Shown: positions 1-64,000 of the stretch, one piece after another
How positions within the stretch are numbered: position 1 is the first letter of the stretch
Layout of the letters: the number at the start of each line of letters is the position of its first letter
Origin: Actinomycetota bacterium
GTDB taxonomy: Bacteria > Actinomycetota > Geothermincolia > Geothermincolales > RBG-13-55-18
Length of the DNA stretch: 64,000 nucleotides
Direction: 5' to 3'
NCBI GenBank assembly: GCA_014360685.1
Contig: JACIXB010000017.1
Coordinates: 171,761 to 235,760 of the forward strand
Translations under genes and position numbers: made by a program
Notes under the pieces: model-generated
Seen by the model: only the letters and a program-made list of their open reading frames with translations
Database searches by the model: none
Told to the model about the DNA's origin: nothing

Positions 1-1
1 G

Positions 2-610
2 TTCTGGGGGGAACTGGAGGTAAGGCGGGCTTCCGGGGAAGGACTGCCCACCATCATCATCCGCCCTGCCGGCATACTGGGCGATTCCCGGACCGGGGAG
101 ACGGACAAGTTCGACAACATCTACCTGATGTTCAGGGTAGCCCATATGGTCAAAAAGTCGAGGGTCATCCCTCCCGTCCACCTGGGCAAGGGCGAGGCCC
201 GGCCCAATTTCATACCCGTGGACTACCTGGCCCGTGCCGCGGCCTACATAGGGAGGCAACGCGAGGCAATCGGAAAGTGTTTCCATATAGTGGATCCCGA
301 CCCGCCCCGCCTCAGGGAGTGGGAGGACAACCTCTGGAGACTCATATGGGACAGGGAACCGCGGCTATCCCTGCCCACATCGGTGGTGGACTGGAGTTCA
401 CGCCGCCTGAGCCGTCTCTGGCTGGCGTTGGGCATTCATCCCCACGCCGTCACCTACCTCAACCACGTGGGGGTGTTCGACGATTCCAACACCCGCCGCC
501 TTCTGGCCGGGACGGGAATAGAATGTCCCCGCATGCCCGAGTACCTCCCGATTCTCTACCGGTGGTGGCTGGCGAACCGCCACCGGCCGGGCATGACGCC
601 CAAGTACTGA
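2..610 (+). CDS. SDR/thioester-reductase-like NAD(P)-binding protein, 3' part
   Basis: The reading frame is open from base 2, so the gene enters from the left and only its last ~202 codons are visible; the ORF track starts it too late. The visible part has the C-terminal pattern of extended SDRs of the male-sterility/thioester reductase type: a strand ending in IIIRPAGILGDSRTGE, then a hydrophobic helix, then FIPVDYLARAAAYI, which is the usual substrate-side motif (family knowledge). The Rossmann GxxGxxG motif and the catalytic Tyr-Lys pair would lie upstream. Such proteins oxidise or reduce sugar nucleotides, sterols or thioester-bound acyl chains, and the substrate cannot be told here. It converges on the M24 peptidase gene 17 bases downstream. 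Confidence 0.75.
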   Translation, partial: FWGELEVRRASGEGLPTIIIRPAGILGDSRTGETDKFDNIYLMFRVAHMVKKSRVIPPVHLGKGEARPNFIPVDYLARAAAYIGRQREAIGKCFHIVDPDPPRLREWEDNLWRLIWDREPRLSLPTSVVDWSSRRLSRLWLALGIHPHAVTYLNHVGVFDDSNTRRLLAGTGIECPRMPEYLPILYRWWLANRHRPGMTPKY

Positions 611-627
611 TCCCCCGGAGGGGGAGC

Positions 628-1797
628 TCAGGGTTGGAGGACGGTCAGTTCCAGGGGGGTGGCGTTGAGCATCTCTCCGCCGTCGGGAGTCACCCGGACC
701 ACGCATTCCAGGCGCATGCCCCCTACGCCGGGGACGTTCATGACCAGGGCAGCCACCTCCACCACGTTTTCCTCCAGGACCAGGTCGCGGAATTCGTCGC
801 TGTTGATGATGGCCGGGTACCACTCGTGACCGATGACCCCTATGCCGTGGCCGAAAGCCGGGAGGGTGTACTGGGCGTACCCCAGGGAGGAGAGCTCGTC
901 GTACACCTTCTGCCAGACCTGCCCCACGGTGCTTCCCGCCTTCAGGGAGGAGATAAGGAGCTCGGCGGTGCGCAGGTAGGCCTCGGCCAGCTTCTTTTGC
1001 TCCGGAGAGGGCCTCCCCAGGATGTAGTTGTGGGAGAGATCGGAGTAATAGCGACGGTAAGTGGGGTGCAGGTCCACCAGCAGGTTCTCGCCCGGCTGAA
1101 GGATCTTGTCCGTGGGAGGCGTGCACCCGCCCAGAGGGTACCAGGTCCGGTAGCCGGAGGCGATTTCCGAGGAGCCGGTGACCGGCCAGTGGTATTCGCT
1201 CCCCATCTCGCGCATGGCCATCTCCCCGATACCCGCGATCTCCTGCTCGGTCATGCCCACCTCCAGGAGCTCCTGTACCCGCTGCTGCGCGGCGTCGGCG
1301 ATGGCCGCCGCCTGGCGCAGGAGCTTGATCTCCTCGGGGTTCTTCACGTAGGTCACCCGGTCCATGACCTCCAGGGCGTTGACCAGCCTGGCCTGGGGGA
1401 GGTTCTCCTTGAGGAACTCGTATTCCGTGGCGAAGAGGTACCCGGCGATCATCCGCGGGGAGTGCCCCAACTCCACCCCGATGACCGCCTTGTCCCAGCC
1501 GTTTTCCCTTATCTGGCGCAGGGTCACGTCCCAGAGCTCCATTCCCGGTATGGGCCCGCAACCCACCACGTTGTCCAGCCAGGAATCGTCCCTCACCCTT
1601 TCGGCGTCCATGAGCAGGGTGTTCAAGCCCACGTATCCGTCCCGGGAGACCAGGAGCACGCTCCTCCAGGGGATGAAGGCTCCCCCGATGTAGGTGACGC
1701 TTTTTCCACGCGTGGCCAGGAGGAGGTCGATCCCCCTCGCCTGCATCTCCGCGACGACCCTCTCCACCCTCTTGCGGTAGTCGATGTTCACGTCCAT
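628..1797 (-). CDS. M24 family metallopeptidase (Xaa-Pro aminopeptidase-like)
   Basis: Predicted cytoplasmic dinuclear-metal peptidase of the pita-bread fold that removes N-terminal residues next to proline, or a relative with another substrate. Start chosen at the ATG of MDVNIDYRKR because GGGAGGAAAAG lies just before it; the ORF-track start is 24 codons further up. The protein is 389 residues. An N-terminal creatinase-like domain covers about residues 1-140 and the catalytic domain follows. The expected metal ligands are visible: two Asp in VDLHPTYRRYYSDLSH, His in FGHGIG, Glu in the VEVAAL segment and Glu in GGMRLE. The Asp that usually follows the last Glu is Cys here, which is not a ligand position. 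Family assignment is firm; substrate is unknown. Confidence 0.88.
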   Translation of the reverse strand: MDVNIDYRKRVERVVAEMQARGIDLLLATRGKSVTYIGGAFIPWRSVLLVSRDGYVGLNTLLMDAERVRDDSWLDNVVGCGPIPGMELWDVTLRQIRENGWDKAVIGVELGHSPRMIAGYLFATEYEFLKENLPQARLVNALEVMDRVTYVKNPEEIKLLRQAAAIADAAQQRVQELLEVGMTEQEIAGIGEMAMREMGSEYHWPVTGSSEIASGYRTWYPLGGCTPPTDKILQPGENLLVDLHPTYRRYYSDLSHNYILGRPSPEQKKLAEAYLRTAELLISSLKAGSTVGQVWQKVYDELSSLGYAQYTLPAFGHGIGVIGHEWYPAIINSDEFRDLVLEENVVEVAALVMNVPGVGGMRLECVVRVTPDGGEMLNATPLELTVLQP

Positions 1798-2078
1798 TCT
1801 TTTCCTCCCTTTCCCGAGCTCATGTGGCGCTTTTCCTGCGGTCGCCTTTATTCCCGGTCCTGTTCCCATCCTCGCCCGCCCTCAAGGGATAGGGGGGCCT
1901 GGCCCGCCTACGCGGTTCGTCCGGGTGGGACGGGTTAGGCCTGCGGATTTCAGGCCGCTTCCGGCCCGGGATCGGTCGCGCCCCTTGCCGGTGTCGGCGC
2001 CGAAGGCGCCCGTTTCGGGGTCGGTTTCCCGGGTCAAGGAGACGCATGATTGCCCGGTCGACTCGTGCCGGGCGAGCG

Positions 2079-4364
2079 TCAACCGCCCAGGGAGAGGATG
2101 AACCCCAGGAGAAGGCGCCCGGTGACCTCCACGTGGCGGGGGTCGATCTTGTCGTAGGTGTCTTGTGGGGTGTGGTACCAGGGATCATCCTTGACCTCCA
2201 ACCACACGGCGGGTATGCCCGCTTTCTCGAAAGGCTCGTGATCCGAGTAGCTGCCGCTCTGGAGGTAGGGGAGGTGAATCCCGGAGCCGGCGGCGTAGGA
2301 GAGCAGGGCGTTACAGAGGTCCATGGGCCCGATGCCCATGGTCCGCGCATAGAGCTGGGTTCCCACCCCAACCATGTCCACGATCACCGCTCCCCGCAGG
2401 GCCGCTCTCTCCTCGGGGGCCAGGGCGGCCACGTAATACCGGGATCCGAAGTGGTGCAGGTCGGTCCCGTCCACCAGCAGTTCCTCGCCGCCGAAGAGGA
2501 CGAACTCCAGGCGCAGGCCGGGGAGGGGCCCCCTCTCCGCCAGGCAGCGGGCCAGCTCCAGGACCACCGCCGCACCCGAGGCGTTGTCGTTGGCCCCCGG
2601 GCTCCCCGTTCCTCCCTTGGTGTCGAAATGCCCACCCACCACCAGGGCCTGTCGCCACCCGGAAGATCCGTCGGAGGCGGCGCCCTCCTCCAGGGAGGCG
2701 ATGACGTTGCGGGTCCGCCCGCCGTTGGGCAGGGGGACCTCCTGGACGAGCACGCGGTAGCCGTAACCGGCCAGGACGGAGGCCAGATAGGCGGCGGCGC
2801 GTTCCTCGCCCGCCGTCCCCTCCACGCGGGGCCCGATGCCCACGCTCAGGTCGAGGATGTGATCCATGGCGTTGAGGACCTCGAAGTCCGCGCCCGGGAA
2901 GTAGAGAGGCCTCTCCACCACCACCGGCCGGTCCGAGGTCAAGCGCATGGAGAAGTCGGCTCCCCGGGGTAGAACGTCCAGAACGTTGAGGGTGTACCGG
3001 GAGGAGGCGGGTATGACGCTCTCCACGCTTTCGCTGCTTCCGTCTCCCAGGGCGAAGTCCATGCGCACGGAGGCCTGCTGGGTGGAGGTGTTCAAGATGC
3101 ACAGGTAGGGATGAAATCCGGGCCTGGTGGTCCCCTCACCCAGGAGCCAGGAGAGGCCCGGGCTCTCCGTGCCCGTGGAGACGTGGCCGCCGCGGCAGGA
3201 CCCGAGGTAGTTGAAATACATGGGCCGCTCGGCCACCAGGGGGTGGGAACCGGTCACCTCCAGGGACAGCTCTTTACCGCCGCCGGCGAGCTGGTTGACG
3301 TTCACCGTGCGGCGTTGTCCGCGCTGCAGGCGAAAGGTGAAGGCGTCCTCATCCCCACCCTGGTAGAGGCAACGCACCTGGACCTCGTTCTCGTCCCCCG
3401 TCTCCCCGCCGTCCCACGGCCAGTAGAGGCAGAGCCATTCGTCGAAGCCCGCCCCGGTGTAACCCTCGGCGAAATAGGACTTCTCCCGGGGGGCGGTGAG
3501 CCCGGTGGAGGCATGTCCCCCGCACCAGGCGCCGCGGTAATTGAAGTACATGACCCTTTCCGCGCAGACGGGCCCTTCCGCCTCCACCTCGGCGGCCACG
3601 TCGTGGCCCGCTCCCACTACGTGGTTTACGAAGATGGTCCAGCGGGAGTGGGGAGAGATGTAGGCCTGGTGCACCATGCTCAGCCCGTTCTCCAGGGTGA
3701 AGCGGGCACGGGCAGCCACCTCGCTCCCCGTGGGGTTGGCCAGCAACAGGTACTCCTCGAATCCCTCCCGGGTGCATCCCTCGGCGAAATACCAACGCGC
3801 GGAGGGAGAGGTCACTCCCTGGCCCAAGGTGCAACCCTTCCATTTATTGGCATATAGGAAGTAGATGGGCCTCTCGGCCACCAGGGGCCTGTCGCCGGCC
3901 AGGCGCAGGGAAAGTTCCTTTCCCTCGCCTGCCAAGTGGTTGATGTTCAGGGTGGAGCGGAAGAAAGGAGGTATCTCCGCGTGGATGCTTGCCGGCGGCG
4001 CCCCGTTGTAGAGGAAGTCCACCTGGAGCTCGGCGGGCTCGGGATTGGGGTTGAAGACGCACAGCCATTCCTGGAAGCCCGCACCCGTGTAACCCTCGGC
4101 GAAGTACCATTGGTTGGAAGGTTCGTTCACGGCCATCCCGCAGGTGCCGTCGGCGGCCCGGGCCGGTCCCGTAAGGAACGGGGAGTTTACTGGAAGAAAA
4201 AGGAATATGAAGACCAGGAAAAAAAGCGGGAGAAGGACAGCGGGTCCGGAAATCCGGGCCTGCCGTAGGGAGGGGGTGAAGGGGGCGACCCCGACCCGCC
4301 TGCCCGGCTTTCCTCGCCCAAGTCCCGAGTGCGCGCTCGTCCGCCTCGGCCCGTTCCCTCCCAT
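2079..4364 (-). CDS. secreted M28 zinc peptidase with four N-terminal YFAEG-type repeats
   Basis: Predicted exported protein of 761 residues. The start is placed at MGGNGPRR, preceded by GGTGGAG; the 115 codons above it in the ORF track are translated repeat DNA. A hydrophobic signal segment (VLLPLFFLVFIFLFLPV) lies near residues 55-75 and ends at ARAADG. Four ~110-residue repeats follow, opening with WYFAEGYTGAGF, WYFAEGCTREGF, SYFAEGYTGAGF and WLLGEGTTRPGF and closing with ERPIYF/ERVMYF/ERPMYF/ERPLYF. The last ~230 residues are an M28 aminopeptidase domain with VVGGHFDT, GANDNASGA, GGEE, DMVG and YHTPQDT, matching the zinc and catalytic positions of the family. The repeats probably act in adhesion or cell-wall display (inference). 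The same repeat occurs in the 5'-nucleotidase near 45 kb. Confidence 0.88.
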   Translation of the reverse strand: MGGNGPRRTSAHSGLGRGKPGRRVGVAPFTPSLRQARISGPAVLLPLFFLVFIFLFLPVNSPFLTGPARAADGTCGMAVNEPSNQWYFAEGYTGAGFQEWLCVFNPNPEPAELQVDFLYNGAPPASIHAEIPPFFRSTLNINHLAGEGKELSLRLAGDRPLVAERPIYFLYANKWKGCTLGQGVTSPSARWYFAEGCTREGFEEYLLLANPTGSEVAARARFTLENGLSMVHQAYISPHSRWTIFVNHVVGAGHDVAAEVEAEGPVCAERVMYFNYRGAWCGGHASTGLTAPREKSYFAEGYTGAGFDEWLCLYWPWDGGETGDENEVQVRCLYQGGDEDAFTFRLQRGQRRTVNVNQLAGGGKELSLEVTGSHPLVAERPMYFNYLGSCRGGHVSTGTESPGLSWLLGEGTTRPGFHPYLCILNTSTQQASVRMDFALGDGSSESVESVIPASSRYTLNVLDVLPRGADFSMRLTSDRPVVVERPLYFPGADFEVLNAMDHILDLSVGIGPRVEGTAGEERAAAYLASVLAGYGYRVLVQEVPLPNGGRTRNVIASLEEGAASDGSSGWRQALVVGGHFDTKGGTGSPGANDNASGAAVVLELARCLAERGPLPGLRLEFVLFGGEELLVDGTDLHHFGSRYYVAALAPEERAALRGAVIVDMVGVGTQLYARTMGIGPMDLCNALLSYAAGSGIHLPYLQSGSYSDHEPFEKAGIPAVWLEVKDDPWYHTPQDTYDKIDPRHVEVTGRLLLGFILSLGG

Positions 4365-4469
4365 CGCTCCACCCTTTCTGGTTCGTGGGGGTATCCGCCC
4401 CCGCAACTCGCCGGCCCGTCGTCGAGTCCTATCATAACACTCCGTGCAGGATTTTCCCTCCGCGGGGAA

Positions 4470-4712
4470 GCCGGCTGGCGTAAACGGGGGACCCCGCCCC
4501 CGGAAACAGTATGCCTCACCGCCCCGAACGATCGGGCTTTCCGGAACCTTCCCCGCGTAACGAGGCCGGCATGCTCCAAACCGGGAACTATTCCCGGAAG
4601 CGGTATGCCTCACCGTCCCGAAGGACCGAGCCTTCCATGACCCTCCTCCCGTGGGAAAGCCGGCATGTTGTAAACCGGGACCCCGCCCCCGGAAACGGTA
4701 TCCGGCCATCGC
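4470..4712. repeat. three degenerate ~95-bp direct repeats upstream of the M28 gene
   Basis: Copies begin with GCCGGC at 4470, 4565 and 4659, a period of 95 and 94 bases; the third is truncated. Shared blocks are AAACCGGGA, a C-rich stretch, CCCGGAA(A/G)C and GGTATGCCTCACCG. The second copy holds a perfect inverted repeat CCGGGAA-CTA-TTCCCGG. The first copy also has CCCGA-acga-TCGGG. The repeats occupy most of the gap between the M28 gene (start 4364) and the end of the hydrolase gene (4831). Reading through them produces false N-terminal extensions in the ORF track. No gene is seen in the gap. Confidence 0.8.
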
Positions 4713-4830
4713 GGGCGAGGCGGAAGACGGCCCGGTCCTCAGGGGAAGGCAATTTTCGGTAACCGGGTTCCCGAAGGGAAGGGCCCGGCCCGCGCGAGGC
4801 CGTGTCCCTGCTTCCCATCCGGGGCGCGGC

Positions 4831-6513
4831 TCAGCGTTCGCGCAGCGGGAGTTCCAGGTAGCTGAGGCCCTCCCCGTAGACGACCCGCAGGCCCTTCCCG
4901 GGTACGGGAAGGACGAAGGTGGGGTTGCTCCCGCTCAAGGTGAGGCGGAAGCGGTGGCCGCGGGGCAGGAGGTAGTCGGCGGCAAAAAGCTCCACCACCC
5001 GTTCCATCTCTTTTCCGGGTTCCACGCCCTCCAGGGTGGCCGTCCCGTAGGTGATGAGGCGGGGAAGGCCCTGGTCATCGGGAGGGACGTCGTAAAGCAG
5101 GGCGTTCACCTGCGCCCGGCGGTCTCGGGGCACCACCCGGAGGTGGAGCCTGGGTGCGCCCAGGAGCTCGAAGTCCCGCTTGGCCGGCGAGGTGGTGAAG
5201 GAGAAGAAACCGCCGCCCGCTTCCCTCCGCGGCCCGGGCACGAAGAGGCCCATGGCCTGGGGACGGACAATGGAAGGACCGGAGTTGGCGGGGGTTAGGA
5301 GGCGGGGCTGCAACACGGCCTCTTCCCGCCTGCCCCTGGGCTTGGAGGTGAGCTTGAAGAGGCCCTCGTCCCGGCCCAGGTATATGGTGTGGTTGCGTAT
5401 TCCGGGGGGAGGCCACTCCTCCTCCGCTTCCACCTGTTTTTTCCAGGGACGGTAAAGCCGCACCGCGGGCTCCTCGAGGATGCCGTTCTCCTCCCCTTTG
5501 AGCCAGTAATCGAACCAGCGAAGGGTAAGCTCCCAGATCTCCTTGCCCGCCCAGCGGGGCCCCACCGCCGCGTCCAGGCCGTGGATCCCGTTGGAGATGT
5601 AAAGCATCTTGGGGGCCTGCAGGCGGGAGTAGAAATCCATCATCTGGTTGGGCTCGAAGAGGTCGTCGTTCCAGGACCCCACGATGAGCATGGGCTTCCC
5701 GCATTCCCCGGCCAGGTGGAGGCAGGACCTCTTGCGCATGTCCTCCTCGAATTCGCGGCGATCCCCGCGGCCCAGCAGCAGGGTTGAAACCCAGCGGTAG
5801 AGCGGGTTCCGGGGATTGAGCCGGGTGGCCCAGGTAGCGGTGGCCACCAGGAGGAGTCCCCAGAAAAACTTCACCGAACCCCCGGGGGCGAGGCTCGCGG
5901 CCAGGTCCGTCCATCCGGCCATGGGGACCACCGTCCTCACCCGCGGGTCGCGCTGGGCGACGAGGAAGGAGTGGCCTCCGCCGTAGGATATGCCGGTGAC
6001 CCCCAGCGCCCCTTCCTTGAGGGGAAGGCCGCTCCTCTCCGTGAGCCAGTCGATGGCGTCCTCCAGGTCGTTGAGCTCGTGGTCGGGGTCCGCGCAGTAC
6101 ACCTGTCCCCCGGAGGATCCCCACCCACGGCAGTCGTAGGCGAGGACCACATAACCGCTGGAGGCGAAGTAGGGCGCGTAGAGGTGGCACTGCCAGCGGT
6201 TGAACATCCAGGAGTGCACCATGATCAGGGCGGGGAAGGGCCCCTCTCCCTCCGGTACGTAGAGGGCCGCGGATAAGCGGGTGCCGTCCCTGGCGGTGAG
6301 CTTGAACTGCTCTACGCGGAATCCCTTGCGCCGCCCTTCCGCCTGGGCCAGCTTCCGCAGCAGGGAGGGGAGGGCGGGAAGGGTGACGACCGTCGAGAGG
6401 CGGAGGAGTCGTTTCGCTTTTCCCCTTGCCGGCGGGTTCGGCTTCCGGTTTGCCTTTTTTCTACCCTTCTCTCCGCCACGCTCTACCGGCAACCCACTCC
6501 TTTTCTTCTCCAT
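4831..6513 (-). CDS. CocE/NonD-type alpha/beta hydrolase (S15 peptidase family)
   Basis: Predicted serine hydrolase of 560 residues. Start chosen at MEKKRSG, with AAGGGGGT eight bases upstream. After a basic N-terminal stretch comes an alpha/beta hydrolase core with oxyanion-region motif SWMFNRWQCH, nucleophile elbow GISYGG, an Asp candidate in WNDDLFEPNQ and His in GIHGLD. The C-terminal third is the jelly-roll domain typical of X-Pro dipeptidyl peptidase and cocaine esterase relatives, ending LSYLELPLRER. The family hydrolyses acyl esters, beta-lactam esters or prolyl peptides; the substrate is not predictable. No clear signal peptide is seen. It is divergent from the aldehyde oxidoreductase gene, with about 230 bases between them. 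Confidence 0.88.
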   Translation of the reverse strand: MEKKRSGLPVERGGEKGRKKANRKPNPPARGKAKRLLRLSTVVTLPALPSLLRKLAQAEGRRKGFRVEQFKLTARDGTRLSAALYVPEGEGPFPALIMVHSWMFNRWQCHLYAPYFASSGYVVLAYDCRGWGSSGGQVYCADPDHELNDLEDAIDWLTERSGLPLKEGALGVTGISYGGGHSFLVAQRDPRVRTVVPMAGWTDLAASLAPGGSVKFFWGLLLVATATWATRLNPRNPLYRWVSTLLLGRGDRREFEEDMRKRSCLHLAGECGKPMLIVGSWNDDLFEPNQMMDFYSRLQAPKMLYISNGIHGLDAAVGPRWAGKEIWELTLRWFDYWLKGEENGILEEPAVRLYRPWKKQVEAEEEWPPPGIRNHTIYLGRDEGLFKLTSKPRGRREEAVLQPRLLTPANSGPSIVRPQAMGLFVPGPRREAGGGFFSFTTSPAKRDFELLGAPRLHLRVVPRDRRAQVNALLYDVPPDDQGLPRLITYGTATLEGVEPGKEMERVVELFAADYLLPRGHRFRLTLSGSNPTFVLPVPGKGLRVVYGEGLSYLELPLRER

Positions 6514-6740
6514 GAGGATGACCCCCTTGTCGTCCGGTTGGTGCCCGTTTCCCGCAACATGATACCAGAAAGGCATGCATGGTTTGCACGTCCCGGTCCA
6601 GCATCCGTCAACGGGCTGCGCTTTGCGGCCACCCTTCGTGGTGGGCGGGTGTCGAAGGGCCGGTGATGTTATGCTTGGTATGGAGAAAGAAAGGGAGAGG
6701 CGGCGACGTGGTGAGGAAAGCGGAACCGGGAGCGAGGCAC

Positions 6741-8513
6741 ATGGACGGATGGATGGGGCGGATGCTCGAGGTGGGCCTGGAAAGGAGGGCCTTCCGGGAG
6801 AGGGAGCTGCACCGGGAGCTTCTGGCCCGCTGGCTGGGCGGCAGGGGGCTTGGGGTGAAGCTGCTTTACGATCGGGCCTTGGGCGTGGAGCCCCTGCACC
6901 CCTCCAACCCCCTCATCTTCGCCGTGGGACCCCTCACGGGAACCCCGGCGCCCACGGCGGGCAGGTTCTCGCTGGTTTCGCGGTCACCCCTCACCGGCAC
7001 GGTGTTCGACTGCAATTCCGGTGGGCGATGGGGGGTGGGCTTGAAGAGGTGCGGCCTGGACGTCCTCCTGGTGACCGGCCGCTCCCCGGAGCCGGTTTAC
7101 CTCGAGGTAAGCGAGGCCGGGGCCCGCCTCCATCCCGCCGAAGGCCTGTGGGGGAGGAGGATTTCCGAGGTCATGCGACGCCTCGGCGCCGCGCACCCGG
7201 GAGCCGGGGTGGCGGCCATAGGACCCGCCGGCGAGAACGGGTGCCTGCTGGCCTCGGTGATGAACGACGGCTCGCGGGCGCTGGGACGGGGCGGCCTGGG
7301 CGCGGTGATGGGTTCCAAGAACCTCAAGGCCGTGGTGGTGCGGGGCCGGAGCCGGGTGAGCGTGAGGCGCCCCGGGAGGCTGTCCTTCGTCGTTGGGGAG
7401 TCCCGGAGGTGGATAAAAGGCAACCCGGTCACCGCGGTGGGCCTCCCGCGTTTCGGCACCGCGGTGCTGGTGAATCTGATGAACGAGCTGGGCGTGTTCC
7501 CTACCAATAATTTCCAGTATTCCCGTTTCCCGGGGGCGGAGTCCATCTCCGGGGAGGCGCTGGAGGAAAAACACCTGGTGAAGAGGCGGGCCTGCTGGGG
7601 ATGCCCCATAGGGTGCGGCAGGGTCACCCGCGCGGGCGGCCACCAGGGCGAGGGGCCGGAATACGAGACCCTCTGGTCGCTGGGGGCACAGTGCGGGGTG
7701 GACGATCTGGAAAAGGTGGTGGAGGCCAACTACCTGTGCAACGACCTGGGCCTGGACACCATCTCCGCGGGCTCTGTGATCGGGTGCTGCATGGAGATGA
7801 CCGAACGGGGGCTGGTGGAGGGTGGGCCCCGGTTCGGTGACGCCGATGCCCTTCTCGACCTGCTCGAGGGCATGGCCATGGGGTGGGGCCTGGGGCGGGA
7901 ATTGGCCCGGGGGTCCCGTCGCTTCGCCGAGGGCCGGGGGGCGGTGGAATACGCCATGCAGGTGAAGGGCCTGGAACTTCCGGCTTACGATCCCCGGGGG
8001 TTGCAGGGCCAGGGTCTTGCCTTCGCCACCTCCAACCGGGGAGGATGTCACCTCAGGGCCTACCTGGTGGGACCGGAGGTGTTGGGCATCCCCAAGATGG
8101 TGGACCGGAACTCCACCCTGGACAAGCCCGGCCTGACCATCTTCGCCCAAAACCTGAACGCGGCCGTGGATTCCCTGGTCCTCTGCCGTTTCCTCCAGTT
8201 CGCCCTGAGCGACGAATACCTCGCCCGCATGCTGGAGGCGGTGACCGGTCTTCCTTTCAAGGCCGTGGACCTCCACCGCGTAGGGGAGCGCATCTGGAAC
8301 CTGGAGCGGCTTTATAACCTCCGCTGCGGGATGGATCCGGCGGAGGATACGCTGCCGCCCCGTCTTCTCCGGGACCCGGTTGCGGAGGGGCCGGCCGCCG
8401 GCAGGGTGGTGCTGCTGGACGAAATGCTCCCCCTCTACTACCGGGCCCGCGGCTGGGACGAGAGGGGTGTTCCCGACCCGCGGAAACTCGCCTCCCTGGG
8501 CCTTCCGGCTTGA
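6741..8513 (+). CDS. aor: aldehyde:ferredoxin oxidoreductase (tungstopterin enzyme)
   Basis: Oxidises aldehydes to carboxylic acids with ferredoxin as acceptor, in the cytoplasm. The protein (590 residues from the chosen start) matches the family throughout: WLGGRGLGVKLLYD and the FAVGPLTGT / SPLTGTVFDCNSGG segments of the pterin-binding N-terminal domain, CWGCPIGC for three cysteines of the 4Fe-4S cluster, and a later Cys in LVLCRF for the fourth. Start at MDGWMGRMLEV fits the family N-terminus, but the ribosome site is weak; a GTG at 6708 or 6711 behind AGGGAGAGG is an alternative. No dedicated ferredoxin or molybdopterin gene lies next to it. The enzyme may act with IorAB in fermenting amino acids, since the acids and aldehydes involved overlap (inference). 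Confidence 0.92.
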   Translation: MDGWMGRMLEVGLERRAFRERELHRELLARWLGGRGLGVKLLYDRALGVEPLHPSNPLIFAVGPLTGTPAPTAGRFSLVSRSPLTGTVFDCNSGGRWGVGLKRCGLDVLLVTGRSPEPVYLEVSEAGARLHPAEGLWGRRISEVMRRLGAAHPGAGVAAIGPAGENGCLLASVMNDGSRALGRGGLGAVMGSKNLKAVVVRGRSRVSVRRPGRLSFVVGESRRWIKGNPVTAVGLPRFGTAVLVNLMNELGVFPTNNFQYSRFPGAESISGEALEEKHLVKRRACWGCPIGCGRVTRAGGHQGEGPEYETLWSLGAQCGVDDLEKVVEANYLCNDLGLDTISAGSVIGCCMEMTERGLVEGGPRFGDADALLDLLEGMAMGWGLGRELARGSRRFAEGRGAVEYAMQVKGLELPAYDPRGLQGQGLAFATSNRGGCHLRAYLVGPEVLGIPKMVDRNSTLDKPGLTIFAQNLNAAVDSLVLCRFLQFALSDEYLARMLEAVTGLPFKAVDLHRVGERIWNLERLYNLRCGMDPAEDTLPPRLLRDPVAEGPAAGRVVLLDEMLPLYYRARGWDERGVPDPRKLASLGLPA

Positions 8514-8624
8514 CCGGGGCGCGGCGTTCCCCACCTCCTCACCTTGAGGCGGGGCCATCCTCCTCACGGGGCCCCGATGATCGAGGTACGGCGCCCATTT
8601 CACCCTTACCGGTCCCGCGGGTGC

Positions 8625-8630
8625 TATTAT
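8625..8630 (+). promoter_or_regulatory. extended -10 element before the class II aldolase gene
   Basis: TGC-TATTAT, an extended -10 pattern, lies 43 bases before the chosen ATG at 8674. No good -35 element is seen, as is common with extended -10 promoters. Confidence 0.35.
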
Positions 8631-8673
8631 GAAATGGCGGGACGGCTTGCGAGTTCGGTCAAGAGGACTTGCC

Positions 8674-9255
8674 ATGCTGGAGCAGTTCAGTTTTTTCGGG
8701 CGGGAGCTGTTCCTGCAGGGGGTGAATTCCTCGCACAGCGGGAACATGAGCGTCAGAGTGGGGGACAGGATCTTCATCACCCGTCGGGGTTCCATGCTCT
8801 CCAACCTCAGGGAGGGGGACCTGGTGGAGACCGGGCTGGACGACGACGACAGCCACATCACCCTGGCCTCCACGGAGATCAAGATACACAGGGCCATATA
8901 CCGGGAAACCTCGGCCCTGGCCGTGGTGCATGCCCACCCTCCATGCGCCGTCGCCCTCTCGCTCCTGGAGGACGAGATACGCCCGGTGGACACGGAGGGG
9001 ATCTATTACTTCAAGGCCGTCCCGGTGGTGGGGGCGGACCTCACCGTGGGTTCGGACGAGGTGGCCGATAAACTGCCACCCTTACTCCAGAATTACAAGA
9101 TCGCCATGGTCAGGGGACACGGCAGCTTCGCCGTGGGGCAGATGCTGGAAGAAGCTTTCCAGTGGACCTCCAGCTTAGAGGCCTCGTGTCGGGCCCTTCT
9201 TCTCTACCGCCTTCTGGCCCCGCGGGAGAAGCGGGAAGGAGAGCGCTCATGGTGA
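8674..9255 (+). CDS. class II aldolase/adducin family protein
   Basis: Zinc-dependent aldolase-fold enzyme of 193 residues, related to fuculose-phosphate aldolase and ribulose-phosphate epimerase. Start chosen at MLEQFSFF with GAGG seven bases upstream; the ORF-track start is 15 codons earlier. Family motifs are visible: SGNMSVR phosphate loop, STEIKIHRAIY with the catalytic Glu position, VHAHPP for two zinc His, and RGHGSFAVG for the third His. A second, more distant member lies at 50034-50684. Substrate unknown; the family includes sugar-phosphate aldolases, decarboxylases and methylthioribulose-phosphate dehydratase. Confidence 0.85.
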   Translation: MLEQFSFFGRELFLQGVNSSHSGNMSVRVGDRIFITRRGSMLSNLREGDLVETGLDDDDSHITLASTEIKIHRAIYRETSALAVVHAHPPCAVALSLLEDEIRPVDTEGIYYFKAVPVVGADLTVGSDEVADKLPPLLQNYKIAMVRGHGSFAVGQMLEEAFQWTSSLEASCRALLLYRLLAPREKREGERSW

Positions 9256-9433
9256 CCGGTTCCCCTCTTTCCGCCTTCCGCGAGATCCTCGGGGCCGGCA
9301 GGGATTCCACCAACAGGGCGAGGAAGCAAGCCGCCGAGAGGACGGCCAGGATGAAGGCCAGGTGCCCGCGGCTTTCCGCCGCCGCGCTCAAGAGCAACCC
9401 GAGGACCAGGAGGAACGTTTTTCTGGACGTCAT
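9110..9433 (-). CDS. possible small membrane protein (weak)
   Basis: An antisense ORF of 107 codons starting MTSRKTFLLVLGLLLS, with two hydrophobic stretches (the start segment and LAFILAVLSAACFLALLVESL), followed by a polar tail that overlaps the aldolase 3' end. GAGG lies five bases before the ATG. The plus strand here does not look coding, since the WYL gene seems to start only at 9561. No family recognised. The tail overlapping the aldolase is probably not constrained. It may be a chance product of GC-rich DNA. Confidence 0.25.
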   Translation of the reverse strand: MTSRKTFLLVLGLLLSAAAESRGHLAFILAVLSAACFLALLVESLPAPRISRKAERGEPVTMSALLPASPAGPEGGREEGPDTRPLSWRSTGKLLPASAPRRSCRVP

Positions 9434-9560
9434 GCGCGCCTCGCTTTCCCTATGCGCCGCCTTGGCGGCGATGGCTTACCAAGACCCAATGCTAACACCG
9501 GGCGGTGACAACTCCACCCCCGGGAAGGGCGCCGAGGGGCGGGAGGGGCCGAGGTACGGC

Positions 9561-10580
9561 GTGAGCAAGCTGGAGAGGCTGATAAACCTCATCGCCATGC
9601 TCCTCGAGGTCCGCCGCCCGGTGACCCTGGAGCAGATACGCAACAGCATACCCGGCTACCAGCAGGAGAGCGTGGCCTCCTTCAAGCGCATGTTCGAAAG
9701 GGATAAAAGCGAGCTGCGGGAGATGGGCATCCCCATACGGGTGGAACCCCTGGACGCTTTCGGCGAGGAGACGGGATACCGCATCCCCAAGGATGAGTAT
9801 TACCTTCCCGAGGTGGATTTCACGCCCGAGGAGAAGGTGGCTCTGTTGCTGGTGCACCGCTTCGCCTCCGGCGGGCTCATACCCCTGTCTCGCGAGGCGA
9901 CTTCCGCCCTGCACAAGCTGAGCCCGGATTTCGGGGGCGGGGAGCCCCTGCAGGAGGCGCGCCCGGCTCCCGTCCGTTTCGACCGTCCGGCAGAGTCGGT
10001 GGAGAAGTTGAGCACCCTTTGGGAGGCTTCGGTGAGGAGGAAGACGGTGCGCTTCGCCTACCGCTCACTGGGTTCCTCGAGACCCCGGGAGCGCCTCCTG
10101 GACCCTTACGGGATGTATTTCGACCGCGGGGCCTGGTACGTGGTGGGTTATTGCCACCTGAGAGGCGAGAGGAGGTCCTTCCGCGTCTCGCGGGTGGAAT
10201 CCGACGTGGTGCTGGTCAACCCCGGGGATCCGGGTCCGGATTTCGAGAAACCCCCGGATTTCAGGTTGCGGGATTATTCCCGCGTCCTCCCATGGGAGTT
10301 CGAGGAGGGACCTCCGCGGGAGGCGGAGGTGCGCCTCTCTCCCCGCATCGCCTGGTGGGTGGAGCGCGACCTGGGGGACGTCTATCCCTTCCGCTACCTC
10401 GAGGACGGAAGCGGGTTGATAAGGGTCACCGTGCGCAACGAGGAGGCCTTCTTCGACTGGGTCCTCTCCTTCGCCGAGGACGCCGAGGTGCTCTCTCCCC
10501 CCCAGCTGCGCGAGAGGATGCGGAACCGGTTGTTGGAGGTGTTGAAGGGGCTGGAAGGAGGAGAGGATGGCCGGTCCTGA
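9561..10580 (+). CDS. pafB: WYL-domain transcriptional regulator, PafB-like
   Basis: DNA-binding WYL protein of 339 residues, first of a tandem pair like actinobacterial pafB/pafC, whose products respond to DNA damage in mycobacteria (family knowledge). A winged-helix N-terminus (VSKLERLINLIAMLLEVRRPVTLEQI) is followed by the WYL domain with LDPYGMYFDRGAWYVVGY and a C-terminal WCX-type region ending in ERMRNRLLEVLKG. Start chosen at GTG 9561 behind CGAGG and matching the family N-terminus; the ORF track runs far upstream through sequence that does not look coding, and ATG 9489 is the alternative. The stop overlaps the next gene by 14 bases, so translation is probably coupled. Confidence 0.85.
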   Translation: MSKLERLINLIAMLLEVRRPVTLEQIRNSIPGYQQESVASFKRMFERDKSELREMGIPIRVEPLDAFGEETGYRIPKDEYYLPEVDFTPEEKVALLLVHRFASGGLIPLSREATSALHKLSPDFGGGEPLQEARPAPVRFDRPAESVEKLSTLWEASVRRKTVRFAYRSLGSSRPRERLLDPYGMYFDRGAWYVVGYCHLRGERRSFRVSRVESDVVLVNPGDPGPDFEKPPDFRLRDYSRVLPWEFEEGPPREAEVRLSPRIAWWVERDLGDVYPFRYLEDGSGLIRVTVRNEEAFFDWVLSFAEDAEVLSPPQLRERMRNRLLEVLKGLEGGEDGRS

Positions 10581-11559
10581 AGCCAGGCTTCGGCGCATGC
10601 TGGCCCTCATTCCCTACGTCCTGAAGCACCAGGGCGCCACCCTCCAGGAGCTTTGCGAGATCTTCGGCGTGACCCGGGAGCAGCTCATAAGGGACCTGGA
10701 GCTCATCTTCCTGTGCGGACAACCCGACTACACTCCCGCCGACCTCATCGAGGTGAGCATGGAGGATGACCGCGTTCACATCGGCATGGCCGATTACTTC
10801 GCCCGCCCGGTGCGCTTCACCCCCCTGGAGCTGGCCGGGCTCTACCTGGCCTGCAGCGCTTTTTCCAGGCTGGTGGGACCCCCTGCGACCTCGGCCCTGC
10901 AGTCCGCCATGCTCCGGATACAGCGGGCCATGGGGATGGAGGGTCTCTCCCCCGAGGAGGTGGAGCGCAACCTGGAAGTGGCCTCGCCGGATTCCAAGGA
11001 GGAGGTCCTGCCCCGGCTCCTCCGGGCCTGCGAGGAGCGGCGGGTGGTGGAAATGGAATATTATTCCTACGGGAGGGGGGAGCTCACCAGGCGCCGGGTG
11101 CACCCCCTGTCCATGGAATTCGGGATGGGTCACTGGTACCTCCATGCCTGGGACACCATGAGCGGGGAGATGCGCGTCTTTCGGGTGGACCGGATAAAGG
11201 ACCTCCGGGTAACGGAGGAGAGGTTCGACCCCCGCCCGGAAGCCATGGCGGGCGGAAAGGGGGCTTCCGCCGCCCCGGATTCGGGAGAACTTACCGTGAG
11301 GCTGCGCTTTTCCCCCACCTTGGCCCCCTGGGCCAGGGAACAGCCGCTTTTCACCGAGTTCCAGGAAGACGGTTCGGGGCTGGTCTGCACCCTGAGGACG
11401 GGCAGCCTATCCTGGCTGGAGAAGGAACTGCTCCGCTGGGGGAAGGAAGTGGAAGTGCTCCACCCGCCGGAACTGCGCGAGGGGCTGCGCCGCCGGGTGG
11501 AAAGCATGCTGGCCCTCTACGCGAAGCGGAGGCCCGGGCACGGCGGTTCGCGGGTTTGA
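10567..11559 (+). CDS. pafC: WYL-domain transcriptional regulator, PafC-like
   Basis: Second WYL protein of the pair, 330 residues. ATG 10567 sits behind GAAGGAGGAGAGG inside the end of pafB. The N-terminus (LRRMLALIPYVLKHQGATLQELCEIF) is a winged helix, the middle carries EMEYYSYGRGELTRRRVHP and WYLHAWD, the WYL ligand-binding signature, and the C-terminus is WCX-like. In mycobacteria PafB and PafC form a heterodimer that activates DNA-repair genes independently of LexA (established). In many actinobacteria they neighbour proteasome genes; none is visible here, so the target genes are unknown. Confidence 0.85.
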   Translation: MAGPEARLRRMLALIPYVLKHQGATLQELCEIFGVTREQLIRDLELIFLCGQPDYTPADLIEVSMEDDRVHIGMADYFARPVRFTPLELAGLYLACSAFSRLVGPPATSALQSAMLRIQRAMGMEGLSPEEVERNLEVASPDSKEEVLPRLLRACEERRVVEMEYYSYGRGELTRRRVHPLSMEFGMGHWYLHAWDTMSGEMRVFRVDRIKDLRVTEERFDPRPEAMAGGKGASAAPDSGELTVRLRFSPTLAPWAREQPLFTEFQEDGSGLVCTLRTGSLSWLEKELLRWGKEVEVLHPPELREGLRRRVESMLALYAKRRPGHGGSRV

Positions 11560-11949
11560 ACCAGGCATATGGACCCGCACGGGTCCCGCTTGGCCGGATG
11601 GACGCGGTGCAGGCGGCGGGGGGTTCACGATGACGCCGGTAAAGACTCGCTCCTTCGGCGGGGAAATCACGTTTCAGGCCATGGGAGGACCGGGGGGAAG
11701 GAAGCCTGACGACCCCGCCTTGGGAGCCGGCGGGGAGGGATATTGCTCCGCGGGAGGAGGACAACGGCGGCGGGAAGCATGCGCTTGACTCCGCGCACGT
11801 CCGCCGAACGGCTTCCCTGCCCCGCGCGGGGAGGAGACACTAGCGAAGTCCAAGCCGAGACTCTCCACCGCTCACCCTCCCGCGCGGGGGGAGGGGCATC
11901 CATCGTCGAGGGGAAGACGTCGGTCTGCGCTGTGGAGGAGGAGCGGGGT
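11560..11949. other. intergenic region after pafC
   Basis: No convincing gene. The perfect palindrome GGACCCG-ca-CGGGTCC at 11571-11586 may end pafC transcription, although no T-run follows. The antisense ORFs listed here are proline- and serine-rich GC artefacts. Confidence 0.5.
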
Positions 11950-12222
11950 TCAGCGGGCATGGCGGGATAGGTAGGCCTGGCGGAAGCGGTCGAGGCTCAT
12001 GGTGTCAAGGTCGTTCTTGATCTCGTTCAGGCGTCTCCGGGCCCTGTCCAGCTCCTTGTACCTCTCCCCATAGACCAGCTTCTGGCGCCGGAAGTCCCAG
12101 ACCTCGACCAGGAAGCCCTCTCCGAAGGCGGCGTCTACGAAGCCCTTGCTGATGCGGACCTTCAGCGAGCTGTTGGCCGCCTCGCTTCCGTTGCCCCTGG
12201 ACGGTGATCCGCGCCTGTGCAA
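11950..12222 (-). CDS. hypothetical protein, ~90 residues
   Basis: The C-terminal 75 residues look like real protein: KVRISKGFVDAAFGEGF followed by a charged helix with ELDRARRRLNEIKNDLDTM and an end YLSRHAR. No family recognised. The only start in this frame is TTG 12222, six bases after GAAGG. A better-looking start, GTG 12229 behind AGGAAAGGAAG, lies in another frame and encodes VKVAQARITVQG, which would join naturally to GNGSEAANSS after a one-base shift. Either the gene starts at TTG or a frameshift (real or assembly) splits it. An extended -10 element lies upstream on the same strand. Confidence 0.55.
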   Translation of the reverse strand: MHRRGSPSRGNGSEAANSSLKVRISKGFVDAAFGEGFLVEVWDFRRQKLVYGERYKELDRARRRLNEIKNDLDTMSLDRFRQAYLSRHAR

Positions 12223-12276
12223 CCTTCACCTTCCTTTCCTACGGAGGCCATGAGGGTTCTCGTGACCACAAGGGAT

Positions 12277-12282
12277 ATTTTA
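12277..12282 (-). promoter_or_regulatory. extended -10 element for the 12222 gene
   Basis: On the minus strand the sequence reads TGT-TAAAAT, about 55 bases before the hypothetical gene. It is AT-rich against a GC-rich background. No clear -35 box. Confidence 0.35.
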
Positions 12283-12302
12283 ACACCTGGCGCAAGCATA
12301 AG

Positions 12303-12327
12303 CGAACGATAAACGGTTATATGTTCG
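12303..12327. promoter_or_regulatory. inverted repeat, possible operator
   Basis: CGAAC and GTTCG arms are separated by 15 AT-rich bases, between the divergent hypothetical gene and lipoprotein gene. The arms resemble half-sites of the actinobacterial SOS box, but the spacing is far wider than the usual four bases, so LexA is unlikely. A regulator binding here could act on both genes (inference). Confidence 0.25.
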
Positions 12328-12366
12328 ATTAACGGGAGGCCCCGGAAACCCCCGCGGGGCGTAGTT

Positions 12367-12372
12367 TATAAT
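12367..12372 (+). promoter_or_regulatory. -10 element TATAAT before the lipoprotein gene
   Basis: A consensus TATAAT lies 70 bases before the ATG at 12443, in the only AT-rich part of the gap. No good -35 element is visible. Confidence 0.4.
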
Positions 12373-12442
12373 GTGTGGGTCGTGATGTATGGGTGGATAT
12401 ACCTGTTTTCCGGGACAGGTTGATCGGGAGACGGAGAAGGAC

Positions 12443-13273
12443 ATGCGCCGCGAGAAAAGGGGGATAGCCCGCCTCTTCCGCCACCGCTCTTTGTGTTTCC
12501 TCCTATCCCTGGCAACCGTTTTTTTCTTGGTTCTTTCGTGTTGTACCGGCTGCGGGAGGAGGAGCGAAACGTTGAGCGCTTCCGATTACAAGGAGCGCAT
12601 TTCCGAGATCCACGACGGGGTGGCCTGGGACCTCGGATACGTCATCGAATCCCTGGGCCAGGTCTCCGGGGACGAGTACTATCACCTCCAGGAAGCGGGA
12701 GAGGTTTTCGCCAGGGTCCGGGATATATTCGCCGGCGCCTACCGTGCGCTGGAAGCCCTTGACCCGCCGGAGGAGGCCCTCGAACTCCACCTCGACCTGA
12801 TGCATTTTTACGCCGACGGAGAGCGCGAGGCCGGCACGATGGTCAGTTCCCTGGGCTTGTTTCAGATCGTCCTTCCCATGCTGGCGGACGTGGATAACCT
12901 GGCCCTGCCGTCCCTGCCCGATCAGCCTCAGCCCCAGGAGATAAGGGGGGCGGCGGAGGAGGACCGGAGGACCATGGAGGACTACCTCCGCGAGCTGGAG
13001 GGCATCACCCCCCCGGAAGACCTGCGGGAGTACCTGGATAAGGTCCGGGGGTTGTTCGGTTCACTGTTGGACATGGTCTCCGGGGTTCTGCAGGCCATGC
13101 CCGCAAAGGAACTCGAATCCCTGGCGGATTTCCGCCAGCGGTTCGCCCCGTTGCAGGGGGAGGCGTGGAGCCTGCGGGGTACCGTTCAGGCATACCTGGT
13201 GGGGGCGGGTAGCCGAATCGACGGGCTCATAGAGAGGGGCGGGGAACTCGCCGCGCGGATAAAACAGCTTTAG
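12443..13273 (+). CDS. predicted lipoprotein, mostly helical, unknown function
   Basis: Exported protein of 276 residues. Start at MRREKRGI with GGAGAAGG upstream; the ORF-track start is 18 codons earlier. A basic N-terminus and hydrophobic stretch (FLLSLATVFFLVLS) end at a lipobox-like LSCCTGC, so the mature protein is probably lipid-anchored outside the membrane. The rest is predicted helical and acidic, with an internal near-repeat of a DPPEE / TPPEDL motif before helices, perhaps two helical-bundle units. No enzyme motif and no family recognised. Confidence 0.7.
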   Translation: MRREKRGIARLFRHRSLCFLLSLATVFFLVLSCCTGCGRRSETLSASDYKERISEIHDGVAWDLGYVIESLGQVSGDEYYHLQEAGEVFARVRDIFAGAYRALEALDPPEEALELHLDLMHFYADGEREAGTMVSSLGLFQIVLPMLADVDNLALPSLPDQPQPQEIRGAAEEDRRTMEDYLRELEGITPPEDLREYLDKVRGLFGSLLDMVSGVLQAMPAKELESLADFRQRFAPLQGEAWSLRGTVQAYLVGAGSRIDGLIERGGELAARIKQL

Positions 13274-13599
13274 GGGAAGAGAGGCAAGGCCGTGGGCGGG
13301 GAAACGGGGAAGCCTCAAGGTAAGGGAGGGGAGCCTGAAGGAAAATCGGGCGGTGCAACCGACCGGTTATCCAGCCGTTGCTGGGGGAGGAACCGTCGTC
13401 CCCAGGGGAGCGGCCTCGCGGGTGGGTCACGGGTCACGTCCGGGGGCGGTGAGTCTCCGCGGGCCCGGGATGGCGGGGAAGCGAGGGACTTTGCGGAGCC
13501 CGGGACCCGGGGCGTGCTAGGCATACTACCCGGGGAAGGGGGCGGATATGGAAGGAAGATCGGAGCAAGAGCCGGCGGACCAGTGGAGAGGGAGGAGAG
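13274..13599. other. intergenic region before the acyl-CoA synthetase gene
   Basis: GC-rich and without a convincing gene on either strand. The long antisense ORF through it (13315-14901) is a shadow of the acyl-CoA synthetase gene. I see no clear promoter hexamers or terminator. Confidence 0.5.
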
Positions 13600-15066
13600 A
13601 TGCAGTCCGGTAACGCGGTGGAAGCGCTGTTCAATCCCAGGAGCATGGCCGTGGTGGGGGCCTCGAGCAATCCCGCCAAGTGGGGGCATATCATCCCTTC
13701 CAATATCCTGCGCGACGGCTATCGCGGCCGTCTCTATCTGGTCAATCCCAAGGGAGGCCGGATCCACGGCTTGCCGGTCCACCGCAGCCTTTCCGAGATA
13801 GGCGAGTCGGTGGACCTGGCCATGGTCACCATACCCGCGGAGGGGGTGCGGGAGGTCCTGGGTGACTGCGCCGCGGCGGGGGTGAAGGCGGTCATCGTCA
13901 TCTCCGGGGGTTTCAGCGAGTCCTCCCCCGAGGGACGGCGCATGGAAGAAGAGATGGTGGAGAGGGCGCACGCCCTGGGTATTCGCATCGTGGGACCCAA
14001 CACCATGGGCATTTACTCCGCGCCCTGGAGTCTTACCGCCCTCATGCCGCCGGTGCGTCCCCGCCCCGGGCATATCGCCTTCGCCGCCCAGAGCGGGAAC
14101 CTGGGTACCCAGATGCTGGGCTGGGGGTCCTACCGGGGGATCGGCTTCTCGCGCTTCGTTTGCGTGGGCAACGAGTGCGACCTGGACTTTGCCGATTATC
14201 TGGAATATTTTGCCAGAGACGAGCTTACCCGGGTAATCCTCCTCTACGTGGAGGGGTTCAAGCGACCGCGGCGCATCCTCGAGCTGGCCAGGAAGATCAC
14301 CCCCCGCAAGCCCATCGTCATCTACAAGGCGGGCGGTACGGAGGCGGGAAGGAGGGCGGCCGCCTCGCACAGCGCGGCCATGGCCGGTTCCCAGGAGGTC
14401 TACCGGGGGATGATAAGGCAAGCGGGCATGATCCAGGCTGAGACCACGGAGGAGATGCTGGATTTCTCGGACGCCCTGGTGAAGTTGCCCGTGCCCCGGG
14501 GGAGGCGGTTGGCCATCCTCTCCTGGGGAGGAGGCTGGGGGGTGGTGGAGGCTGACCTCTGCGAGCGCCAGGGGCTGCAGGTGGTTCCCCTGCCAGGGGA
14601 GGTGAAGGAGGAGCTTTCCGGAATCCTTCCCTCCTACTGGAGCAAGGGCAACCCGGTGGACCTGGTGGGCATCGTCAACTTGGAGGATCATACCCGTTGC
14701 CTGGAGATACTGGCTTCCCACCCCGATTTCGACCTCCTCATCTCCCTGGGGACGGTGAACGCCGCCGCCGCTTTCGGGATGGCGGAAAGGCCCGAGGAGG
14801 TGCCCCTCGAGGAAAAGGAGGTATTCGCCGTCCGTCGCCGCTACGTGAGAGAGGGAAGCAATCGCTTCGCGGAGAAGGTGGTGGAGCTCATGGAGCGGCA
14901 CGGCAAGCCCATCGTCACCGTGGGAATGCCCCAGAGGGACGCCGAGACGGCGGAGGTGGCCGATCTACCCCGGGACCGCCTGTGCGTCTACACCAACCCG
15001 GAGCGGGCCGCCCGGGTGGCGGCCATGCTGGCGGAGCGGGGCGAGTTCCTACGGGCCAGGGGATGA
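13600..15066 (+). CDS. NDP-forming acyl-CoA synthetase, alpha-type (CoA-binding) protein
   Basis: Resembles the alpha half of ADP-forming acetyl-CoA synthetases, which convert acyl-CoA, ADP and phosphate to acid, ATP and CoA. Start at ATG 13600 behind GGGAGGAGAG. The 488 residues comprise a CoA-binding Rossmann domain (VVGASSNPAKWGH, about residues 10-105), a flavodoxin-like domain with IVGPNTMGIYS and SQSGN-like AAQSGNLGTQM, and a ligase domain with SHSAAMAG holding the His that is phosphorylated in the family. The ATP-grasp (beta) part is absent, both in this protein and in the window, so a partner must be encoded elsewhere or the protein has another role. It may release energy from branched or aryl acyl-CoA made by IorAB (inference). 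Confidence 0.82.
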   Translation: MQSGNAVEALFNPRSMAVVGASSNPAKWGHIIPSNILRDGYRGRLYLVNPKGGRIHGLPVHRSLSEIGESVDLAMVTIPAEGVREVLGDCAAAGVKAVIVISGGFSESSPEGRRMEEEMVERAHALGIRIVGPNTMGIYSAPWSLTALMPPVRPRPGHIAFAAQSGNLGTQMLGWGSYRGIGFSRFVCVGNECDLDFADYLEYFARDELTRVILLYVEGFKRPRRILELARKITPRKPIVIYKAGGTEAGRRAAASHSAAMAGSQEVYRGMIRQAGMIQAETTEEMLDFSDALVKLPVPRGRRLAILSWGGGWGVVEADLCERQGLQVVPLPGEVKEELSGILPSYWSKGNPVDLVGIVNLEDHTRCLEILASHPDFDLLISLGTVNAAAAFGMAERPEEVPLEEKEVFAVRRRYVREGSNRFAEKVVELMERHGKPIVTVGMPQRDAETAEVADLPRDRLCVYTNPERAARVAAMLAERGEFLRARG

Positions 15067-15094
15067 AAAGTATTTTTCAGGGTTGGGGGCGGAC

Positions 15095-15904
15095 ATGGGT
15101 ATCGGGCCGGCGGTAATCCTGGGAGTGGTGCAGGGGGTCACCGAGTTCTGGCCCATATCCAGCTCCGCGCACCTCGCCCTTCTCATCCACCTTTTCGGGT
15201 GGGGCAAGCCGGAACTCTCCTTCGTGGTGGCCTTGCACCTGGGGACCTGGCTCGCCGTGGTGTGGTATTACCGCCGCCGCCTGGCTTCCATCGCCTCCGC
15301 CTGCTGGAGGGAGGTTCGCGGAAAGGGGCACGGCGGCCGGGAGGCCCGGCTGGGCCGTCTTCTCCTTCTGGCTACCCTCCCGGGGGTGCTCCTGGGGGCC
15401 GTCTTCGCCGAGTCCTCGGAGATCATGGAGGGGATGCCCTTGCTCATGGTCTCCTCACTCGCTTTCTTCGGGGTTGTCCTTTGGGCGGCGGACGCTTGGG
15501 GAGGACGGAACGGGAATTGGGATACGGCGGGGTGGAGGGAATCGCTGGCCGTGGGCGTGGCCCAAGGCCTGGCGCTGATGCCCGGGGTCTCGCGTTCCGG
15601 CATAACCATCTCCACGGCCCGCGCCGCGGGCATCGATCGGAGAGAGGCGGCGGACTTCACCTTTCTCCTCTCCGTTCCCATCATCGGTGCCGCGGCGGCC
15701 TACGAGGGGTTCAAGCTGGCAGTGGAAGGCATCCCGGCCGGGTCCCTCTGGCCCATGGCCCTGGGCTGCGCGGCGGCGGCGGCGTCCGGGTACCTGGCCA
15801 TAGGTTTCCTGCTCTCCCGCCTGAGGGCCCATTCCTTCCGGTCCTACGCCCTTTACCGCCTGGCCCTGGCCGTGGCCTTGGCGGTAGTCCTGGTGACCCG
15901 GTGA
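15095..15904 (+). CDS. uppP: undecaprenyl-diphosphatase UppP (BacA family)
   Basis: Integral membrane phosphatase that removes a phosphate from undecaprenyl diphosphate to recycle the lipid carrier for peptidoglycan synthesis. Start at MGIGPAVI behind GGGGGCGG; the TTG 12 bases earlier is less likely. The 269-residue protein has the two family signatures, QGVTEFWPISSSAHL with the catalytic Glu and Ser residues, and PGVSRSGITI with the catalytic Arg, plus about seven or eight membrane segments. It lies 28 bases after the acyl-CoA synthetase gene and converges on hypB. UppS, which makes the carrier, is encoded near 51.4 kb. Confidence 0.93.
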   Translation: MGIGPAVILGVVQGVTEFWPISSSAHLALLIHLFGWGKPELSFVVALHLGTWLAVVWYYRRRLASIASACWREVRGKGHGGREARLGRLLLLATLPGVLLGAVFAESSEIMEGMPLLMVSSLAFFGVVLWAADAWGGRNGNWDTAGWRESLAVGVAQGLALMPGVSRSGITISTARAAGIDRREAADFTFLLSVPIIGAAAAYEGFKLAVEGIPAGSLWPMALGCAAAAASGYLAIGFLLSRLRAHSFRSYALYRLALAVALAVVLVTR

Positions 15905-15953
15905 CGCCGCGGGGCCGTCGGTGGCAGGTACCCTTGGAAAATCTTTTCCGTTC

Positions 15954-16622
15954 TCATCCCGTCGCCCCGCCCCTGTACTCAGCCACCCTTTTCCTCAACC
16001 ACTCAGCCCAGGAGGAAAGCCCCTCGCCGGTGCGGCAGCTCACCTCGAAGACAACCATCCCCGGGTTCATGCGGCGGATGGTCTCCTGGAGAGTCCCGAG
16101 GTCGAAATCGCTCATTCCCAGGAGGTCCACCTTGTTCACCAGGAGGACGTGGGACTGGCTGAACATGAGCGGGTATTTAAGGGGTTTGTCGTGTCCCTCG
16201 GCCACGGAGAGGATCATCGCCCGCAACCCCTCGCCCAGGTTGAACTCCGCCGGGCAGACCAGGTTGCCGACGTTCTCGATGATCAAGAGGTCCAGGGAGG
16301 AGAGGTCCAGGTGGACGAGGGCCTCCCGTATCATGGCCGCGTCCAGGTGGCAGGCCCCCCCGGTGTTGATCTGGACCACGGGGACACCGTAGGACCTGAT
16401 CTTCTCCGCGTCCACGCTGGATGCGATATCCCCCTCGATGACCCCGATGCCCATTTCCCCGGAGAGGAGTTCGAGGGTCCTGGAGACCAGGGAGGTCTTC
16501 CCGGCTCCCGGGGAGGCCATGAGGTTCACGGCCAAAACGCCGTTCTCCCGAAAAAGGACCTCGTTCTCCCGCGCTATCTTCTCGTTGGCGTCGAAGACTC
16601 CTTCCAGGATCTGGATGTCCAT
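15954..16622 (-). CDS. hypB: hydrogenase nickel incorporation GTPase HypB
   Basis: GTPase that delivers nickel to the active site of NiFe hydrogenases, and sometimes urease, together with HypA. The protein has 222 residues. It shows the P-loop ASPGAGKTS, switch-region GDIASSVDAEK, INTGGACHLDA for metal binding at the dimer interface, IENVGNLVCPAEF and the G4 motif NKVDL. The N-terminus MDIQILEGVFDANEK lacks the His-rich nickel-storage tail and the CXXCGC motif found in some homologues. SD GGAG is eight bases before the ATG. hypA lies 193 bases upstream on the same strand. No hydrogenase structural gene is in the window. Confidence 0.93.
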   Translation of the reverse strand: MDIQILEGVFDANEKIARENEVLFRENGVLAVNLMASPGAGKTSLVSRTLELLSGEMGIGVIEGDIASSVDAEKIRSYGVPVVQINTGGACHLDAAMIREALVHLDLSSLDLLIIENVGNLVCPAEFNLGEGLRAMILSVAEGHDKPLKYPLMFSQSHVLLVNKVDLLGMSDFDLGTLQETIRRMNPGMVVFEVSCRTGEGLSSWAEWLRKRVAEYRGGATG

Positions 16623-16815
16623 GTTTTCCGCTCCCCCTGTCCAGTCGTTGGATCCCCGCCTTGGAATCCCTATTTCTCCCGGCGCTCCCCCGCCTTGCCG
16701 GGCGCAAGGCCGCGTGCACGCACCCTTTACTGCCCACTCGACAGCCGCCCTCGTTTCCCGGCTCGGCGTGGACGTTCTCGGCTTCCAGGGCCCATAGACC
16801 TTTTTCGCTCCCCGC

Positions 16816-17157
16816 CTATTCTATCTCTATGGACTCCACCATGAACTCCCTGCCCGAGATTATATCCGAGGCCAGCTCGCCGCAGCGGGGGCAGGTCAGG
16901 TCGTATTCCTGGATGCGGAACTCCTCGCGGCATTTCCCGCAATAGGCCACCACCGGCACCTTGTTGAAGTTCAGCTCCGCTCCCTGGGCGATGGTGTCCT
17001 TGGTCACCAGGTCCCAGTAGAAGCTGACGTAGTGGTCCACTATTCCCGTAAGCTCTCCCAGCTTGATGTTCACCTTTACCACCCGCCGGGCGCCGTTCAT
17101 CTCCGCGTGCCGGAGGACGATGCCGGCGATGCTCTCCGTGACCCCCAGTTCGTGCAT
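16816..17157 (-). CDS. hypA: hydrogenase nickel insertion protein HypA
   Basis: Small metallochaperone of 113 residues that passes nickel to hydrogenase precursors with HypB. The N-terminal MHE gives the known nickel ligands (Met1 amine, His2), and the zinc site is CGKC followed by CPRC. The ribosome site is GGAG eight bases before ATG. The 193-base gap to hypB shows no gene. Other maturation genes (hypC-F) are not in the window. Confidence 0.93.
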   Translation of the reverse strand: MHELGVTESIAGIVLRHAEMNGARRVVKVNIKLGELTGIVDHYVSFYWDLVTKDTIAQGAELNFNKVPVVAYCGKCREEFRIQEYDLTCPRCGELASDIISGREFMVESIEIE

Positions 17158-17674
17158 GAGACGCGCTCCTTCCTCCCTCTCCCCGTGACCCTGAAGCGGG
17201 GGAGTTCTCTTGGGCCCGTGCCGCGGGCCGGCGCACCCGGCGGCGTACCTTAAATAAATGTTACACCCTGGGACTGGGTTTGGAGGTGAGGCCGGTCAGC
17301 CGGTCGGGGAGACAAGGGGTACCGGCCACGGAGCGAGGGCCGAGCGCGGAAAACCCGTTTCAGCGGCCGAGAACGTGAAGGAAGCGGGGTGGAAAGACCC
17401 GCCGACGCCGGGGCAAGGCCGGCAGCTCCGCGGGCAGGGAGGAGTTATCGCAGGTGTCATTTGCGCCGGCGGTGTTTTAATGGTAAAAATATTGAGGTTG
17501 TTCGCCGCGCAGCACGACCGTTACAGGAGCCGCAGCCCAGACGAGGAAACAGATGGAAGAGGGAAAGGAGCAAGCGGGGCGGTTCCGATCGACCCGGGAA
17601 CCGCCTTCCCCCGCGGAGATTGTTCGCCTCGGATTATCCCTTCCATCTTTTGGATCGAACCGGGAGGTAAAAGG
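17158..17674. other. intergenic region between hypA and the CoA-transferase genes
   Basis: Divergent gap of about 500 bases that must hold promoters for both directions. An AT-rich island, GTTTTAATGGTAAAAATATTG, near 17473-17493 is the best promoter candidate. No gene, hairpin terminator or known riboswitch recognised; the ORF running through it is only an upstream extension of the CoA-transferase frame. Confidence 0.45.
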
Positions 17675-18733
17675 ATGAGCCACGCCAACGACCGACTTTT
17701 CGACCACAAGCTGGCCCGGGAATGGAAGCTCAAGAAATCCCGCGCCGAGAAGGACAAGCGCATGACTCTCCAGGAGGCCGTCGCCACCCTGGTGGAGGAC
17801 GGCGACTCCATCGTGGAGACCGGGTTCGCCTACGTGCGCGGCCCCATGGCCGCCTACTGGGAGATAGGCCGCCAGAGAAAGAAGAACCTGGTGGGCATCT
17901 TCACCCCGGGTGGCATGAACACCGCCTGGCACGAGTTCGGCGGCCTGGAGGGAGCCCACGTGGCCTACGTGGGGGTGGAGATGCGCGGCCTCATCTCACC
18001 CTTCCGCCGCGGCGTAGAGGCGGGAACCCTCAAGATCTATTCCGAGTGGAGCCACGGGGCCCTGGCCCTGGCCTTGCGCGCCGCCGAGCAGGGTGTCAAC
18101 TACGTGGCCTGCAAGTCCATGCTGGGCACGGACATCATGCGCACCAACCCCTACGTCAGGGAGGCCAAGGACCCCTGGACCGGCGAGCCGGTGTGCCTGG
18201 TGCCGGCCATGTACCCGGACGTGGCCATCTTCCACGTGCACCACGCGGACAAGTACGGCAACAGCCGCATCTGGGGGCCCTCGGTGAACGACACGGCCAT
18301 CGCCGTGGCCGCGCGCAAGGTCATCGTCACCTGCGAGCGCATAGTGAGCTCCGAGGACATACGCTCCAATCCCTACCAGGTGATCATCCCCCACTACTGC
18401 GTGGACGCCGTGTGCGAAGTCCCCTACGGGGCCTACCCCGGGGACATGCCCGGCATGTACTACTTCGACCGCCGCCTGCAGGAGCGGGTGGTGAGGATCG
18501 AATGGAAGACCAAGGAGTCCACCAAGGAGTGGTACGAGAAGTACATCCTGGGGACCAAGGACCACTACGAGATGATCCAGCTCATCGCCGAGGAGGAGGG
18601 CATGAACGTTCTGGAGTACATGAAGCGCCTGGAGCAGCTCTCCTGCGACGCCAGCTACTTCGGCCTGGGTTACTGGGGAGTCGGCGGCGAGAGGGACTGG
18701 AAATACGAGGAAGTGGCCAAGCGGGCCATCTAA
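17675..18733 (+). CDS. class I CoA-transferase, subunit A (GctA/IpdA-like)
   Basis: Alpha subunit of a heteromeric CoA-transferase, 352 residues. Start at MSHANDRLF behind GGGAGGTAAAAGG; the 139 codons upstream in the ORF track are not coding. Family features are the early GDSIVETGFAYVRGPMAAYWEI, MLGTDIMRTNPYV and HVHHADKYGNSRIWG, with a C-terminal segment typical of glutaconate CoA-transferase A and mycobacterial IpdA. Such enzymes move CoA between acids, or in IpdAB open a steroid ring product (established for IpdAB). The beta subunit follows after 13 bases. The acyl substrate cannot be read from sequence. Confidence 0.85.
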   Translation: MSHANDRLFDHKLAREWKLKKSRAEKDKRMTLQEAVATLVEDGDSIVETGFAYVRGPMAAYWEIGRQRKKNLVGIFTPGGMNTAWHEFGGLEGAHVAYVGVEMRGLISPFRRGVEAGTLKIYSEWSHGALALALRAAEQGVNYVACKSMLGTDIMRTNPYVREAKDPWTGEPVCLVPAMYPDVAIFHVHHADKYGNSRIWGPSVNDTAIAVAARKVIVTCERIVSSEDIRSNPYQVIIPHYCVDAVCEVPYGAYPGDMPGMYYFDRRLQERVVRIEWKTKESTKEWYEKYILGTKDHYEMIQLIAEEEGMNVLEYMKRLEQLSCDASYFGLGYWGVGGERDWKYEEVAKRAI

Positions 18734-18746
18734 GGAGGGTTGGGAG

Positions 18747-19514
18747 ATGAGCGAGGTCCAATATACACCCAGGGAACTGCTGGCCTGCGTGGCGGCCAGG
18801 CTGATCAAGGACGGGGAGAGCGTCTTCGTGGGCACCGGGCTACCCCTGGTGGGAGCGCTCCTGGCCAAGAAGATGCACGCCCCCAACATGATGGCCATCT
18901 ACGAGTGCGGTGCCGTGGACCCCGAGCCCCGGGTCCTGCCCTGGTCGGTCTCCTGCTCCTGGACCACCTACAAGGCGCCCATCATCCTCTCCATGTCCTC
19001 CGTCTTCGGCCACAGCCGGGCGGGATACGCGGACGTGGGGTTCCTGGGAGGGGCCCAGATCGACATGTACGGGAACATCAACGCCACCTGCATAGGCGAT
19101 TACGAGCACCCCAGGGTGCGCCTCACCGGCTCGGGGGGAGCCAACGACATCGCCTCCCTTTGCGAGCGGGTGATCTTCATGGGGCTCCACCTCCCGGAGC
19201 GCCTTCCGGAGCGGGTTGACTACATCACCACCCCGGGATACCTGGACGGGCCGGGGGCGCGCGAGCGGGCCGGCCTGGTGGGAGGAGGGCCGTGGAGGGT
19301 CATCACCCACTTGGGGGTCATGGGCTTCGACGAGGAGACCTGCCGCATGAAGCTCATCTCCTACCACCCGGGGGTCACGCCGGAGGTCATCCAGCAGTTC
19401 ACCGGCTTCGAGCTCCTCATCCCCGACGACGTGACCGAGACCCCCAAGCCCACGGAGGAGGAGCTGCGCATCCTGCGCGAGGAAGTGGATCCCTGCCAGC
19501 TGTTCTGCTTCTGA
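18747..19514 (+). CDS. class I CoA-transferase, subunit B (GctB/IpdB-like)
   Basis: Beta subunit of 255 residues. Start ATG 18747 behind GGAGGGTTGGGAG. The segment IYECGAVDPEP holds the Glu at the position of the catalytic glutamate of family I CoA-transferases, and GSGGANDIAS is the conserved glycine loop of the GctB/IpdB group. Presence of the Glu is a point in favour of true CoA-transfer, though IpdB-type hydrolases also keep a Glu nearby. The C-terminus QLFCF is unusual but intact. It forms a clear two-gene operon with subunit A. Confidence 0.85.
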   Translation: MSEVQYTPRELLACVAARLIKDGESVFVGTGLPLVGALLAKKMHAPNMMAIYECGAVDPEPRVLPWSVSCSWTTYKAPIILSMSSVFGHSRAGYADVGFLGGAQIDMYGNINATCIGDYEHPRVRLTGSGGANDIASLCERVIFMGLHLPERLPERVDYITTPGYLDGPGARERAGLVGGGPWRVITHLGVMGFDEETCRMKLISYHPGVTPEVIQQFTGFELLIPDDVTETPKPTEEELRILREEVDPCQLFCF

Positions 19515-19554
19515 GGGGCCCCGCCTTACCGCGGCTCCCCGGAGCGGCGGGCGG

Positions 19555-19740
19555 GGAAAGCACTGTTTCCCCGGTGGGATGGACCTCACCTTTTCCCCGG
19601 TGAGGACCACGGGAAAGCCCGTGACCCTTGCGACAGGGGGCAAGGTTGGAAAGCACGGTTTCCCCGGTGGGATGACCCTTGTGCCCTTTTTTCTTGCAAA
19701 GCCGGGGGAGGGCCGTGATCCTTTCCGCAGGGGAGGATTG
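19555..19740. repeat. two ~93-bp direct repeats after the CoA-transferase operon
   Basis: A 27-base block (GGAAAGCAC-T/G-GTTTCCCCGGTGGGATG) occurs at 19555-19581 and 19648-19674 with one mismatch. The sequence after each copy is also related (GCCCGTGACCCTTGCGACAGG against GCCGTGATCCTTTCCGCAGG). Both copies contain short hairpins such as GGGGAAA-gcactg-TTTCCCC and CCTCACC-ttttcccc-GGTGAGG. The 377-base gap (19515-19891) holds no gene. Confidence 0.75.
19636..19692 (+). terminator. candidate rho-independent terminator for the CoA-transferase operon
   Basis: GGGGCAAGG near 19637-19645 can pair with CCTTG-tg-CCC, followed directly by six T residues (19687-19692). The loop is long because it encloses a copy of the 27-base repeat. 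Confidence 0.4.
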
Positions 19741-19891
19741 TAATCAAGACCTTGAGGAGAGCGACCGGGGAAGGGTCGAGAATGAGGAAGGTCGAGTGGT
19801 GGTCGGCCGGGGATGGGTATTGAGGGGCAACCGGTGAAATGACCGCCTTCCGGTTTGCCCGGCCTCGGCTTCGACGGCGGTCAGGGTCCTT

Positions 19892-21178
19892 TCAGAAGGC
19901 CTTCCAGATCACCTGGAAGGCGTTGCGCTCCACGGCGGCCAGGCGGCGCGGGGGAAGAAGGAAGTCGCTCAGGTCCACTCCCCTGGCGGCCAGGGCGGAC
20001 CAATCCCCCTGCAGGAGAAGCAGCAGCTGCTCGTAGTTCAATGCCTGCAGGGCAGCCATCGCCTCCGCCGGATTGCCCTGGGCGGCAACTTCCCTCAAGA
20101 AGACCTGGAAATCCTCCTCGGAAGCAATGCCGGGTTGCGCTTCCGGGGCTCCCGCCGGTTCCCGGCCGCCCGTCTCCGTTTCCCCGGAAGCCCCCGCCTC
20201 CCACGCCTCTCCTTCCATGCCCGGTCCCCGGCCGCTTACCTCCCCGCCTTGGGGAATGAGGTAGGAGGCCAGCTCCTGGAGGATGGACTGGCTCAGCCTG
20301 AGGATCTCCTGGCCTCCCCGCGCGGCCAGGTGGAGGGCGGCGGGTACCTGGGGATCGGGGAAGAGCAGGTAGTCCTCGGGTCCGCTCAAGGAGATCAGCC
20401 AGGCTTCCCTCCCCTCTATCCTGGCCAGTTCCGCCCGGCAAGGAAGGAGTGGACCTTCCGCCTCGGCCAGGACGGTGGCCATCGCCTGCCTGAGCTCGAG
20501 CGGATCCAACCCCGCTTGTTCCGCCTGGCGCAGAAGCTCGGATATCAGCTGTTCCTGCAGGCGCGGAAGGTAAGGAGACCGCGTATCTCCCTGGATGGGG
20601 TACCAGTAGGCGGAGTAGAAGGCCATGCGCGAGCCGATGTCCTCGCCGTAGGCCTGGAGCTCGCCGGCGGAGTATTCACGTCCCGAGAGGACCAACGCCG
20701 GTCGCACCACCAGTTCCTCCGCGTTTTCCGGGTATATATCCTTCAGGGATAGTGTGGAAGCGGTCACCGTGCCCGCTTGGGATGCAGGTTCCTGCTGGGT
20801 CGAAGCCGTGCCCGAGGGTTCCCCTACCGGGGTCACCGCCCTCCTCCCGGAGAGGAGGATCCAGGTGGAGGCGGCGCAGACGGCCGCCACCAGGCATGCG
20901 GCGACGGCTGCCCGGCGTAGAAGGGGTCTGTGAGGAGGGGCGGCGTGCGGTGCGGACAGGGCTTCCTCCAGCCGGAGGTGAAGGCGGGAGGCCTCCGCGG
21001 AGGTGAGTCCCACTTGCGGCAGGAGGGTGAGTTCCCGGACCACTTCGCCTAGGACGCGGAACCTGCGGGCACAGGCCGGGCACCCGTCCAAGTGACCCCG
21101 CACCTCCGAGGCCGCCTTATCCCCCAGTTCTCCTTCCAGGAAGGGGCTTAAAAGTTTTCTGGCCTGCCTGCATCTCAT
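19892..21178 (-). CDS. zinc-finger anti-sigma factor with large extracytoplasmic domain
   Basis: Membrane-bound anti-sigma factor of 428 residues, paired with the ECF sigma gene just upstream on the same strand. Start at MRCRQARKLL with AAGGGAC before the ATG. Residues 1-40 form a zf-HC2/ZAS domain (Cys, then HLDGCPAC), which holds the sigma factor inactive in the cytoplasm in this family. One membrane segment (VAACLVAAVCAASTWILLS) lies near residues 85-108. The ~310-residue outer part has no recognised fold; it is rich in Glu, Leu and Gln, with a low-complexity Gly/Glu stretch near 320-355. It may be the sensor (inference). Confidence 0.8.
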   Translation of the reverse strand: MRCRQARKLLSPFLEGELGDKAASEVRGHLDGCPACARRFRVLGEVVRELTLLPQVGLTSAEASRLHLRLEEALSAPHAAPPHRPLLRRAAVAACLVAAVCAASTWILLSGRRAVTPVGEPSGTASTQQEPASQAGTVTASTLSLKDIYPENAEELVVRPALVLSGREYSAGELQAYGEDIGSRMAFYSAYWYPIQGDTRSPYLPRLQEQLISELLRQAEQAGLDPLELRQAMATVLAEAEGPLLPCRAELARIEGREAWLISLSGPEDYLLFPDPQVPAALHLAARGGQEILRLSQSILQELASYLIPQGGEVSGRGPGMEGEAWEAGASGETETGGREPAGAPEAQPGIASEEDFQVFLREVAAQGNPAEAMAALQALNYEQLLLLLQGDWSALAARGVDLSDFLLPPRRLAAVERNAFQVIWKAF

Positions 21179-21288
21179 GTCCCTTGAAACCTCTCCTCTC
21201 GCCAAGTGTTAGATGACTCCGCTCCGGGTCCTGTTCCCCCGTGCTCCCCGCCGGCGGGAGGTTTTCCCTGTCGGCGCCTTCGGGCTTG

Positions 21289-21900
21289 TCAACGGCTCTG
21301 TTCCCAGTAATCCTCCAGTTCCGCCGCCAACCGGTTCCGCGCCCGGTTGAGGCGCGACTTGACGGTTCCCAGGTTGATGCCCAGTATCTCCGCCACCTCC
21401 TTGTAATCGTACCCGTTTATGTCGTGGAGGTAGATCACCTCGCGGAACTTGAAGGGAAGCCGGGCTATGGCCTCCTGTACCTGCCGCCGTATCTCCTCCC
21501 TTTCCATGCTGGACTCCGGCGAGTCCGCCCCCTCGTCGGGGAGGCGCTGCTCCATCTCCGGCATCTCGTCATCCGGGGATTCCGCCAGGGAGAGGTGCCG
21601 TCGGCTGCGGCGGGCATGGTCGTGGCAGGCGTTCATGGCCACCCGGTAAAGCCAGGTGGAGAACTTGGCCTCCCCGCGGAAGGAGTGCAACTTGCGCAGG
21701 AGGAGCAAGAACACTTCCTGGCACACGTCGGCGGCGTCGGAGCGGTTTCCCAACATGCGGTAGGCGAGGTTCATGACCGTGGACTGGTAACGGTTGACCA
21801 GCTCCTCGAAGGCCGACCGGTCGCCGTCCAGGAAGGATCTGACCAGCTCCTCGTCGGAGCGCCGGTCCCGCTGTCCTTCCTCTTCCCCGCGTCCGGTCAT
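21289..21900 (-). CDS. ECF-type RNA polymerase sigma factor
   Basis: Alternative sigma factor of 203 residues. The start is set at MTGRGEEEG; the ORF-track extension upstream crosses the iorA leader and is not coding. Region 2 shows FEELVNRYQSTVMNLAYRML, DAADVCQEVFLLLLRKL and FSTWLYRVAMNACHDHARR; region 4 shows LPFKFREVIYLHDINGYDYKEVAEIL and GTVKSRLNRARNRL. The linker is acidic and rather long. The anti-sigma gene starts 110 bases downstream, so the two form a sensing pair; targets are unknown. Such pairs usually autoregulate, but I could not identify a convincing GGAAC/GTC-type promoter. Confidence 0.9.
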   Translation of the reverse strand: MTGRGEEEGQRDRRSDEELVRSFLDGDRSAFEELVNRYQSTVMNLAYRMLGNRSDAADVCQEVFLLLLRKLHSFRGEAKFSTWLYRVAMNACHDHARRSRRHLSLAESPDDEMPEMEQRLPDEGADSPESSMEREEIRRQVQEAIARLPFKFREVIYLHDINGYDYKEVAEILGINLGTVKSRLNRARNRLAAELEDYWEQSR

Positions 21901-21983
21901 GATGCCGATCCTCTTCTCCACGCCCCGCTCAGGCGCCGAATTCGGTGTAATTTTAGCACAGGGGAAGCGCGTTACCTTCGTGT

Positions 21984-21989
21984 TATAAT
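21984..21989 (+). promoter_or_regulatory. extended -10 element for iorAB
   Basis: TGT-TATAAT lies 239 bases before the iorA GTG start. No gene occupies the gap (21901-22228), so the transcript would have an unusually long leader. I see GC-rich hairpins in it but no known riboswitch. Confidence 0.4.
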
Positions 21990-22228
21990 GCCCTAAAATC
22001 CACGCCGAATGCGGGAAGAGGGGGCGGGGCCCTCTCTCCCATGGAACGGAGAACCGGCATCGCTCCCGCGGGGGAGAAGTTCGACGAGGCCCATGGATGG
22101 CCGTTCTCCGGAAGAATTGACCGGAAGGCGAAGCCCGAAAGCCGGCGCCGGGGAAACGGAGGCGGGAAGGAAAGGCCTTCCCCCTGGTGCCGGGAAGAAG
22201 GCGGCGGACCAGCTTGGAGGAGGAACCG

Positions 22229-24040
22229 GTGCGGTCAGGCGACAAGAGGGAACTTCTTTCGGGAAACGAGGCCGTGGCCCGGGGGGCTTACGCGGCGGGT
22301 GTCCGCGTGGCCTGCGCCTATCCCGGGACTCCCAGCACGGAGATATTGGAAGAACTTACCAAATTACCCGGGGTTTACTGCGAGTGGTCCCCCAACGAGA
22401 AAGTGGCCCTTGAGGTGGGTATAGGGGCCTGCCTGGGCGGCGCCCGCACCCTGGTGGCCATGAAGCACGTGGGCCTCAACGTGGCCGCCGACCCCTGGAT
22501 GACCCTGCCCTACATCGGGGTCAACGCCGGCCTGGTCCTTGTGGTGGCCGACGACCCGGGGATGCATTCCTCCCAGAACGAACAGGACAGCCGCTACTAC
22601 GCCCGCATGGCCGGGGTTCCCCTCCTGGAACCCTCGGACAGCATGGAGGCCTACCGCATGGTGGGGGCGGCCTTCGAGCTCTCGGAGCGTTACGACACCC
22701 CCGTCCTCTTGCGCCTGGAGACCCGCGTCAGTCACTCCCGGACTGTGGTGGAGTACGAGGACCAAAGGCGGGAGGTGGACTTTCCCTATGAAAAGGACGC
22801 CGTTAAGAGGGTGATGATACCCGGCCACGCCCGCCTTCGCCACCCGGTGCTCCTGCGCCGCCTGGAGGAGCTGGCCAGGGAAGCGGAGATCTCTCCCTTC
22901 AACCGGGTGGAGATGAGGTCGGATCGGGTGGGTATCGTCACTTCCGGCGTGTGTTACCAGTATGTCCGGGAGGCCTTCCCCGAGGCCTCGGTGCTCAAGC
23001 TGGGGTTTGTCTATCCCCTCCCGGAGAGGATAGCGCGGGACTTCGCCTCCCATTTCCGGCGCCTGTACGTGGTGGAGGAACTGGAGCCCTTCCTGGAGGA
23101 AGCCCTTAAGGCCCTGGGGCTGGACGTGATGGGGAAGGCCAGGATCCCGCGGGAGGGGGAACTGGATCCCGACTTGGTGGGAAGCAGCCTGGCCGAGATC
23201 ATGGAGATGGACACCGGCCTCCAAGACGGGGGATGGAACCGCCCGGAAGCCGCGCGGGCCCCTCGTTCTTCGACGCTTCCCTCCCGGCCGCCGGTCATGT
23301 GTCCCGGGTGTCCCCACCGGGGGCTGTTCTACGTGCTTTCCCGCATGAAACTGGTGGTCTCCAGCGACATCGGATGTTATACCCTGAGCGTGTTACCCCC
23401 CGTTTCCGGCATCGATTGCCAGGTATGCATGGGGGCGGGAGTGGGGATGGCCCTGGGGTTGGAGAGGGCCTTCGCCGGCAGCGAGGTTAACGCGTCCTAC
23501 CGGGGGAAGGTGGTGGGCACCCTGGGCGATTCCACCTTCATCCACGGGGGCATAACCGGCCTCATCGACATGGTCTACAACCGTATCCCCTGCACCATCA
23601 TCATCCTCGACAACCGCACCACGGCCATGACCGGCTTCCAGGACCATCCCGGCACGGGAAAGACCCTCATGGGAGAGAAGACACACGCCCTGGACCTGGA
23701 GGCACTCTGCCGCGCGGTGGGGGTGGAATCGGTGCGCGTGGTGGACCCCTGGGACCTGGAGGGCACGGAGAAGGCCCTGCGCGAGGAAGTGGGGTCCGAC
23801 CATACCTCGGTGATCATCTCCCGGCGCCCTTGCACCCTTATGCGGCGCTCCCCTCATCCCGTTTACCGGGTGGACGAGGAGGAATGCACCGGGTGCCGGC
23901 GTTGCCTGAGGCTGGGATGCCCGGCCCTGGTGATGCGGGGGGAGAAGGCCTGGGTGGACGAGGGCCTGTGCGCGGGCTGCTCCATGTGCGCGCAGCTCTG
24001 CCGCCCCGGGGCCCTGCGGGAGGTGGAGGATGGTGACTGA
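22229..24040 (+). CDS. iorA: indolepyruvate:ferredoxin oxidoreductase, alpha subunit
   Basis: Catalytic subunit of the enzyme that decarboxylates aryl pyruvates to aryl-acetyl-CoA with ferredoxin as acceptor, used to ferment aromatic amino acids. Start GTG 22229 behind GGAGGAGGAACCG gives 603 residues. Domains: pyruvate-binding Pyr domain (YPGTPSTEILEEL), middle transketolase-like domain, TPP-binding domain with CPGCPHRG and GTLGDSTFIHGG...NRTTAMTG, and a C-terminal ferredoxin domain with CTGCRRCLRLGCP and CAGCSMCAQLCRP. The first cluster motif has an Arg-Cys-Leu-Arg-Leu-Gly spacing slightly changed from the classic CXXCXXC. Overlaps iorB by 11 bases. Confidence 0.94.
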   Translation: MRSGDKRELLSGNEAVARGAYAAGVRVACAYPGTPSTEILEELTKLPGVYCEWSPNEKVALEVGIGACLGGARTLVAMKHVGLNVAADPWMTLPYIGVNAGLVLVVADDPGMHSSQNEQDSRYYARMAGVPLLEPSDSMEAYRMVGAAFELSERYDTPVLLRLETRVSHSRTVVEYEDQRREVDFPYEKDAVKRVMIPGHARLRHPVLLRRLEELAREAEISPFNRVEMRSDRVGIVTSGVCYQYVREAFPEASVLKLGFVYPLPERIARDFASHFRRLYVVEELEPFLEEALKALGLDVMGKARIPREGELDPDLVGSSLAEIMEMDTGLQDGGWNRPEAARAPRSSTLPSRPPVMCPGCPHRGLFYVLSRMKLVVSSDIGCYTLSVLPPVSGIDCQVCMGAGVGMALGLERAFAGSEVNASYRGKVVGTLGDSTFIHGGITGLIDMVYNRIPCTIIILDNRTTAMTGFQDHPGTGKTLMGEKTHALDLEALCRAVGVESVRVVDPWDLEGTEKALREEVGSDHTSVIISRRPCTLMRRSPHPVYRVDEEECTGCRRCLRLGCPALVMRGEKAWVDEGLCAGCSMCAQLCRPGALREVEDGD

Positions 24041-24605
24041 CGTGGTGCTGGCCGGGGTGGGGGGCCAGGGGAACGTGCTCTCGGCGCGCATCCTGGCCGA
24101 GGCGGCCATGCGGGCGGGATACCGGGTGAAGACATCCGAGGTGCACGGGATGGCCCAGAGGGGCGGGAGCGTGGTGTGTATGGTGCGCTGGGGGGAGGAG
24201 GTGTATTCGCCTCTCATCCCCAGGGGAAGGGCGGATTTCCTCCTGGCCTACGAGCTCCTGGAGGGTTTGCGGTTCCTGGAATACCTGCGTCCGGGAGGCA
24301 CGGCGGTGGTCAACGATTATCGCCTCGACCCGCTCCCCGTCTTGAGGGGGGACGCCGCCTATCCCGAGGATGCCTTGGGTCTCATCCGGGAGGCATCCGG
24401 GAAGTGCGTGGTCCTGCGGGCCCGCGACCTGGCCGAAGAGGCGGGCAGCGCCCGGGCGGTGGGCACGGTGATGCTGGGTGCGCTTTCCGTTTTTCTCCAG
24501 TTCCCGAGAACAGCCTGGGAGGATTCCCTGCGGCAAAGGGTACCTCCCAGGGCCCTGGAGGCGAACCTGCGCGCATTCGAGATGGGGAGGAAGGCGGCGG
24601 GCTAA
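24030..24605 (+). CDS. iorB: indolepyruvate:ferredoxin oxidoreductase, beta subunit
   Basis: Gamma-type oxidoreductase subunit of 191 residues that completes IorAB. The ATG lies inside the end of iorA behind GGAGGTGGAGG, so translation is coupled. Family motifs are VGGQGNVLSARILAEAA and SEVHGMAQRGGSV. The length fits IorB. It provides the second half of the CoA and pyruvate site. Confidence 0.94.
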   Translation: MVTDVVLAGVGGQGNVLSARILAEAAMRAGYRVKTSEVHGMAQRGGSVVCMVRWGEEVYSPLIPRGRADFLLAYELLEGLRFLEYLRPGGTAVVNDYRLDPLPVLRGDAAYPEDALGLIREASGKCVVLRARDLAEEAGSARAVGTVMLGALSVFLQFPRTAWEDSLRQRVPPRALEANLRAFEMGRKAAG

Positions 24606-24770
24606 CGCTCCCGGGAATGGGTTGACCGGCGGCCGCATGGGTGCAGGAACCGTGTGGGCAGCTTGGGGGGGGCGAGACCGGGCGGGGGAGATAGCGGAGG
24701 GGTCGCCATGGACTCCGCCCGCGAGACCGCGCATCCCGGGCCTCCCGCGGGGATTGAAAGGGGTGGGGAC

Positions 24771-25754
24771 ATGGGAAGGAGGTTGGAAACCTGCGCCTGG
24801 TCGGAGGGGAACACCTTCCACCATTGCCAGTTCGAGGACCTGGATCGGCTGCTGGAGTTGAAGCGCCGGGCGGGCAAGACGGTCAGCGTATGCCTGCCCT
24901 GCCTGAACGAGGCCGCCACCATAGGGCCCATATTGGAGACCGTGGTGGAGGAGCTCATGAGCCGCGTTCCCCTGGTGGATCAGCTCTGCGTGGTGGACGG
25001 GGGGAGCAGGGACGGCTCCCCGGAGCTGGCCCGGAAGGTCGGGGCGGAGGTCTATCTGCAGGAGGAGATACTCCCCGGGCTGTACGTTCCCCAGGGGAAG
25101 GGGGACGCCCTGTGGAGGAGCATGTACTGCATGCGGGGGGATATCGTCATCTGGATGGACTCCGACATCCGCAACTTCCATCCCCGCTTCGTGTACGGCA
25201 TCTTGGGGCCCCTGCTCACCCGGCCGGATATACTTTTCGTCAAGGGCTTCTACCAGCGGCCTTTCCGGGCCGAACATCGCCTGCTGCCCACCGGCGGGGG
25301 GAGGGTGACGGAGCTGGTGGCCCGCCCCCTCCTGAGCCTCTTCTACCCGGAGCTCACCGCCCTCATCCAGCCCCTCTCGGGCGAGTACGGGGGAGATAGG
25401 TCCCTCCTTGAAAACATCCCCTTCTTCTCCGGTTACGGGGTGGAGATAGGGATGATCATCGACATCTATTCCCGTTACGGGATGGGGGTCATCGGGCAGG
25501 TGGACCTGGAGGAGAGGCAGCACCGCAACCAGGCCCTTCCCGCCCTGGGAAGGATGGCCTTCCAGATCATCCAGGCGGTGTTGGTGCGCCTCCAGAAAGA
25601 GGGGAGGCTCTCTTTCTCGGAGGATTTCCCCACCGAGATCACCCAGGTGGATTACCGCGACGGCGAATACATTCTGGACACCAGGAAGCTCCCCGTGGAG
25701 GAAAGGCCACCCATCTCCCGGCTGCAGGAATATCGGGCCCTGTTCGGAGGTTGA
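24771..25754 (+). CDS. gpgS: glucosyl-3-phosphoglycerate synthase
   Basis: GT81-type glycosyltransferase that joins glucose from an NDP-glucose to 3-phosphoglycerate, the first step to glucosylglycerate, a compatible solute and precursor of methylglucose lipopolysaccharides. Start at MGRRLETC behind GAAAGGGGTGGGG; 327 residues. The GT-A fold motifs fit GpgS: SVCLPCLNEAATIG, VVDGGSRDGS, GKGDALWRS, a DXD-like MDSDIRNF and LVKGFY-like FVKGFYQRPF; the late HRNQ contains the metal-binding His. The next gene, six bases on, is a HAD phosphatase that would complete the pathway. Confidence 0.9.
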   Translation: MGRRLETCAWSEGNTFHHCQFEDLDRLLELKRRAGKTVSVCLPCLNEAATIGPILETVVEELMSRVPLVDQLCVVDGGSRDGSPELARKVGAEVYLQEEILPGLYVPQGKGDALWRSMYCMRGDIVIWMDSDIRNFHPRFVYGILGPLLTRPDILFVKGFYQRPFRAEHRLLPTGGGRVTELVARPLLSLFYPELTALIQPLSGEYGGDRSLLENIPFFSGYGVEIGMIIDIYSRYGMGVIGQVDLEERQHRNQALPALGRMAFQIIQAVLVRLQKEGRLSFSEDFPTEITQVDYRDGEYILDTRKLPVEERPPISRLQEYRALFGG

Positions 25755-25760
25755 AAACAG

Positions 25761-26675
25761 GTGGACCGCGGCGGCAGTAACCCGGAGGAAGGCCTCCTGG
25801 AACGCGCCCTCAGGGAGTTCGGGCCGGAAGCGCGTTGGCCGGGCCTCAGGGAGACGCTGGGCCGGGTGCGGGTGGTGTATACCGACCTGGACGGCACCAT
25901 GATGGGGCCGGGAGGGTGTTTCTTGCGCAACCTGGCGGGGGAATACACCCTCCGGCCGGCGCGGGCCCTGGTGGAGGCCCTGCGCAGGGGGGTGGACGTG
26001 GTACCGGTCTCCGGGAGAAGCGCCCACCAGTTGCGAGAGGACGCCCGCCTGCTGGGCCTACGCAATTACATCGCCGAGCTGGGGGTGGAGCTGGTCTACG
26101 ACCTGGGCGAGGAGGTGGTCCTGAACACCGGGGCCCTGGAAGGGGAGTGTGGGGACCTCTACCGGGCCATCATGGAGAGCGGGGCGGTGGATTATCTCCT
26201 CGGCTCCCACCCTCAAAGGCTGGAGTTCCACACCCCCTGGTCCGATTACCGGGAATGCACCCCCATATTCCGCGGCCTGGTGGACCTGGAGGAAGTGAAC
26301 CGCTTTCTGGAGGAGAGCTTCCCTGGTCTGGAACTGGTGGACAACGGGGTCATACCCAGGACATATCCCGGCCTGGAGGTTCCCGAGGTGAGGGCCTACC
26401 ACCTGGTTCCCCGGGGCGTGAGCAAGGAGAAGGCGGTGGCCGAGGACATGAGAAGGCGGGGATTCGAGCGCCGGGAGGCCGTGGCCGTGGGGGACTCGGA
26501 GGCCGACCTGGCCCAGAGCGAGGTGGTAGGCGTCTTTTTCCTGGTCCGCAACGGGTTACTGGGCAACCCCCACCTGGAGCCTCTGATCGCCTCCACCCCC
26601 AACGTGGTGGTCACCAAGGGATTCCTCAACGAGGGATGGGCTGAAGCCCTGGAGCTGGCCGTTCTGGGCGGTTGA
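25761..26675 (+). CDS. HAD phosphatase, mannosyl/glucosyl-3-phosphoglycerate phosphatase-like
   Basis: Probably dephosphorylates the GpgS product to glucosylglycerate. Start is GTG 25761; the GGAGG needed for it sits in the last codons of gpgS, ten bases upstream. The 304-residue protein has HAD motif I YTDLDGTMMG, motif II in VPVSGRS, motif III Lys in GVSKEKAV and motif IV GDSEADLAQ, with a C2 cap insert, as in MpgP. Actinobacterial GpgP is often of the histidine-phosphatase family, so the HAD type linked to gpgS here resembles the arrangement known from some thermophiles and archaea. Assignment rests on context plus family. Confidence 0.82.
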   Translation: MDRGGSNPEEGLLERALREFGPEARWPGLRETLGRVRVVYTDLDGTMMGPGGCFLRNLAGEYTLRPARALVEALRRGVDVVPVSGRSAHQLREDARLLGLRNYIAELGVELVYDLGEEVVLNTGALEGECGDLYRAIMESGAVDYLLGSHPQRLEFHTPWSDYRECTPIFRGLVDLEEVNRFLEESFPGLELVDNGVIPRTYPGLEVPEVRAYHLVPRGVSKEKAVAEDMRRRGFERREAVAVGDSEADLAQSEVVGVFFLVRNGLLGNPHLEPLIASTPNVVVTKGFLNEGWAEALELAVLGG

Positions 26676-27265
26676 GCGAGGACCTCCCGCCGCGGCGGGT
26701 CCGAGGGGCTCCGGGCACGGCTTGGGTGGCGTTCCATCCGCGACAATGCGGGCCGCGCTTTCCGGGGAGCACGAAGTCACCTCTGTTTCCCCGGCGTGGG
26801 CCGGCGTGGGCCGGACCGGCAAGGGCGAAACCCTTCCCCTCCGCCGGGGTCGAACCCGCAGTGGGTTTTCAACTCCTCGACCGCGCCAACCACGATTCTC
26901 CGGACCCGGCGCCTTCGGAGACGGGGAGGGGAGACCTTCATGCTTTCCCGGCACCTCGGCTTTTCCCGCCAGCGGCGTGGTGGGGGCGGCCCGGGTTGGG
27001 CCGACCCGTACCGGCGGAGCCCGGCCACTACGCCTCTTACCCTTGCATAGCGACCGTTAAGGGGACGGTATCCTCCTTTCGAGGAAATGCTTCAGGTGGA
27101 ACGGCGAGGAGACGATAAATTAAAAGATTAATGAGCATCCGATCCGCCGCTTATCCCTCTCCGGGGGGATGCGCGGCGATGGGCGCGCTCGGCAACATGG
27201 GGACGTGAGGAGCGCGCCCGCCTGACGGCCACGGGCGCAAAGGCAGGACATCGAGGGGTACGGCC
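26676..27265. other. long intergenic region before the HD-GYP gene
   Basis: About 590 bases with no convincing gene. The end (27113-27131) has an AT-rich island, ATAAATTAAAAGATTAATGAG, a likely promoter area. The 27170-27265 stretch is rich in hairpins and contains GGGCGCAAAGGCAGG, which faintly recalls part of the c-di-GMP-I riboswitch core, but the rest of the consensus is missing. Confidence 0.4.
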
Positions 27266-29413
27266 TTGGATCTGAAGCGCAAGCTCGTCCTCTTCGTCAG
27301 GATCATACGCGTTGTCGTTTATCTTTATATCCTCGTCCAGCTCCTGGTCGCCCGGCAGGACTTCGAGCAGTCCGGGCTGATCCCCGTGGTGGCCGGCATG
27401 GGGGTCTTCTACGTCATCATCGACCAGATAGTCTTTCGGTTGCCCGAGAAGAGGTTCCGCCTGGCCTGCCTTTGCCTTCTTCCCTTCGAGATGTTCCTAA
27501 TCTCCCTCCTCGTCCATTACACCCGCTCCGCTCCCATAGTGGAGTTCGATTTCCTGTACGCCCTGCCGGTGGTCAACATGGCCATGTGGTTCGGCATCCG
27601 GGAGGGCTTGGCCTTCAGCCTGTTGGGCAGTTCCCTCTACCTCTTGACCGCCGGCCTGTCCGGCCGCATAACCGGATTGGAATCCCTGGGGATGATCCTC
27701 AGCCGGTGCGGCTTCTATATGCTGAGCGCGCTGGTGACGGGATACATGTCGGAGTTCGCGGAGAGGGAAAGCCGGGAGAAGGCGCGCAGGATGGTGGAAC
27801 TCACCGCCCTCTCCGGTTTCGCCACCCTCTTCGACTCCACCTTGAGCGAGGAGAAGGTTTACCGGAACCTCTGCGAGGCCATCTCCCGGAGCATCAACCC
27901 GGACGTGGTCCTGGTCTTCCGGTTGGACGCGGAGAGAGATCGTTTGAGCGTGGCGGCCTGGGAAGGGGTGAGCTCCGGGGAGGCGGCCATCGTCCTCCCC
28001 CGGGATTACGGGCTGGTGGGAAAGGTGCTGGACGGGCGGGAGCCCATGATGGTGAGGGACACGGATCTGGAGTGGGGTTACCGCCAGTTCCTCGAGACCC
28101 ACCGCATACGTTCCGCCATCTACGCTCCCCTGAAGTGGAGGGACGATGTTTACGGGGTGGTCTTCGCCGGAAACCACCTCAAGGACAGCTTTACCGAAAA
28201 CGATCTCAACCTCATGTCCGCTCTCTCCGTCCAGGCGGCGGTGGCGGTGCACAACTCCCGGCTCTACGCCGACCTCCAGAACCGCATCGGGGAGCTGCAC
28301 GCCATCTTCGAGATCGACAAGGCCATCACCTCGGCCATCGACCTGGACACCGTCCTGCAGCAGATCGTACAGATGAGCCTGGTCCTCCTCAACGCCAAGA
28401 CCAGCTCCATCATGCTCCTGGACGAGGAGAAACAGGAGCTGGTCATCGCCGCCGCCCACGGGTTGTCCGAGGAGTACCTGAACAAGGGCGCCATCAAGGT
28501 GGGGGAGAGCGTGGCTGGAAGGGTTATCCAGGAGGGAAGGCCCATCGCGGTGCGGGATATCAGGTCCGATCCCCTGCACGCCTATCCGGAACACGCCCGG
28601 CGCGAGGGGCTGTGCTCACTGCTCTCCGTGCCCCTGAGCCTGAAGGACCGGGTCATCGGGGTGCTCAACCTTTACACCGGGGAGCCGCGCAATTTCACCC
28701 CCCACGAAATTAACCTCTTCACCAGCCTGGCCAGCCAGGCGGCCATCGCCATCGAGAACGCCCGCCTCTTCGAGAGCCTGGAGGAGATATACATCGAGGT
28801 CATCACCGCCCTGGCCAACGCCATCGACGCCCGGGACGCCTATACCCACGGCCATTCCAACCGGGTCATGGAGTACTCGGTGGCCCTGGCGGAGGCGATG
28901 GGGCTCTCCCAGGAGGAGGTGGACGTCGTCCGCCACGCCTCCATCCTGCACGACGTGGGGAAGATAGGCATCCGGGAGAAGATCCTGAAGAAGCCCGGCC
29001 TGCTCACCGAGGAGGAGAGGAGGGAGATGGAGTACCACCCCTTCATCGGCACCCGCATCCTGCAGTCGGTGAGGCTCCTCGAGCCGGTCATGCCCCTGGT
29101 CTACCACCACCACGAGCGGTACGACGGGACGGGTTACCCCGACGGACTGAAGGGAGAGGAGATACCCCTGGGTTCCCGCATCATCGCCGTTGCCGACGCC
29201 TTCGAGTCCATGACCTCCGACCGTCCTTATCGCAAGGCCCTACCCCTGGAGGAAGCTCTGGCCGAGCTGAGGCGGGGAGCGGGAAGGCAGTTCGATCCCC
29301 GCGTGGTGGAGGTTTTTCTCATGCTGGTGGAGGAGGGCAGGATAAGCGTCAAGTGGTCGGATGGACGGGTGATACCCATCAGCGAGCACCTGGGGAAGGC
29401 GGGCCTAAGCTGA
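27266..29413 (+). CDS. membrane GAF-GAF-HD-GYP protein (predicted c-di-GMP phosphodiesterase)
   Basis: Signalling protein of 715 residues that probably degrades cyclic di-GMP in response to signals. Start TTG 27266 behind CGAGGGG. About six membrane segments fill residues 1-165, followed by GAF 1 (about 180-335), GAF 2 (about 350-510) and an HD-GYP domain (about 515-700). The latter is complete: HGHSNRVMEY, LHDVGKIGI (the HD), HPFIGTRIL, HHHERYDGTGYPDGL (the GYP) and AVADAFESMTSDRPYR. GAF domains commonly bind small molecules or haem. The gene stands alone, 465 bases before a histidine kinase. Confidence 0.9.
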   Translation: MDLKRKLVLFVRIIRVVVYLYILVQLLVARQDFEQSGLIPVVAGMGVFYVIIDQIVFRLPEKRFRLACLCLLPFEMFLISLLVHYTRSAPIVEFDFLYALPVVNMAMWFGIREGLAFSLLGSSLYLLTAGLSGRITGLESLGMILSRCGFYMLSALVTGYMSEFAERESREKARRMVELTALSGFATLFDSTLSEEKVYRNLCEAISRSINPDVVLVFRLDAERDRLSVAAWEGVSSGEAAIVLPRDYGLVGKVLDGREPMMVRDTDLEWGYRQFLETHRIRSAIYAPLKWRDDVYGVVFAGNHLKDSFTENDLNLMSALSVQAAVAVHNSRLYADLQNRIGELHAIFEIDKAITSAIDLDTVLQQIVQMSLVLLNAKTSSIMLLDEEKQELVIAAAHGLSEEYLNKGAIKVGESVAGRVIQEGRPIAVRDIRSDPLHAYPEHARREGLCSLLSVPLSLKDRVIGVLNLYTGEPRNFTPHEINLFTSLASQAAIAIENARLFESLEEIYIEVITALANAIDARDAYTHGHSNRVMEYSVALAEAMGLSQEEVDVVRHASILHDVGKIGIREKILKKPGLLTEEERREMEYHPFIGTRILQSVRLLEPVMPLVYHHHERYDGTGYPDGLKGEEIPLGSRIIAVADAFESMTSDRPYRKALPLEEALAELRRGAGRQFDPRVVEVFLMLVEEGRISVKWSDGRVIPISEHLGKAGLS

Positions 29414-29878
29414 TTTACCCCACCCGCTGTTTCCCACGTTTTTTCATCTCGGGCCCGCAACGTTTTTAATCCCCATACCCTTCCCGGGCGGATACCACGC
29501 TCCCTGTCCCATGAAATGCGGAGGACCGCCGCTCCTTCGAAGAGGGCGTCTTTCGCCTTCCATGCCGGGAGATCGAATACCCGCCTTGCCGACTACGGGG
29601 CGGGGTTTGCGGGTCAAGGAAGGCAGGTCGCCGGCCGACTGAAAATATGCGGAAAGGAGGCGCCGACCGCGGGAGGCGGCTGGGGCGCCGCGCGTCGGCG
29701 TCCGAGGCGGCCGGCGGGCTGAATGAGCCCGAAGGAGGATGGCCTCGGGCTATCCGGGGTCCCCGGGACGGCTGGAGGCGGAAGAGAGGATGGGGAGAGC
29801 GAAGATAGACGGGATTAAGCCGGGAAGGGGAAGCGGCCGACGAGGCGTTCCCGGCCGGGATGGGCGCGGGGTGGAGCG
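29414..29878. other. intergenic region between HD-GYP and hybrid kinase genes
   Basis: No convincing gene. T-runs at 29438-29443 and 29462-29466 have no strong stem before them, so no terminator is called. The sequence just before 29879 is GC-rich leader. Confidence 0.45.
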
Positions 29879-31522
<1,644 letters not shown>

Positions 31523-31523
31523 G

Positions 31524-32171
31524 ATGGCTCGTGGGCCGTTGAGGGTTTTGGTGGTGGACGATCACCGGCTGGTGCGGGAGGGATTGATAAGCCTCCTGCG
31601 CTTAAACCCGGAGATCGAGGTGGTGGGAGAGGCCTCGGGGGGAGACGAGGCGGTGGGCAAGGCGCGCAGCCTCAAGCCGGACGTAGTGCTCATGGACATC
31701 AGCATGCCGGGCATGAACGGCATCACCGCCACCAAGCTTATAAAGAAAGACCTCCCGGAGACCAAGGTCATCATGCTCACCATGCTGGACCAGGAGGGTT
31801 ACGTCTACGAGGCGGTCAAGGCGGGGGCCACCGGCTACCTGCTCAAGAACACCGGCCTGGAGGAGCTGGTGAGGGCCATTAAGGAGGTGCACAAAGGGGG
31901 AGCCACCCTGCACCCCGAGGCCCAGGCCCAGCTGCTCAAGGAGTACGTCTACCTGGCACAAAGCAACCGGGAGACCTACGGCTTGAGCGACCGGGAGCTG
32001 GAGATCCTGCAGCTCGTGGGCGACGGCCTGTCCAACAAGGAGATAGCGGACAGGCTGTTCATCAGCATCCAGACGGTGAAGACCCACATCACCCACATCT
32101 TCGAGAAGCTGGGGGTCAAGGACCGCACCGAGGCCGTGGCCACCGCCCTCCGCCGCGGCCTCATCTCCTGA
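31524..32171 (+). CDS. NarL/FixJ-type response regulator
   Basis: DNA-binding regulator of 215 residues, target of the preceding kinase by position and family. Receiver domain (VVDDHRLVREGL, Asp in LMDISMPGMNG, Lys in YLLKNTG) and a C-terminal LuxR-type HTH with LSDRELEILQLVGDGLSNKEIADRL and TVKTHITHIFEKLGV. ATG follows the kinase stop by one base, so expression is coupled. The regulated genes are unknown; the HD-GYP gene upstream is a candidate. Confidence 0.92.
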   Translation: MARGPLRVLVVDDHRLVREGLISLLRLNPEIEVVGEASGGDEAVGKARSLKPDVVLMDISMPGMNGITATKLIKKDLPETKVIMLTMLDQEGYVYEAVKAGATGYLLKNTGLEELVRAIKEVHKGGATLHPEAQAQLLKEYVYLAQSNRETYGLSDRELEILQLVGDGLSNKEIADRLFISIQTVKTHITHIFEKLGVKDRTEAVATALRRGLIS

Positions 32172-32192
32172 TGGGGTCAGGTCTTGAATCGT

Positions 32193-32210
32193 GATACCCT
32201 TGGGGGTATC
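32193..32210 (+). terminator. hairpin after the response regulator gene
   Basis: GATACCC-ttgg-GGGTATC, a perfect 7-bp stem, lies 21 bases after the stop codon. No proper T-run follows. It is preceded by a GGGGTCAGGTC motif that recurs after two other genes in the window. Confidence 0.4.
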
Positions 32211-32355
32211 TTACGATACCAGCCGGGAATGGGCCGTGGCGGGCCTTATCTTGGTCTTAGGCACGGGACGTCTCGGGGAACGCTATCCTTGATGCTGTAT
32301 CGTTTCAGTAGGCGCTTTTAGGGTTAGAGAACAGGGAAAGGCGCGGGATTGGTGC

Positions 32356-32361
32356 TATCAT
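32356..32361 (+). promoter_or_regulatory. extended -10 element, leaderless start predicted
   Basis: TGC-TATCAT ends seven bases before ATG 32369, so transcription would begin at or next to the start codon. No ribosome site is present. Confidence 0.45.
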
Positions 32362-32368
32362 GATCTAC

Positions 32369-32512
32369 ATGAGTATATGGAAAAAGATATTGGAGTTCTT
32401 TCGGGGAAAGCGTTTCCTGTGCGACGACTGCGCCTACGATTATCCCTCCGCATGCACGCGCCCCGAGCGCCCCAACGCCACCTCCTGCCCGGACTATCGC
32501 AAGAGATATTGA
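32369..32512 (+). CDS. 47-residue cysteine-rich micro-protein
   Basis: Too short for the ORF track, but the reading frame is convincing: MSIWKKILEFFRGKRFLCDD, then CAYDYPSACTRPERPNATSC and a basic end PDYRKRY. Cysteines are spaced C-x2-C-x7-C-x10-C, as in a small metal-binding knuckle. An amphipathic N-terminal helix (WKKILEFFRG) precedes it. I believe similar FFRGK...RPERPNAT small proteins exist in other anaerobes, but cannot check. The start is ATG 32369, seven bases after a -10 box; ATG 32360 would overlap that box. Function unknown; zinc or Fe-S binding is inference. Confidence 0.65.
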   Translation: MSIWKKILEFFRGKRFLCDDCAYDYPSACTRPERPNATSCPDYRKRY

Positions 32513-32650
32513 GACGGCGAAGCCCCCTTCCGCGGCCCGATTTTCCCGCTTCAAAAGGATGAGTTCGCCATGGGGGAAGGTATGGTGTTCGCCTTCCTGC
32601 GGAACCGCTTGGAATGCGCTTTAAAAGGACCTGCGGGAAAGGAAACCGGC

Positions 32651-33535
32651 TCAAAGGGTGGTCAGGTGGCGGGGGGCCAGGTAGACGTCGGCCTTTTCCA
32701 GGGCCGTCTCCACGGCGGCCAGCATCTTCTCGCGGTCCTCCGGCAGGTGGCCGTAGATGGGCACGTAGTTGGAGATGTGATCGGAGAGGAACCAGGCGTC
32801 CTCCACCTCCAGCCGCTCCAGGAGCACCTGCAGCTCGCGCATCACCGTCTCCCCGGAGGCCTCCCGGAAACGTCCCTCCTGGGCCTCCCGGTACAGGGGC
32901 GTCCCCGGGAGCAGGTAGAGAGTTCGGGGCCGGATGTAGCCGGGCTGCATGGCGTTGAGGACCGAGGCGGTGTTCTCGGCGTGCTGCCTCCAGCGGTCCT
33001 CGCCCCCCAGGCCCAGGAGGATGTACACGGAGAGCTCGATGCCCGCCTCCTTCACCCGCCGGGCGGCCTCGATCATGTCCCGCGAGGTCACCCCCTTGTC
33101 CACCGCGGCCAGGATCTCGTCGTCCCCGCTCTCCAGGCCGAAGTAGATGATGTCCAGGCCGGCCTCCCTCAACTTGCGCAGGGCCTCCACGGATTTGCCC
33201 TTCAGGAAACGGGCCCCGCCGTAGGGGGAGATGCGCTTCGCCTCCGGGAAGAGCCTGCGGATGTAACGGATGATGTCCGCCAGCTTGTCGGAGTTCATGG
33301 CCACCGTGTTCCCGTCGGCCAAAAAGACCGATTCCACGTACCGGTAGAAGAGGCGGGCCCGCCGCAGGTCGGCCTTGACCTCCTCGGGATCGCGTACCCG
33401 GTATTTCTTCATCTTGTACATCCCGCAGAAGGTACAGCGGTTGTGCGGACAGCCCAGGGTCACCTGCACGATGAGGCTTCCCGCCTCGCAGGGCGGGCGG
33501 TAAAGCGGCTCCTCGTAGCGCAAAACCTCCTGCAT
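32651..33535 (-). CDS. radical SAM protein
   Basis: Radical S-adenosylmethionine enzyme of 294 residues. The cluster motif is GCPHNRCTFCGMYKM, a C-x4-C-x2-C variant seen in one subfamily with HNRCTFC. Further features are the GGE-region ADGNTVAMNS, FGLESGDDEIL, and ILLGLGGEDRWRQHAENT, all typical of COG1032-like or HemN-like barrels. Reaction unknown. Start chosen at MQEVLRYEEP, because a TATAAT ends seven bases before that ATG and no ribosome site is present; the ORF-track start (33592) would lie upstream of this promoter. Confidence 0.85.
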   Translation of the reverse strand: MQEVLRYEEPLYRPPCEAGSLIVQVTLGCPHNRCTFCGMYKMKKYRVRDPEEVKADLRRARLFYRYVESVFLADGNTVAMNSDKLADIIRYIRRLFPEAKRISPYGGARFLKGKSVEALRKLREAGLDIIYFGLESGDDEILAAVDKGVTSRDMIEAARRVKEAGIELSVYILLGLGGEDRWRQHAENTASVLNAMQPGYIRPRTLYLLPGTPLYREAQEGRFREASGETVMRELQVLLERLEVEDAWFLSDHISNYVPIYGHLPEDREKMLAAVETALEKADVYLAPRHLTTL

Positions 33536-33542
33536 ATTTAAG

Positions 33543-33548
33543 ATTATA
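33543..33548 (-). promoter_or_regulatory. -10 element TATAAT, leaderless start predicted for the radical SAM gene
   Basis: On the minus strand TATAAT is followed by CTTAAAT and then ATG at 33535, a seven-base gap. The -35 region is not well matched. Confidence 0.5.
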
Positions 33549-34010
33549 ACCGGTCGGACGGCCTTGGGGATTGACCGTATTGGTAATCTCACCTTGAACC
33601 CACCTCTTAGCGCGAACGGCCTCGAGGGGACACCGGGAGGACTTTTTTCCTCCGCCGTGGGTCAAGTCCCAAAGCTCCATCATGCCATCCCCCTCATGAT
33701 GGCAGCCTAAACGGCTGCAGGAACCAGCTCCTCCACCTCCTTCCCTGCTATCTCGATTGCATCACCGTCTATCTTCTTTATCCTGGCTTTGGCGAGCGAT
33801 TCCAAGCTCATGTACCTGCGGCATATCCGTAAATACGGTATGGCCCTACCATGTCGATTGTTGTTCCCGGCAATCCCAGCCGGTGGTCAACCCATAGATA
33901 TAAAACACCCTTACATGTATTCAGTCTTCAAGGCCTTTTTCCGATTATATGCTCGGCATATACATAGCGCTCTACACCGGGGGCGAGAGGTCTCGGCGAG
34001 GGAGGAGAAG
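33549..34010. other. AT-richer intergenic region, possible decayed sequence
   Basis: This stretch has visibly lower GC content than its surroundings, above all from 33700 to 33975. On the minus strand a 34-codon frame reads MSLESLAKARIKKIDGDAIE and ends EELVPAAV, which looks protein-like but is isolated. The palindrome GGGTCAAGTCCC (33659-33670 area) and CATCATGCCATCCCCCTCATGATGG hairpin are also present. It may be a remnant of an inserted element; no transposase motif is recognised. Confidence 0.35.
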
Positions 34011-35081
34011 ATGCAGGGAGTGAAAACCTGCCCACGCTGCGGGGTGCCGGAATATATCGCCACGGAACACCTCTGGCATCCCAGCGGGTTCATCGTCCAG
34101 CGGAGGGATCCCCGCCACATCATCATCTTCATCGAGAGCGAGAACCTGGAGGCCCTTTTTCGGGGCATAGAGGAGATCCTCGGCATGTCCATCGAGCGCA
34201 TCGTGGTCAACACCAGGCGGAGGGCCGCCCGGGCCTACATGGACCGCGTGATCCCCGAGGCTCTCAAGGAACAGGTCCGGGAAGGAACCCTGGAGATCGG
34301 CCCCGTGATCCAGGGGATGGTGGGCATAGGCCGGGTCTTGGGCTACGGGAGATTCGAGGTGGCCGATTACCGGATGCGGGGAGACGACGGGGACTACATC
34401 ATCATTCGGGTGGAGAAGCCGTACTCCATCCTCTTGGGTTGCGCGGACCCGGTGGCCGCCCTGGAAGCCCTGGTGGGGCGGGAGATGGGGCTCTCCTACC
34501 GTGAGGTGTCCCCTGAGGTGTACGAGATCAAGGCCTTCCCGCAGCCCCACCCCGAGGAGTTCAAGGGGAGGCTGACCATGAGGAAATACGCCTACCCGGA
34601 GGGGGATTTCCGTTTCCGACCCTGTCCCCGGTGCGGGGCGCCCGAGGAGCTGGCCGATTTCGCCTGGGACCTGGAACGGGGATTGATCCACAACCGCCGC
34701 ACCGGAAAGCGCATGGTCTTCTTCGCCCCATCCGTCATGGAGGCGGTTTTCGGGGAGCTGGAGAGGGAGCTGGGTGAGACCATACCCGAGGTGGTCATCG
34801 AGGCCCAGAAACGCCTCACCGCGGCCGGCCTCTACGGGCTGGACAGGGAGAACGCCCGGCAGGACCTGCGTGAACAGCTGGCCATAAGGGGCCTGGGCAA
34901 CCTGAAGGAACTGTCCCTGGGGGAGAAGGGGCTGTCCCTGTTCATGGAGAACGCCGCCGTTCCCCTCATGGTGGTGGGGATGGCCCAGGGTCTTTACGAG
35001 GCCCTCCACGGCGGGACCAGCCGGGTGGAATGGAGTGCCGGGGAAGGAGATTCCCTGAGCGTGGAGGTCAAGCCCGCCTGA
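34011..35081 (+). CDS. uncharacterised protein with two zinc-ribbon halves
   Basis: Protein of 356 residues. Start at MQGVKTCPRCG behind GAGGGAGGAGAAG; the ORF-track start is 74 codons too early. Two related halves are visible, each opening with CPRCGxPE (residues ~6 and ~203), followed by a short beta segment (HIIIFIES / RMVFFAPS), then a helix (EALFRGIEEILG / EAVFGELERELG) and IERIVVNTRRR / IPEVVIEAQKRL. The first CPRCG motif has no clear second CxxC, so metal binding would need dimerisation or other ligands. The domain after each half is mixed alpha/beta. No family recognised. The 3' end overlaps the convergent NUDIX gene by 14 bases. Confidence 0.7.
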   Translation: MQGVKTCPRCGVPEYIATEHLWHPSGFIVQRRDPRHIIIFIESENLEALFRGIEEILGMSIERIVVNTRRRAARAYMDRVIPEALKEQVREGTLEIGPVIQGMVGIGRVLGYGRFEVADYRMRGDDGDYIIIRVEKPYSILLGCADPVAALEALVGREMGLSYREVSPEVYEIKAFPQPHPEEFKGRLTMRKYAYPEGDFRFRPCPRCGAPEELADFAWDLERGLIHNRRTGKRMVFFAPSVMEAVFGELERELGETIPEVVIEAQKRLTAAGLYGLDRENARQDLREQLAIRGLGNLKELSLGEKGLSLFMENAAVPLMVVGMAQGLYEALHGGTSRVEWSAGEGDSLSVEVKPA

Positions 35082-35652
35082 TCCTCTCTATCTCCGCCAC
35101 CGAGGCGTCGTGCAACGCCACCCGGTAGGCGAAAAGCCCCATACCCGTGCCGAGAAGGACCTCGCGGACCGGCCCCTGCAGCTCCTCCAGGGTCAGCCAG
35201 CGGGTTTCCCTTATCTCCTCCCGGTCCTGGGGCTGGAGCTCTCCCCCGCTGCGGAAAGCGGTGAAGACCAGGCTCCTCCAGTCCTCCACCACCGGACCGC
35301 AGGTGAAACGGGCGTGGACGTGGAGGATGAAACGGTCCAGGACGATGTCCAGGCCGGTCTCCTCGCGGGCCTCGCGCCGGGCGGCCTCCTCCAGGGGCTC
35401 ACCGGGGTTGGCCGCCCCGGAGGGAGCCCTGAAGGCTCCCGGCGGGAACATGTGCTTGGCGATGGCCGCGAACTCCCGGTAATCGTGGTCGCGGAAGACG
35501 AACACCGTGAGGTCGTGGTTGCGGTCGTGCTTCTTGGAGCCCTGGAGCATGTTCATCTCCGGGGGGAGTATCTCGAAGGTCATGGAGATGTGGCGGGGTT
35601 TTCCGTACCTTCTCTCCATGTCCTCTATCATCTCGTCGGTCACGTAGGCCAT
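35068..35652 (-). CDS. NUDIX hydrolase
   Basis: Predicted nucleoside-diphosphate-linked hydrolase of 194 residues. The Nudix box is intact: G-x5-E-x7-REUxEExGU reads as GEPLEEAARREAREETGLD preceded by the glycine of GAANP. The first 60 residues (ITFEILPPEMNM region) precede the usual fold and may set substrate choice. Substrate unknown. A TAAGAT box ends six bases before the ATG and no ribosome site is seen, so the mRNA may be leaderless. Convergent and overlapping with the zinc-ribbon gene. Confidence 0.88.
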   Translation of the reverse strand: MAYVTDEMIEDMERRYGKPRHISMTFEILPPEMNMLQGSKKHDRNHDLTVFVFRDHDYREFAAIAKHMFPPGAFRAPSGAANPGEPLEEAARREAREETGLDIVLDRFILHVHARFTCGPVVEDWRSLVFTAFRSGGELQPQDREEIRETRWLTLEELQGPVREVLLGTGMGLFAYRVALHDASVAEIERIRRA

Positions 35653-35658
35653 GGGACC

Positions 35659-35664
35659 ATCTTA
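35659..35664 (-). promoter_or_regulatory. extended -10 element, leaderless start predicted for the NUDIX gene
   Basis: Minus strand reads TGG-TAAGAT, then GGTCCC and ATG at 35652, a six-base gap. Confidence 0.4.
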
Positions 35665-35814
35665 CCATCCCGGGAGCGGTGTTTCCCTCCGAAAGGTGGT
35701 CGCCTGGCGTCTTTCCGGTTGCCGAAAGCCGGCTTCCGCCTTCATCCCGGGTGCGCGGCTCCCCCGGCCGCTTCCCGGGGTCGGGCGCTCCTTTAACCCC
35801 CTCCCGGGCGGTTA

Positions 35815-35820
35815 TATAAT
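35815..35820 (+). promoter_or_regulatory. -10 element TATAAT for cysteine desulfurase
   Basis: TATAAT ends ten bases before ATG 35831, leaving a leader of only about three or four bases. A second ATG at 35846 has GAAGG seven bases before it and could be used instead. Confidence 0.45.
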
Positions 35821-35830
35821 TCTTCTTGCC

Positions 35831-36985
35831 ATGAGAAGGATATACATGGATCACGCCGCCACCACGCCGGTTCACCCCGCGGTGGCCGAGGCCATGCTCC
35901 CCTACCTCGGGGAGCGCTTCGGGAATCCCTCCAGCGTGTACACGGAAGGTCGGGAGGCAAGGCGGGCGGTGGAGGAGGCGCGGGCCAAGGTGGCCGGGGC
36001 ACTGGGGGCGGATCCCTCCGAGATCTTCTTCACCAGCGGGGGGACGGAGGCGGACAACCTGGCCATAATGGGGGTGGCGCGCGCCCTTCGGGATCGCGGC
36101 GACCACGTCATCACCACCGCCGTGGAGCACCACGCGGTGCTGGAGCCCTGCCATTACCTGGAAAGGGAGGGGTACCGGGTGACCTACCTTCCCGTGGACG
36201 GCTCGGGCCTGGTGGACCCCGACGAGGTACGCCGGGCCGTCACCCCGGGGACCATCCTGGTCTCGGTGATGCACGCCAACAACGAGGTGGGAACCATACA
36301 GCCCGTGGAGGAGATAGCCGCCGTCTGCCGGGAGGCCGGCGTGTACTTCCATTGCGACGCCGTGCAGACGGTGGGCGCGCTGGAGGTCGACGTGGACCGC
36401 CTGGGGGTGGACCTCCTGTCCGTCTCCGCCCACAAGCTCTACGGGCCCAAGGGGGTGGGGTGCCTTTACGTGCGGCGGGGGACGGAGATCGAGGGCATCC
36501 TCCTGGGAGGGGGACAGGAGAGGAGGATGCGCTCCGGGACGGAGAACGTGGCCGGCATAGTGGGTTTCGGGGTGGCCATGGAGTTGGCCGGCGCGGAGTG
36601 GCGCCGGCGGTCCGAGCACGTGAAACCCCTCCGCGACCGCCTCATCGAGGGAGTGCTGGGAGGCATCCCCCGCGTCCGCCTCAACGGCCACCCGGAAAGG
36701 CGTCTTCCCAACAACGCCAACTTCATCTTCGACTTCATAGAGGGGGAAGCCATCTGCCTGCGGCTGGATTTCCTGGGCATCGCCGCCTCCACCGGTTCGG
36801 CGTGCAGCTCGGAGAGGGGAGAGGCTTCCCACGTCCTGCTGGCCCTGGGCATCCCCCCGCAGAAGGCCCACGGCAGCCTCCGGCTTACCCTGGGCAGGGA
36901 TAACACGGAAGAGGACGTCGATTACCTCCTGGAAAACCTTCCCAAGGTGGTGCAGGACCTGCGGGCCCTGTCCCCCCTGGCCTGA
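35831..36985 (+). CDS. iscS: cysteine desulfurase (NifS/IscS family)
   Basis: PLP enzyme that takes sulfur from cysteine for Fe-S clusters and tRNA thiolation. The 384 residues show MDHAATTPVHP, TSGGTEADNLAI, HHAVLEPC, the PLP lysine in SAHKLYGPKG and the active cysteine in GSACSSERGEASHVL. The insertion around the cysteine fits the group I (NifS/IscS) type. Start taken at MRRIYMDHAATT to match family N-termini. No iscU or iscR lies beside it. The TtuA-like thiolase encoded near 54.5 kb would need such a sulfur source (inference). Confidence 0.93.
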   Translation: MRRIYMDHAATTPVHPAVAEAMLPYLGERFGNPSSVYTEGREARRAVEEARAKVAGALGADPSEIFFTSGGTEADNLAIMGVARALRDRGDHVITTAVEHHAVLEPCHYLEREGYRVTYLPVDGSGLVDPDEVRRAVTPGTILVSVMHANNEVGTIQPVEEIAAVCREAGVYFHCDAVQTVGALEVDVDRLGVDLLSVSAHKLYGPKGVGCLYVRRGTEIEGILLGGGQERRMRSGTENVAGIVGFGVAMELAGAEWRRRSEHVKPLRDRLIEGVLGGIPRVRLNGHPERRLPNNANFIFDFIEGEAICLRLDFLGIAASTGSACSSERGEASHVLLALGIPPQKAHGSLRLTLGRDNTEEDVDYLLENLPKVVQDLRALSPLA

Positions 36986-37123
36986 CCCGGTACCCGGGGC
37001 GCGGGCATGACGCTTCCCCGGTATTCGACCGTCCTGACGGCGTTCATGGTGAATGGCCTTTTCCGGACATAGGCGCGGGGCGAAGGTATGCCTCGTCTTG
37101 GGATCCCGGTGGAGAGCCGGGCC

Positions 37124-37531
37124 CTAGCGCTTACGCCTGTTCCCCAAGCGCTTGAGCCGCTCCAGGGCTTCCCTGCTCTCCGGGTTGAGGCGCAGGGCGC
37201 GGCGGTAGTCCTCCCGTGCCGAGAGGAGGTCCCCTTCCTCGTAGTGAAGGTCTCCCCTGAAGATGTAGGTAACGGCGGTGCGCGGCTCCAGGGCTATGGC
37301 GCGGTTGAAGTCCTGCCTGGCCTTCTCCCTTTCCCCCTTGCAGTGGTAAAGTTTTCCCCGGTTGAGGTAACAGAGGAACAGGTCGGGGTCGAACTCGAGT
37401 ACCTTGGTGTATTCCTCGATGGCCGCGTCGATCCTCCCCTCCGCGGCGTGTATGGAGGCCATGCTCAGCCTGTTGATGGCCAGCCTGGCGTTGAAGAGCT
37501 CGATGTCCAGCAGGTCGTAGTCCTCGTCCAT
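37124..37531 (-). CDS. TPR-repeat protein
   Basis: Small protein of 135 residues with about three tetratricopeptide repeats, for instance AAIEEYTKVLEFDPDLF, ARQDFNRAIALEPRTA and AREDYRRALRLNPES. The start is set at MDEDYDLLDI with GGGAGG eleven bases before it; the ORF-track extension is proline-rich and not coding. TPR units bind other proteins; no partner is suggested by the neighbours. Confidence 0.78.
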   Translation of the reverse strand: MDEDYDLLDIELFNARLAINRLSMASIHAAEGRIDAAIEEYTKVLEFDPDLFLCYLNRGKLYHCKGEREKARQDFNRAIALEPRTAVTYIFRGDLHYEEGDLLSAREDYRRALRLNPESREALERLKRLGNRRKR

Positions 37532-37919
37532 CGTGAACGTGTCCTCCCGGATATCGTCCGCCGATCTCAGTATAAACGTATCCCCTCCGGGTTGAGAATT
37601 CCCAGGGGCGTGCCGCCGGAAGCGGGGAGAGGCCGGGGAAGGCGCCCGGGGTCCTTCGGCCGGGAGGCTTCCCGACGGCGGTAGGATCCACTGGTTCCGG
37701 GATGCCCGCGGTGCGCGGAGAGGGGCTGTCTTCGACCCCACGTTGGTTTGGTGTAAACTTGGGCTTGAAACCGGCCGATTAGGTTATTGCGGCTGGGACG
37801 GGAAACGGCAGGGAGGGAGCTGCAATTCCGCATCCGATATCCGATCACCATTGCGCCCTCTCCGCCGGACCGGACCACGGAAAGGGCGGTATTCTGGAGC
37901 CAGGAAAGGAGGAGGGACG
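37532..37919. other. intergenic region between TPR and acyl-CoA ligase genes
   Basis: Divergent gap. A few AT-richer bases (GGTTTGGTGTAAACTTGGG near 37744-37762) could be promoter sequence for the ligase. No gene seen; the ORF-track extension of the ligase through here is not coding. Confidence 0.4.
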
Positions 37920-39512
37920 GTGTCCGAGGTGGAGAAAGTCCAGTACAACGTCATGCGCCGCATGAACATCGGCGACCTGCCCAAGCGCACGGCGGCCAGG
38001 TGCCCGGACAAGGTGGCCCTGGTCTACCGGGACCGGAGCATCACCTTCCGGGAACTCAACGAGAACTGCTGCCGCATGGCCCATGTCTTCGAGAGGCTGG
38101 GGGCGAAGAAGGGTGACCGCATCACCTTCATGACTCACAACTGCCTCCAGTACATCTACTCCTGGCTGGGGGCCTGCAAGATCGGTTGCGTGATCAATCC
38201 CCTCAACTTCATGCTCAAGCCCCACGAGATCGAGTACATCGTCAACGACGCCGAATCCCGGCTGTTCTTCGTGGAGGACATCCTGGTCCCCCAGGTGCAG
38301 GCGGCGGCCCCCAACCTGAGGACGGTGGAGAAGTACGGGGTTATATACATAAACTCCCCGGACACGGAGATACCGGAGGGTTGGCTGAGTCTGGACCGCC
38401 TCTTCGAGGAGACGGACGACGTGTCCGAGCCCCTGGTGGAGACGGACGACGACGACATGTGCTCACTCATGTACACCAGCGGCACGGAGTCCCTGCCCAA
38501 GGGGGTGATGAACACCCACAAGAACTTCTTCCACACCCTCATGAGCGGGTTGATCGACCTGAACATCAAGAGGGACGACGTGGCCCTGCTCTCCATCCCC
38601 CTCTACCACGTGGCCGGGAAGTACCTCCTCCTGGAGTTCATCAACGTGGGGGCTAAGCTGGTCCTGGAATACGCTCCCAACCCGGTGGAGATCCTGGAGC
38701 TCACCCAGAAGGAGAAGGTCACTTACTGGGTATACCCGCCCACCCTATACCAGGTCCTGCCATCCTTGCCCAATTTCAAGGACTACGACCTCTCCTCGCT
38801 CCGTAAATTCATCTCCTTCGGGGCGGTGATGCCCGTGCCCCTGCTGCAGCAGTGGAAGGAGATGTTCCCGGAATCGGAGTGGAGGAACTATTACGGTCAG
38901 ACCGAGTCCACCCCGCTGGGGTCCACCCTCCAGCCGGAGGACTTCGAGGCCAAGATAGACTCCATCGGCACCCCCCATACCGGGGTGGAGATCAAGATCT
39001 TCGACGACAACGACAACGAGGTCCCCGTGGGTGAGGTGGGGGAGATCGTCATGCGCAGCCCCTCGGTGATGAAGGGCTATTACAAGATGGAGGAGAAAAC
39101 CGCCGAGACCCTGCGCGGAGGATGGCTGCACACCGGGGACCTGGGCCGCTTCGACGAGGACGGCTTCCTCTACTTCGTGGACCGCAAGAAGGACATGATC
39201 AAGAGCGGTGGGGAGAACGTGGCCTCCAAGGAGGTGGAGGACGTCATCTTCAAACACGAGAAGGTCATGCAGGTGGCGGTCATCGGCCTCCCCGACGAGT
39301 ACTGGATGGAGGCGGTCACCGCGGTGGTGGTGCCCTACCCCGGCGTGGAGGTCACCGAGGAGGAGATAATCGCCTTCTGCAAGGAGAACCTGGCTGGATA
39401 CAAGGTTCCCAAGCGGGTGTTCGTCATGGCCATGGAGGACCTCCCCGTGCTCCCCAGCGGCAAGATACTCAAGAGGGAGCTGCGCCGGAGGCTGGCGGAG
39501 AAAAAGGAATAG
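37920..39512 (+). CDS. AMP-forming acyl-CoA ligase
   Basis: Activates a carboxylic acid to its CoA thioester through an acyl-adenylate. Start GTG 37920 behind GGAGGAGGGACG gives 530 residues. Core motifs of the ANL superfamily: MYTSGTESLPKGV (P-loop), YYGQTESTPLG, TGDLGRFDEDGF, and the hinge/catalytic region DRKKDMIKSGGENV with the late lysine in PSGKILKRELR. Length and sequence suit medium- or long-chain fatty acyl or aryl acid ligases (FadD/FadK-like), but the acid is unknown. Confidence 0.9.
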   Translation: MSEVEKVQYNVMRRMNIGDLPKRTAARCPDKVALVYRDRSITFRELNENCCRMAHVFERLGAKKGDRITFMTHNCLQYIYSWLGACKIGCVINPLNFMLKPHEIEYIVNDAESRLFFVEDILVPQVQAAAPNLRTVEKYGVIYINSPDTEIPEGWLSLDRLFEETDDVSEPLVETDDDDMCSLMYTSGTESLPKGVMNTHKNFFHTLMSGLIDLNIKRDDVALLSIPLYHVAGKYLLLEFINVGAKLVLEYAPNPVEILELTQKEKVTYWVYPPTLYQVLPSLPNFKDYDLSSLRKFISFGAVMPVPLLQQWKEMFPESEWRNYYGQTESTPLGSTLQPEDFEAKIDSIGTPHTGVEIKIFDDNDNEVPVGEVGEIVMRSPSVMKGYYKMEEKTAETLRGGWLHTGDLGRFDEDGFLYFVDRKKDMIKSGGENVASKEVEDVIFKHEKVMQVAVIGLPDEYWMEAVTAVVVPYPGVEVTEEEIIAFCKENLAGYKVPKRVFVMAMEDLPVLPSGKILKRELRRRLAEKKE

Positions 39513-39741
39513 GGATCAGGTCCATTATCCCCTTGCCCTGGCGAACGGGCGCGGAAGGCGAAGGCCCTGTCCTGGCGCCCGGGCGGGAAGAACCGTACTG
39601 CCTGTTTTCTCCCCCGGGCGGATCTTTCGGGCTCCCGGCAAACTTTTCCATACCCACGCATCGATGCCCCGGGATGGGAATATGGGCCGCCTCCCCCTGC
39701 TTGTCCGCCGGTACACTTTAAGTTCTTTCGGACGGGTTGAG

Positions 39742-39883
39742 CCGGCCCTCCGGCCCGGTTCCTCCCGCCCGGGCATGTGGTATATGGTTCCTCTTCACCG
39801 CCGCCTTGGCCGCCTTAACCCTTCCCTTCCGAGGGGTTATCCGGCCCTCCGGCCCGGTTCCTCCCGCCCGGGCATGTGGTATA
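39742..39883 (+). repeat. 43-bp direct repeat, two copies, before tRNA-Gly
   Basis: CCGGCCCTCCGGCCCGGTTC and the next 23 bases (ending CATGTGGTATA) occur at 39742-39784 and again at 39841-39883, 99 bases apart. After copy 1 the -10 reads TATATG, after copy 2 TATAAT. Confidence 0.85.
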
Positions 39884-39885
39884 AT
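39880..39885 (+). promoter_or_regulatory. -10 element TATAAT for tRNA-Gly
   Basis: TATAAT ends 15 bases before the tRNA. The upstream CATGTGG contributes a TG in the extended region. It overlaps the end of the second 43-base repeat. Confidence 0.55.
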
Positions 39886-39900
39886 ATTTTGCCGGGAAGG

Positions 39901-39976
39901 GCGGGTCTAGCTCAGTTGGCAGAGCGCGAGCTTCCCAAGCTCGAGGCCGCGGGTTCGATCCCCGTGACCCGCTCCA
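39901..39976 (+). tRNA. tRNA-Gly (anticodon CCC)
   Basis: Full cloverleaf of 76 bases with encoded CCA. Acceptor GCGGGTC pairs with GACCCGC, D-arm GCTC/GAGC, anticodon stem CGAGC/GCTCG with loop TTCCCAA (anticodon CCC, reading GGG), and T-arm loop TTCGATC. The discriminator base is T. Confidence 0.96.
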
Positions 39977-39986
39977 GTGAATTGAA

Positions 39987-40012
39987 GCCGGGTGTTCATC
40001 ACCCGGCTTTTT
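39987..40012 (+). terminator. rho-independent terminator of tRNA-Gly
   Basis: Perfect 8-bp stem GCCGGGTG-ttcat-CACCCGGC followed by TTTTT and further T-rich sequence, ten bases after the tRNA CCA. Confidence 0.9.
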
Positions 40013-40133
40013 CCTTTTCGGGCTAAAGGGTATCGTCCCCCAGGCCCGTTCGCGCCGCGACCCTCTTCCCGGGAGGGTTCCCTCCATCTCTTTCGCGGTG
40101 GCCGGCGGAAGTAGGGACCGGGAACGAAAGCCC

Positions 40134-40985
40134 TCAGGGACGCGCCCCGAAGAAGCGGTGCAGGATACCCTTCCTCCAGAGGAAGCGGAAGAGGGCGTGG
40201 TATAGCTGGGGGGAGATGCGCTTGAGCACGTATTGCGGCCCGGAATGGGACCAGGGGACGAGCATGATCCCGATATCCCTCTCCAGGGCCTTAAGGCCGG
40301 CGGCGGCCACCACCGAGGGATCCACCCCCTTGGTGGCGTAGAACCTCTCGATCTCCGGTTTGGTGCTCCTTCCCTGGGAGTTGTACAGGTAGATCCTGCC
40401 GTTTCTTATTATGTTGGTGTTGATGAAACCGGGGCAGAGCAGGCTGACCTTGATACCGTGCTCGTAGAGTTCCATGCGCAGGGTCTCCCCCAGGCCCACC
40501 ACGCCGTACTTGCTGGTCTGGTAGGCGGCCATGCCCGGGATGGATACCAGCCCGGCGTCGCTGGCGGTGATGAGTATGGAACCCGACCGGCGCTCGATCA
40601 TGTGGGGGACGAAGGCGTGAAGGGTGTATATGCAACCCCAGAGGTTGATACCCAGGACCCACTCCCAGTCCTCGAGGGAGGTCTCCACGAAGCGGCCGCC
40701 CATGCCCACCCCGGCGTTGCTGCACAGGATGTCCACGTGTCCCCAGTCGGAGAGGAAGCGCTCGGCGAACTTACTCACCTCGTCCCATCTGGAATGGTCC
40801 ACGCGGTAGCCGCGGGCCTTGAAGCCCTTGGACTTGAGTTCCTCCACCACCTGGCCTATGCGCTCCGGGACGATGTCGGTGATGGCCACCCGGCAGCCTG
40901 CGTCTCCCAGGGCATGGGCCAGCGCCCTCCCGATGCCCGAGCCTCCTCCGGTGACTATGGCCGTCTTTCCCTCGAAGAATCCCAT
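40134..40985 (-). CDS. short-chain dehydrogenase/reductase
   Basis: NAD(P)-dependent oxidoreductase of 283 residues. Start ATG 40985 behind GGGGAGGTAGG. Classical SDR motifs: TGGGSGIG for the cofactor, DI after strand 2 (ITDIVPER, suggesting NAD preference), CSNAGVG, catalytic Ser in ITASDAG, and YQTSK with Tyr and Lys. The C-terminal ~50 residues are hydrophobic and basic (YHALFRFLWRKGILHRFFG), perhaps membrane-associated. The family includes lipid, steroid and alcohol dehydrogenases. Confidence 0.9.
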   Translation of the reverse strand: MGFFEGKTAIVTGGGSGIGRALAHALGDAGCRVAITDIVPERIGQVVEELKSKGFKARGYRVDHSRWDEVSKFAERFLSDWGHVDILCSNAGVGMGGRFVETSLEDWEWVLGINLWGCIYTLHAFVPHMIERRSGSILITASDAGLVSIPGMAAYQTSKYGVVGLGETLRMELYEHGIKVSLLCPGFINTNIIRNGRIYLYNSQGRSTKPEIERFYATKGVDPSVVAAAGLKALERDIGIMLVPWSHSGPQYVLKRISPQLYHALFRFLWRKGILHRFFGARP

Positions 40986-41404
40986 CGCCTACCTCCCCTT
41001 TCGCGGAACCGTCGTTTTCCCCGTATTCATCCCGGGTTCGCCCGCCATCCGGAACTCTTGGCGCCCTGGGTCGTCGGCCGTCCCGCCATGACCGCGCCCC
41101 GGGGTCCGCGAGGCGCCTTCCCGCCTCCCGTGACTTCCGGACGGGTACATCCTCTCACCGGGGCCGCCGCCACCGGCGCCATAAACTTTACCGCCGACCG
41201 GAAAGGATGGCAAACCCGTACGTGTCCTCTCTCCCGGATGGGCGCTTTGCTCTCTCTTCGTTGCGGCCCCCGCGGCCTTTTCCGCCCCGCGGACCGTCGG
41301 AGGGCCTGGATGCGGGCGTATCCGGAAACCCGCTGTGCTATAATCCTTTCGTATCTCGAAGAGTATCACGGCTTTCCGAGGCCATGGGCAAGGAGGACCA
41401 GGAA
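40986..41404. other. intergenic region before the chagasin-like lipoprotein
   Basis: Divergent gap with no gene. The right end holds the extended -10 element for the lipoprotein gene; no operator recognised. ORF-track frames here are upstream extensions. Confidence 0.45.
41339..41344 (+). promoter_or_regulatory. extended -10 element TGC-TATAAT
   Basis: Consensus extended -10 box 60 bases before the lipoprotein ATG. No clear -35. Confidence 0.5.
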
Positions 41405-42349
41405 ATGAAATCGAAGGTCGCAGCAACGTTCTTGGCTCTAATGGTCACCGCCGTCCTTACCCTTTCTCTTGGGGGCTGCACGGCTGGAGGAGGCGCGGAG
41501 TATCGCGATCCCTCCGTTCCTATCGTGGTGGAGAAAGGCGAGGAGTTCACCATCGCCCTGGAATCCAATCCCTCCACCGGGTACCGATGGCGGCTGGGAG
41601 GGGATCTGGACGAGAAGGTGGTGACCCTGCAGAAGGTGGAATTCGAGGAACCGGAGGCGGAAAGGCTGGGCCAGCCCGGCGAGGAGAAGTGGACCTTCAA
41701 GGCCGAGGGCCTGGGACGAGCGGAGATCGTCATGACCTACGCCAGGCCTTGGGAGGGAGACGCGGGCGCCGCAACGGTGGGGGCGCTGACCCTGCAGGCT
41801 GGGGAGGAGGCGGAGGCCGGCGAGGCCGGTGAGAGCCGGGAGGAATCGGAAACCACGCGGGCGACGGAGAGGGAAGAGGCGGAGGTGCGGGAGGATAACG
41901 TGGAACAGGAGGGGGCCGAGGAGGCCGGGCCCCAGACCCTGGTCTTCTCGGTATGGGTGAAGGAGAAGGGCGCCAAGGACAAGGAGCCCAAGAAGTACGA
42001 GGATCCCGCGGAGACCGTGGAGGTGAAGGAGGGTTACCGTTTTTCCGTGGTGCTGGAGTCGGATCCCACGGCGGGAGAACATTGGGAACTGCAGGAACCC
42101 ATCGACGAGGAACTGCTCTCCCTGGTGAGCGTGACCTTCGAGGCCAAGGGTGGGGGTCACGCGGAGGGCGGAGAGAATTCGGGCGCCCCCGGCGAGGAGA
42201 CCTGGACCTTCGAGGCCCTACGCCCGGGAGAGGCGGAATTGGTTTTCGCCTACCGTCATCTCGGGGAAAGGGAGGCGGCGCCCGGGGAGACCAGGACCTT
42301 CAAGGTGGAGGTCATGGCGGTGGAGGGCGAGGCGTCCTCCGGGCATTGA
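41405..42349 (+). CDS. lipoprotein with two chagasin-like (I42) inhibitor domains
   Basis: Exported, lipid-anchored protein of 314 residues. Start at MKSKVAATF with AGGAGG eight bases upstream; signal peptide ends at lipobox LSLGGC. Domain 1 (about 30-140) has the I42 loops: NPSTGYRW, GQPGEEKWTFKA and YARPWEGD, which block papain-like cysteine proteases in this family. Domain 2 (about 195-310) is a weaker copy: DPTAGEHW, GAPGEETWTFEA and YRHLGE. The linker is Glu-rich. The first domain could inhibit external or own cysteine proteases; the second may have lost this. No cysteine protease is seen nearby. Confidence 0.82.
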   Translation: MKSKVAATFLALMVTAVLTLSLGGCTAGGGAEYRDPSVPIVVEKGEEFTIALESNPSTGYRWRLGGDLDEKVVTLQKVEFEEPEAERLGQPGEEKWTFKAEGLGRAEIVMTYARPWEGDAGAATVGALTLQAGEEAEAGEAGESREESETTRATEREEAEVREDNVEQEGAEEAGPQTLVFSVWVKEKGAKDKEPKKYEDPAETVEVKEGYRFSVVLESDPTAGEHWELQEPIDEELLSLVSVTFEAKGGGHAEGGENSGAPGEETWTFEALRPGEAELVFAYRHLGEREAAPGETRTFKVEVMAVEGEASSGH

Positions 42350-42387
42350 GGGAGAAAAAACGCGCTTGGAATCCCATACCGTGGGAG

Positions 42388-42416
42388 TAACGCGGGGCCG
42401 CCGTGCGGCCCCGTTA
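42388..42416. terminator. strong hairpin after the lipoprotein gene
   Basis: TAACGCGGGGCCG-ccgtg-CGGCCCCGTTA, a long stem with one bulge, 38 bases after the stop. No T-run follows; may end transcription by structure. Confidence 0.5.
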
Positions 42417-43114
42417 TCATTACCGCCTTTCGCTTAGTTACCAGTGCCGCGGCATGGACCTGAGGCGCACGGTCTCCTCCCCGCGGGACCGTGGCCTTGC
42501 GCCGGTCCGGGAAAACCCCTCCCCGCCGCGAAGGTTGGTCGAGGAACCTACCATTTGTGGCCCTCATTTTTGGCCCTCTTGAACTCGGGTGTTTTCCTCC
42601 GAGAGGCCTATCAACCTCCCATATCGAGGCCAGGGCCTTGACAGGGTCCCCGCGAGAGTTGCGGGGCCGGGGTGCTTTTTTCCACGAGTTACATGCCTAC
42701 ACGGATCTTGGGGTTTGGGGCTGTGAAACTTGCGGGATCGGGGGTACTTCCTTCCCGCCCCGGTCCGGAAAAACGGATCTCGCCTTCCCTACGACGCCTT
42801 TTGCAGGTGCCGTTTTGCGCGATTTTAGTTTAAAGAAGGTGATGGGGCGGGTAGAAATATGTAGCGGCGCTTTCCCACCTTGGCCTTTGCGTTCTCTGGG
42901 TGGCGGCATGTGGAGGCGATAACCTTTCTCCCGTGAATGGGGAGAATAGAGAGGACCGGTGAAACACGGTAGGGCGAAAAGACGGTTACCCGCGGGATGG
43001 ATCGGGAGGCGGGAATATCGGGATTATTCCAGGGGAAAGACAGCCTCTGGCCCGCGGTTATATGCCATATATTGGTAATTTCTGCGGAACTTAGATTCAA
43101 TGGAGGTGAGGCGC
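42417..43114. other. long intergenic region before the 5'-nucleotidase gene
   Basis: About 700 bases with no convincing gene. A terminator-like TCCCCGC-gagagtt-GCGGGG stem followed by GGGGTGCTTTTTT ends at 42682, and TTCTCCC-gtgaatg-GGGAGAA forms a perfect stem at 42926-42946. The last 100 bases are AT-richer (TATATGCCATATATTGG), a likely promoter area. The long structured leader could hold an unknown regulatory RNA; it matches no riboswitch I know. Confidence 0.4.
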
Positions 43115-46100
43115 TTGTCCGGCAATCGTTCCCCGAAACCCCTGGTGAGGATGCTCGCGGCGGCCGCCGGCCTACTCCTGGCGGTTTCCATGCTCGTTTT
43201 GCTCTATCCCGCGGCCAGGGCGGAAACCAACGGCGAGTCCGCCCTGAGGTTCACCATCCTGCACACCAACGACGAGCACTCCGAGCTCATCCCCTACGGG
43301 CCGGCCATCGACTACCCGGACCATCCCACCGCCGGGGGTTTCGACCGCGTGGCCCACGAGATAGCGCGCATCAAGACGGAGAAGGCCTCCGCCGGGGAGC
43401 CGGTGCTCACCCTTAGCGGGGGCGACTTCTCCCAGGGAACCCTCTTCGCCTGGCTGGAGACCTCCGCCGCCGCGGAGCTCTCCCTCATGCAGGCGGTGGG
43501 CTACGATGCAGTGGCCCTGGGCAACCACGAGATGGAGCTGGGGCCGGCCTACCGGGCGGCAGCCCTCAACGCGGCCAAGGCCAACGGGGTGACCCTGCCC
43601 ATCCTCTGCGCCAACATCGACTTCGACGAGACCGATCCCGCGGACGACGCCCTGGAGGCCCTCTTCTCGGAAGAGGACAAGCAGGGGACGGAGCTGGCCA
43701 TCCAGCGCTACACCATAAAGACCCTCCCCAACGGTCTGAAGGTGGGCATCTTCGGCCTCCTGGGGGTGGAGGCGGAAGCCGTGGCTCCCGCGGCGGCGCC
43801 GGTGAAGTTCGGCAACGTGGCCGGCGACCCCGAGGACCCGGTGAGCTTCATCAACCGGGTGCTGGTGGCACAGGAGATGGTGAACACCCTGCGCGCGGCG
43901 GGTTGCCAGGTGGTGGTGGCCCTCTCCCATTCCGGCACCCGCGAGGAGACGGAGCTCCCCAAGTGGGTGACGGGCATCGACGTCATCGTGGGCGGCCACA
44001 GCCACGACCTCAACTACCCGCCCCTGACCGTGGGCGGAACCATCATCGTCCAGGCCGGGTCCTACACCTCCCACCTGGGGGTCCTGGAGCTGGAGTACGG
44101 CGACGGGAAGGTCTCCGTGCGCTCCGCCCGGGCCATAGAGATGGACGACTCCATCCCCGTGCACGAAGGCGTGGAGGCGGCCATAGACGCCTACAAGGCC
44201 GCCCTCAACGGGGCCTTGGGATTCGACATCCTGGCCCCTTACGCGGAGACGGACGTCCAGGGGGACGGCGGCTTCTTCGTTAACGACGGCCCTCCCTTCG
44301 TGGAGACCAACCTGGGGGACCTCATCGCCGATTCCTATCTGCAGACGGCGCGGGCACTGGACCCCGCCGAGCCCCCCGTCCTGGGATTCGAGGCCAACGG
44401 GGTCATCCGCTCCAATATCCCCCCGGGCGCGGAGGGGCGGTTCTCCTTCTACGACCTCTACCGCTCCCTACCCCTGGGGGGTTCGCCCTACGATCCCGCC
44501 AAGATGGGCTACCCGCTGGTCAACTTCTACCTCTTCGGGCAGGAGATATGGGGCATCCTCAACGCCACCCTGGACATGGGAGACAACCAGTTCTTCGTGC
44601 AGATAGCGGGAGGGGAGTACCAGTTCCGGCCCGCGGGGCCCGAGTTCGACCAGTCCGACCCCGCCAGCGGTAAAATAGACTACCTGTTGGTGGGCGGAAG
44701 CCCCCTCAACCCTGCCGGGCTGTATAAGGTGGCCACCAACTTCTACACCGCTTCCTTCCTGGCCCTCTTCGGGGTCATGCCCCGCGACGCCTCCGGAGCC
44801 CAGGTGGATATCGGGGAGACCAGGGTGGACGGGGACCCCGTCACCCCCGGCATCCAGGAGGTGAAGTGCTGGGAGGCCCTGGCCGGCTACGTGGGGAACA
44901 TGCCCGACCTGGACGGCGACGGGTTGAGGAACGTGGCTCCCGATTACCGTTATACGCAGGCCAGGATAACCACCCCCGACTGGTACCTGGCCGAGGGGGC
45001 CACCGCCGGGGGCATGGAGACCTACGTGCTGGTCCAGAACCCCGGGGAGTTCGACGTGCACGCCCGCATCAAGTTCCAGACCGGCTCGGGGGAGGTCTCC
45101 CCGGCCGACCTGCAGGACGTGGTCATCCCCGCCCGGTCCCGGCGCACCTTCCCGGTGAACGCGTGGGTTAGCGACTACCACGTTTCCACGCTGGTACAGC
45201 CCATATCGCCGCGGGGCGCGCAGCTGGTATGCGAGCGGGCCATGTACGGGAACGGGTGGAGGTGGGCCCATAACTCCGTGGGGGTAACCGGGCCCTACGA
45301 GCCGGCCCCGGAGTGGTACTTCGCCGAGGGTTGCACCGGCGGGGACATGGAGACCTGGCTCCTGGTGCAGAACCCCTACGGCTCCACCATCCACGTGGAC
45401 GTCTCCTTCCAGACCGGCTCGGGTGAGGTGGTGGCGCCCGAGGACCTGAAGAACGTGCCCATCCCCGCCCGTTCCCGGCGCACATTCTTCGTCAACAGCT
45501 GGGTGGACAGCTACGACGTGTCCATCATGGTGGAGGCCCTGGACGGCAACGTGATCTGCGAGCGGGCCATGTACGGGAACGGGAGGGCCTGGGCCACGGG
45601 TTCCAAGGGGACCAGCGTCCTCTCCGACCGGTGGTACCTGGCCGAGGGCGCCACCGCCGGGGGCATGGAGACCTATGTGCTGGTCCAGAACCCCGGCGAC
45701 GACCCGGTCCACGTGAACATAACCTTCCACACCGGGGGCGGAGAGACGGCTCCCCCCGAGCTGCAGAACGTGGAGATCCCCGCCCGTTCCCGGCGCACCT
45801 TCCTGGCCAACGCGTACGTGACCGGCTACGACGTGTCCACCCTGGTCACTTGCGCGGACGGCGCGGTGGCCGTGGAGAGGGCCATGTACGGCAACGGGTG
45901 GCGCTGGGGCCACGCCTCCGCGGGGATGGCCCGGCCCTCCAACGTCTGGTACCTGGCCGAGGGGGCCACGGCCGGGGGCATGGAGACCTACGTGCTGGTC
46001 CAGAACCCCGGCGACGACCCGGTCCACGTGAACATAACCTTCCACACCGGGGGAGGGAAGGTAGCCCCGCCCGACCTCCAGAACGTGGAGATCCCCGCCC

Positions 46101-46258
46101 GGTCCCGGCGCACCTTCCCGGTCAACCTCTGGGTCACGGGTTACGACGTGTCCACCATGGTCCACTGCCTGGACGGGCTGGTGGTGGTGGAACGCTCCAT
46201 GTACGGCAACGGCTGGGAATGGGGTCACTGCTCCCTGGGGTATTCCCCCGCGCCGTGA
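43115..46258 (+). CDS. secreted 5'-nucleotidase with four C-terminal YLAEG repeats
   Basis: Exported phosphoesterase of 1047 residues. Start is probably TTG 43115, since GGAGGTGAG lies five bases before it; the track's ATG 43100 overlaps that ribosome site. A signal peptide (LLLAVSMLVLLYPAARA) is followed by the metallophosphatase domain with HTNDEHSE, SGGDFSQG, GNHEME, ALSHSG and GGHSHDL, and then the 5'-nucleotidase C-terminal domain (FEANGVIRSN, FYDLYRSLPLG). The last ~430 residues are four repeats starting WYLAEGATAGGMETY or WYFAEGCTGGDMETW and ending ERAMYGNGW. The repeats match those of the M28 peptidase. Likely role: nucleotide or phosphate scavenging at the surface. Confidence 0.9.
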   Translation: MSGNRSPKPLVRMLAAAAGLLLAVSMLVLLYPAARAETNGESALRFTILHTNDEHSELIPYGPAIDYPDHPTAGGFDRVAHEIARIKTEKASAGEPVLTLSGGDFSQGTLFAWLETSAAAELSLMQAVGYDAVALGNHEMELGPAYRAAALNAAKANGVTLPILCANIDFDETDPADDALEALFSEEDKQGTELAIQRYTIKTLPNGLKVGIFGLLGVEAEAVAPAAAPVKFGNVAGDPEDPVSFINRVLVAQEMVNTLRAAGCQVVVALSHSGTREETELPKWVTGIDVIVGGHSHDLNYPPLTVGGTIIVQAGSYTSHLGVLELEYGDGKVSVRSARAIEMDDSIPVHEGVEAAIDAYKAALNGALGFDILAPYAETDVQGDGGFFVNDGPPFVETNLGDLIADSYLQTARALDPAEPPVLGFEANGVIRSNIPPGAEGRFSFYDLYRSLPLGGSPYDPAKMGYPLVNFYLFGQEIWGILNATLDMGDNQFFVQIAGGEYQFRPAGPEFDQSDPASGKIDYLLVGGSPLNPAGLYKVATNFYTASFLALFGVMPRDASGAQVDIGETRVDGDPVTPGIQEVKCWEALAGYVGNMPDLDGDGLRNVAPDYRYTQARITTPDWYLAEGATAGGMETYVLVQNPGEFDVHARIKFQTGSGEVSPADLQDVVIPARSRRTFPVNAWVSDYHVSTLVQPISPRGAQLVCERAMYGNGWRWAHNSVGVTGPYEPAPEWYFAEGCTGGDMETWLLVQNPYGSTIHVDVSFQTGSGEVVAPEDLKNVPIPARSRRTFFVNSWVDSYDVSIMVEALDGNVICERAMYGNGRAWATGSKGTSVLSDRWYLAEGATAGGMETYVLVQNPGDDPVHVNITFHTGGGETAPPELQNVEIPARSRRTFLANAYVTGYDVSTLVTCADGAVAVERAMYGNGWRWGHASAGMARPSNVWYLAEGATAGGMETYVLVQNPGDDPVHVNITFHTGGGKVAPPDLQNVEIPARSRRTFPVNLWVTGYDVSTMVHCLDGLVVVERSMYGNGWEWGHCSLGYSPAP

Positions 46259-46263
46259 GATGA

Positions 46264-46422
46264 GCCGGCGACGGGGTTAAGGAGAACCTCGCGCCGGACG
46301 GGAAGGAGGCCTACTTCGTCGATCTCCAAGAAGGGACGTTGGTGGAGGTGTTCTTCGCCGGGCCGGTTATGGAGTCCTACCCCGTCCAGGCCACGGCCTC
46401 CGAGATCCGTATCGTGGATTGA
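46264..46422 (+). pseudogene. C-terminal remnant of a small secreted protein (DUF3221-like)
   Basis: A frame with no good start, directly after the 5'-nucleotidase stop, reads GVKENLAPDGKEAYFVDLQE, then GTLVEVFF, AGPVMESYPVQATASEIRIV and D. The GPV-ESYPVQATA ending is typical of DUF3221-type small proteins, where about 60 further residues with a signal peptide should come before it. Those are missing here. It looks like the tail of a deleted gene rather than a working one. The ORF track does not list it. Confidence 0.6.
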
Positions 46423-46474
46423 TCCGTTTCTTCTTATCCTCCCGCGGAGAGGGGATGGGTGAATGCGCAGAGGG

Positions 46475-46503
46475 AAAGGGCGCCCGCGAGGGGCGCCCTT
46501 TTC
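46475..46503. terminator. bidirectional rho-independent terminator
   Basis: AAAGGGCGCC-cgcgagg-GGCGCCCTTT with T residues on both ends, between convergent genes. It serves the plus-strand nucleotidase and the minus-strand repeat protein alike. Confidence 0.85.
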
Positions 46504-46518
46504 GACCGCATTAATCGC

Positions 46519-49194
46519 TTAGGCGGCGGCGCGGCGGGAAAGCAGGATGCCCCCGCCCACCAGCAGGATGGCGAAGATGACGGAGAGGACCACGGCCGTC
46601 ACCCAGCTGGCCTTGGATCCGGACTTGTAGTTGTAGGTGGGCTTCATCTGGTAGACGAAGCGCACCTGGTTGTCGGCATCCTCTGACCGCCCCAGCAGGT
46701 GGTCGAACTCCTCGCCCCGCTCGGCGATGGCTTCCAGCTCCGCCTCCGAGGTGTTGAGCATGACCAGGTTCTTGTACAGCCCGTCCACCATCTGCTGCGT
46801 CCCTCCGCCCACCTGGGTGAGCCCCTCCTTGATGGCGTTGGTCCCGTAGAGGAGGGTGTCCGGGGCGTCCGAGCTGCCGATACCCACGATGGCGTCGGCC
46901 AATCCGGCGGAGAGCATCTGCAGGCCCTCCAGGAGCCCGGGGTTGTCGGGATCTCCCGTGGACATGCCCGCCTTGATCTGGTGCAGTCCCATCTGCATGG
47001 CGGCCATGGCGTAGAGCAGCGTTTCGTCTGTAGCCGCGTCCCCGATGCCCGCCTTCATCTGGTTGAGCCCAGCCTCCACCGCCGCCACCGCATAGAGGAG
47101 GGTGTCCGGGACGGCATGGTCACCGATCCCCTGCAATATCTGGAGCAGCCCGCCCTGCACGGCCACCGCGGCGTAGAGGAGGGAGGGGCTCACCGTGGGA
47201 TCGCCTATCCCGGCGGCTATGTCCTCCAGGCCGGCCTGGATGGCGGCCATGGCATAGAGCAGGGTGTTCGGTGTGGTGGAAGACCCCACCCCCGCGGCGA
47301 TCTGCTGCAGCCCCTGCTTGAGGCCCAGGCCGCCGGGGTTGTCCAGGCCCAGCATGATCTGCTGCAGGCCGGGGATGATCTGGGTGTCCATCATGTCCTT
47401 GATGTACTGGAGGTTGGCGATGATGCCGTTGGGAAGCGCAGCGGCCAGGCCGTCGTAGATGGCCTGGAGCCCGGAAGCAATACTCCCCAGGTTGGAGGCG
47501 TAAGCGCTAAGCATTCCAAGTATAGTGGGTTCATATGTGGTGGGCCAGTTGGGGTCAGTCACAGATATGGTATCCACGTAGTCATATACCCCCGTGCCTC
47601 CTGGTGACAGCAGACCCTGTATCCCCTGCACTCCCGGGATGAGGCTTCCACTGAGGTTGGTGGCCATGGTGTTCAGGCCGTCGATGATGGTCCCGGGCTG
47701 CCCCACGCTTCCCAGTCCGTTGCTCATATCCTGTATGCCGGCGAGGATCTGGGAGAGGCCGTTCAGCAGGGTTCCAGGGGTCGTGGGGTCGCCGATGGCC
47801 CCGATCATCTGGTTGGCTCCCAGGAGGATCTGGCTCAAGCCGGCCTGCACCTGGGCCACCGCCCAAAGTAGGGTGTTGGGGCTCGAGGCGCTCCCGATGC
47901 CCGCCTTGATGCTCTCCAGGCCCGCCTGCATCTGGGCCATGGCGTAGCGCAGGGTGGGAGAGGTGCTGGGGTCGCCTATGCCGGCGGCGATTTCCTGGAG
48001 CCCCTCGTCCATCTGGGCCATGGCGTAGAGCAGGGTTTCGGCCGTCGTGGCGCTCCCGATCCCGGCCAGCATCTGCTGCAGCCCGGCGGTCACCTGGGCA
48101 TCGGCGTAGAGCAGGGTATCCGGGGTGTCCTCCGAGCCGATGCCCGCCGCCGCCTGCCTCACGCCGGGTATCATGGCCGTGTCGATGTTGGCCTTGGCGT
48201 AGGGCAACCCCTCCTGGGCGTCGGCCATCATCCTCAGCCCCTCGTCCACGGCGGTGATGCCGTAGAGCAGGGTGTCCTCCTTGGCGGGGTCACCCACGCC
48301 CTCGTTGATCTGCTTGACCCCGCCGTAGAGCTCTTCCAGCCCCGCTTTGAACAAGGCCGTGGGGTTCACCTGGTTGGTCTCCGGGAAGACGAAGGCCACG
48401 GCCAGGGTGAGGGGCGGCATCTGGAAGTTCTTCACGTCGGCCTTGACCCAGATGGTGTGGCTCTCCTCGGTGGCCGGAGGGAAGAGGGGGATGGACCAGC
48501 CCACGTTGTAGAAGTCGGGCATGGGCACTACCAACCCCGTGGGATCGGCCTCCAGGTTGTAGAAGATGCGGTTGTCGAAATACCAGTCGTAGGGTTGGAT
48601 GACCAGGGGTAGGTAGGTCTCCACCTCGGTCTCCTTCATCTCCCCGGTGTCCGGGTCCTTGTACTCCACGCGGGTCTTCTCCTTGCTGGTGTTGCGGAAG
48701 GTCACTTCCATCTCGAAGCGCCCGCTCTTCCCGGTGATCTCGTTGAGGTCCTCCACCGGCACGCCGTCGAAACGGTACTTGAAGCGGACATCCAGGGGGA
48801 TACGGGTCTTGGCTTCTTCCACCATGGCCTCCGAGAACTTGGCGGCGGCGATGTAGTTGGCGTGGTCCTCGGACTTCAGCCCCTCCCATACCAGGTAATC
48901 GCCCTCCACCTTGGGCTTGGTGAAGCTTTTAACCCCCTGCCAGCCGGTGTCCTCGTCGAAGGCCTTCTTCTCCCGGACATCGAAGGTGCCGTCGCCGTTG
49001 AGGCTCAAGATCTCGAATACCTGTATCTCCTCTATCTCACCGGACCAGTCCAGGGTGCAGAAGACGAATTCCGAGTCCACCACGTCCTTCTTCCCCGTGG
49101 TCTCGGTGGTGGCTCCGGCCGGTATAACCGTGGTCAGGGCCACCACCATGCCCAGGGAGAGGATTACCGCCAGGAGTTTCTTGACGCGCCTCAT
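46519..49194 (-). CDS. secreted, membrane-anchored 27-residue-repeat protein
   Basis: Protein of 891 residues of unknown function. Start at MRRVKKLLAV with AGGAGG eight bases upstream. An N-terminal signal peptide (LLAVILSLGMVVALTTV) leads to a ~250-residue beta-rich domain (DWYFDNRIFYNLEA; IPLFPPATEESHTIWV). From about residue 290 to 830 runs an array of about twelve units of 27 residues with consensus GIGDPTTPDTLLYAMA then A-x-QAGLEQIKA, interrupted in the middle by a ~150-residue degenerate part. A single membrane helix (VTAVVLSVIFAILLVGGGILL) and SRRAAA end anchor it. The repeats recall the L-x-x-G heptads of YhgE/Pip surface proteins, but sequence differs. A small membrane gene precedes it in the same operon. 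Confidence 0.78.
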   Translation of the reverse strand: MRRVKKLLAVILSLGMVVALTTVIPAGATTETTGKKDVVDSEFVFCTLDWSGEIEEIQVFEILSLNGDGTFDVREKKAFDEDTGWQGVKSFTKPKVEGDYLVWEGLKSEDHANYIAAAKFSEAMVEEAKTRIPLDVRFKYRFDGVPVEDLNEITGKSGRFEMEVTFRNTSKEKTRVEYKDPDTGEMKETEVETYLPLVIQPYDWYFDNRIFYNLEADPTGLVVPMPDFYNVGWSIPLFPPATEESHTIWVKADVKNFQMPPLTLAVAFVFPETNQVNPTALFKAGLEELYGGVKQINEGVGDPAKEDTLLYGITAVDEGLRMMADAQEGLPYAKANIDTAMIPGVRQAAAGIGSEDTPDTLLYADAQVTAGLQQMLAGIGSATTAETLLYAMAQMDEGLQEIAAGIGDPSTSPTLRYAMAQMQAGLESIKAGIGSASSPNTLLWAVAQVQAGLSQILLGANQMIGAIGDPTTPGTLLNGLSQILAGIQDMSNGLGSVGQPGTIIDGLNTMATNLSGSLIPGVQGIQGLLSPGGTGVYDYVDTISVTDPNWPTTYEPTILGMLSAYASNLGSIASGLQAIYDGLAAALPNGIIANLQYIKDMMDTQIIPGLQQIMLGLDNPGGLGLKQGLQQIAAGVGSSTTPNTLLYAMAAIQAGLEDIAAGIGDPTVSPSLLYAAVAVQGGLLQILQGIGDHAVPDTLLYAVAAVEAGLNQMKAGIGDAATDETLLYAMAAMQMGLHQIKAGMSTGDPDNPGLLEGLQMLSAGLADAIVGIGSSDAPDTLLYGTNAIKEGLTQVGGGTQQMVDGLYKNLVMLNTSEAELEAIAERGEEFDHLLGRSEDADNQVRFVYQMKPTYNYKSGSKASWVTAVVLSVIFAILLVGGGILLSRRAAA

Positions 49195-49206
49195 TCCCGC
49201 CACCTC

Positions 49207-49761
49207 CTACTCACCCGCGGATCCGGACGTCTCCACCGCCTCCTTGCGGCGCGGCGAGATGAGCACGGCGTCCAGCACCGCGGCCAGGAGCATCCCGAAG
49301 AGGAGGGAGAGTAGGGTGCCGAAGAGGGTGGTCATGGCCCTGGGAAGGGCCTCCACGGGCTTCTCCATCAGCAGGTAGTCGAACCTGGAGATGGCTCCCA
49401 GGAATACCCCCCAGCCTACCAGGTACATGGGGAGCATCTCCCGCATCTTGGGGATGGACACCAGGCCGGCGATGAGGATGAAGGTGGCCCCGGCTATGGC
49501 CACCGAGAGACCGTAATAGAGCGGGAAGACCAGCATGTAGAGCACGAAGCTCAGCAGTCCCGCCAACACTCCCAGCACCGATCCCAGGGTCATCCAGGGC
49601 AGGGCCTTGGCTAAAGCCGGCCCGTAGGCCATACAAACCCCGAAGGCTACCAGAGCCGCCCAGTAAGCCTTGGCCCCCAACCAGTCGAACAGCCAGATCC
49701 AGAAGAAGGCCACCACGGCCAGCACCACGGCCAGGATGGCGTTACGCTTGACGTTTTCCAT
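49207..49761 (-). CDS. small integral membrane protein (DUF1097-like, tentative)
   Basis: Protein of 184 residues with about five membrane segments (AVVLAVVAFFWIWLFDWLG; ALVAFGVCMAYGPALA; LGVLAGLLSFVLYMLVFP; GATFILIAGLVSIP; LFGTLLSLLFGMLLAAVL). Start ATG 49761 with GGAGGGG seven bases before. Length and an early W-x-W resemble DUF1097 proteins, but this is a guess. It is only 12 bases before the repeat protein, so the two are co-translated and may act together at the membrane (inference). Confidence 0.65.
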   Translation of the reverse strand: MENVKRNAILAVVLAVVAFFWIWLFDWLGAKAYWAALVAFGVCMAYGPALAKALPWMTLGSVLGVLAGLLSFVLYMLVFPLYYGLSVAIAGATFILIAGLVSIPKMREMLPMYLVGWGVFLGAISRFDYLLMEKPVEALPRAMTTLFGTLLSLLFGMLLAAVLDAVLISPRRKEAVETSGSAGE

Positions 49762-50033
49762 ACTCACCCCTCCCTCAGGTACGCGATGAACCGCCGACCG
49801 ACCCCTGGCAAGATATGTTTAACTGTTGTGTTGGGAATCCACCACGGTGGGAATGGAGTTCCGCGGACCGCATGCGGGGCATCACCTCCTCCATCCGAGC
49901 CGCTCCCTGCCTCACACCATTATTAAACAACTGTGACATATTAAGCAATATAAAACGGCCTGCGCCGTACGTTTTCACGCTCCCGGCGAGGTGATTTACG
50001 TAAAATTCTTCCACCTCCGCCCCCCGTTTACCT
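49762..50033. other. intergenic region upstream of the repeat-protein operon
   Basis: AT-richer part near 49915-49955 (TATTAAACAACTGTGACATATTAAGC) may hold the promoter for the membrane protein operon on the minus strand. No gene. Confidence 0.4.
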
Positions 50034-50684
50034 TCATCCGCCCTTTCCCTTCATCATCCTCCGCAGGGCCAGCAGGTTGGCCAGGGGCTCGGCGGGAAGC
50101 TCCCTGGCCCCGCCCAAGAGCCGCGAGTAGAGGGTTACCGCGGCGCAGAATTCCAGGGTTTCCAGGCGGTGGTAGGCCTGCTCCACGTCGGGGCCCCAGC
50201 AGAGCGCCCCGTGGTTCTCGAGGAGGACGGCGTCGTAGTCCTCCAGGTAGGGGACCACCGCCTCGGCCAGTTCCGGGCTGCCCGGCGGCTGGAGGGGCAC
50301 CAGGGGGACCTCACCCAGGAAGATCACCGCCTCGGGGATGAGGTGCAGGTCCAGGGGCTTTCCGGCCACGGCGAAGGCCGTGGCCAGGGGCGGGTGGGCG
50401 TGTACCACTCCCCCTATGTCCGCCCTTTCCCTGTACAGGCGCAGATGCATGGGGGTCTCCGTGGTGGGATGGCCTTCCCCGCGCAGGACCTTTCCCTCCA
50501 GGTCCACGGCCAGGATCTGCTCCGGCCTCATGAACCCCTTGCTCACCAGCGTGGGGGTGATGAGGATCGTGTCCTCCTCCAGTCGGGCGGAAATATTCCC
50601 CGAGTTGGCGGAGGCCATGCCCCGTTGCCAGACCCTGCGCCCTATCTCGCAGATGAGCTCCCGGAGACTTGATTCATCGCCCAT
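50034..50684 (-). CDS. class II aldolase/adducin family protein (fuculose-phosphate aldolase-like)
   Basis: Zinc-dependent aldolase-fold enzyme of 216 residues. Motifs: SANSGNISAR, TETPMHLRLYRERAD with the catalytic Glu position, VHAHPP, and LLENHGALCWG for the last zinc His. It is more similar to L-fuculose- and L-rhamnulose-phosphate aldolases than the copy at 8.7 kb. Substrate unknown. Start ATG 50684 behind GGGGGTCGTAC, which is part of an 18-base tandem repeat. Confidence 0.88.
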   Translation of the reverse strand: MGDESSLRELICEIGRRVWQRGMASANSGNISARLEEDTILITPTLVSKGFMRPEQILAVDLEGKVLRGEGHPTTETPMHLRLYRERADIGGVVHAHPPLATAFAVAGKPLDLHLIPEAVIFLGEVPLVPLQPPGSPELAEAVVPYLEDYDAVLLENHGALCWGPDVEQAYHRLETLEFCAAVTLYSRLLGGARELPAEPLANLLALRRMMKGKGG

Positions 50685-50718
50685 GTACGACCCCCGCTTT
50701 ATGTACGACCCCCGCTTT
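50683..50718 (-). repeat. tandem 18-bp repeat over the start of the aldolase gene
   Basis: ATGTACGACCCCCGCTTT occurs twice head to tail. On the minus strand each unit holds GGGGGTCGTACAT; only the inner copy yields a usable ATG followed by the gene. Confidence 0.85.
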
Positions 50719-50797
50719 CCGCTTGCCCTTCACCCGTTCCGGAATCCGGCATTCAGGCGAACTTGCCCTTCACCCTCTCGGGTTCCCGGCATTCACG

Positions 50798-51256
50798 TTA
50801 GAAGATCTTCTTCTCCCACCAGCGCTCCTTTCCGCCCTTTCCGTTCCTGTAAGTGCGCGCGTTTATTTTCTGCCGGGGTGCCGGAGGTACGGCCGCCTCT
50901 TCCACCTCCGGACAACAGGGGTCTTCCAGCGCTTGCGCCCTCTCCTCGTGGTGCAGGACCAGGGCCGCCACCACCTTGGCGGGTGAGTCCTTCATGCGAC
51001 CAAGCATCTCCTCCCAACCCTCCCTGGGGTTGCCCATGGCCCGGTATACTTCCAGCAGGTGGTCGGCGAAGACGAAGGCCAGGGGCTTCAATTCCGATTC
51101 ATAGAGCTCCCGGTCCACGGGAGTGAACTCCTCGAAGGGCACGTCCATGAGGTTCAGGAGGTGCTGGGGGGCTTGAAGTCCTTTCTCCTCGAACTTACGC
51201 TCCAACTTCCTGGTGAAGAAGCTGCGGATCACCTTTCGCGGGCTCGCAGTTCTCAT
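50798..51256 (-). CDS. hypothetical protein
   Basis: Protein of 152 residues; start chosen at MRTASPRKVIRS with GGAG six bases upstream (GTG 51289 is the alternative). Soluble and charged, with helices such as FFTRKLERKFEEKG and ELKPLAFVFADHLLEVYRAM, a CC pair in the acidic part (DPCCPEVEEA), and a basic end (GKGGKERWWEKKIF). No family recognised. Divergent from uppS. Confidence 0.6.
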   Translation of the reverse strand: MRTASPRKVIRSFFTRKLERKFEEKGLQAPQHLLNLMDVPFEEFTPVDRELYESELKPLAFVFADHLLEVYRAMGNPREGWEEMLGRMKDSPAKVVAALVLHHEERAQALEDPCCPEVEEAAVPPAPRQKINARTYRNGKGGKERWWEKKIF

Positions 51257-51368
51257 GGTTTGCTCCGGGATTCCTTCCACCTTTCTCACCTCGCCGCCGG
51301 TCCTTGCCTCCTCCAGTGGGTTCCGCTCTTCAATATATCGGATGGGTGCGCCTTTTCTTGAACTAATC

Positions 51369-51374
51369 TATAAT
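51369..51374 (+). promoter_or_regulatory. -10 element TATAAT before uppS
   Basis: TATAAT lies 38 bases before ATG 51413, which has its own GAGGGGAGGGG ribosome site. No convincing -35. Confidence 0.5.
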
Positions 51375-51412
51375 ACGCTTGCATCCGGATTAAAGAGGGG
51401 AGGGGCGGATTG

Positions 51413-52150
51413 ATGGACATCCTACCTGCCCACATCGGCATCATCATGGACGGCAACGGGCGTTGGGCCCGGATGCGCGGCCTTCCCCGCATCGAGGGAC
51501 ACCGGCAGGGCGAGGAATCCATCATGGAGGCGGTGAGGTTCTGTGCCGAGCGGGGGATAAAGGCCCTCTCCCTCTTCGCCTTCTCCACCGAGAACTGGGA
51601 GCGTCCCCCGGAGGAAGTGCGCTTCCTGGTGAACATGAGCCGCGAGGTCCTGCGCAAGAGGCTGGAGGAGTTCATGAAGCTCGGGGTGCGCCTAAGGCAC
51701 CTGGGGAGGAGGGACCGCATCCCGGAGAAGATACTGGCCTGGTTCGACCTCGCGGCCGCGGTGACCGCCGAGAACCGCGGCTTGAACCTGAATATCAATT
51801 TCAATTACGGCGGAAGGAGGGAGATCCTGGACGCCTCCCTACGGGCGGCGGAGTCGGTGAGGCGCGGGAGCTTGACGCCGGATGTAATAGACGAGGGTAC
51901 CTTGAGGGGGTTTTTCTATGCCCCCGATCTTCCGGACATGGACCTCCTCATACGCACGGCCGGGGAGATGCGCATCAGCAACTTCATGCTCTGGCACCTC
52001 GCGGAGGCCGAGATAGTGGTTACGCCGGTGCTTTGGCCGGACTTCGGGAGGAAGGATCTGGAAAAAGCCCTCCAGGAATACCGGTGCCGGAAATACATGG
52101 AAAAAAGCGACTACCATCCCCCCGCCGGGGCCGGTTCCCGTAACCGTTGA
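51413..52150 (+). CDS. uppS: undecaprenyl/polyprenyl diphosphate synthase (cis-prenyltransferase)
   Basis: Makes the long-chain polyprenyl diphosphate carrier for cell-wall synthesis by adding isopentenyl units in cis. The protein has 245 residues. Conserved elements: IMDGNGRWA with the catalytic Asp, GHRQGEES, FSTENWERP, NFNYGGRREI and PDMDLLIRTAGEMRISNFML. In the usual motif the residues read RTSGE and LSNF; the Ser-to-Ala change is minor. Compared with longer relatives the length suits C50-C55 products. UppP, the phosphatase of the same cycle, is encoded at 15.1 kb. Confidence 0.93.
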   Translation: MDILPAHIGIIMDGNGRWARMRGLPRIEGHRQGEESIMEAVRFCAERGIKALSLFAFSTENWERPPEEVRFLVNMSREVLRKRLEEFMKLGVRLRHLGRRDRIPEKILAWFDLAAAVTAENRGLNLNINFNYGGRREILDASLRAAESVRRGSLTPDVIDEGTLRGFFYAPDLPDMDLLIRTAGEMRISNFMLWHLAEAEIVVTPVLWPDFGRKDLEKALQEYRCRKYMEKSDYHPPAGAGSRNR

Positions 52151-52590
52151 GCTCCCCGGGAGAATCTTCCGCTCGGGAAGGGCAGGGGTACCGGGATGTT
52201 CCACGTAAAAAAAGTAAGGAGATACCATGGCGTCCCGCGCCACCCGGACGCGCGCCACGGCCGGAACCCGGGCCCATGGAGATCAGGGGCACCGATGTAT
52301 TCCACGTAGCAAAGGTCAGGGGATTCTTCGGTCTCCCGCATCGCCCGGTTGCCGGTTCCGGCGCCCTTTTGGCCCTGTTGTCAGAATGTGCCATATCCAT
52401 CTCGTGAGCCGGGATCCCCGGGCTTCGTTTCCCGTGCTTGGCAAAAGGCGGATACGCGGGCAGGTCATGTCTTTAAAAAGGATCAGGGAGCGCCGTTGGG
52501 ATGCCGAAAAAAGGGTTGGGTGGGTGGAAGGAAAAATCGTCCCGGAGAAGAAAATAGGAGAGAGATAAACCCGTGGAAAGGAGTGAGGAG
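52151..52590. other. intergenic region with ~101-bp degenerate repeat
   Basis: No convincing gene. A block of about 44 bases (CAGGGGTACCGGGATGTTCC and following, then CAGGGGCACCGATGTATTCC) occurs at 52183-52226 and 52284-52327, with CCACGTA and AAAG-T-AGG conserved. Sequence after each block is also weakly related. The ATG and TTC codons in them give rise to several false ORFs. Confidence 0.6.
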
Positions 52591-52887
52591 ATGGCTACCA
52601 AACCAGCGAAGAAGACCGCGGCCAAGAAGACCGCCGCCAAGAAGCCCGCCGCCAAGAAGACGGCGGCCAAGAAGACCGCGGCCAAGAAGCCCGCCGCCAA
52701 GAAGACGGCGGCAAAGAAGACGGCGACCAAGAAGACCGCCGCCAAGAAGACCGCGGCAAAGAAAACTGCGGCCAAGAAGACGGCGGCCAAGAAGCCCGCC
52801 GCCAAGAAAACCGCGGCCAAGAAGACCGCCGCCAAGAAGCCCGCGGCCAAGAAGACGGCGGCCAAGAAGCCCGCCGCCAAGAAGTAG
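52591..52887 (+). CDS. AAKK-repeat protein, histone H1 tail-like
   Basis: Protein of 98 residues made almost only of Ala, Lys, Thr and Pro. After MATKPAKK come 18 pentapeptides of the form (T/P)AAKK. Such tails bind DNA without sequence preference and compact it, as in Hc1, the C-terminal arms of actinobacterial HU, and AlgP-like proteins; here there is no globular part. Codons vary between copies (GCC/GCG/GCA; AAG/AAA), so protein-level selection is more likely than a recent repeat expansion. Start ATG 52591 follows AAAGGAGTGAGGAG. A terminator with a long loop follows. Confidence 0.85.
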
Positions 52888-52945
52888 CGGGCCCCCAACC
52901 CTCGGGGCGGCTCGCCGGTTTTCCCTCGCCGGGTTCCACTGAGCG

Positions 52946-52977
52946 AACGGGTAAGAAAACCGGGGAGCCCGTTTTTT
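52946..52977 (+). terminator. terminator after the AAKK gene, overlapping the next promoter
   Basis: AACGGG and CCCGTT arms (16-base loop) followed by TTTT. An alternative longer pairing, CCGGTTTTC (52915-52923) with GAAAACCGG (52955-52963), competes with it. The T-run runs into the -35 box TTGACC of the receiver gene. Confidence 0.6.
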
Positions 52978-53005
52978 GACCGCATCAACCCCCTGTGTCT
53001 ATACT
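52976..53005 (+). promoter_or_regulatory. promoter TTGACC-18-TATACT of the receiver-domain gene
   Basis: Well-formed -35 (52976-52981) and -10 (53000-53005) elements. The -10 ends seven bases before ATG 53013, so the transcript is expected to be leaderless. Confidence 0.65.
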
Positions 53006-53012
53006 CATGTAT

Positions 53013-53381
53013 ATGGGGAGCAAGACGGTTCTGGTGATCGAGGACGATCGCTCCATCGCCAGGCTTATCGAGATAGTACTCAGCGGCAAAGGTTTCCACA
53101 CCCACGTCTGTCTCGACGCCTCCAGCGCGCTGGAGATCTCCAACCGCGTCCGGCCCGACCTGGTAATCCTTGACATCCACATGCCACGGCGCAGCGGCTT
53201 CAACGTCCTAAAGCGCCTCCGGCAGGATGATGCTACGCACGACACGCCCATAGTGGTCTTTTCCGTCCTCACCCGCAGGAAGAGCATCGAGCAGCTGACC
53301 AGGATGGGGGCCAGCGATTTCGTGTGCAAGAGCGAAGGCGTAGACGCGTTGGTGGAGAGGGTCATGGCCATCCTGTCCTGA
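53013..53381 (+). CDS. stand-alone receiver-domain response regulator
   Basis: Single-domain protein of 122 residues. Motifs: VIEDDRSIARL (acidic pocket), phospho-acceptor Asp in VILDIHMPRRSG, Ser/Thr in VVFSVLTR and Lys in FVCKSEG. No output domain, so it may serve as a phosphate relay or bind partner proteins. Start ATG 53013 is seven bases after the -10; the alternative 53007 would fall in the -10 to start gap. The two sensor kinases at 55-58 kb and the REC-kinase at 30 kb are possible partners (inference). Confidence 0.85.
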   Translation: MGSKTVLVIEDDRSIARLIEIVLSGKGFHTHVCLDASSALEISNRVRPDLVILDIHMPRRSGFNVLKRLRQDDATHDTPIVVFSVLTRRKSIEQLTRMGASDFVCKSEGVDALVERVMAILS

Positions 53382-53401
53382 ACGGCGGGGAGAAGGTGAG
53401 G

Positions 53402-54004
53402 ATGATGGAGGTTCTCGAGGCCATAAGGAAAAGGAGAAGCATTCGCAGGTTCGAGGACCGGCCGGTACCGGAGGAACAGGTGAGAGAAGTACTGGAGGCG
53501 GCCAGGCTTGCTCCCTCGGCCAGCAACCTTCAGACCTGGAAATTCAAGGTGGTTACCGACCCTCGGCTCCGCAAGCTGCTGCGCGAAGCGGCCTTCGACC
53601 AGAAGTTCGTGGAGCGGGCCCCGGTGGTCATCGTGGCCTGTGCCGATTTTTCCGCCTTCGGCGAACGCTCTAAAAGGACGCTGGAACTTGTCCGCTCGGG
53701 GGCGGTAAGGCCCGGGGTGGAGATGATCCTGCGGTTCCTGCGCCGGGAAGGGGATACGGGCATGGAGGAGAGGAACCTGATCAGCGCCTGCATCAACGTG
53801 AGCATCGCCGTCCAGAACATGGTTCTGGCGGCCACTTCCCTCGGGTTGGGGACCTGCTGGGTGCGGGCCTTCGACCCCCAGAAGGTGGCGGAAATACTCT
53901 CCCTCCCTCCCGAGTGCACGCCTCTCATCCTGCTCCCCTTGGGATACCCCCGCGAGGATCCCGAGCCGCGCAGCCGTAAAACCCTGGAGGAGATCCTGCT
54001 CTAA
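53402..54004 (+). CDS. nitroreductase-family flavoprotein
   Basis: FMN-dependent oxidoreductase of 200 residues. Start ATG 53402 behind AAGGTGAG. Family motifs: AIRKRRSIRRFEDRPV at the N-terminus for FMN phosphate, APSASNLQTWKF, SIAVQNMVLAATSLGLGTCWV and ILLPLGYPREDPEP. The family reduces nitro compounds, quinones or flavins and some members dehalogenate; substrate unknown. It begins 20 bases after the receiver gene, so may share its transcript. Confidence 0.9.
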   Translation: MMEVLEAIRKRRSIRRFEDRPVPEEQVREVLEAARLAPSASNLQTWKFKVVTDPRLRKLLREAAFDQKFVERAPVVIVACADFSAFGERSKRTLELVRSGAVRPGVEMILRFLRREGDTGMEERNLISACINVSIAVQNMVLAATSLGLGTCWVRAFDPQKVAEILSLPPECTPLILLPLGYPREDPEPRSRKTLEEILL

Positions 54005-54103
54005 CCGAGGGAAGCGGGGATTCCGCCGCCTTCCGCCCCACGGGTTTCCGCTGCCCGCTTTTCCCGCGGAGGTTCCAGGCGGGCCGCCTCGGGAGCGGCG
54101 GGC

Positions 54104-55057
54104 TCAACCTTCGTACGGCGCGCCGGGGTCTCCTTGCCGGCCGGAGAACCAGTCCGCCAGGCGGCAGAGGGTGCAGGGGTCCTGGGTGGCCGGTTCTCCG
54201 CAGCGGGAACAGGGTTTCGCCGGGACCAAGGAATCCGGGTCCCGCGAGGGGAGTACCTCCTTCAGGGAAAGAGCGAGCTGCAGTTTGCTGGAAGGGATTA
54301 CCTTTTCCATGTGCTCGAAGACCTCCTTGAGGGCATGGCCGTGGGGGCTCCAGGTGGGACATTTCTCCTCGAACACCGGAAGGCCGCGCAGCCGGCAGTA
54401 GACCAGGTTCAACCTCTCCGGCATGTAGTAGAGGGGCTTTATCTTGCGCACCAACCCGTTCTCCGGCGGGAGCACCGGCTGCGGAACCAGGTACTTGCGG
54501 GAGAGAAGGTTCTTGAAGGCGAAGAGGAGGATGTCCTCCAGGGTGTGGGCGGTGGCCACCGCCTGCGCTCCCATCCTGGTTGCCTCGCGGTTGAAGAGGG
54601 CTCGCTTGACGGCCCCGCACACGGCGCACGGATGCCATCCCTTGACGCGCTGCACGCGCAGTCCCATGTCCCCGATGCGGACCACCCGGAGCTCCACCTG
54701 CGCCAGGGCGCACTGCTCCTCCACCACCTGGAGGTTGCGGTCGGAGAAGTCCCCCATGTTGAGATGGAAATGGAGGGCCGCGAGGTCGAAGCCCATGACC
54801 ACCCCCAGTCGCTTCAAGGCGTAAAGGAGGGCCACCGAGTCCTTGCCGCCCGAGAGGGCCACCGCCACCTTCTCCCCTTCCCTCACCATGTCGTGGTTTT
54901 CCAGGGCGCGCCTGACGCGCCTCTCGAAGAAGCGGAGGTAACAAGGCGGGCATAGCTTGAGGTTGAATTCCGTCAAGCGCAATACGTGGGTCCGCGCTCC
55001 GCAGATGCGGCAACGGCCCTCCACGGTGTGCACGGGGAGCGATTCCCTGCCGTACAT
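54104..55057 (-). CDS. TtuA/TtcA-type tRNA 2-thiolation protein
   Basis: PP-loop ATPase of 317 residues that probably puts sulfur into tRNA. Order of motifs: N-terminal zinc knuckle CRICG...CPPC, PP-loop SGGKDS, CAVCG with a cysteine that binds the Fe-S cluster in TtuA, a later Cys in EKCP, and C-terminal zinc knuckle CSRCG...CTLC. Both zinc sites and the cysteines fit TtuA rather than TtcA. TtuA uses a ubiquitin-like donor TtuB, not seen here; IscS at 36 kb could provide sulfur. The mRNA may be leaderless (TAAAAT seven bases before ATG). Confidence 0.86.
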   Translation of the reverse strand: MYGRESLPVHTVEGRCRICGARTHVLRLTEFNLKLCPPCYLRFFERRVRRALENHDMVREGEKVAVALSGGKDSVALLYALKRLGVVMGFDLAALHFHLNMGDFSDRNLQVVEEQCALAQVELRVVRIGDMGLRVQRVKGWHPCAVCGAVKRALFNREATRMGAQAVATAHTLEDILLFAFKNLLSRKYLVPQPVLPPENGLVRKIKPLYYMPERLNLVYCRLRGLPVFEEKCPTWSPHGHALKEVFEHMEKVIPSSKLQLALSLKEVLPSRDPDSLVPAKPCSRCGEPATQDPCTLCRLADWFSGRQGDPGAPYEG

Positions 55058-55064
55058 GGGAATA

Positions 55065-55070
55065 ATTTTA
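55065..55070 (-). promoter_or_regulatory. -10 element TAAAAT, leaderless start predicted
   Basis: Minus strand: TTTTG-TAAAAT, TATTCCC, then ATG 55057; the gap is seven bases. A weak TTCAAC stands 17 bases upstream of the -10. Confidence 0.5.
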
Positions 55071-55142
55071 CAAAAGGGGGATCAAGGGTTGAAATGCGGA
55101 AGTGCGGAGAAAGGAGGGCCGACGTTTTGACGACGCCACGCC

Positions 55143-56414
55143 TCACTCCCCCCTCGCGGAGGATAGTTCAGGGCCGAGACGGCCTTCCCCTTCCGCGGGG
55201 TGTGCCAGGGGGAGCCGTGTGACCAGGGTCAACCAACCTCCGGAAGCCCTTATCGCGCTGAAGGTGCCGCCGTGGGCGGCGATGATCCGGCGGGCTATGG
55301 CCAGGTCAAGGTCCTCCTCGCCGGCGTCCCAGTGGGCCATGGGGTGGAGCCTGGGGCTCTCGCCAAGGAAGGTCGCCTGGCGGTTCCGCACGTTGACCGT
55401 GTACACCAGCTCCTCCCCTTCCGCTTTCAGGGAAATGCGTACCTCCGAGCCGCTGCCGAAACGGCGCGAGATGAAGTAGAACATGCCGTTTACGGCCCGG
55501 CTCATCCTCTTCACGTCCACCATGGCCGGGGGGAGGTCGGGGGAAAAGCTGCGCACCACACCTCGGGCGTCGCACACCTGTTCCAGGGCGGGCAATCCCG
55601 CCTCCACCAGCTTCTCCAGCGGGTAGAGTTCGCGCTGCAGGGTCGCCTTTCCGGATTCCAGGCGCGAGACGTCCAGGAGGTCCTCTACCAGTCGCCCGAG
55701 ATTCTCGGCCTCGCGGCGGATGATGGCCAGGTATTCCCTCTCCGTGTCCGGATCCAAAGGCTTGGAGGCCAGCATCTCGCCGAAGCCCTGCAGCGAGGTG
55801 ATGGGGGTGCGCATCTCGAAGCTCACCGCGGAAACGAAGCCCGATGCCGCCCGGTTCCTGTCCGCGAGTTTACGCAGTTCCTCCATGGAACGGGATCTTT
55901 CCCGGTTCTGCCGCCGGGCTTCCGCGCTCAGTCGCTGGAACAGGAAGGAGACCAGGATGAGGAAGAAGACCTGCGAACAAATGAGCTGGGTGTCTCCGGA
56001 AGACGGGCGATGGAAGATTATGGAGGCCGCCGAATAGGCGACCACGGAGACGCTCATCAGGAGCGCGGAGAGACCCGGGGCCGAGAGCATCCCGCAGCCG
56101 AAGGCGGCGATCAGGAGGAGCAAGGGGAAGAGGGGGCTTTTCGCTCCCCCGCTCAGGGAGACCGCCGCCGCCGCCAGGGCCAGGTCCAGCACCAGGAGGA
56201 TGAACACCAGGGGGAGCAGGGAACGGCTCAGGATGCCTTCCCGGTAGGGCAGGACCACGGTGACCGTGTTGACCAGCAGGATTCCCAGCAGGGGAAGAAG
56301 TGCCGCAAAGGTGTTCACCTCTTCCCTGTGGGGCAGGAAGAGCAGCGCCGCGGCCAAAGGGACGGCCACCCAGAGGGAATTACCCAGAGTCCGGGCCATG
56401 TTGCCCCTGAACAT
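55143..56414 (-). CDS. degenerate membrane histidine kinase (predicted pseudokinase)
   Basis: Membrane protein of 423 residues with about five or six helices in residues 1-165 and a HisKA/HATPase_c body. The DHp motif reads VSFEMRTPITS, so the phospho-His (usual SHELRTP) is Phe199; the codon is TTC. The ATPase half is also degraded: the N-box NxxxNA reads VNGMFYFISRR, the G1 box DxGxG reads VRNRQAT, and the G2 box GLGLAI reads DLDLAI. Its downstream partner in position, 122 bases upstream, keeps all of these. It probably cannot phosphorylate itself and may regulate that kinase or a receiver by binding (inference). Confidence 0.85.
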   Translation of the reverse strand: MFRGNMARTLGNSLWVAVPLAAALLFLPHREEVNTFAALLPLLGILLVNTVTVVLPYREGILSRSLLPLVFILLVLDLALAAAAVSLSGGAKSPLFPLLLLIAAFGCGMLSAPGLSALLMSVSVVAYSAASIIFHRPSSGDTQLICSQVFFLILVSFLFQRLSAEARRQNRERSRSMEELRKLADRNRAASGFVSAVSFEMRTPITSLQGFGEMLASKPLDPDTEREYLAIIRREAENLGRLVEDLLDVSRLESGKATLQRELYPLEKLVEAGLPALEQVCDARGVVRSFSPDLPPAMVDVKRMSRAVNGMFYFISRRFGSGSEVRISLKAEGEELVYTVNVRNRQATFLGESPRLHPMAHWDAGEEDLDLAIARRIIAAHGGTFSAIRASGGWLTLVTRLPLAHPAEGEGRLGPELSSARGE

Positions 56415-56536
56415 ACCGGCTCACCCCCGGTGCACGTCTTCCCGGGCGCCGGGAGGACGAAGCGGCGTCCCCGGTTCAACCCCCGGGCCTGGGAGGCGGA
56501 TCCCGAAGCGACCCGGCGAACGGGTTGTTTTGCACC

Positions 56537-57793
56537 TCAACGGCTGTCACCCCCGCGGATGGGAAGGTACACGGTGAAGGTGCTTCCCCTGCCGGGTTCG
56601 CTCCGGGCGGTTATCTTTCCGCCGTGCAGTTCCACCAGGTGCTTGACGATGGCCAGGCCAAGGCCGGTTCCGCTGATGCCCGTGGCTTCGTCCCGCTCCA
56701 CGCGGCTGAACCTCTCGAAGATGCGGGGAAGCTCCTCCGGAGGGATGCCTATCCCCTCGTCCCGCACGGATACGGTCACGTACCTTCCCTCTCGACCCGT
56801 CTCCACTTCAACCTTCCCGCCCCCCGGCGAATACTTTATGGCGTTGCTGAGCAGGTTCTGCAGCACCTGGCGGAGGCGCTCCGGGTCGGCGAAAACGGTG
56901 GGAATGTCTCGGGACCCCTTGTACTCCAGCCGGTGGACGTCCGTCTGGGAACGGAAGAAGTCCATCTCCCCGAGTACCAGCTCGGATACGTCCACCGGTT
57001 CGCGGTTGAGCTCCAGCCCGGCCTCGATCCTCGAGAGGTTCAGGAGGTTGGTGACCAGGCGGGAGAGGCGTTCCGATTCCGTGAGGATTATATGGTAGTA
57101 TTCCTTCCGCTTCTCCGGCGGAGTGTCCGGGTAGGCGGCCATCTCGCTGAAGCCCTGGATAGAGGTGAGGGGCGTGCGGATCTCGTGGGCCACCATGGAC
57201 ACGTATTCCGATTTGGCGTTCTCCAGCCGGCGTATGAAGTCGCCCAGCCCGGCCATCTCCCGGCGCGACTGCTCCAGGCGCCACAGCTCCTGGGCGAGGC
57301 GGTTGGAGAGGAAGCAGGCCAGGTAGAGGTAGAGCACGTTGAAGGAGAGAGGCTGCAGGTCCTGTGGCGTGAAGGGACGGGAGGAAAGGGATACGGCCAG
57401 GTACAAGCCGGCCAGTATGGAGGTGCTCAGAAGCGCCGTCGAAGGCTCGAAGAAGGCTCCGGCTATCACCGGCCCCGGGAGCAGGGCGTAATAGAGGGGG
57501 CTGGACAGCTTGTCGCTGAAGAAGACGGCGGCGCACACCAAGGCGTAGTAGGCGGCGAGCCCCAGGAAGAAGGGGGGTACGCGGGCAAGGATCTTCCCCT
57601 GCCTGCTGGGATAGAGGAGGATGAGGTGATGAGCGAATACCAATATGGAGAGGGCGGCCAGGATCACGTAGAGCATGGAGTGGTCCATCTTCTGGTCGTG
57701 GGGGAGGTGGATGATGAGGGCGGCCGCCGCTATGCCCACGGCTGCGAAGGCGGTCAACTGCTCGGCCAACTTCCTCTGAAAGTCGGTTTCCAT
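56537..57793 (-). CDS. membrane sensor histidine kinase (intact)
   Basis: Protein of 418 residues from the chosen start (TTG 57829, seven bases after GGAGG, is an alternative with 12 more). Five to six helices occupy residues 1-165. The kinase body is complete: phospho-His in MVAHEIRTPLTS, N-box LQNLLSNAIKYS, G1 box DEGIGIP, F-box IFERFSRV and G2 GTGLGLAIVKHLVELHGG. Same layout and length as the degenerate kinase downstream, and the two probably arose by duplication. No response regulator adjoins; the receiver at 53 kb is the nearest candidate. Confidence 0.88.
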   Translation of the reverse strand: METDFQRKLAEQLTAFAAVGIAAAALIIHLPHDQKMDHSMLYVILAALSILVFAHHLILLYPSRQGKILARVPPFFLGLAAYYALVCAAVFFSDKLSSPLYYALLPGPVIAGAFFEPSTALLSTSILAGLYLAVSLSSRPFTPQDLQPLSFNVLYLYLACFLSNRLAQELWRLEQSRREMAGLGDFIRRLENAKSEYVSMVAHEIRTPLTSIQGFSEMAAYPDTPPEKRKEYYHIILTESERLSRLVTNLLNLSRIEAGLELNREPVDVSELVLGEMDFFRSQTDVHRLEYKGSRDIPTVFADPERLRQVLQNLLSNAIKYSPGGGKVEVETGREGRYVTVSVRDEGIGIPPEELPRIFERFSRVERDEATGISGTGLGLAIVKHLVELHGGKITARSEPGRGSTFTVYLPIRGGDSR

Positions 57794-58240
57794 GGCTCGC
57801 CGCTCATCTCCTTGACGGTAAGGACCCAAGCCATGTCCTCCGCCCTACCCGCTCTCCGCGGGTATCGCGGCACGCGTGCCCGTTTCTCCGGAGGGACGCA
57901 CGCGCCTCAATCCCATTCTATCCTCCGGGCGGCGTTTCTTGCCCCACCACCTCTCTGGTCCATAGTCGGGAAGGCCGGGCGTCTCCTTAAACGGCGCGTT
58001 TTCCGCCCATCGCCGCCGAGATGCCGAGACGGCGTAGGGTTCCTGTCTCCACGGGCAGCGGGGTCGTCCGGTTTCCGCACCCGGATAGGCTGTCGCAGGC
58101 GGACGGTTGTGCCGGTGGCGGAAACCCCCCGTGGCCTCGCCGAGTGGGGGAAAAGCAAAGCCCAGCCCGGCCAGGAGCAAGGCGGCGGGAGGGCTTCCGG
58201 TTGATAAATAAAGGGGTGGGAAGGTTACGGGAAAAGGTAA
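57794..58240. other. intergenic region before the sensor kinase pair
   Basis: Convergent/divergent gap without a convincing gene. A 26-codon frame from ATG 57834 on the minus strand could be a leader peptide but is not supported further. Confidence 0.4.
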
Positions 58241-58264
58241 GGGGGCGGGTCCCGGCCCGCCCCC
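58241..58264 (-). terminator. rho-independent-like terminator of the secreted protein gene
   Basis: GGGGGCGGG-tcccgg-CCCGCCCCC, a perfect 9-bp stem, 20 bases after the gene end. On the minus strand TTACCTTTTCCC follows, a moderate T-run. Confidence 0.65.
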
Positions 58265-58284
58265 GACGCCCTCGTCGGTGGCCG

Positions 58285-59004
58285 TCAATATTCCATTATC
58301 TGGGAAAGGGGTATGTCCGCCAGGTGGGTGGTGGTGAAGTAGGCGCTGCCGTCCCTGGCCCACCCCAGGTCCTGGGCGTAGCCGTAGGGGTTCACGTGAT
58401 AAGTATAGGTCTTGCTGGGCAGGCTCCAATCCCACGTCTCCAGCAGGCCGTTGACCTCTATGTAGGCGGTGGCGGGATCGATGGCCGCGCCGTTGGTGTC
58501 GAAGGTGAAGAAGAGGCGCACGCTCCCGCCGAGGTGATCGGGGTAGCGGGCCCCGAGGTCGTTATGGGTGTGGTTTCCCCTCCTCCAGAGATAGGAGCTG
58601 TTGCTGCAACTCTTGCCGTAGAGGATGTAGGATCGGCCTCCGCTGTGCAGGATGAGCTGGAGGGGCATGTAATCCAGGGGCCGGTCGTTGGTCAGCCATT
58701 CCACGGTGATGTAGAGATGCACATAATTGGCCCCGCTCCAGGCGGCGTTGTATTCACCGGGTGAATAGACGTTGATGATGGCGCTCTGAGGGTCGACGTC
58801 CGCGGAGGGCATGGCGTTCCGGAAGATGTAGCGGTAATCTCCCCAGGTGACATGGGGCTTGGTGGGTTCCGCCGACGCCTGTTCCTCTTGCGCCTCCTCT
58901 TGCCGGGCCGTCCCCTCCGTCTCCCCTTCCTGGGCCCACGACCAGCCCATGAGCATGACCAGGAGGAGGGAGCATATCACAGCGATGAGTATGGACCTCT
59001 TCAT
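58285..59004 (-). CDS. secreted protein of unknown function
   Basis: Protein of 239 residues with a signal peptide ([20 protein letters not shown]), an acidic Glu/Ala-rich linker and a beta-rich C-terminal domain ([26 protein letters not shown]). Trp and Tyr are frequent. Two cysteines occur early (secretory) and as GKSCSNSS. No family recognised. Start ATG 59004 behind GAAGGGGG. The gene stands alone with a terminator. Confidence 0.7.
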
Positions 59005-59581
59005 CCCTCGACCCCCTTCCCGTGCTTCTCCTTCCCGGAAAAAGGAAATAACTTTCCAAGCTTTCCAATTTTAACATATCGGCGCCTGCCGCCGCCGCCT
59101 TGACCCGCCGGTCAAACGGCGTTTTCCTGTAACCGGATGGGGAGAAGCGGGGGCCGGCTTGAGGTGGCGGTGAAGGAGAGCGGGTACCTCGTGACTCTCA
59201 TCGCCTTCTTTCGTGTTCCCTGGCTGGAAAATATATTTTGCATGTCGCCATGTCCTTGGGATGTCGCCATGAGCCGGGCCGATAGGAAACCTGGATCCTG
59301 CAGGCTGGGAAGTCGGCATTTCCCGCCGCATTCCAATGAAAATGAGTGACGATCATCCCCGCGGCTCGCTTCGACGAGCTGTTAAGAAGCGTGCAACTTC
59401 AAGGCGTCCCGCTGACGGCGGTAGGCCGTTCGCCGTTACGTGAAGGACGCTGAAAGGATGCGCCGGGTCCGACCTGCGCTTCGCGCTCTCAAGGCGGGAG
59501 AGCGGGGTACATCCATGGTTTTTTACCGGTCTTGGGCGCCTTGCCCGGGCTTGGCGCCGGGCGTTTCGCCTCCGGCGGGGC
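59005..59581. other. intergenic region between the secreted protein and helY
   Basis: No convincing gene. Small direct repeat ATGTCGCCATG occurs at 59241-59251 and 59259-59269. An AT-richer stretch near 59225-59240 (GGAAAATATATTTTGC) could be a promoter. Hairpins in the GC-rich right end may close helY transcription, but no T-run is obvious. Confidence 0.4.
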
Positions 59582-62296
59582 TCACGTTCCGGGTACGCCG
59601 CTCTCCAGCCCCTCTTCCAGGGCGTCCACCACGCTGGTGTAGGCCACGATGCTGCGGTGGATGCGGTCCATGGCCCCGGAGAACTTCTCCGCCAGGAGGG
59701 GGTCCTCGGTGACCTCCTTCATCTGGCGCAGGATGTCCAGCACCTGTTTCATGGAGCGCACGAAATCGCCGGCGGAGTACTGGGGGTAGGCGGAGGAGAT
59801 GTAGGAGAGGTCCTCGCCGGAGGCCCAGTCGTGGACCACGGCCATGAAGCCCGGGTCCAGGGGGCGCAGGAGGTCCAGTCCCTCCCGCCTCTCCAGGGCC
59901 TTTATCCTCCCCTCGAGGCCGCGGGCCGCCGCCAGCGCCTCCTCCAGGGCGGAGGTGGGTATGCAGGGCGCCTGCGCCGGCTCCCGGTAGTGTTTCCCTC
60001 CCCGGCGGCGGGGTGTCGGCCCCTCCCGGGTCTCGAAGACGAAGGCGGAAGCCAGGGCCGCGGTCTCCGCCTCGTCCAGGCGGTGGAAGAGGCCCTCCTC
60101 AAGGCATTCCACCAGGGTGAGGTCGCACTCGTTGTAGATGCGGGAGAGGACGACGCCCTTGGAGGTCGGCTTATCCCCCTCCAGGTAGCCCAGGCGCTCC
60201 AGGACCCGCATCACGTTGGCCAAGCGACGGGAAGAGACGTCGCTGCGCGCCTCCATCTGCCGCTGCACGCGGTCCATCTCCGCCTGCAGGTTGCGGATGT
60301 TCCGGCAGGCCTCCAAGCAGGCCTCGCGTGCCTCGCAAGCGTGGCACGGGCTTTTTTCCAGCTCTTCCCTCAGGAAATAGATTTTTTCGCGGTGGGGGTG
60401 GTGGAACTCCTCCTCCCATTCCTGGGGAGGCGGGACGCGGAAACCGGCCAGGGCCCGCCGCAGCCTTTTTTCGTCGGCCTTGTTGCGCACGGGAAGGAAG
60501 GGCTTGCCCAGGTGGCCGATGACCTGGGGTGGATATGGAAAATGCTGGTAGGATACTTTCAACACGCGGCCCCGGTCGTCCAGGGCGGTGAGGCGGGGTT
60601 CGCCGTGCTTGTCCTCGGAGATGGAGAGAACCGCCGCCGCCCGCCGCGAACCCCTGCGATGGAGGACCAGGACGTCGCCGGGAACCAGCTCCTCCAGCTC
60701 CCGGTTGACCAGCTCCCGCCTGCGGCGCTTCCGCTCGGCGGCCATCTCCTTCTCCAGGCGGGATACCTCCTCGCGGGCGAGGAAGTAGGCCATGGGGTCC
60801 CCGCGGTCGCATTCCGTCTTTTTCCTGTGGTTCCGAATCCGCTTTGCCAGGCGCGACCGGGAGCGCTCCAGGCGCACCACCTCCCGGTCGGCGTGGAACT
60901 GGGCGAAGCTGGAGTTGAGCATGTGCACGGTGGTCTCCACGTCGTAGTAGTGCAGCAGGTTGACCACCATGTTGTAGGATAGGGAAAAACTGGAAGTGAT
61001 GGGCAGACTTTCCATCTCCGCCAGCCTGCGCACCTGTGAGAAGGGCACCATGGGATTGTAGAGGGTGACCGCGTTCCCCACCTTGTCGATCCCCCGGCGG
61101 CCGGCCCGCCCGGTGAACTGGGTGTACTCGGTGGGGGTGAGGAACTCGTGGGACTCCCCGGTGAACTTGAACAGGGACTCGATGACCACCGTCTTGGCGG
61201 GCATGTTTATGCCCAGGGACAGGGTCTCCGTGGCGAAGACCACCTTCACCAGACCCTGGGCGAAGAGGTCCTCCACTATCTCCTTGAAGATGGGGAGGTG
61301 GCCTGCGTGGTGGGAGGCCAATCCGCGTTTAAGGGCCTCCAGCCAAAGGTCGAAGCCGAAGACCCTGAGGTCCTCCTCGGGGAGCCAGGCCACCCGGGCC
61401 AGGGCCTGTTCCTCGATGGCCCTTTTCTCCTGCGCGGTGGTGAGGTCGATACCCTCCTCCAGGCAGTGGGTCACCCCCGCGTCGCAACCCGCACGGCTGA
61501 AGATGAAATAAATGGCCGGGAGCATCCCCGACTTGCGCAGCCTCTTCACCACGTCCGCCCGGCGCGGTATAAGGTGGCGGGTACGGGGCTTCTTTCCCCC
61601 GCCGCCCCTCTGTTTCATGGAGCGCTCGTATTCCTCCACTACTCCCGGGGCACGGTCGGAGAGCAGGTTGACCATGATGCCCCCTATGAAATAGTAATGC
61701 CGCAGGGGTACGGGGCGGCGGTCGTGATAAACCACGTCCACGTCGCCCCGCAGGTCGTTCAGCCAATCCCCGAACTCCCCGTAGTTGGAAACCGTGGCCG
61801 AGAGGGCCACGATCTTGATGTCCGTGGGCAGGTGGATGATGATCTCCTCCCACACCGGGCCCCGGAAGGGGTCCATAAGGTAATGGCATTCGTCCAGGAC
61901 CACGTAGCGCAGGTCGTAGAGGTCCGGGGAGCGCTCGTAGATCATGTTCCGCAGCACCTCGGTGGTCATGATCACCACCGGCGCCCGGGGGTTGATGCTG
62001 TTGTCGCCGGTGAGCAGGCCCACCTTGTCCGGACCGTAGGCGGCGCCGAAGTCGCGGAATTTCTGGTTGCTGAGCGCCTTCAGCGGGGTGGTGTAAAAGG
62101 TCCTCCCCCCGGCCCGCTCCGCCATCCACACCGCGAACTCGGCCACCACCGTCTTTCCCGACCCGGTGGGAGCCACCACCAGGACGGAGCGGTCACGGGC
62201 CAGGCTCTCGATGGCTTGGAGCTGGAAGTCATCCAGGGGGAAGGGATAGCGCGCGGTGAACTCCGCGATCAGGTCCATCTCCCGTTCTCTCTCCAC
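59582..62296 (-). CDS. helY: Ski2-like DEXH-box helicase (HelY)
   Basis: ATP-dependent RNA or DNA helicase of 904 residues. Motifs in order: Q-like FPLDDFQLQAI, Walker A APTGSGKT, TTPLKALSNQK, motif II DECH (DExH), motif III ALSATVSN, LATETLSLGINMP-like FATETLSLGINMPA, and motif VI TGRAGRRG. The C-terminal third fits the DSHCT-type region of actinobacterial HelY and of Mtr4/Ski2, with a Cys-rich stretch (CHACEAREACLEAC) in the middle that could bind metal. It may act in RNA processing or decay. Start is uncertain: GTG 62296, six bases after a TACAAT box (leaderless), or ATG 62278. Confidence 0.9.
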   Translation of the reverse strand: MEREREMDLIAEFTARYPFPLDDFQLQAIESLARDRSVLVVAPTGSGKTVVAEFAVWMAERAGGRTFYTTPLKALSNQKFRDFGAAYGPDKVGLLTGDNSINPRAPVVIMTTEVLRNMIYERSPDLYDLRYVVLDECHYLMDPFRGPVWEEIIIHLPTDIKIVALSATVSNYGEFGDWLNDLRGDVDVVYHDRRPVPLRHYYFIGGIMVNLLSDRAPGVVEEYERSMKQRGGGGKKPRTRHLIPRRADVVKRLRKSGMLPAIYFIFSRAGCDAGVTHCLEEGIDLTTAQEKRAIEEQALARVAWLPEEDLRVFGFDLWLEALKRGLASHHAGHLPIFKEIVEDLFAQGLVKVVFATETLSLGINMPAKTVVIESLFKFTGESHEFLTPTEYTQFTGRAGRRGIDKVGNAVTLYNPMVPFSQVRRLAEMESLPITSSFSLSYNMVVNLLHYYDVETTVHMLNSSFAQFHADREVVRLERSRSRLAKRIRNHRKKTECDRGDPMAYFLAREEVSRLEKEMAAERKRRRRELVNRELEELVPGDVLVLHRRGSRRAAAVLSISEDKHGEPRLTALDDRGRVLKVSYQHFPYPPQVIGHLGKPFLPVRNKADEKRLRRALAGFRVPPPQEWEEEFHHPHREKIYFLREELEKSPCHACEAREACLEACRNIRNLQAEMDRVQRQMEARSDVSSRRLANVMRVLERLGYLEGDKPTSKGVVLSRIYNECDLTLVECLEEGLFHRLDEAETAALASAFVFETREGPTPRRRGGKHYREPAQAPCIPTSALEEALAAARGLEGRIKALERREGLDLLRPLDPGFMAVVHDWASGEDLSYISSAYPQYSAGDFVRSMKQVLDILRQMKEVTEDPLLAEKFSGAMDRIHRSIVAYTSVVDALEEGLESGVPGT

Positions 62297-62302
62297 GCCT
62301 CC

Positions 62303-62308
62303 ATTGTA
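62303..62308 (-). promoter_or_regulatory. extended -10 element TGC-TACAAT before helY
   Basis: Minus strand TGC-TACAAT ends six bases before GTG 62296. Confidence 0.4.
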
Positions 62309-62644
62309 GCAGAACGCGGTCGGTGTAGGCCGTAGGCGGTGGACGGGCGGGTGGCCACGGAAGGGGGGAGGGCCGTCGCGCGTCCCGCTTCGGGCCCCGG
62401 CGGACTCCGTTCGCGAGAGGGCGGCGCTGTTATCCCCTGGGCCGTGGGGGGATTGCCTCTACCTGCGTGGGTCCGGCTTTTTCTCCCCCTCTCGGGGAAG
62501 GCTGCCCGGGCGGTCGGCCGGGAGGAGGGCGGACCCCGGGTTATCGGTGATCCGCCCGTCGCGCGTGGGAGGAAAGGCGTCGACCGCAACCTGCTCGGTG
62601 CGGCCCGCGGTCCGCCCGGCGCGTATGGACGGAAACGGGCGGGG
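62309..62644. other. intergenic region between helY and the acetyltransferase
   Basis: Very GC-rich; no gene. The ORF-track extension of the acetyltransferase through it has atypical Gly/Arg-rich composition. Confidence 0.4.
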
Positions 62645-63550
62645 ATGAGCGATAATTGGCTTATTACCGGTGTCGAGAATGTCGGCCGGGGTATGGAAAC
62701 CGGATGCCTTATGCGGGGAGAGTTTTCTTGTGAGGTCGTGGGGCCGGGAGGGGAGCGGGAGCTCCTGACCTTCCTGGAGCGCGACCCGGTGGCCAACCTC
62801 CGCCTGGTATGGGCGGTGAGGCGCTGGGGGCTCTTCAACCTGGGCCTGGCGGAGCAGGGCGCCTTTCTCGCCGCGAGGCACGGGGGGCGGATAAGGGGAG
62901 TCCTCTTCCGCGACAACCTGGGAATATGGAGGTTGGCCGCCGGCGAGGAGGAGACCGGGATCCTGGCCCGGACCGCCCTGGACCTCTGGGGGCCCCCGGA
63001 AGCGGTGGCCGGCAAACGCGGGGAAGTGGAGTATCTGCTGGCGGAATTTCCGGAACTTTCCAGGAGGGTGCGCCGCCGGGAAGAGGAGGTCACCATGGTC
63101 CTGGAGCGAGGGCGTTTCGCGCCCCGGGGAAGCAAGCTCGCCCGCGTGGCCGGGGAGGAAGACCTGGATTCCCTGGTCCGCCTGGAGAGGGCCTTCCAGC
63201 TCGAGTACCTGGGAAGCGTTTCCAGGGACTGGGAGATCCGGCTGCGCATGCTGCGGCTGGCGGAGGCTGGGGCGGCCGCGGTTGCCCTCTGGGAGGGGAG
63301 GGTGGCGGCCAAGGCGGAGATGGAGGCGGTCACCCCGCGGGCGGATGAGCTCGGAGGCGTCTACACCCTCCCGGATTACCGCCGCCGAGGGCTGGCGGCG
63401 GCGGCCTGCAGCTTCCTGTGTGCCCGCTCGCTCAACCAGGGCAAGGTGGTGCGCCTGGAGGCCCGGGAGGACAACCGCGCCGCCCTCTCCCTCTACCGCG
63501 GCCTCGGCTTCCGCGATCTCTGGCCCCACCTGGTGGTAGTCTTCTCTTAA
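62645..63550 (+). CDS. GNAT-family N-acetyltransferase
   Basis: Protein of up to 301 residues; start uncertain among ATG 62645, 62693 and 62711, none with a good ribosome site. The N-terminal half (REFSCEVVGPGGERELLTFL; DPVANLRL) resembles the extra domain of two-domain GNAT proteins (DUF4081-type, tentative). The C-terminal half is a GNAT fold with acetyl-CoA loop YRRRGLAAAAC and C-terminal LEAREDNRAALSLYRGLGF. It acetylates an unknown amine. Stop is directly followed by GGGTCAGGTC and a repeat array. Confidence 0.8.
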   Translation: MSDNWLITGVENVGRGMETGCLMRGEFSCEVVGPGGERELLTFLERDPVANLRLVWAVRRWGLFNLGLAEQGAFLAARHGGRIRGVLFRDNLGIWRLAAGEEETGILARTALDLWGPPEAVAGKRGEVEYLLAEFPELSRRVRRREEEVTMVLERGRFAPRGSKLARVAGEEDLDSLVRLERAFQLEYLGSVSRDWEIRLRMLRLAEAGAAAVALWEGRVAAKAEMEAVTPRADELGGVYTLPDYRRRGLAAAACSFLCARSLNQGKVVRLEAREDNRAALSLYRGLGFRDLWPHLVVVFS

Positions 63551-63622
63551 GGGTCAGGTCTGGTTATCCTTACCTTGAGGCCGATCACCAACCCCTGCAG
63601 GGGACGGCCTCGCCCCGCTCGA

Positions 63623-64000
63623 CATGAACTCTCCCCATCAAACGTCATTGCGAGGAGCGAAGCGACGAAGCAATCTCTCATGGATCCCGTACGAGACGGC
63701 TTCGCTACGCTCGCCATGAACTCTCCCCATCAAACGTCATTGCGAGGAGCGAAGCGACGAAGCAATCTCTCATGGATCCCGTACGAGATGGCTTCGCTAC
63801 GCTCGCCATGAACTCTCCCCATCAAACGTCATTGCGAGGAGCGAAGCGACGAAGCAATCTCTCATGGATCCCGCACGAGATGGCTTCGCTACGCTCGCCA
63901 TGACATTTTAATTGCGGAGGAGAAGGCCTCGCCCCTCTCGCCATGAACTCTCCCCATCAAACGTCATTGCGAGGAGCGAAGCGACGAAGCAATCTCTCAT
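63623..64000. repeat. 92-bp tandem repeat of the cattgcgaggagcgaagcgacg type
   Basis: Copies start (CATGAACTCTCCCCATCAAA) at 63623, 63715, 63807 and 63942; the first three have a 92-base period and the fourth is cut by the window end. Each has GTCATTGCGAGGAGCGAAGC GACGAAGCAATCTC, with ATTGC/GCAAT ends in inverted order, and a TTCGCTACGCTCGCC block. The array is disrupted before the fourth copy by CATTTTAATTGCGGAGGAG. This element occurs in many unrelated bacterial genomes. ORF 63575-63811 is its translation, not a gene. Confidence 0.92.

Follow-up and report, generated by a model that had tools for sequence, protein, structure and literature searches.

The described systems closest to the microprotein reported here include two zinc-binding fingers. 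The PHD finger (PF00628) is a C4-H-C3 cross-brace of about 50 residues with two zinc sites, and the zinc finger of DksA/TraR is a C4 finger with the spacing C-x2-C-x17-C-x2-C. As to expression, leaderless actinobacterial transcripts lack a Shine-Dalgarno sequence, and their -10 element precedes the start codon by about 6-8 nt. The gene analysed here lies in a window of 64,000 nucleotides, by which we mean the whole stretch of DNA that was analysed, within a 2.6-Mb genome whose named relatives are Candidatus Solincola and Geothermincola MAGs of the Actinomycetota. The features of the locus are as follows.

31524-32171, forward strand: NarL/LuxR-type response regulator (Pfam Response_reg and GerE), upstream of the microprotein gene, with order-level synteny.
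32356-32361, forward strand: putative -10 element TATCAT with TG at 32353-32354 (extended -10), 7 nt before ATG 32369.
32360-32368, forward strand: upstream in-frame ATG-ATC-TAC, overlapping the -10 hexamer, missing in relatives and probably unused.
32369-32512, forward strand: coding sequence of the 47-aa microprotein MSIWKKILEFFRGKRFLCDDCAYDYPSACTRPERPNATSCPDYRKRY, stop codon TGA at 32510-32512, defined from homologues, alignment and selection.
32375-32410, forward strand: amphipathic cationic/aromatic helix IWKKILEFFRGK, residues 3-14, proposed as a membrane anchor from AF2, hydrophobic moments and replacement by transmembrane (TM) segments.
32417-32497, forward strand: conserved Cys4 module LCDDCAYDYPSACTRPERPNATSCPDY, from the alignment, with cysteine codons at 32420, 32429, 32453 and 32486.
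32651-33592, reverse strand: Radical_SAM protein (Pfam), downstream and convergent.

Scans of the window protein and up to 72 members of its family against Pfam, NCBIfam and PHROG returned no credible match to the module, a sequence search of the PDB gave no credible match (RNF4 RING and PHD hits were rejected), and a literature search for the motif found nothing; the homologues are presumably auto-annotated as ‘hypothetical protein’. The nearest likenesses were considered individually. A CDxCxxxYHxxCxxP stretch in some members recalls the PHD finger (best single-member E 2.8e-5). The microprotein, however, has only four conserved cysteines and no second zinc site, and the histidine is missing from most members; the match of one homologue (L084; E 3.2e-4) reaches 21.1 bits, below the Pfam cut-off of 24 bits, over 23 of 47 profile positions, and we read it as motif mimicry. 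The DksA/TraR finger is alike by eye, with C-x2-C near the start and RPxAxxCxD near the end, but the microprotein has Y, F or H at the position of the fourth cysteine and carries its third cysteine within the loop. With hhalign the DksA profile gave a probability of 1% (global) or 7.5% (local, with the hit in the wrong register) against a template of three sequences, and no member matched zf-dskA_traR. The RNF4 RING finger (PDB 4ap4) was hit by the window protein at a phmmer E of 6e-6 summed over two repeated stretches; this is a chance match, with an i-Evalue of 0.18 per stretch and cysteines that misalign as a set, and it was absent when the family profile was used. Two members matched the small subunit VdcD of hydroxyarylic acid decarboxylases (NF041205), but the best E of 0.041 is not significant and no decarboxylase genes were noticed at the loci.

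The reading frame 32360-32512 (forward strand) encodes 50 aa from ATG 32360 (MIYMSIWKKILEFFRGKRFLCDDCAYDYPSACTRPERPNATSCPDYRKRY) and 47 aa from ATG 32369. An earlier note on this DNA had assigned the whole frame to a cysteine-rich protein with the spacing C-x2-C-x7-C-x10-C. Frame and spacing are indeed present, but the span takes in three extra codons, the first of which overlaps the -10 element. If transcription is directed by this conserved hexamer, the transcript would begin at about ATG 32369, giving a leaderless mRNA; ATG 32369 is thus very probably the true start, not ATG 32360, and the 47-aa form the real one.

Every one of the 18 order genomes has the gene, as do 30 of the 31 genomes in the class, each with a single copy and no internal stops. 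The one exception (G046; 1.8 Mb, 99% complete) also gave no match when a closer query was used. In ungapped pairwise comparisons, nucleotide identity amounts to 69% in the coding sequence vs 26-30% in the flanks (100 nt on each side), and mean pN is 0.21 vs a mean pS of 0.71, with pN below pS in all 153 within-order pairs, so that by these comparisons the microprotein is under purifying selection. A second match in the same genome (E 1.27) is due to chance and falls in a gene that reads as thiolase-like. The supposition of the earlier note that the peptide looked like a conserved protein is thereby confirmed at the level of comparative sequence data: its homologues in related genomes retain the cysteines and are free of stops, whereas cysteine loss or stop codons had been named there as evidence to the contrary. 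It is the conservation that settles the question of a real protein, the motif alone being weak evidence: 3 of the 114 ATG-started ORFs of 40-70 aa within the window also hold CxxC and at least four cysteines.

The window promoter reads TG-C-TATCAT (32353-32361). The arrangement expected of leaderless transcripts is present in the window and in most class homologues: TAnnnT stands 5-7 nt upstream of the conserved start codon in 22 of 30 of them, in 19 at exactly 6 nt, where 1.3 are expected by chance (shuffled upstream sequences; maximum 7 in 500). Across the window, a comparable hexamer precedes 1.15% of ATGs. A scan for the -35/-10 consensus found no site, in keeping with an extended -10 that lacks a -35. 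These data support a leaderless promoter belonging to the gene itself, as had been suggested. In a single genus, two genomes (L018, L019) carry purine-rich leaders in place of the hexamer, which is also absent from a divergent actinobacterial family (f26); leaderlessness is therefore a trait of the class and not of the protein family. Elsewhere in the window, the NUDIX gene at 35068-35652 (reverse strand) has an apparent leaderless promoter of the same arrangement, TGGTAAGAT-ggtccc-ATG upstream of 35652, which suggests that leaderless starts are common in this lineage.

Conservation is limited to a module of about 27 residues, L-C-D-x-C-x7-C-x4-RPNA-xx-C-P-D-Y. In a MAFFT alignment of 72 members L17, C18, C21, C29, R34, P35 and C40 are invariant and D19, N36, A37 and Y43 nearly so. 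Over 133 members the consensus reads L C D(95%) x C x [YWF] [DN] [YH] x x A C x R P E R P N(95%) A(95%) x x C P [DE] [YF] [KR]. All four cysteines are present in all 133 distinct homologues, although the extraction pattern demanded the cysteines and RP, so that values of 100% are not independent; in one homologue (L132) K replaces the R. The PERPNAT stretch that had been singled out at the start holds in part: RPNA is constant and is followed by xxC[P][DE]Y, while PERPNAT as a whole varies.

Beyond the class, one scan of 84,980 species, relying on exact peptide stretches, gave 32 loci, which include records named Planctomycetota, Hydrogenedentota, Sumerlaeota (BRC1), Omnitrophota, Firestonebacteria and Zipacnadia. 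Later counts come from profile searches of whole genomes. By these, positive genomes number 51 of 68 in the phylum of the Hydrogenedentota genome, 20 of 40 in that of the Sumerlaeota genome, 31 of 294 in that of the planctomycete Poly30 (one planctomycetal match, G559, being weak at E 6e-4), 14 of 151 in that of the ‘Zipacnadia’ genome, 12 of 14 in the small phylum of G319, a record named ‘Omnitrophota’, and 4 of 44 in the phylum of R3-B46. Outside the class, Actinomycetota contributed only four genomes, all of family f26 and with a divergent form; four further matches in the phylum (E 0.003-0.01) are weak and were left uncounted. Nearly all carriers have one copy per genome, and searches of plasmids, phages and viral contigs returned no members. 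Given the uneven sampling and the use of exact stretches in the first scan, the true range of the family is probably wider than counted.

N-terminal to the module, neither sequence nor length is constant. The segment there is usually short and basic (mean net charge +3.8), with 16% W/F, and its hydrophobic moment averages 0.65 vs 0.53 in its own shuffles; the family-wide KS p of about 2e-12 is optimistic, the members being related, and the moment is individually significant in only 14% of members. AF2 places a helix at residues 3-11 of the window protein, with low confidence, and at residues 3-16 of a homologue (L119) with a pLDDT of about 80. Prediction and family-wide moments thus agree with the amphipathic N-terminal helix proposed in the earlier note.

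In nine Planctomycetota homologues TM segments stand in place of this helix. Two segments are found in L041/L118, L130, L139 and L140 and one in L132, L141, L142 and L144, whereas L135 (L135:1510-1728) is reversed, with the module first, then a Gly/Thr linker, and a TM segment at the C-terminus; all TM-bearing variants come from this one phylum. Upstream in-frame sequence reached a KD19 of at least 1.8 in 7 of 129 members vs 0 of 258 shifted frames. A shifted frame of L141, scanned separately, proved equally hydrophobic, which weakens the TM assignment of this member, and the analysed sequences of L052, L143 and L158 are incomplete at the N-terminus. LGAEFFR follows the TM segments of both L041 and L130 although their hydrophobic cores differ, as is expected of coding sequence. 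Basic residues flank the TM segments, e.g. RRAGLRAGR and IRRGR after the last segment and VRK before that of L135. By the positive-inside rule, these lysines and arginines would generally place the module of TM-bearing homologues on the cytoplasmic side; the topology of L140 is ambiguous by charge. Taken together, these comparisons support the proposed tethering of the module to the membrane. Cationic amphipathic helices also bind proteins or nucleic acid, however, and this counts against the membrane reading.

The neighbourhood differs between phyla. As first noted, and as Pfam domains confirm, the gene stands by itself, with a response regulator gene on one side and a convergent radical SAM gene on the other. 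Of the 30 class loci, 25 have this same radical SAM gene near the microprotein gene, mostly convergent, and in the order a GAF/histidine-kinase gene and the NarL-type response regulator lie upstream. In Hydrogenedentota the microprotein gene closely follows a PocR/AraC regulator in 25 of 29 loci (PocR and HTH_18 domains were found in one tested neighbour); at the loci L173-L202 of this group a protein that reads as MBL-fold often precedes the regulator. In Planctomycetota it follows proteins of a single cluster in 18 of 35 loci; the cluster member that was tested carries an SH3_3 domain and reads as having a signal peptide. In the ‘Zipacnadia’ phylum the upstream protein is a different, acidic one, and the downstream gene reads as epimerase-like. 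No gene or operon partner common to the phyla was found, so that the context names no function. Two further elements of the window locus were observed. A perfect inverted repeat, GATACCC-TTGG-GGGTATC (32193-32210), directly follows the response regulator gene and lacks a T run. An ORF of about 400 aa (33888-35081, forward strand) consists of two similar halves, each starting CPRCG(V/A)PE, and matches nothing in Pfam or NCBIfam; a relative of it (cluster c14) lies near the same place in several genomes of the order.

The explanation we favour, as somewhat more probable than its alternatives combined, is that of a membrane-tethered, zinc-binding Cys4 microprotein at the inner face of the membrane which offers a docking surface to a partner. 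Since the anchor is exchangeable and the module near-constant, position at the membrane appears to matter and the module would be the working part. The N-terminal segment would anchor the module at the inner (cytoplasmic) face, and, in the reducing environment of the cytoplasm, the four cysteines would hold a single structural zinc ion. For four invariant cysteines inside the cell one zinc is the simplest reading, and the mini-domain is probably zinc-binding; the predicted structures lend the fold no structural support, as AF2 confidence was too low (the window protein reached a mean pLDDT of 59.5, a homologue one of 71.4) and Foldseek against the PDB with the better, moderate-confidence model returned no matches. 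The constant surface (CDxC, RPNA, C-P-D-Y-[KR]) may be a docking site that brings a partner to the membrane, a guess inasmuch as the phyla share no conserved neighbour. Within the class, the microprotein would be made singly, from a leaderless transcript and outside any operon.

Among the other explanations, a soluble Cys4 zinc finger whose basic helix docks on RNA polymerase, the ribosome or nucleic acid, in the manner of DksA/TraR-like or other regulators, accounts for the strongly basic N-terminus, for the regulators adjoining the gene in the order and in Hydrogenedentota, and for the resemblance by eye of the module end RPNATSCPDY to RPTADLCIDC of the DksA finger. We nevertheless consider it unlikely, given the DksA profile results above and the poor fit of the TM-bearing homologues. 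A redox, iron-sulfur or heme peptide, in which the cysteines would hold Fe or switch between thiol and disulfide states beside the membrane, is favoured by the four invariant cysteines and the membrane tether, but we know of no Fe-S spacing that matches theirs, and respiratory or Fe-S neighbour genes common across phyla are lacking; this is somewhat less likely still. Attenuation by leaderless short ORFs has been described in actinobacteria, and a gene that is leaderless, short and cysteine-rich could be a leader peptide attenuating the downstream gene. Since the next gene is convergent, the constraint acts on the amino-acid sequence beyond the cysteine codons, and the neighbours are others in other phyla, we regard this as highly improbable. 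To a secreted cationic peptide (bacteriocin) or the toxin of a toxin-antitoxin pair, suggested by the small size and the basic, amphipathic N-terminus, we give equally little weight: the gene is near-universal and single-copy in the class and strongly conserved over phyla, immunity, export and antitoxin genes are absent from the locus, and the predicted topology of the TM variants is cytoplasmic. A chance ORF, for which only the weakness of the motif speaks, is refuted by conservation and purifying selection and has practically no likelihood.

With regard to the family as a whole, we see about an even chance that the membrane-tethered microprotein represents a previously undescribed cross-phylum family that swaps its anchors (amphipathic helix, one TM segment, TM hairpin, C-terminal TM segment) around a near-fixed module. 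The cross-phylum distribution and the replacement of the helix by TM segments were absent from the earlier note. That such a protein is present in nearly every genome of the class and in several phyla, yet has no Pfam, NCBIfam or PHROG model, points to a common function that has gone unrecognised. The exchange of anchors makes a testable statement, namely the same place and the same module. If it is true, anchor swapping around a fixed module would imply an ancient, conserved partner at the membrane side.

Follow-up and report, generated by a model that had tools for sequence, protein, structure and literature searches.

The repeat surface protein and the small membrane protein encoded directly upstream of it are best read, with a probability of roughly one half, as an extracytoplasmic spike which is folded as a hairpin and docked on a membrane module of small size, a pair which would serve as an accessory or conduit for movement across the envelope. 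Computation shows the homology of the N-terminal domain (N-domain), the make-up of the repeat from heptads, the pairing of the two genes and the joint variation of two repeat arms. The genes form a two-gene operon on the minus strand of the window, i.e., of the whole 64,000-nucleotide stretch of DNA that was analysed. The partner membrane gene comes first and is followed by the gene for the repeat surface protein. The features are as follows.

49207..49767, minus strand: partner gene, 186-aa ORF for a membrane protein, DUF1097-like (PF06496)
46519..49203, minus strand: repeat surface protein, ORF of 894 aa from a GTG start
49114..49203, minus strand: signal peptide or N-terminal hydrophobic segment, residues about 1-30 (hydropathy, low-confidence model)
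48364..49086, minus strand: conserved beta-rich N-domain, residues about 40-280 (homology to the N-domains of LxxG-heptad proteins)
47638..48363, minus strand: arm 1, first repeat block, residues about 281-522 (unit table, spacing, arm boundaries)
47293..47637, minus strand: central non-repeat segment, the proposed tip, residues about 523-637 (longest gap between units)
46720..47292, minus strand: arm 2, second repeat block, residues about 638-828 (unit table, arm boundaries)
46534..46611, minus strand: C-terminal transmembrane helix, residues about 865-890 (hydropathy, low-confidence model)

The likelier start of the surface protein is the ATG at 49194, which gives 891 aa and has AGGAGG 8 bases before it. 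From this start the gap to the end of the partner ORF is 12 bases, exactly the distance at which an earlier note on this DNA had placed a small membrane protein gene; the end coordinate given there agrees with this ATG as well. A pattern scan found no promoter consensus. By hydropathy the surface protein possesses a single N-terminal and a single C-terminal segment, starting at residues 6 and 862, respectively; the low-confidence model has helices at 2-26 and 865-893. The order signal peptide, beta domain, repeat array and single C-terminal helix, as originally described, is borne out by the ORF, by hydropathy and by the low-confidence model. Sequence searches of Pfam, NCBIfam, PADLOC and PDB gave no match for the surface protein, and the N-domain is covered by no Pfam or NCBIfam model. 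The profile of the surface-protein family had chance-level helical matches only in the PDB (best E 0.069), and a plasmid search with the window protein had none.

The 27-residue repeat is built from heptads

Residues 302-800 of the surface protein contain 11 clear 27-residue units and about two degenerate ones. The regular repeat which the earlier note had put at about twelve units is thus real. Self-identity at lag 27 amounts to 134 of 473 compared positions; 2000 shuffles reached at most 67, all lags considered. Tandem repeat detection on the DNA level picks up part of the array only. The array is not uniform. Arm 1 has units at residues 302, 354, 381, 408, 435, about 469 (degenerate) and 496, arm 2 at residues 638, 665, 692, 719 and 774, and a non-repeat segment of about 115 residues lies between the two blocks.

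An alignment of 288 units from the window's class, Geothermincolia, shows a hydrophobic residue at positions 11, 18 and 25 in 97, 93 and 88%, and Gly or Ala at positions 14, 21 and 28 in 99, 97 and 87%, respectively; positions 11 and 21 served in the selection of the units, the other heptad positions did not. LxxG/A recurs in phase at 11-14, 18-21 and 25-28 and is interrupted by a six-residue break every 27 residues, i.e., the 27-mer consists of three in-phase LxxG heptads and an insert of six residues with a high content of Gly, Ser, Thr and Pro. Rare unit spacings of 34, 41 and 48 correspond to whole added heptads, the heptad phase being kept. Spacings of 49-52 and 55 are due to recurrent segments near the array ends, and a spacing of 54 to units overlooked by the search pattern.

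The window protein has no match to the heptad model TIGR03057 at E<=1 and does not reach the curated cut-off; 3 of 21 class members match it weakly (best E 0.007). The model has a length of 28 and stands for four uninterrupted heptads, a run which is absent from the window protein. The model misses the protein because a six-residue insert sets off each group of three heptads. Two relatives outside the class (L094, L100) mix ordinary heptads with 27-mer-like units. A profile check of the array, suggested at the outset, returned no matching model from the libraries. The initial view that the repeat differs from the heptads of YhgE/Pip, as if unrelated to them, is not supported: the unit is made of three LxxG heptads plus the insert, and homologues which share the N-domain carry TIGR03057 heptads.

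Pairing with a membrane protein within the class and beyond

The surface protein gene is present in 24 of the 31 genomes of the class. The partner is found in 23 of the 31, the same set minus one genome with a fragment only. It is located directly upstream of 27 of the 30 family genes which have readable upstream sequence; three solitary paralogues (G025, G026, G028) are without an adjacent partner. One genome (G014) has the whole pair twice in tandem, duplicated as one unit (L052). The named relatives found with the window protein are Candidatus Solincola genomes, which places the window in that group of Actinomycetota. These counts answer in the affirmative the question, raised in the earlier note, whether the two genes co-occur elsewhere. 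Beyond the pair, conserved neighbours reflect only synteny among close relatives (undecaprenyl-synthase-like and aldolase-like genes), and no cargo gene is conserved near it. Full-text literature searches, which covered open-licence papers, turned up neither this gene pair nor an MMPL/heptad pair.

The partner has 4-5 helices predicted by hydropathy. In size and sequence match it resembles DUF1097 (PF06496), the window copy being just under the curated cut-off (E=5.3e-5, 23.9 bits; Pfam gathering cut-off 24.6 bits). In a 22-member partner alignment, which includes two more distant partners, 20 members match DUF1097 at E<=0.1 (best 7.1e-12). To our knowledge, a heptad protein has not been described as the partner of a DUF1097 protein.

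In a single genome, G029, the partner occurs at L042:5914-6502 and again at L057:10236-10824, and the two sequences are 99.2% identical over 589 bp, a stretch which spans little beyond the gene; for the adjacent surface genes, so far as they can be aligned, identity is 66-72%. In G021, G022, G028 and G030 near-identical stretches (96.5-100%) likewise run to contig ends at the partner. The simplest reading is that the partner alone was recently copied or underwent gene conversion, and this suggests that one membrane module serves two different spikes.

A search of the phylum with the N-domain gave matches beyond the class at 22-39% identity. When the N-domain of the class is compared with two outside groups, hhalign probability is 99.8% for both, with E 1.8e-30 and 4.5e-29. 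These groups are LxxG-heptad (TIGR03057) proteins of other Actinomycetota and Bacillota, and such distant relatives match TIGR03057 strongly, down to E 1.3e-39. Other Pfam matches of the relatives, e.g., TFR_dimer or COG6, are taken as chance.

The upstream genes of the two groups are of different kinds. In one group (L091, L092, L094, L098, L100 and L101) a small multi-helix membrane protein is encoded directly upstream, as it is in 10 of 10 loci from the class of G101 (partly the same genes). The partner of the window's class is weakly homologous to the other small partners (E=3.1e-5; hhalign probability 22%). In the other group an MMPL transporter of about 700 aa is located directly upstream, namely in L093, L095, L096, L097, L103, L104, L105 and L107, the gene in L103 matching PF03176 with E=2.6e-77; in L099 the upstream MMPL transporter is cut by the contig end. 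MMPL is also directly upstream in a gut contig (L073), in Subdoligranulum variabile (L121) and in L123, and is not found upstream in gut contig L122. In G229 a single ORF (L109:6708-8525) joins a multi-helix membrane segment, which resembles the small partner, to the N-domain and has no heptads; at least one lineage thus does without the arms. In L100 (8115-8876) the reading frame of the membrane partner also takes in an HTH (BldC-like) sequence at the N-terminus, a matter of start-codon choice more than an established fusion.

The window protein shares both traits of the N-domain family, a homologous N-domain and a membrane-protein gene immediately upstream. With the LxxG-heptad (TIGR03057) proteins located beside MMPL/RND transporters in Bacillota and some Actinomycetota it further has the LxxG heptads in common. 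It differs from them in two respects: its heptads come in threes with a six-residue insert, and its partner is a small DUF1097-like protein instead of an RND pump.

A comparison with YhgE/Pip proteins, including EsaA/YueB of type VIIb secretion, is instructive. They possess a long extracellular region between membrane segments, as the window protein would. The extracellular domain of EsaA is elongated and able to span peptidoglycan (PMC9600267). In lactococcal YjaE, TIGR03057 heptads are found together with phage-infection-protein domains (PMC4155822). Membership of the window protein in YhgE/Pip is ruled out. TIGR03061, the model of the YhgE/Pip N-terminus, has no match in the window protein or elsewhere in its genome, and the N-domains differ. 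With a single C-terminal hydrophobic segment the window protein also lacks the multi-helix ABC2-type C-terminal membrane domain (hydropathy; no Pfam match).

Covarying arms and the proposed spike

In 26 proteins a central non-repeat segment divides the repeats, and the lengths of arm 1 and arm 2 correlate with r = 0.86. After correction for relatedness (independent contrasts on the N-domain tree) the covariation persists with r = 0.76 and p = 6e-6. In one of the 26, L056, the reading frame seems to be broken within arm 2 and the C-terminus lies in another, overlapping frame; the length of arm 2 is for this reason measured imperfectly in this protein. We read the covariation as the mark of an out-and-back structure; it suggests that the array is an antiparallel hairpin rather than a one-way solenoid. 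Overall growth of the array, extending both arms uniformly, could explain part of the covariation and is the weaker alternative.

The whole protein (with five sequences) and 145 aa of the array (with six) were modelled by AlphaFold. Both models are of low confidence (mean pLDDT 42 and 47), and both display helices of about 19 residues with short loops between them in regular units; Foldseek found no significant fold match for either. At this low confidence the models support helix-loop units, not a fold. The undescribed solenoid of the earlier note is not borne out, the models being of low confidence and the covarying arm lengths favouring a hairpin.

A one-way stalk is the first alternative to be weighed, i.e., an extended helical solenoid or coiled coil standing on the C-terminal helix and carrying the N-domain beyond the wall as adhesin or receptor. 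The order signal peptide, N-domain, array and C-terminal helix would suit it, as would the number of units per protein, which varies widely across the family, up to 18, as in length-variable stalks. Such a stalk has no need of arms which covary around a central segment; the G229 fusion ties the N-domain directly to a membrane segment, and for a plain adhesin one would not expect a membrane protein as an almost invariable partner. We consider the stalk unlikely, and the plain adhesin is demoted because of gene pairing and arm covariation.

The hairpin spike could be assembled as follows. The 894-aa protein would be exported and its N-domain held against the small DUF1097-like protein on the outer side of the membrane. 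From there a helical hairpin would be sent out, with arm 1, the tip, and arm 2 leading back to the C-terminal membrane helix. The LxxG heptads of the arms would pack as roughly 19-residue helices with a Gly/Pro/Thr loop at every third heptad. Arm length differs between species, perhaps with the thickness of the envelope. Finally, spike and membrane module would act together as an accessory or conduit for movement across the envelope. From the combined observations we infer the hairpin fold, the contact with the partner and the role in transport. The last is the weakest step and, taken on its own, falls somewhat short of an even chance; it draws on the analogy with the MMPL/RND-linked relatives and EsaA. 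In our reading the spike may work like the EsaA/Pip spike or like an exporter accessory.

A sensor, in which the N-domain or the tip binds a ligand and the signal passes via the small membrane protein, would profit from the same conserved N-domain and fixed partner gene, and the partner which is nearly identical at two loci next to diverged surface proteins fits it as well. Outside the closest relatives no kinase, sigma factor or other regulator is a conserved neighbour, and the relatives pair with transporters; we regard a sensor as quite improbable. Least probable by far is that the protein is a receptor for phages or for contact, in the manner of Pip/YueB, and otherwise has no function: in Lactococcus, phage infection requires the heptad-bearing YjaE and Pip (PMC4155822), yet such use by phages leaves the conservation of the gene pair unexplained.

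The docked hairpin spike, if correct, has wider implications. The N-domain, unnamed and widely spread, gains a defined context. The exchange of partners and the gene fusion tie uncharacterised DUF1097 proteins to RND-associated surface proteins, and matched arm lengths offer a sign of a hairpin spike from sequence alone. A more extended and rather doubtful view is that of an undescribed class of envelope machines found across phyla, in which the N-domain with an LxxG spike of variable length has as its base an MMPL/RND transporter in some cases and a small DUF1097 protein in others; DUF1097 might then be a transporter or the membrane core of one, and the 27-mer a segmented form of the spike.

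Other repeats in the window

Several other repeats are present in the window. At 43100-46258 a 5'-nucleotidase-like secreted protein contains about four copies of a 105-residue repeat starting WYLAEGATAGGMETYVLVQNPG. A lysine/alanine-rich, histone-H1-like ORF of KKTAA repeats at 52573-52887 comprises about 18 copies of a 15-base unit. On the DNA level, a 94-bp repeat is located at 4499-4680 (two copies, 76% matches) and a 92-bp tandem repeat at 63603-63903, close to the window end (3.3 copies, 97% matches).
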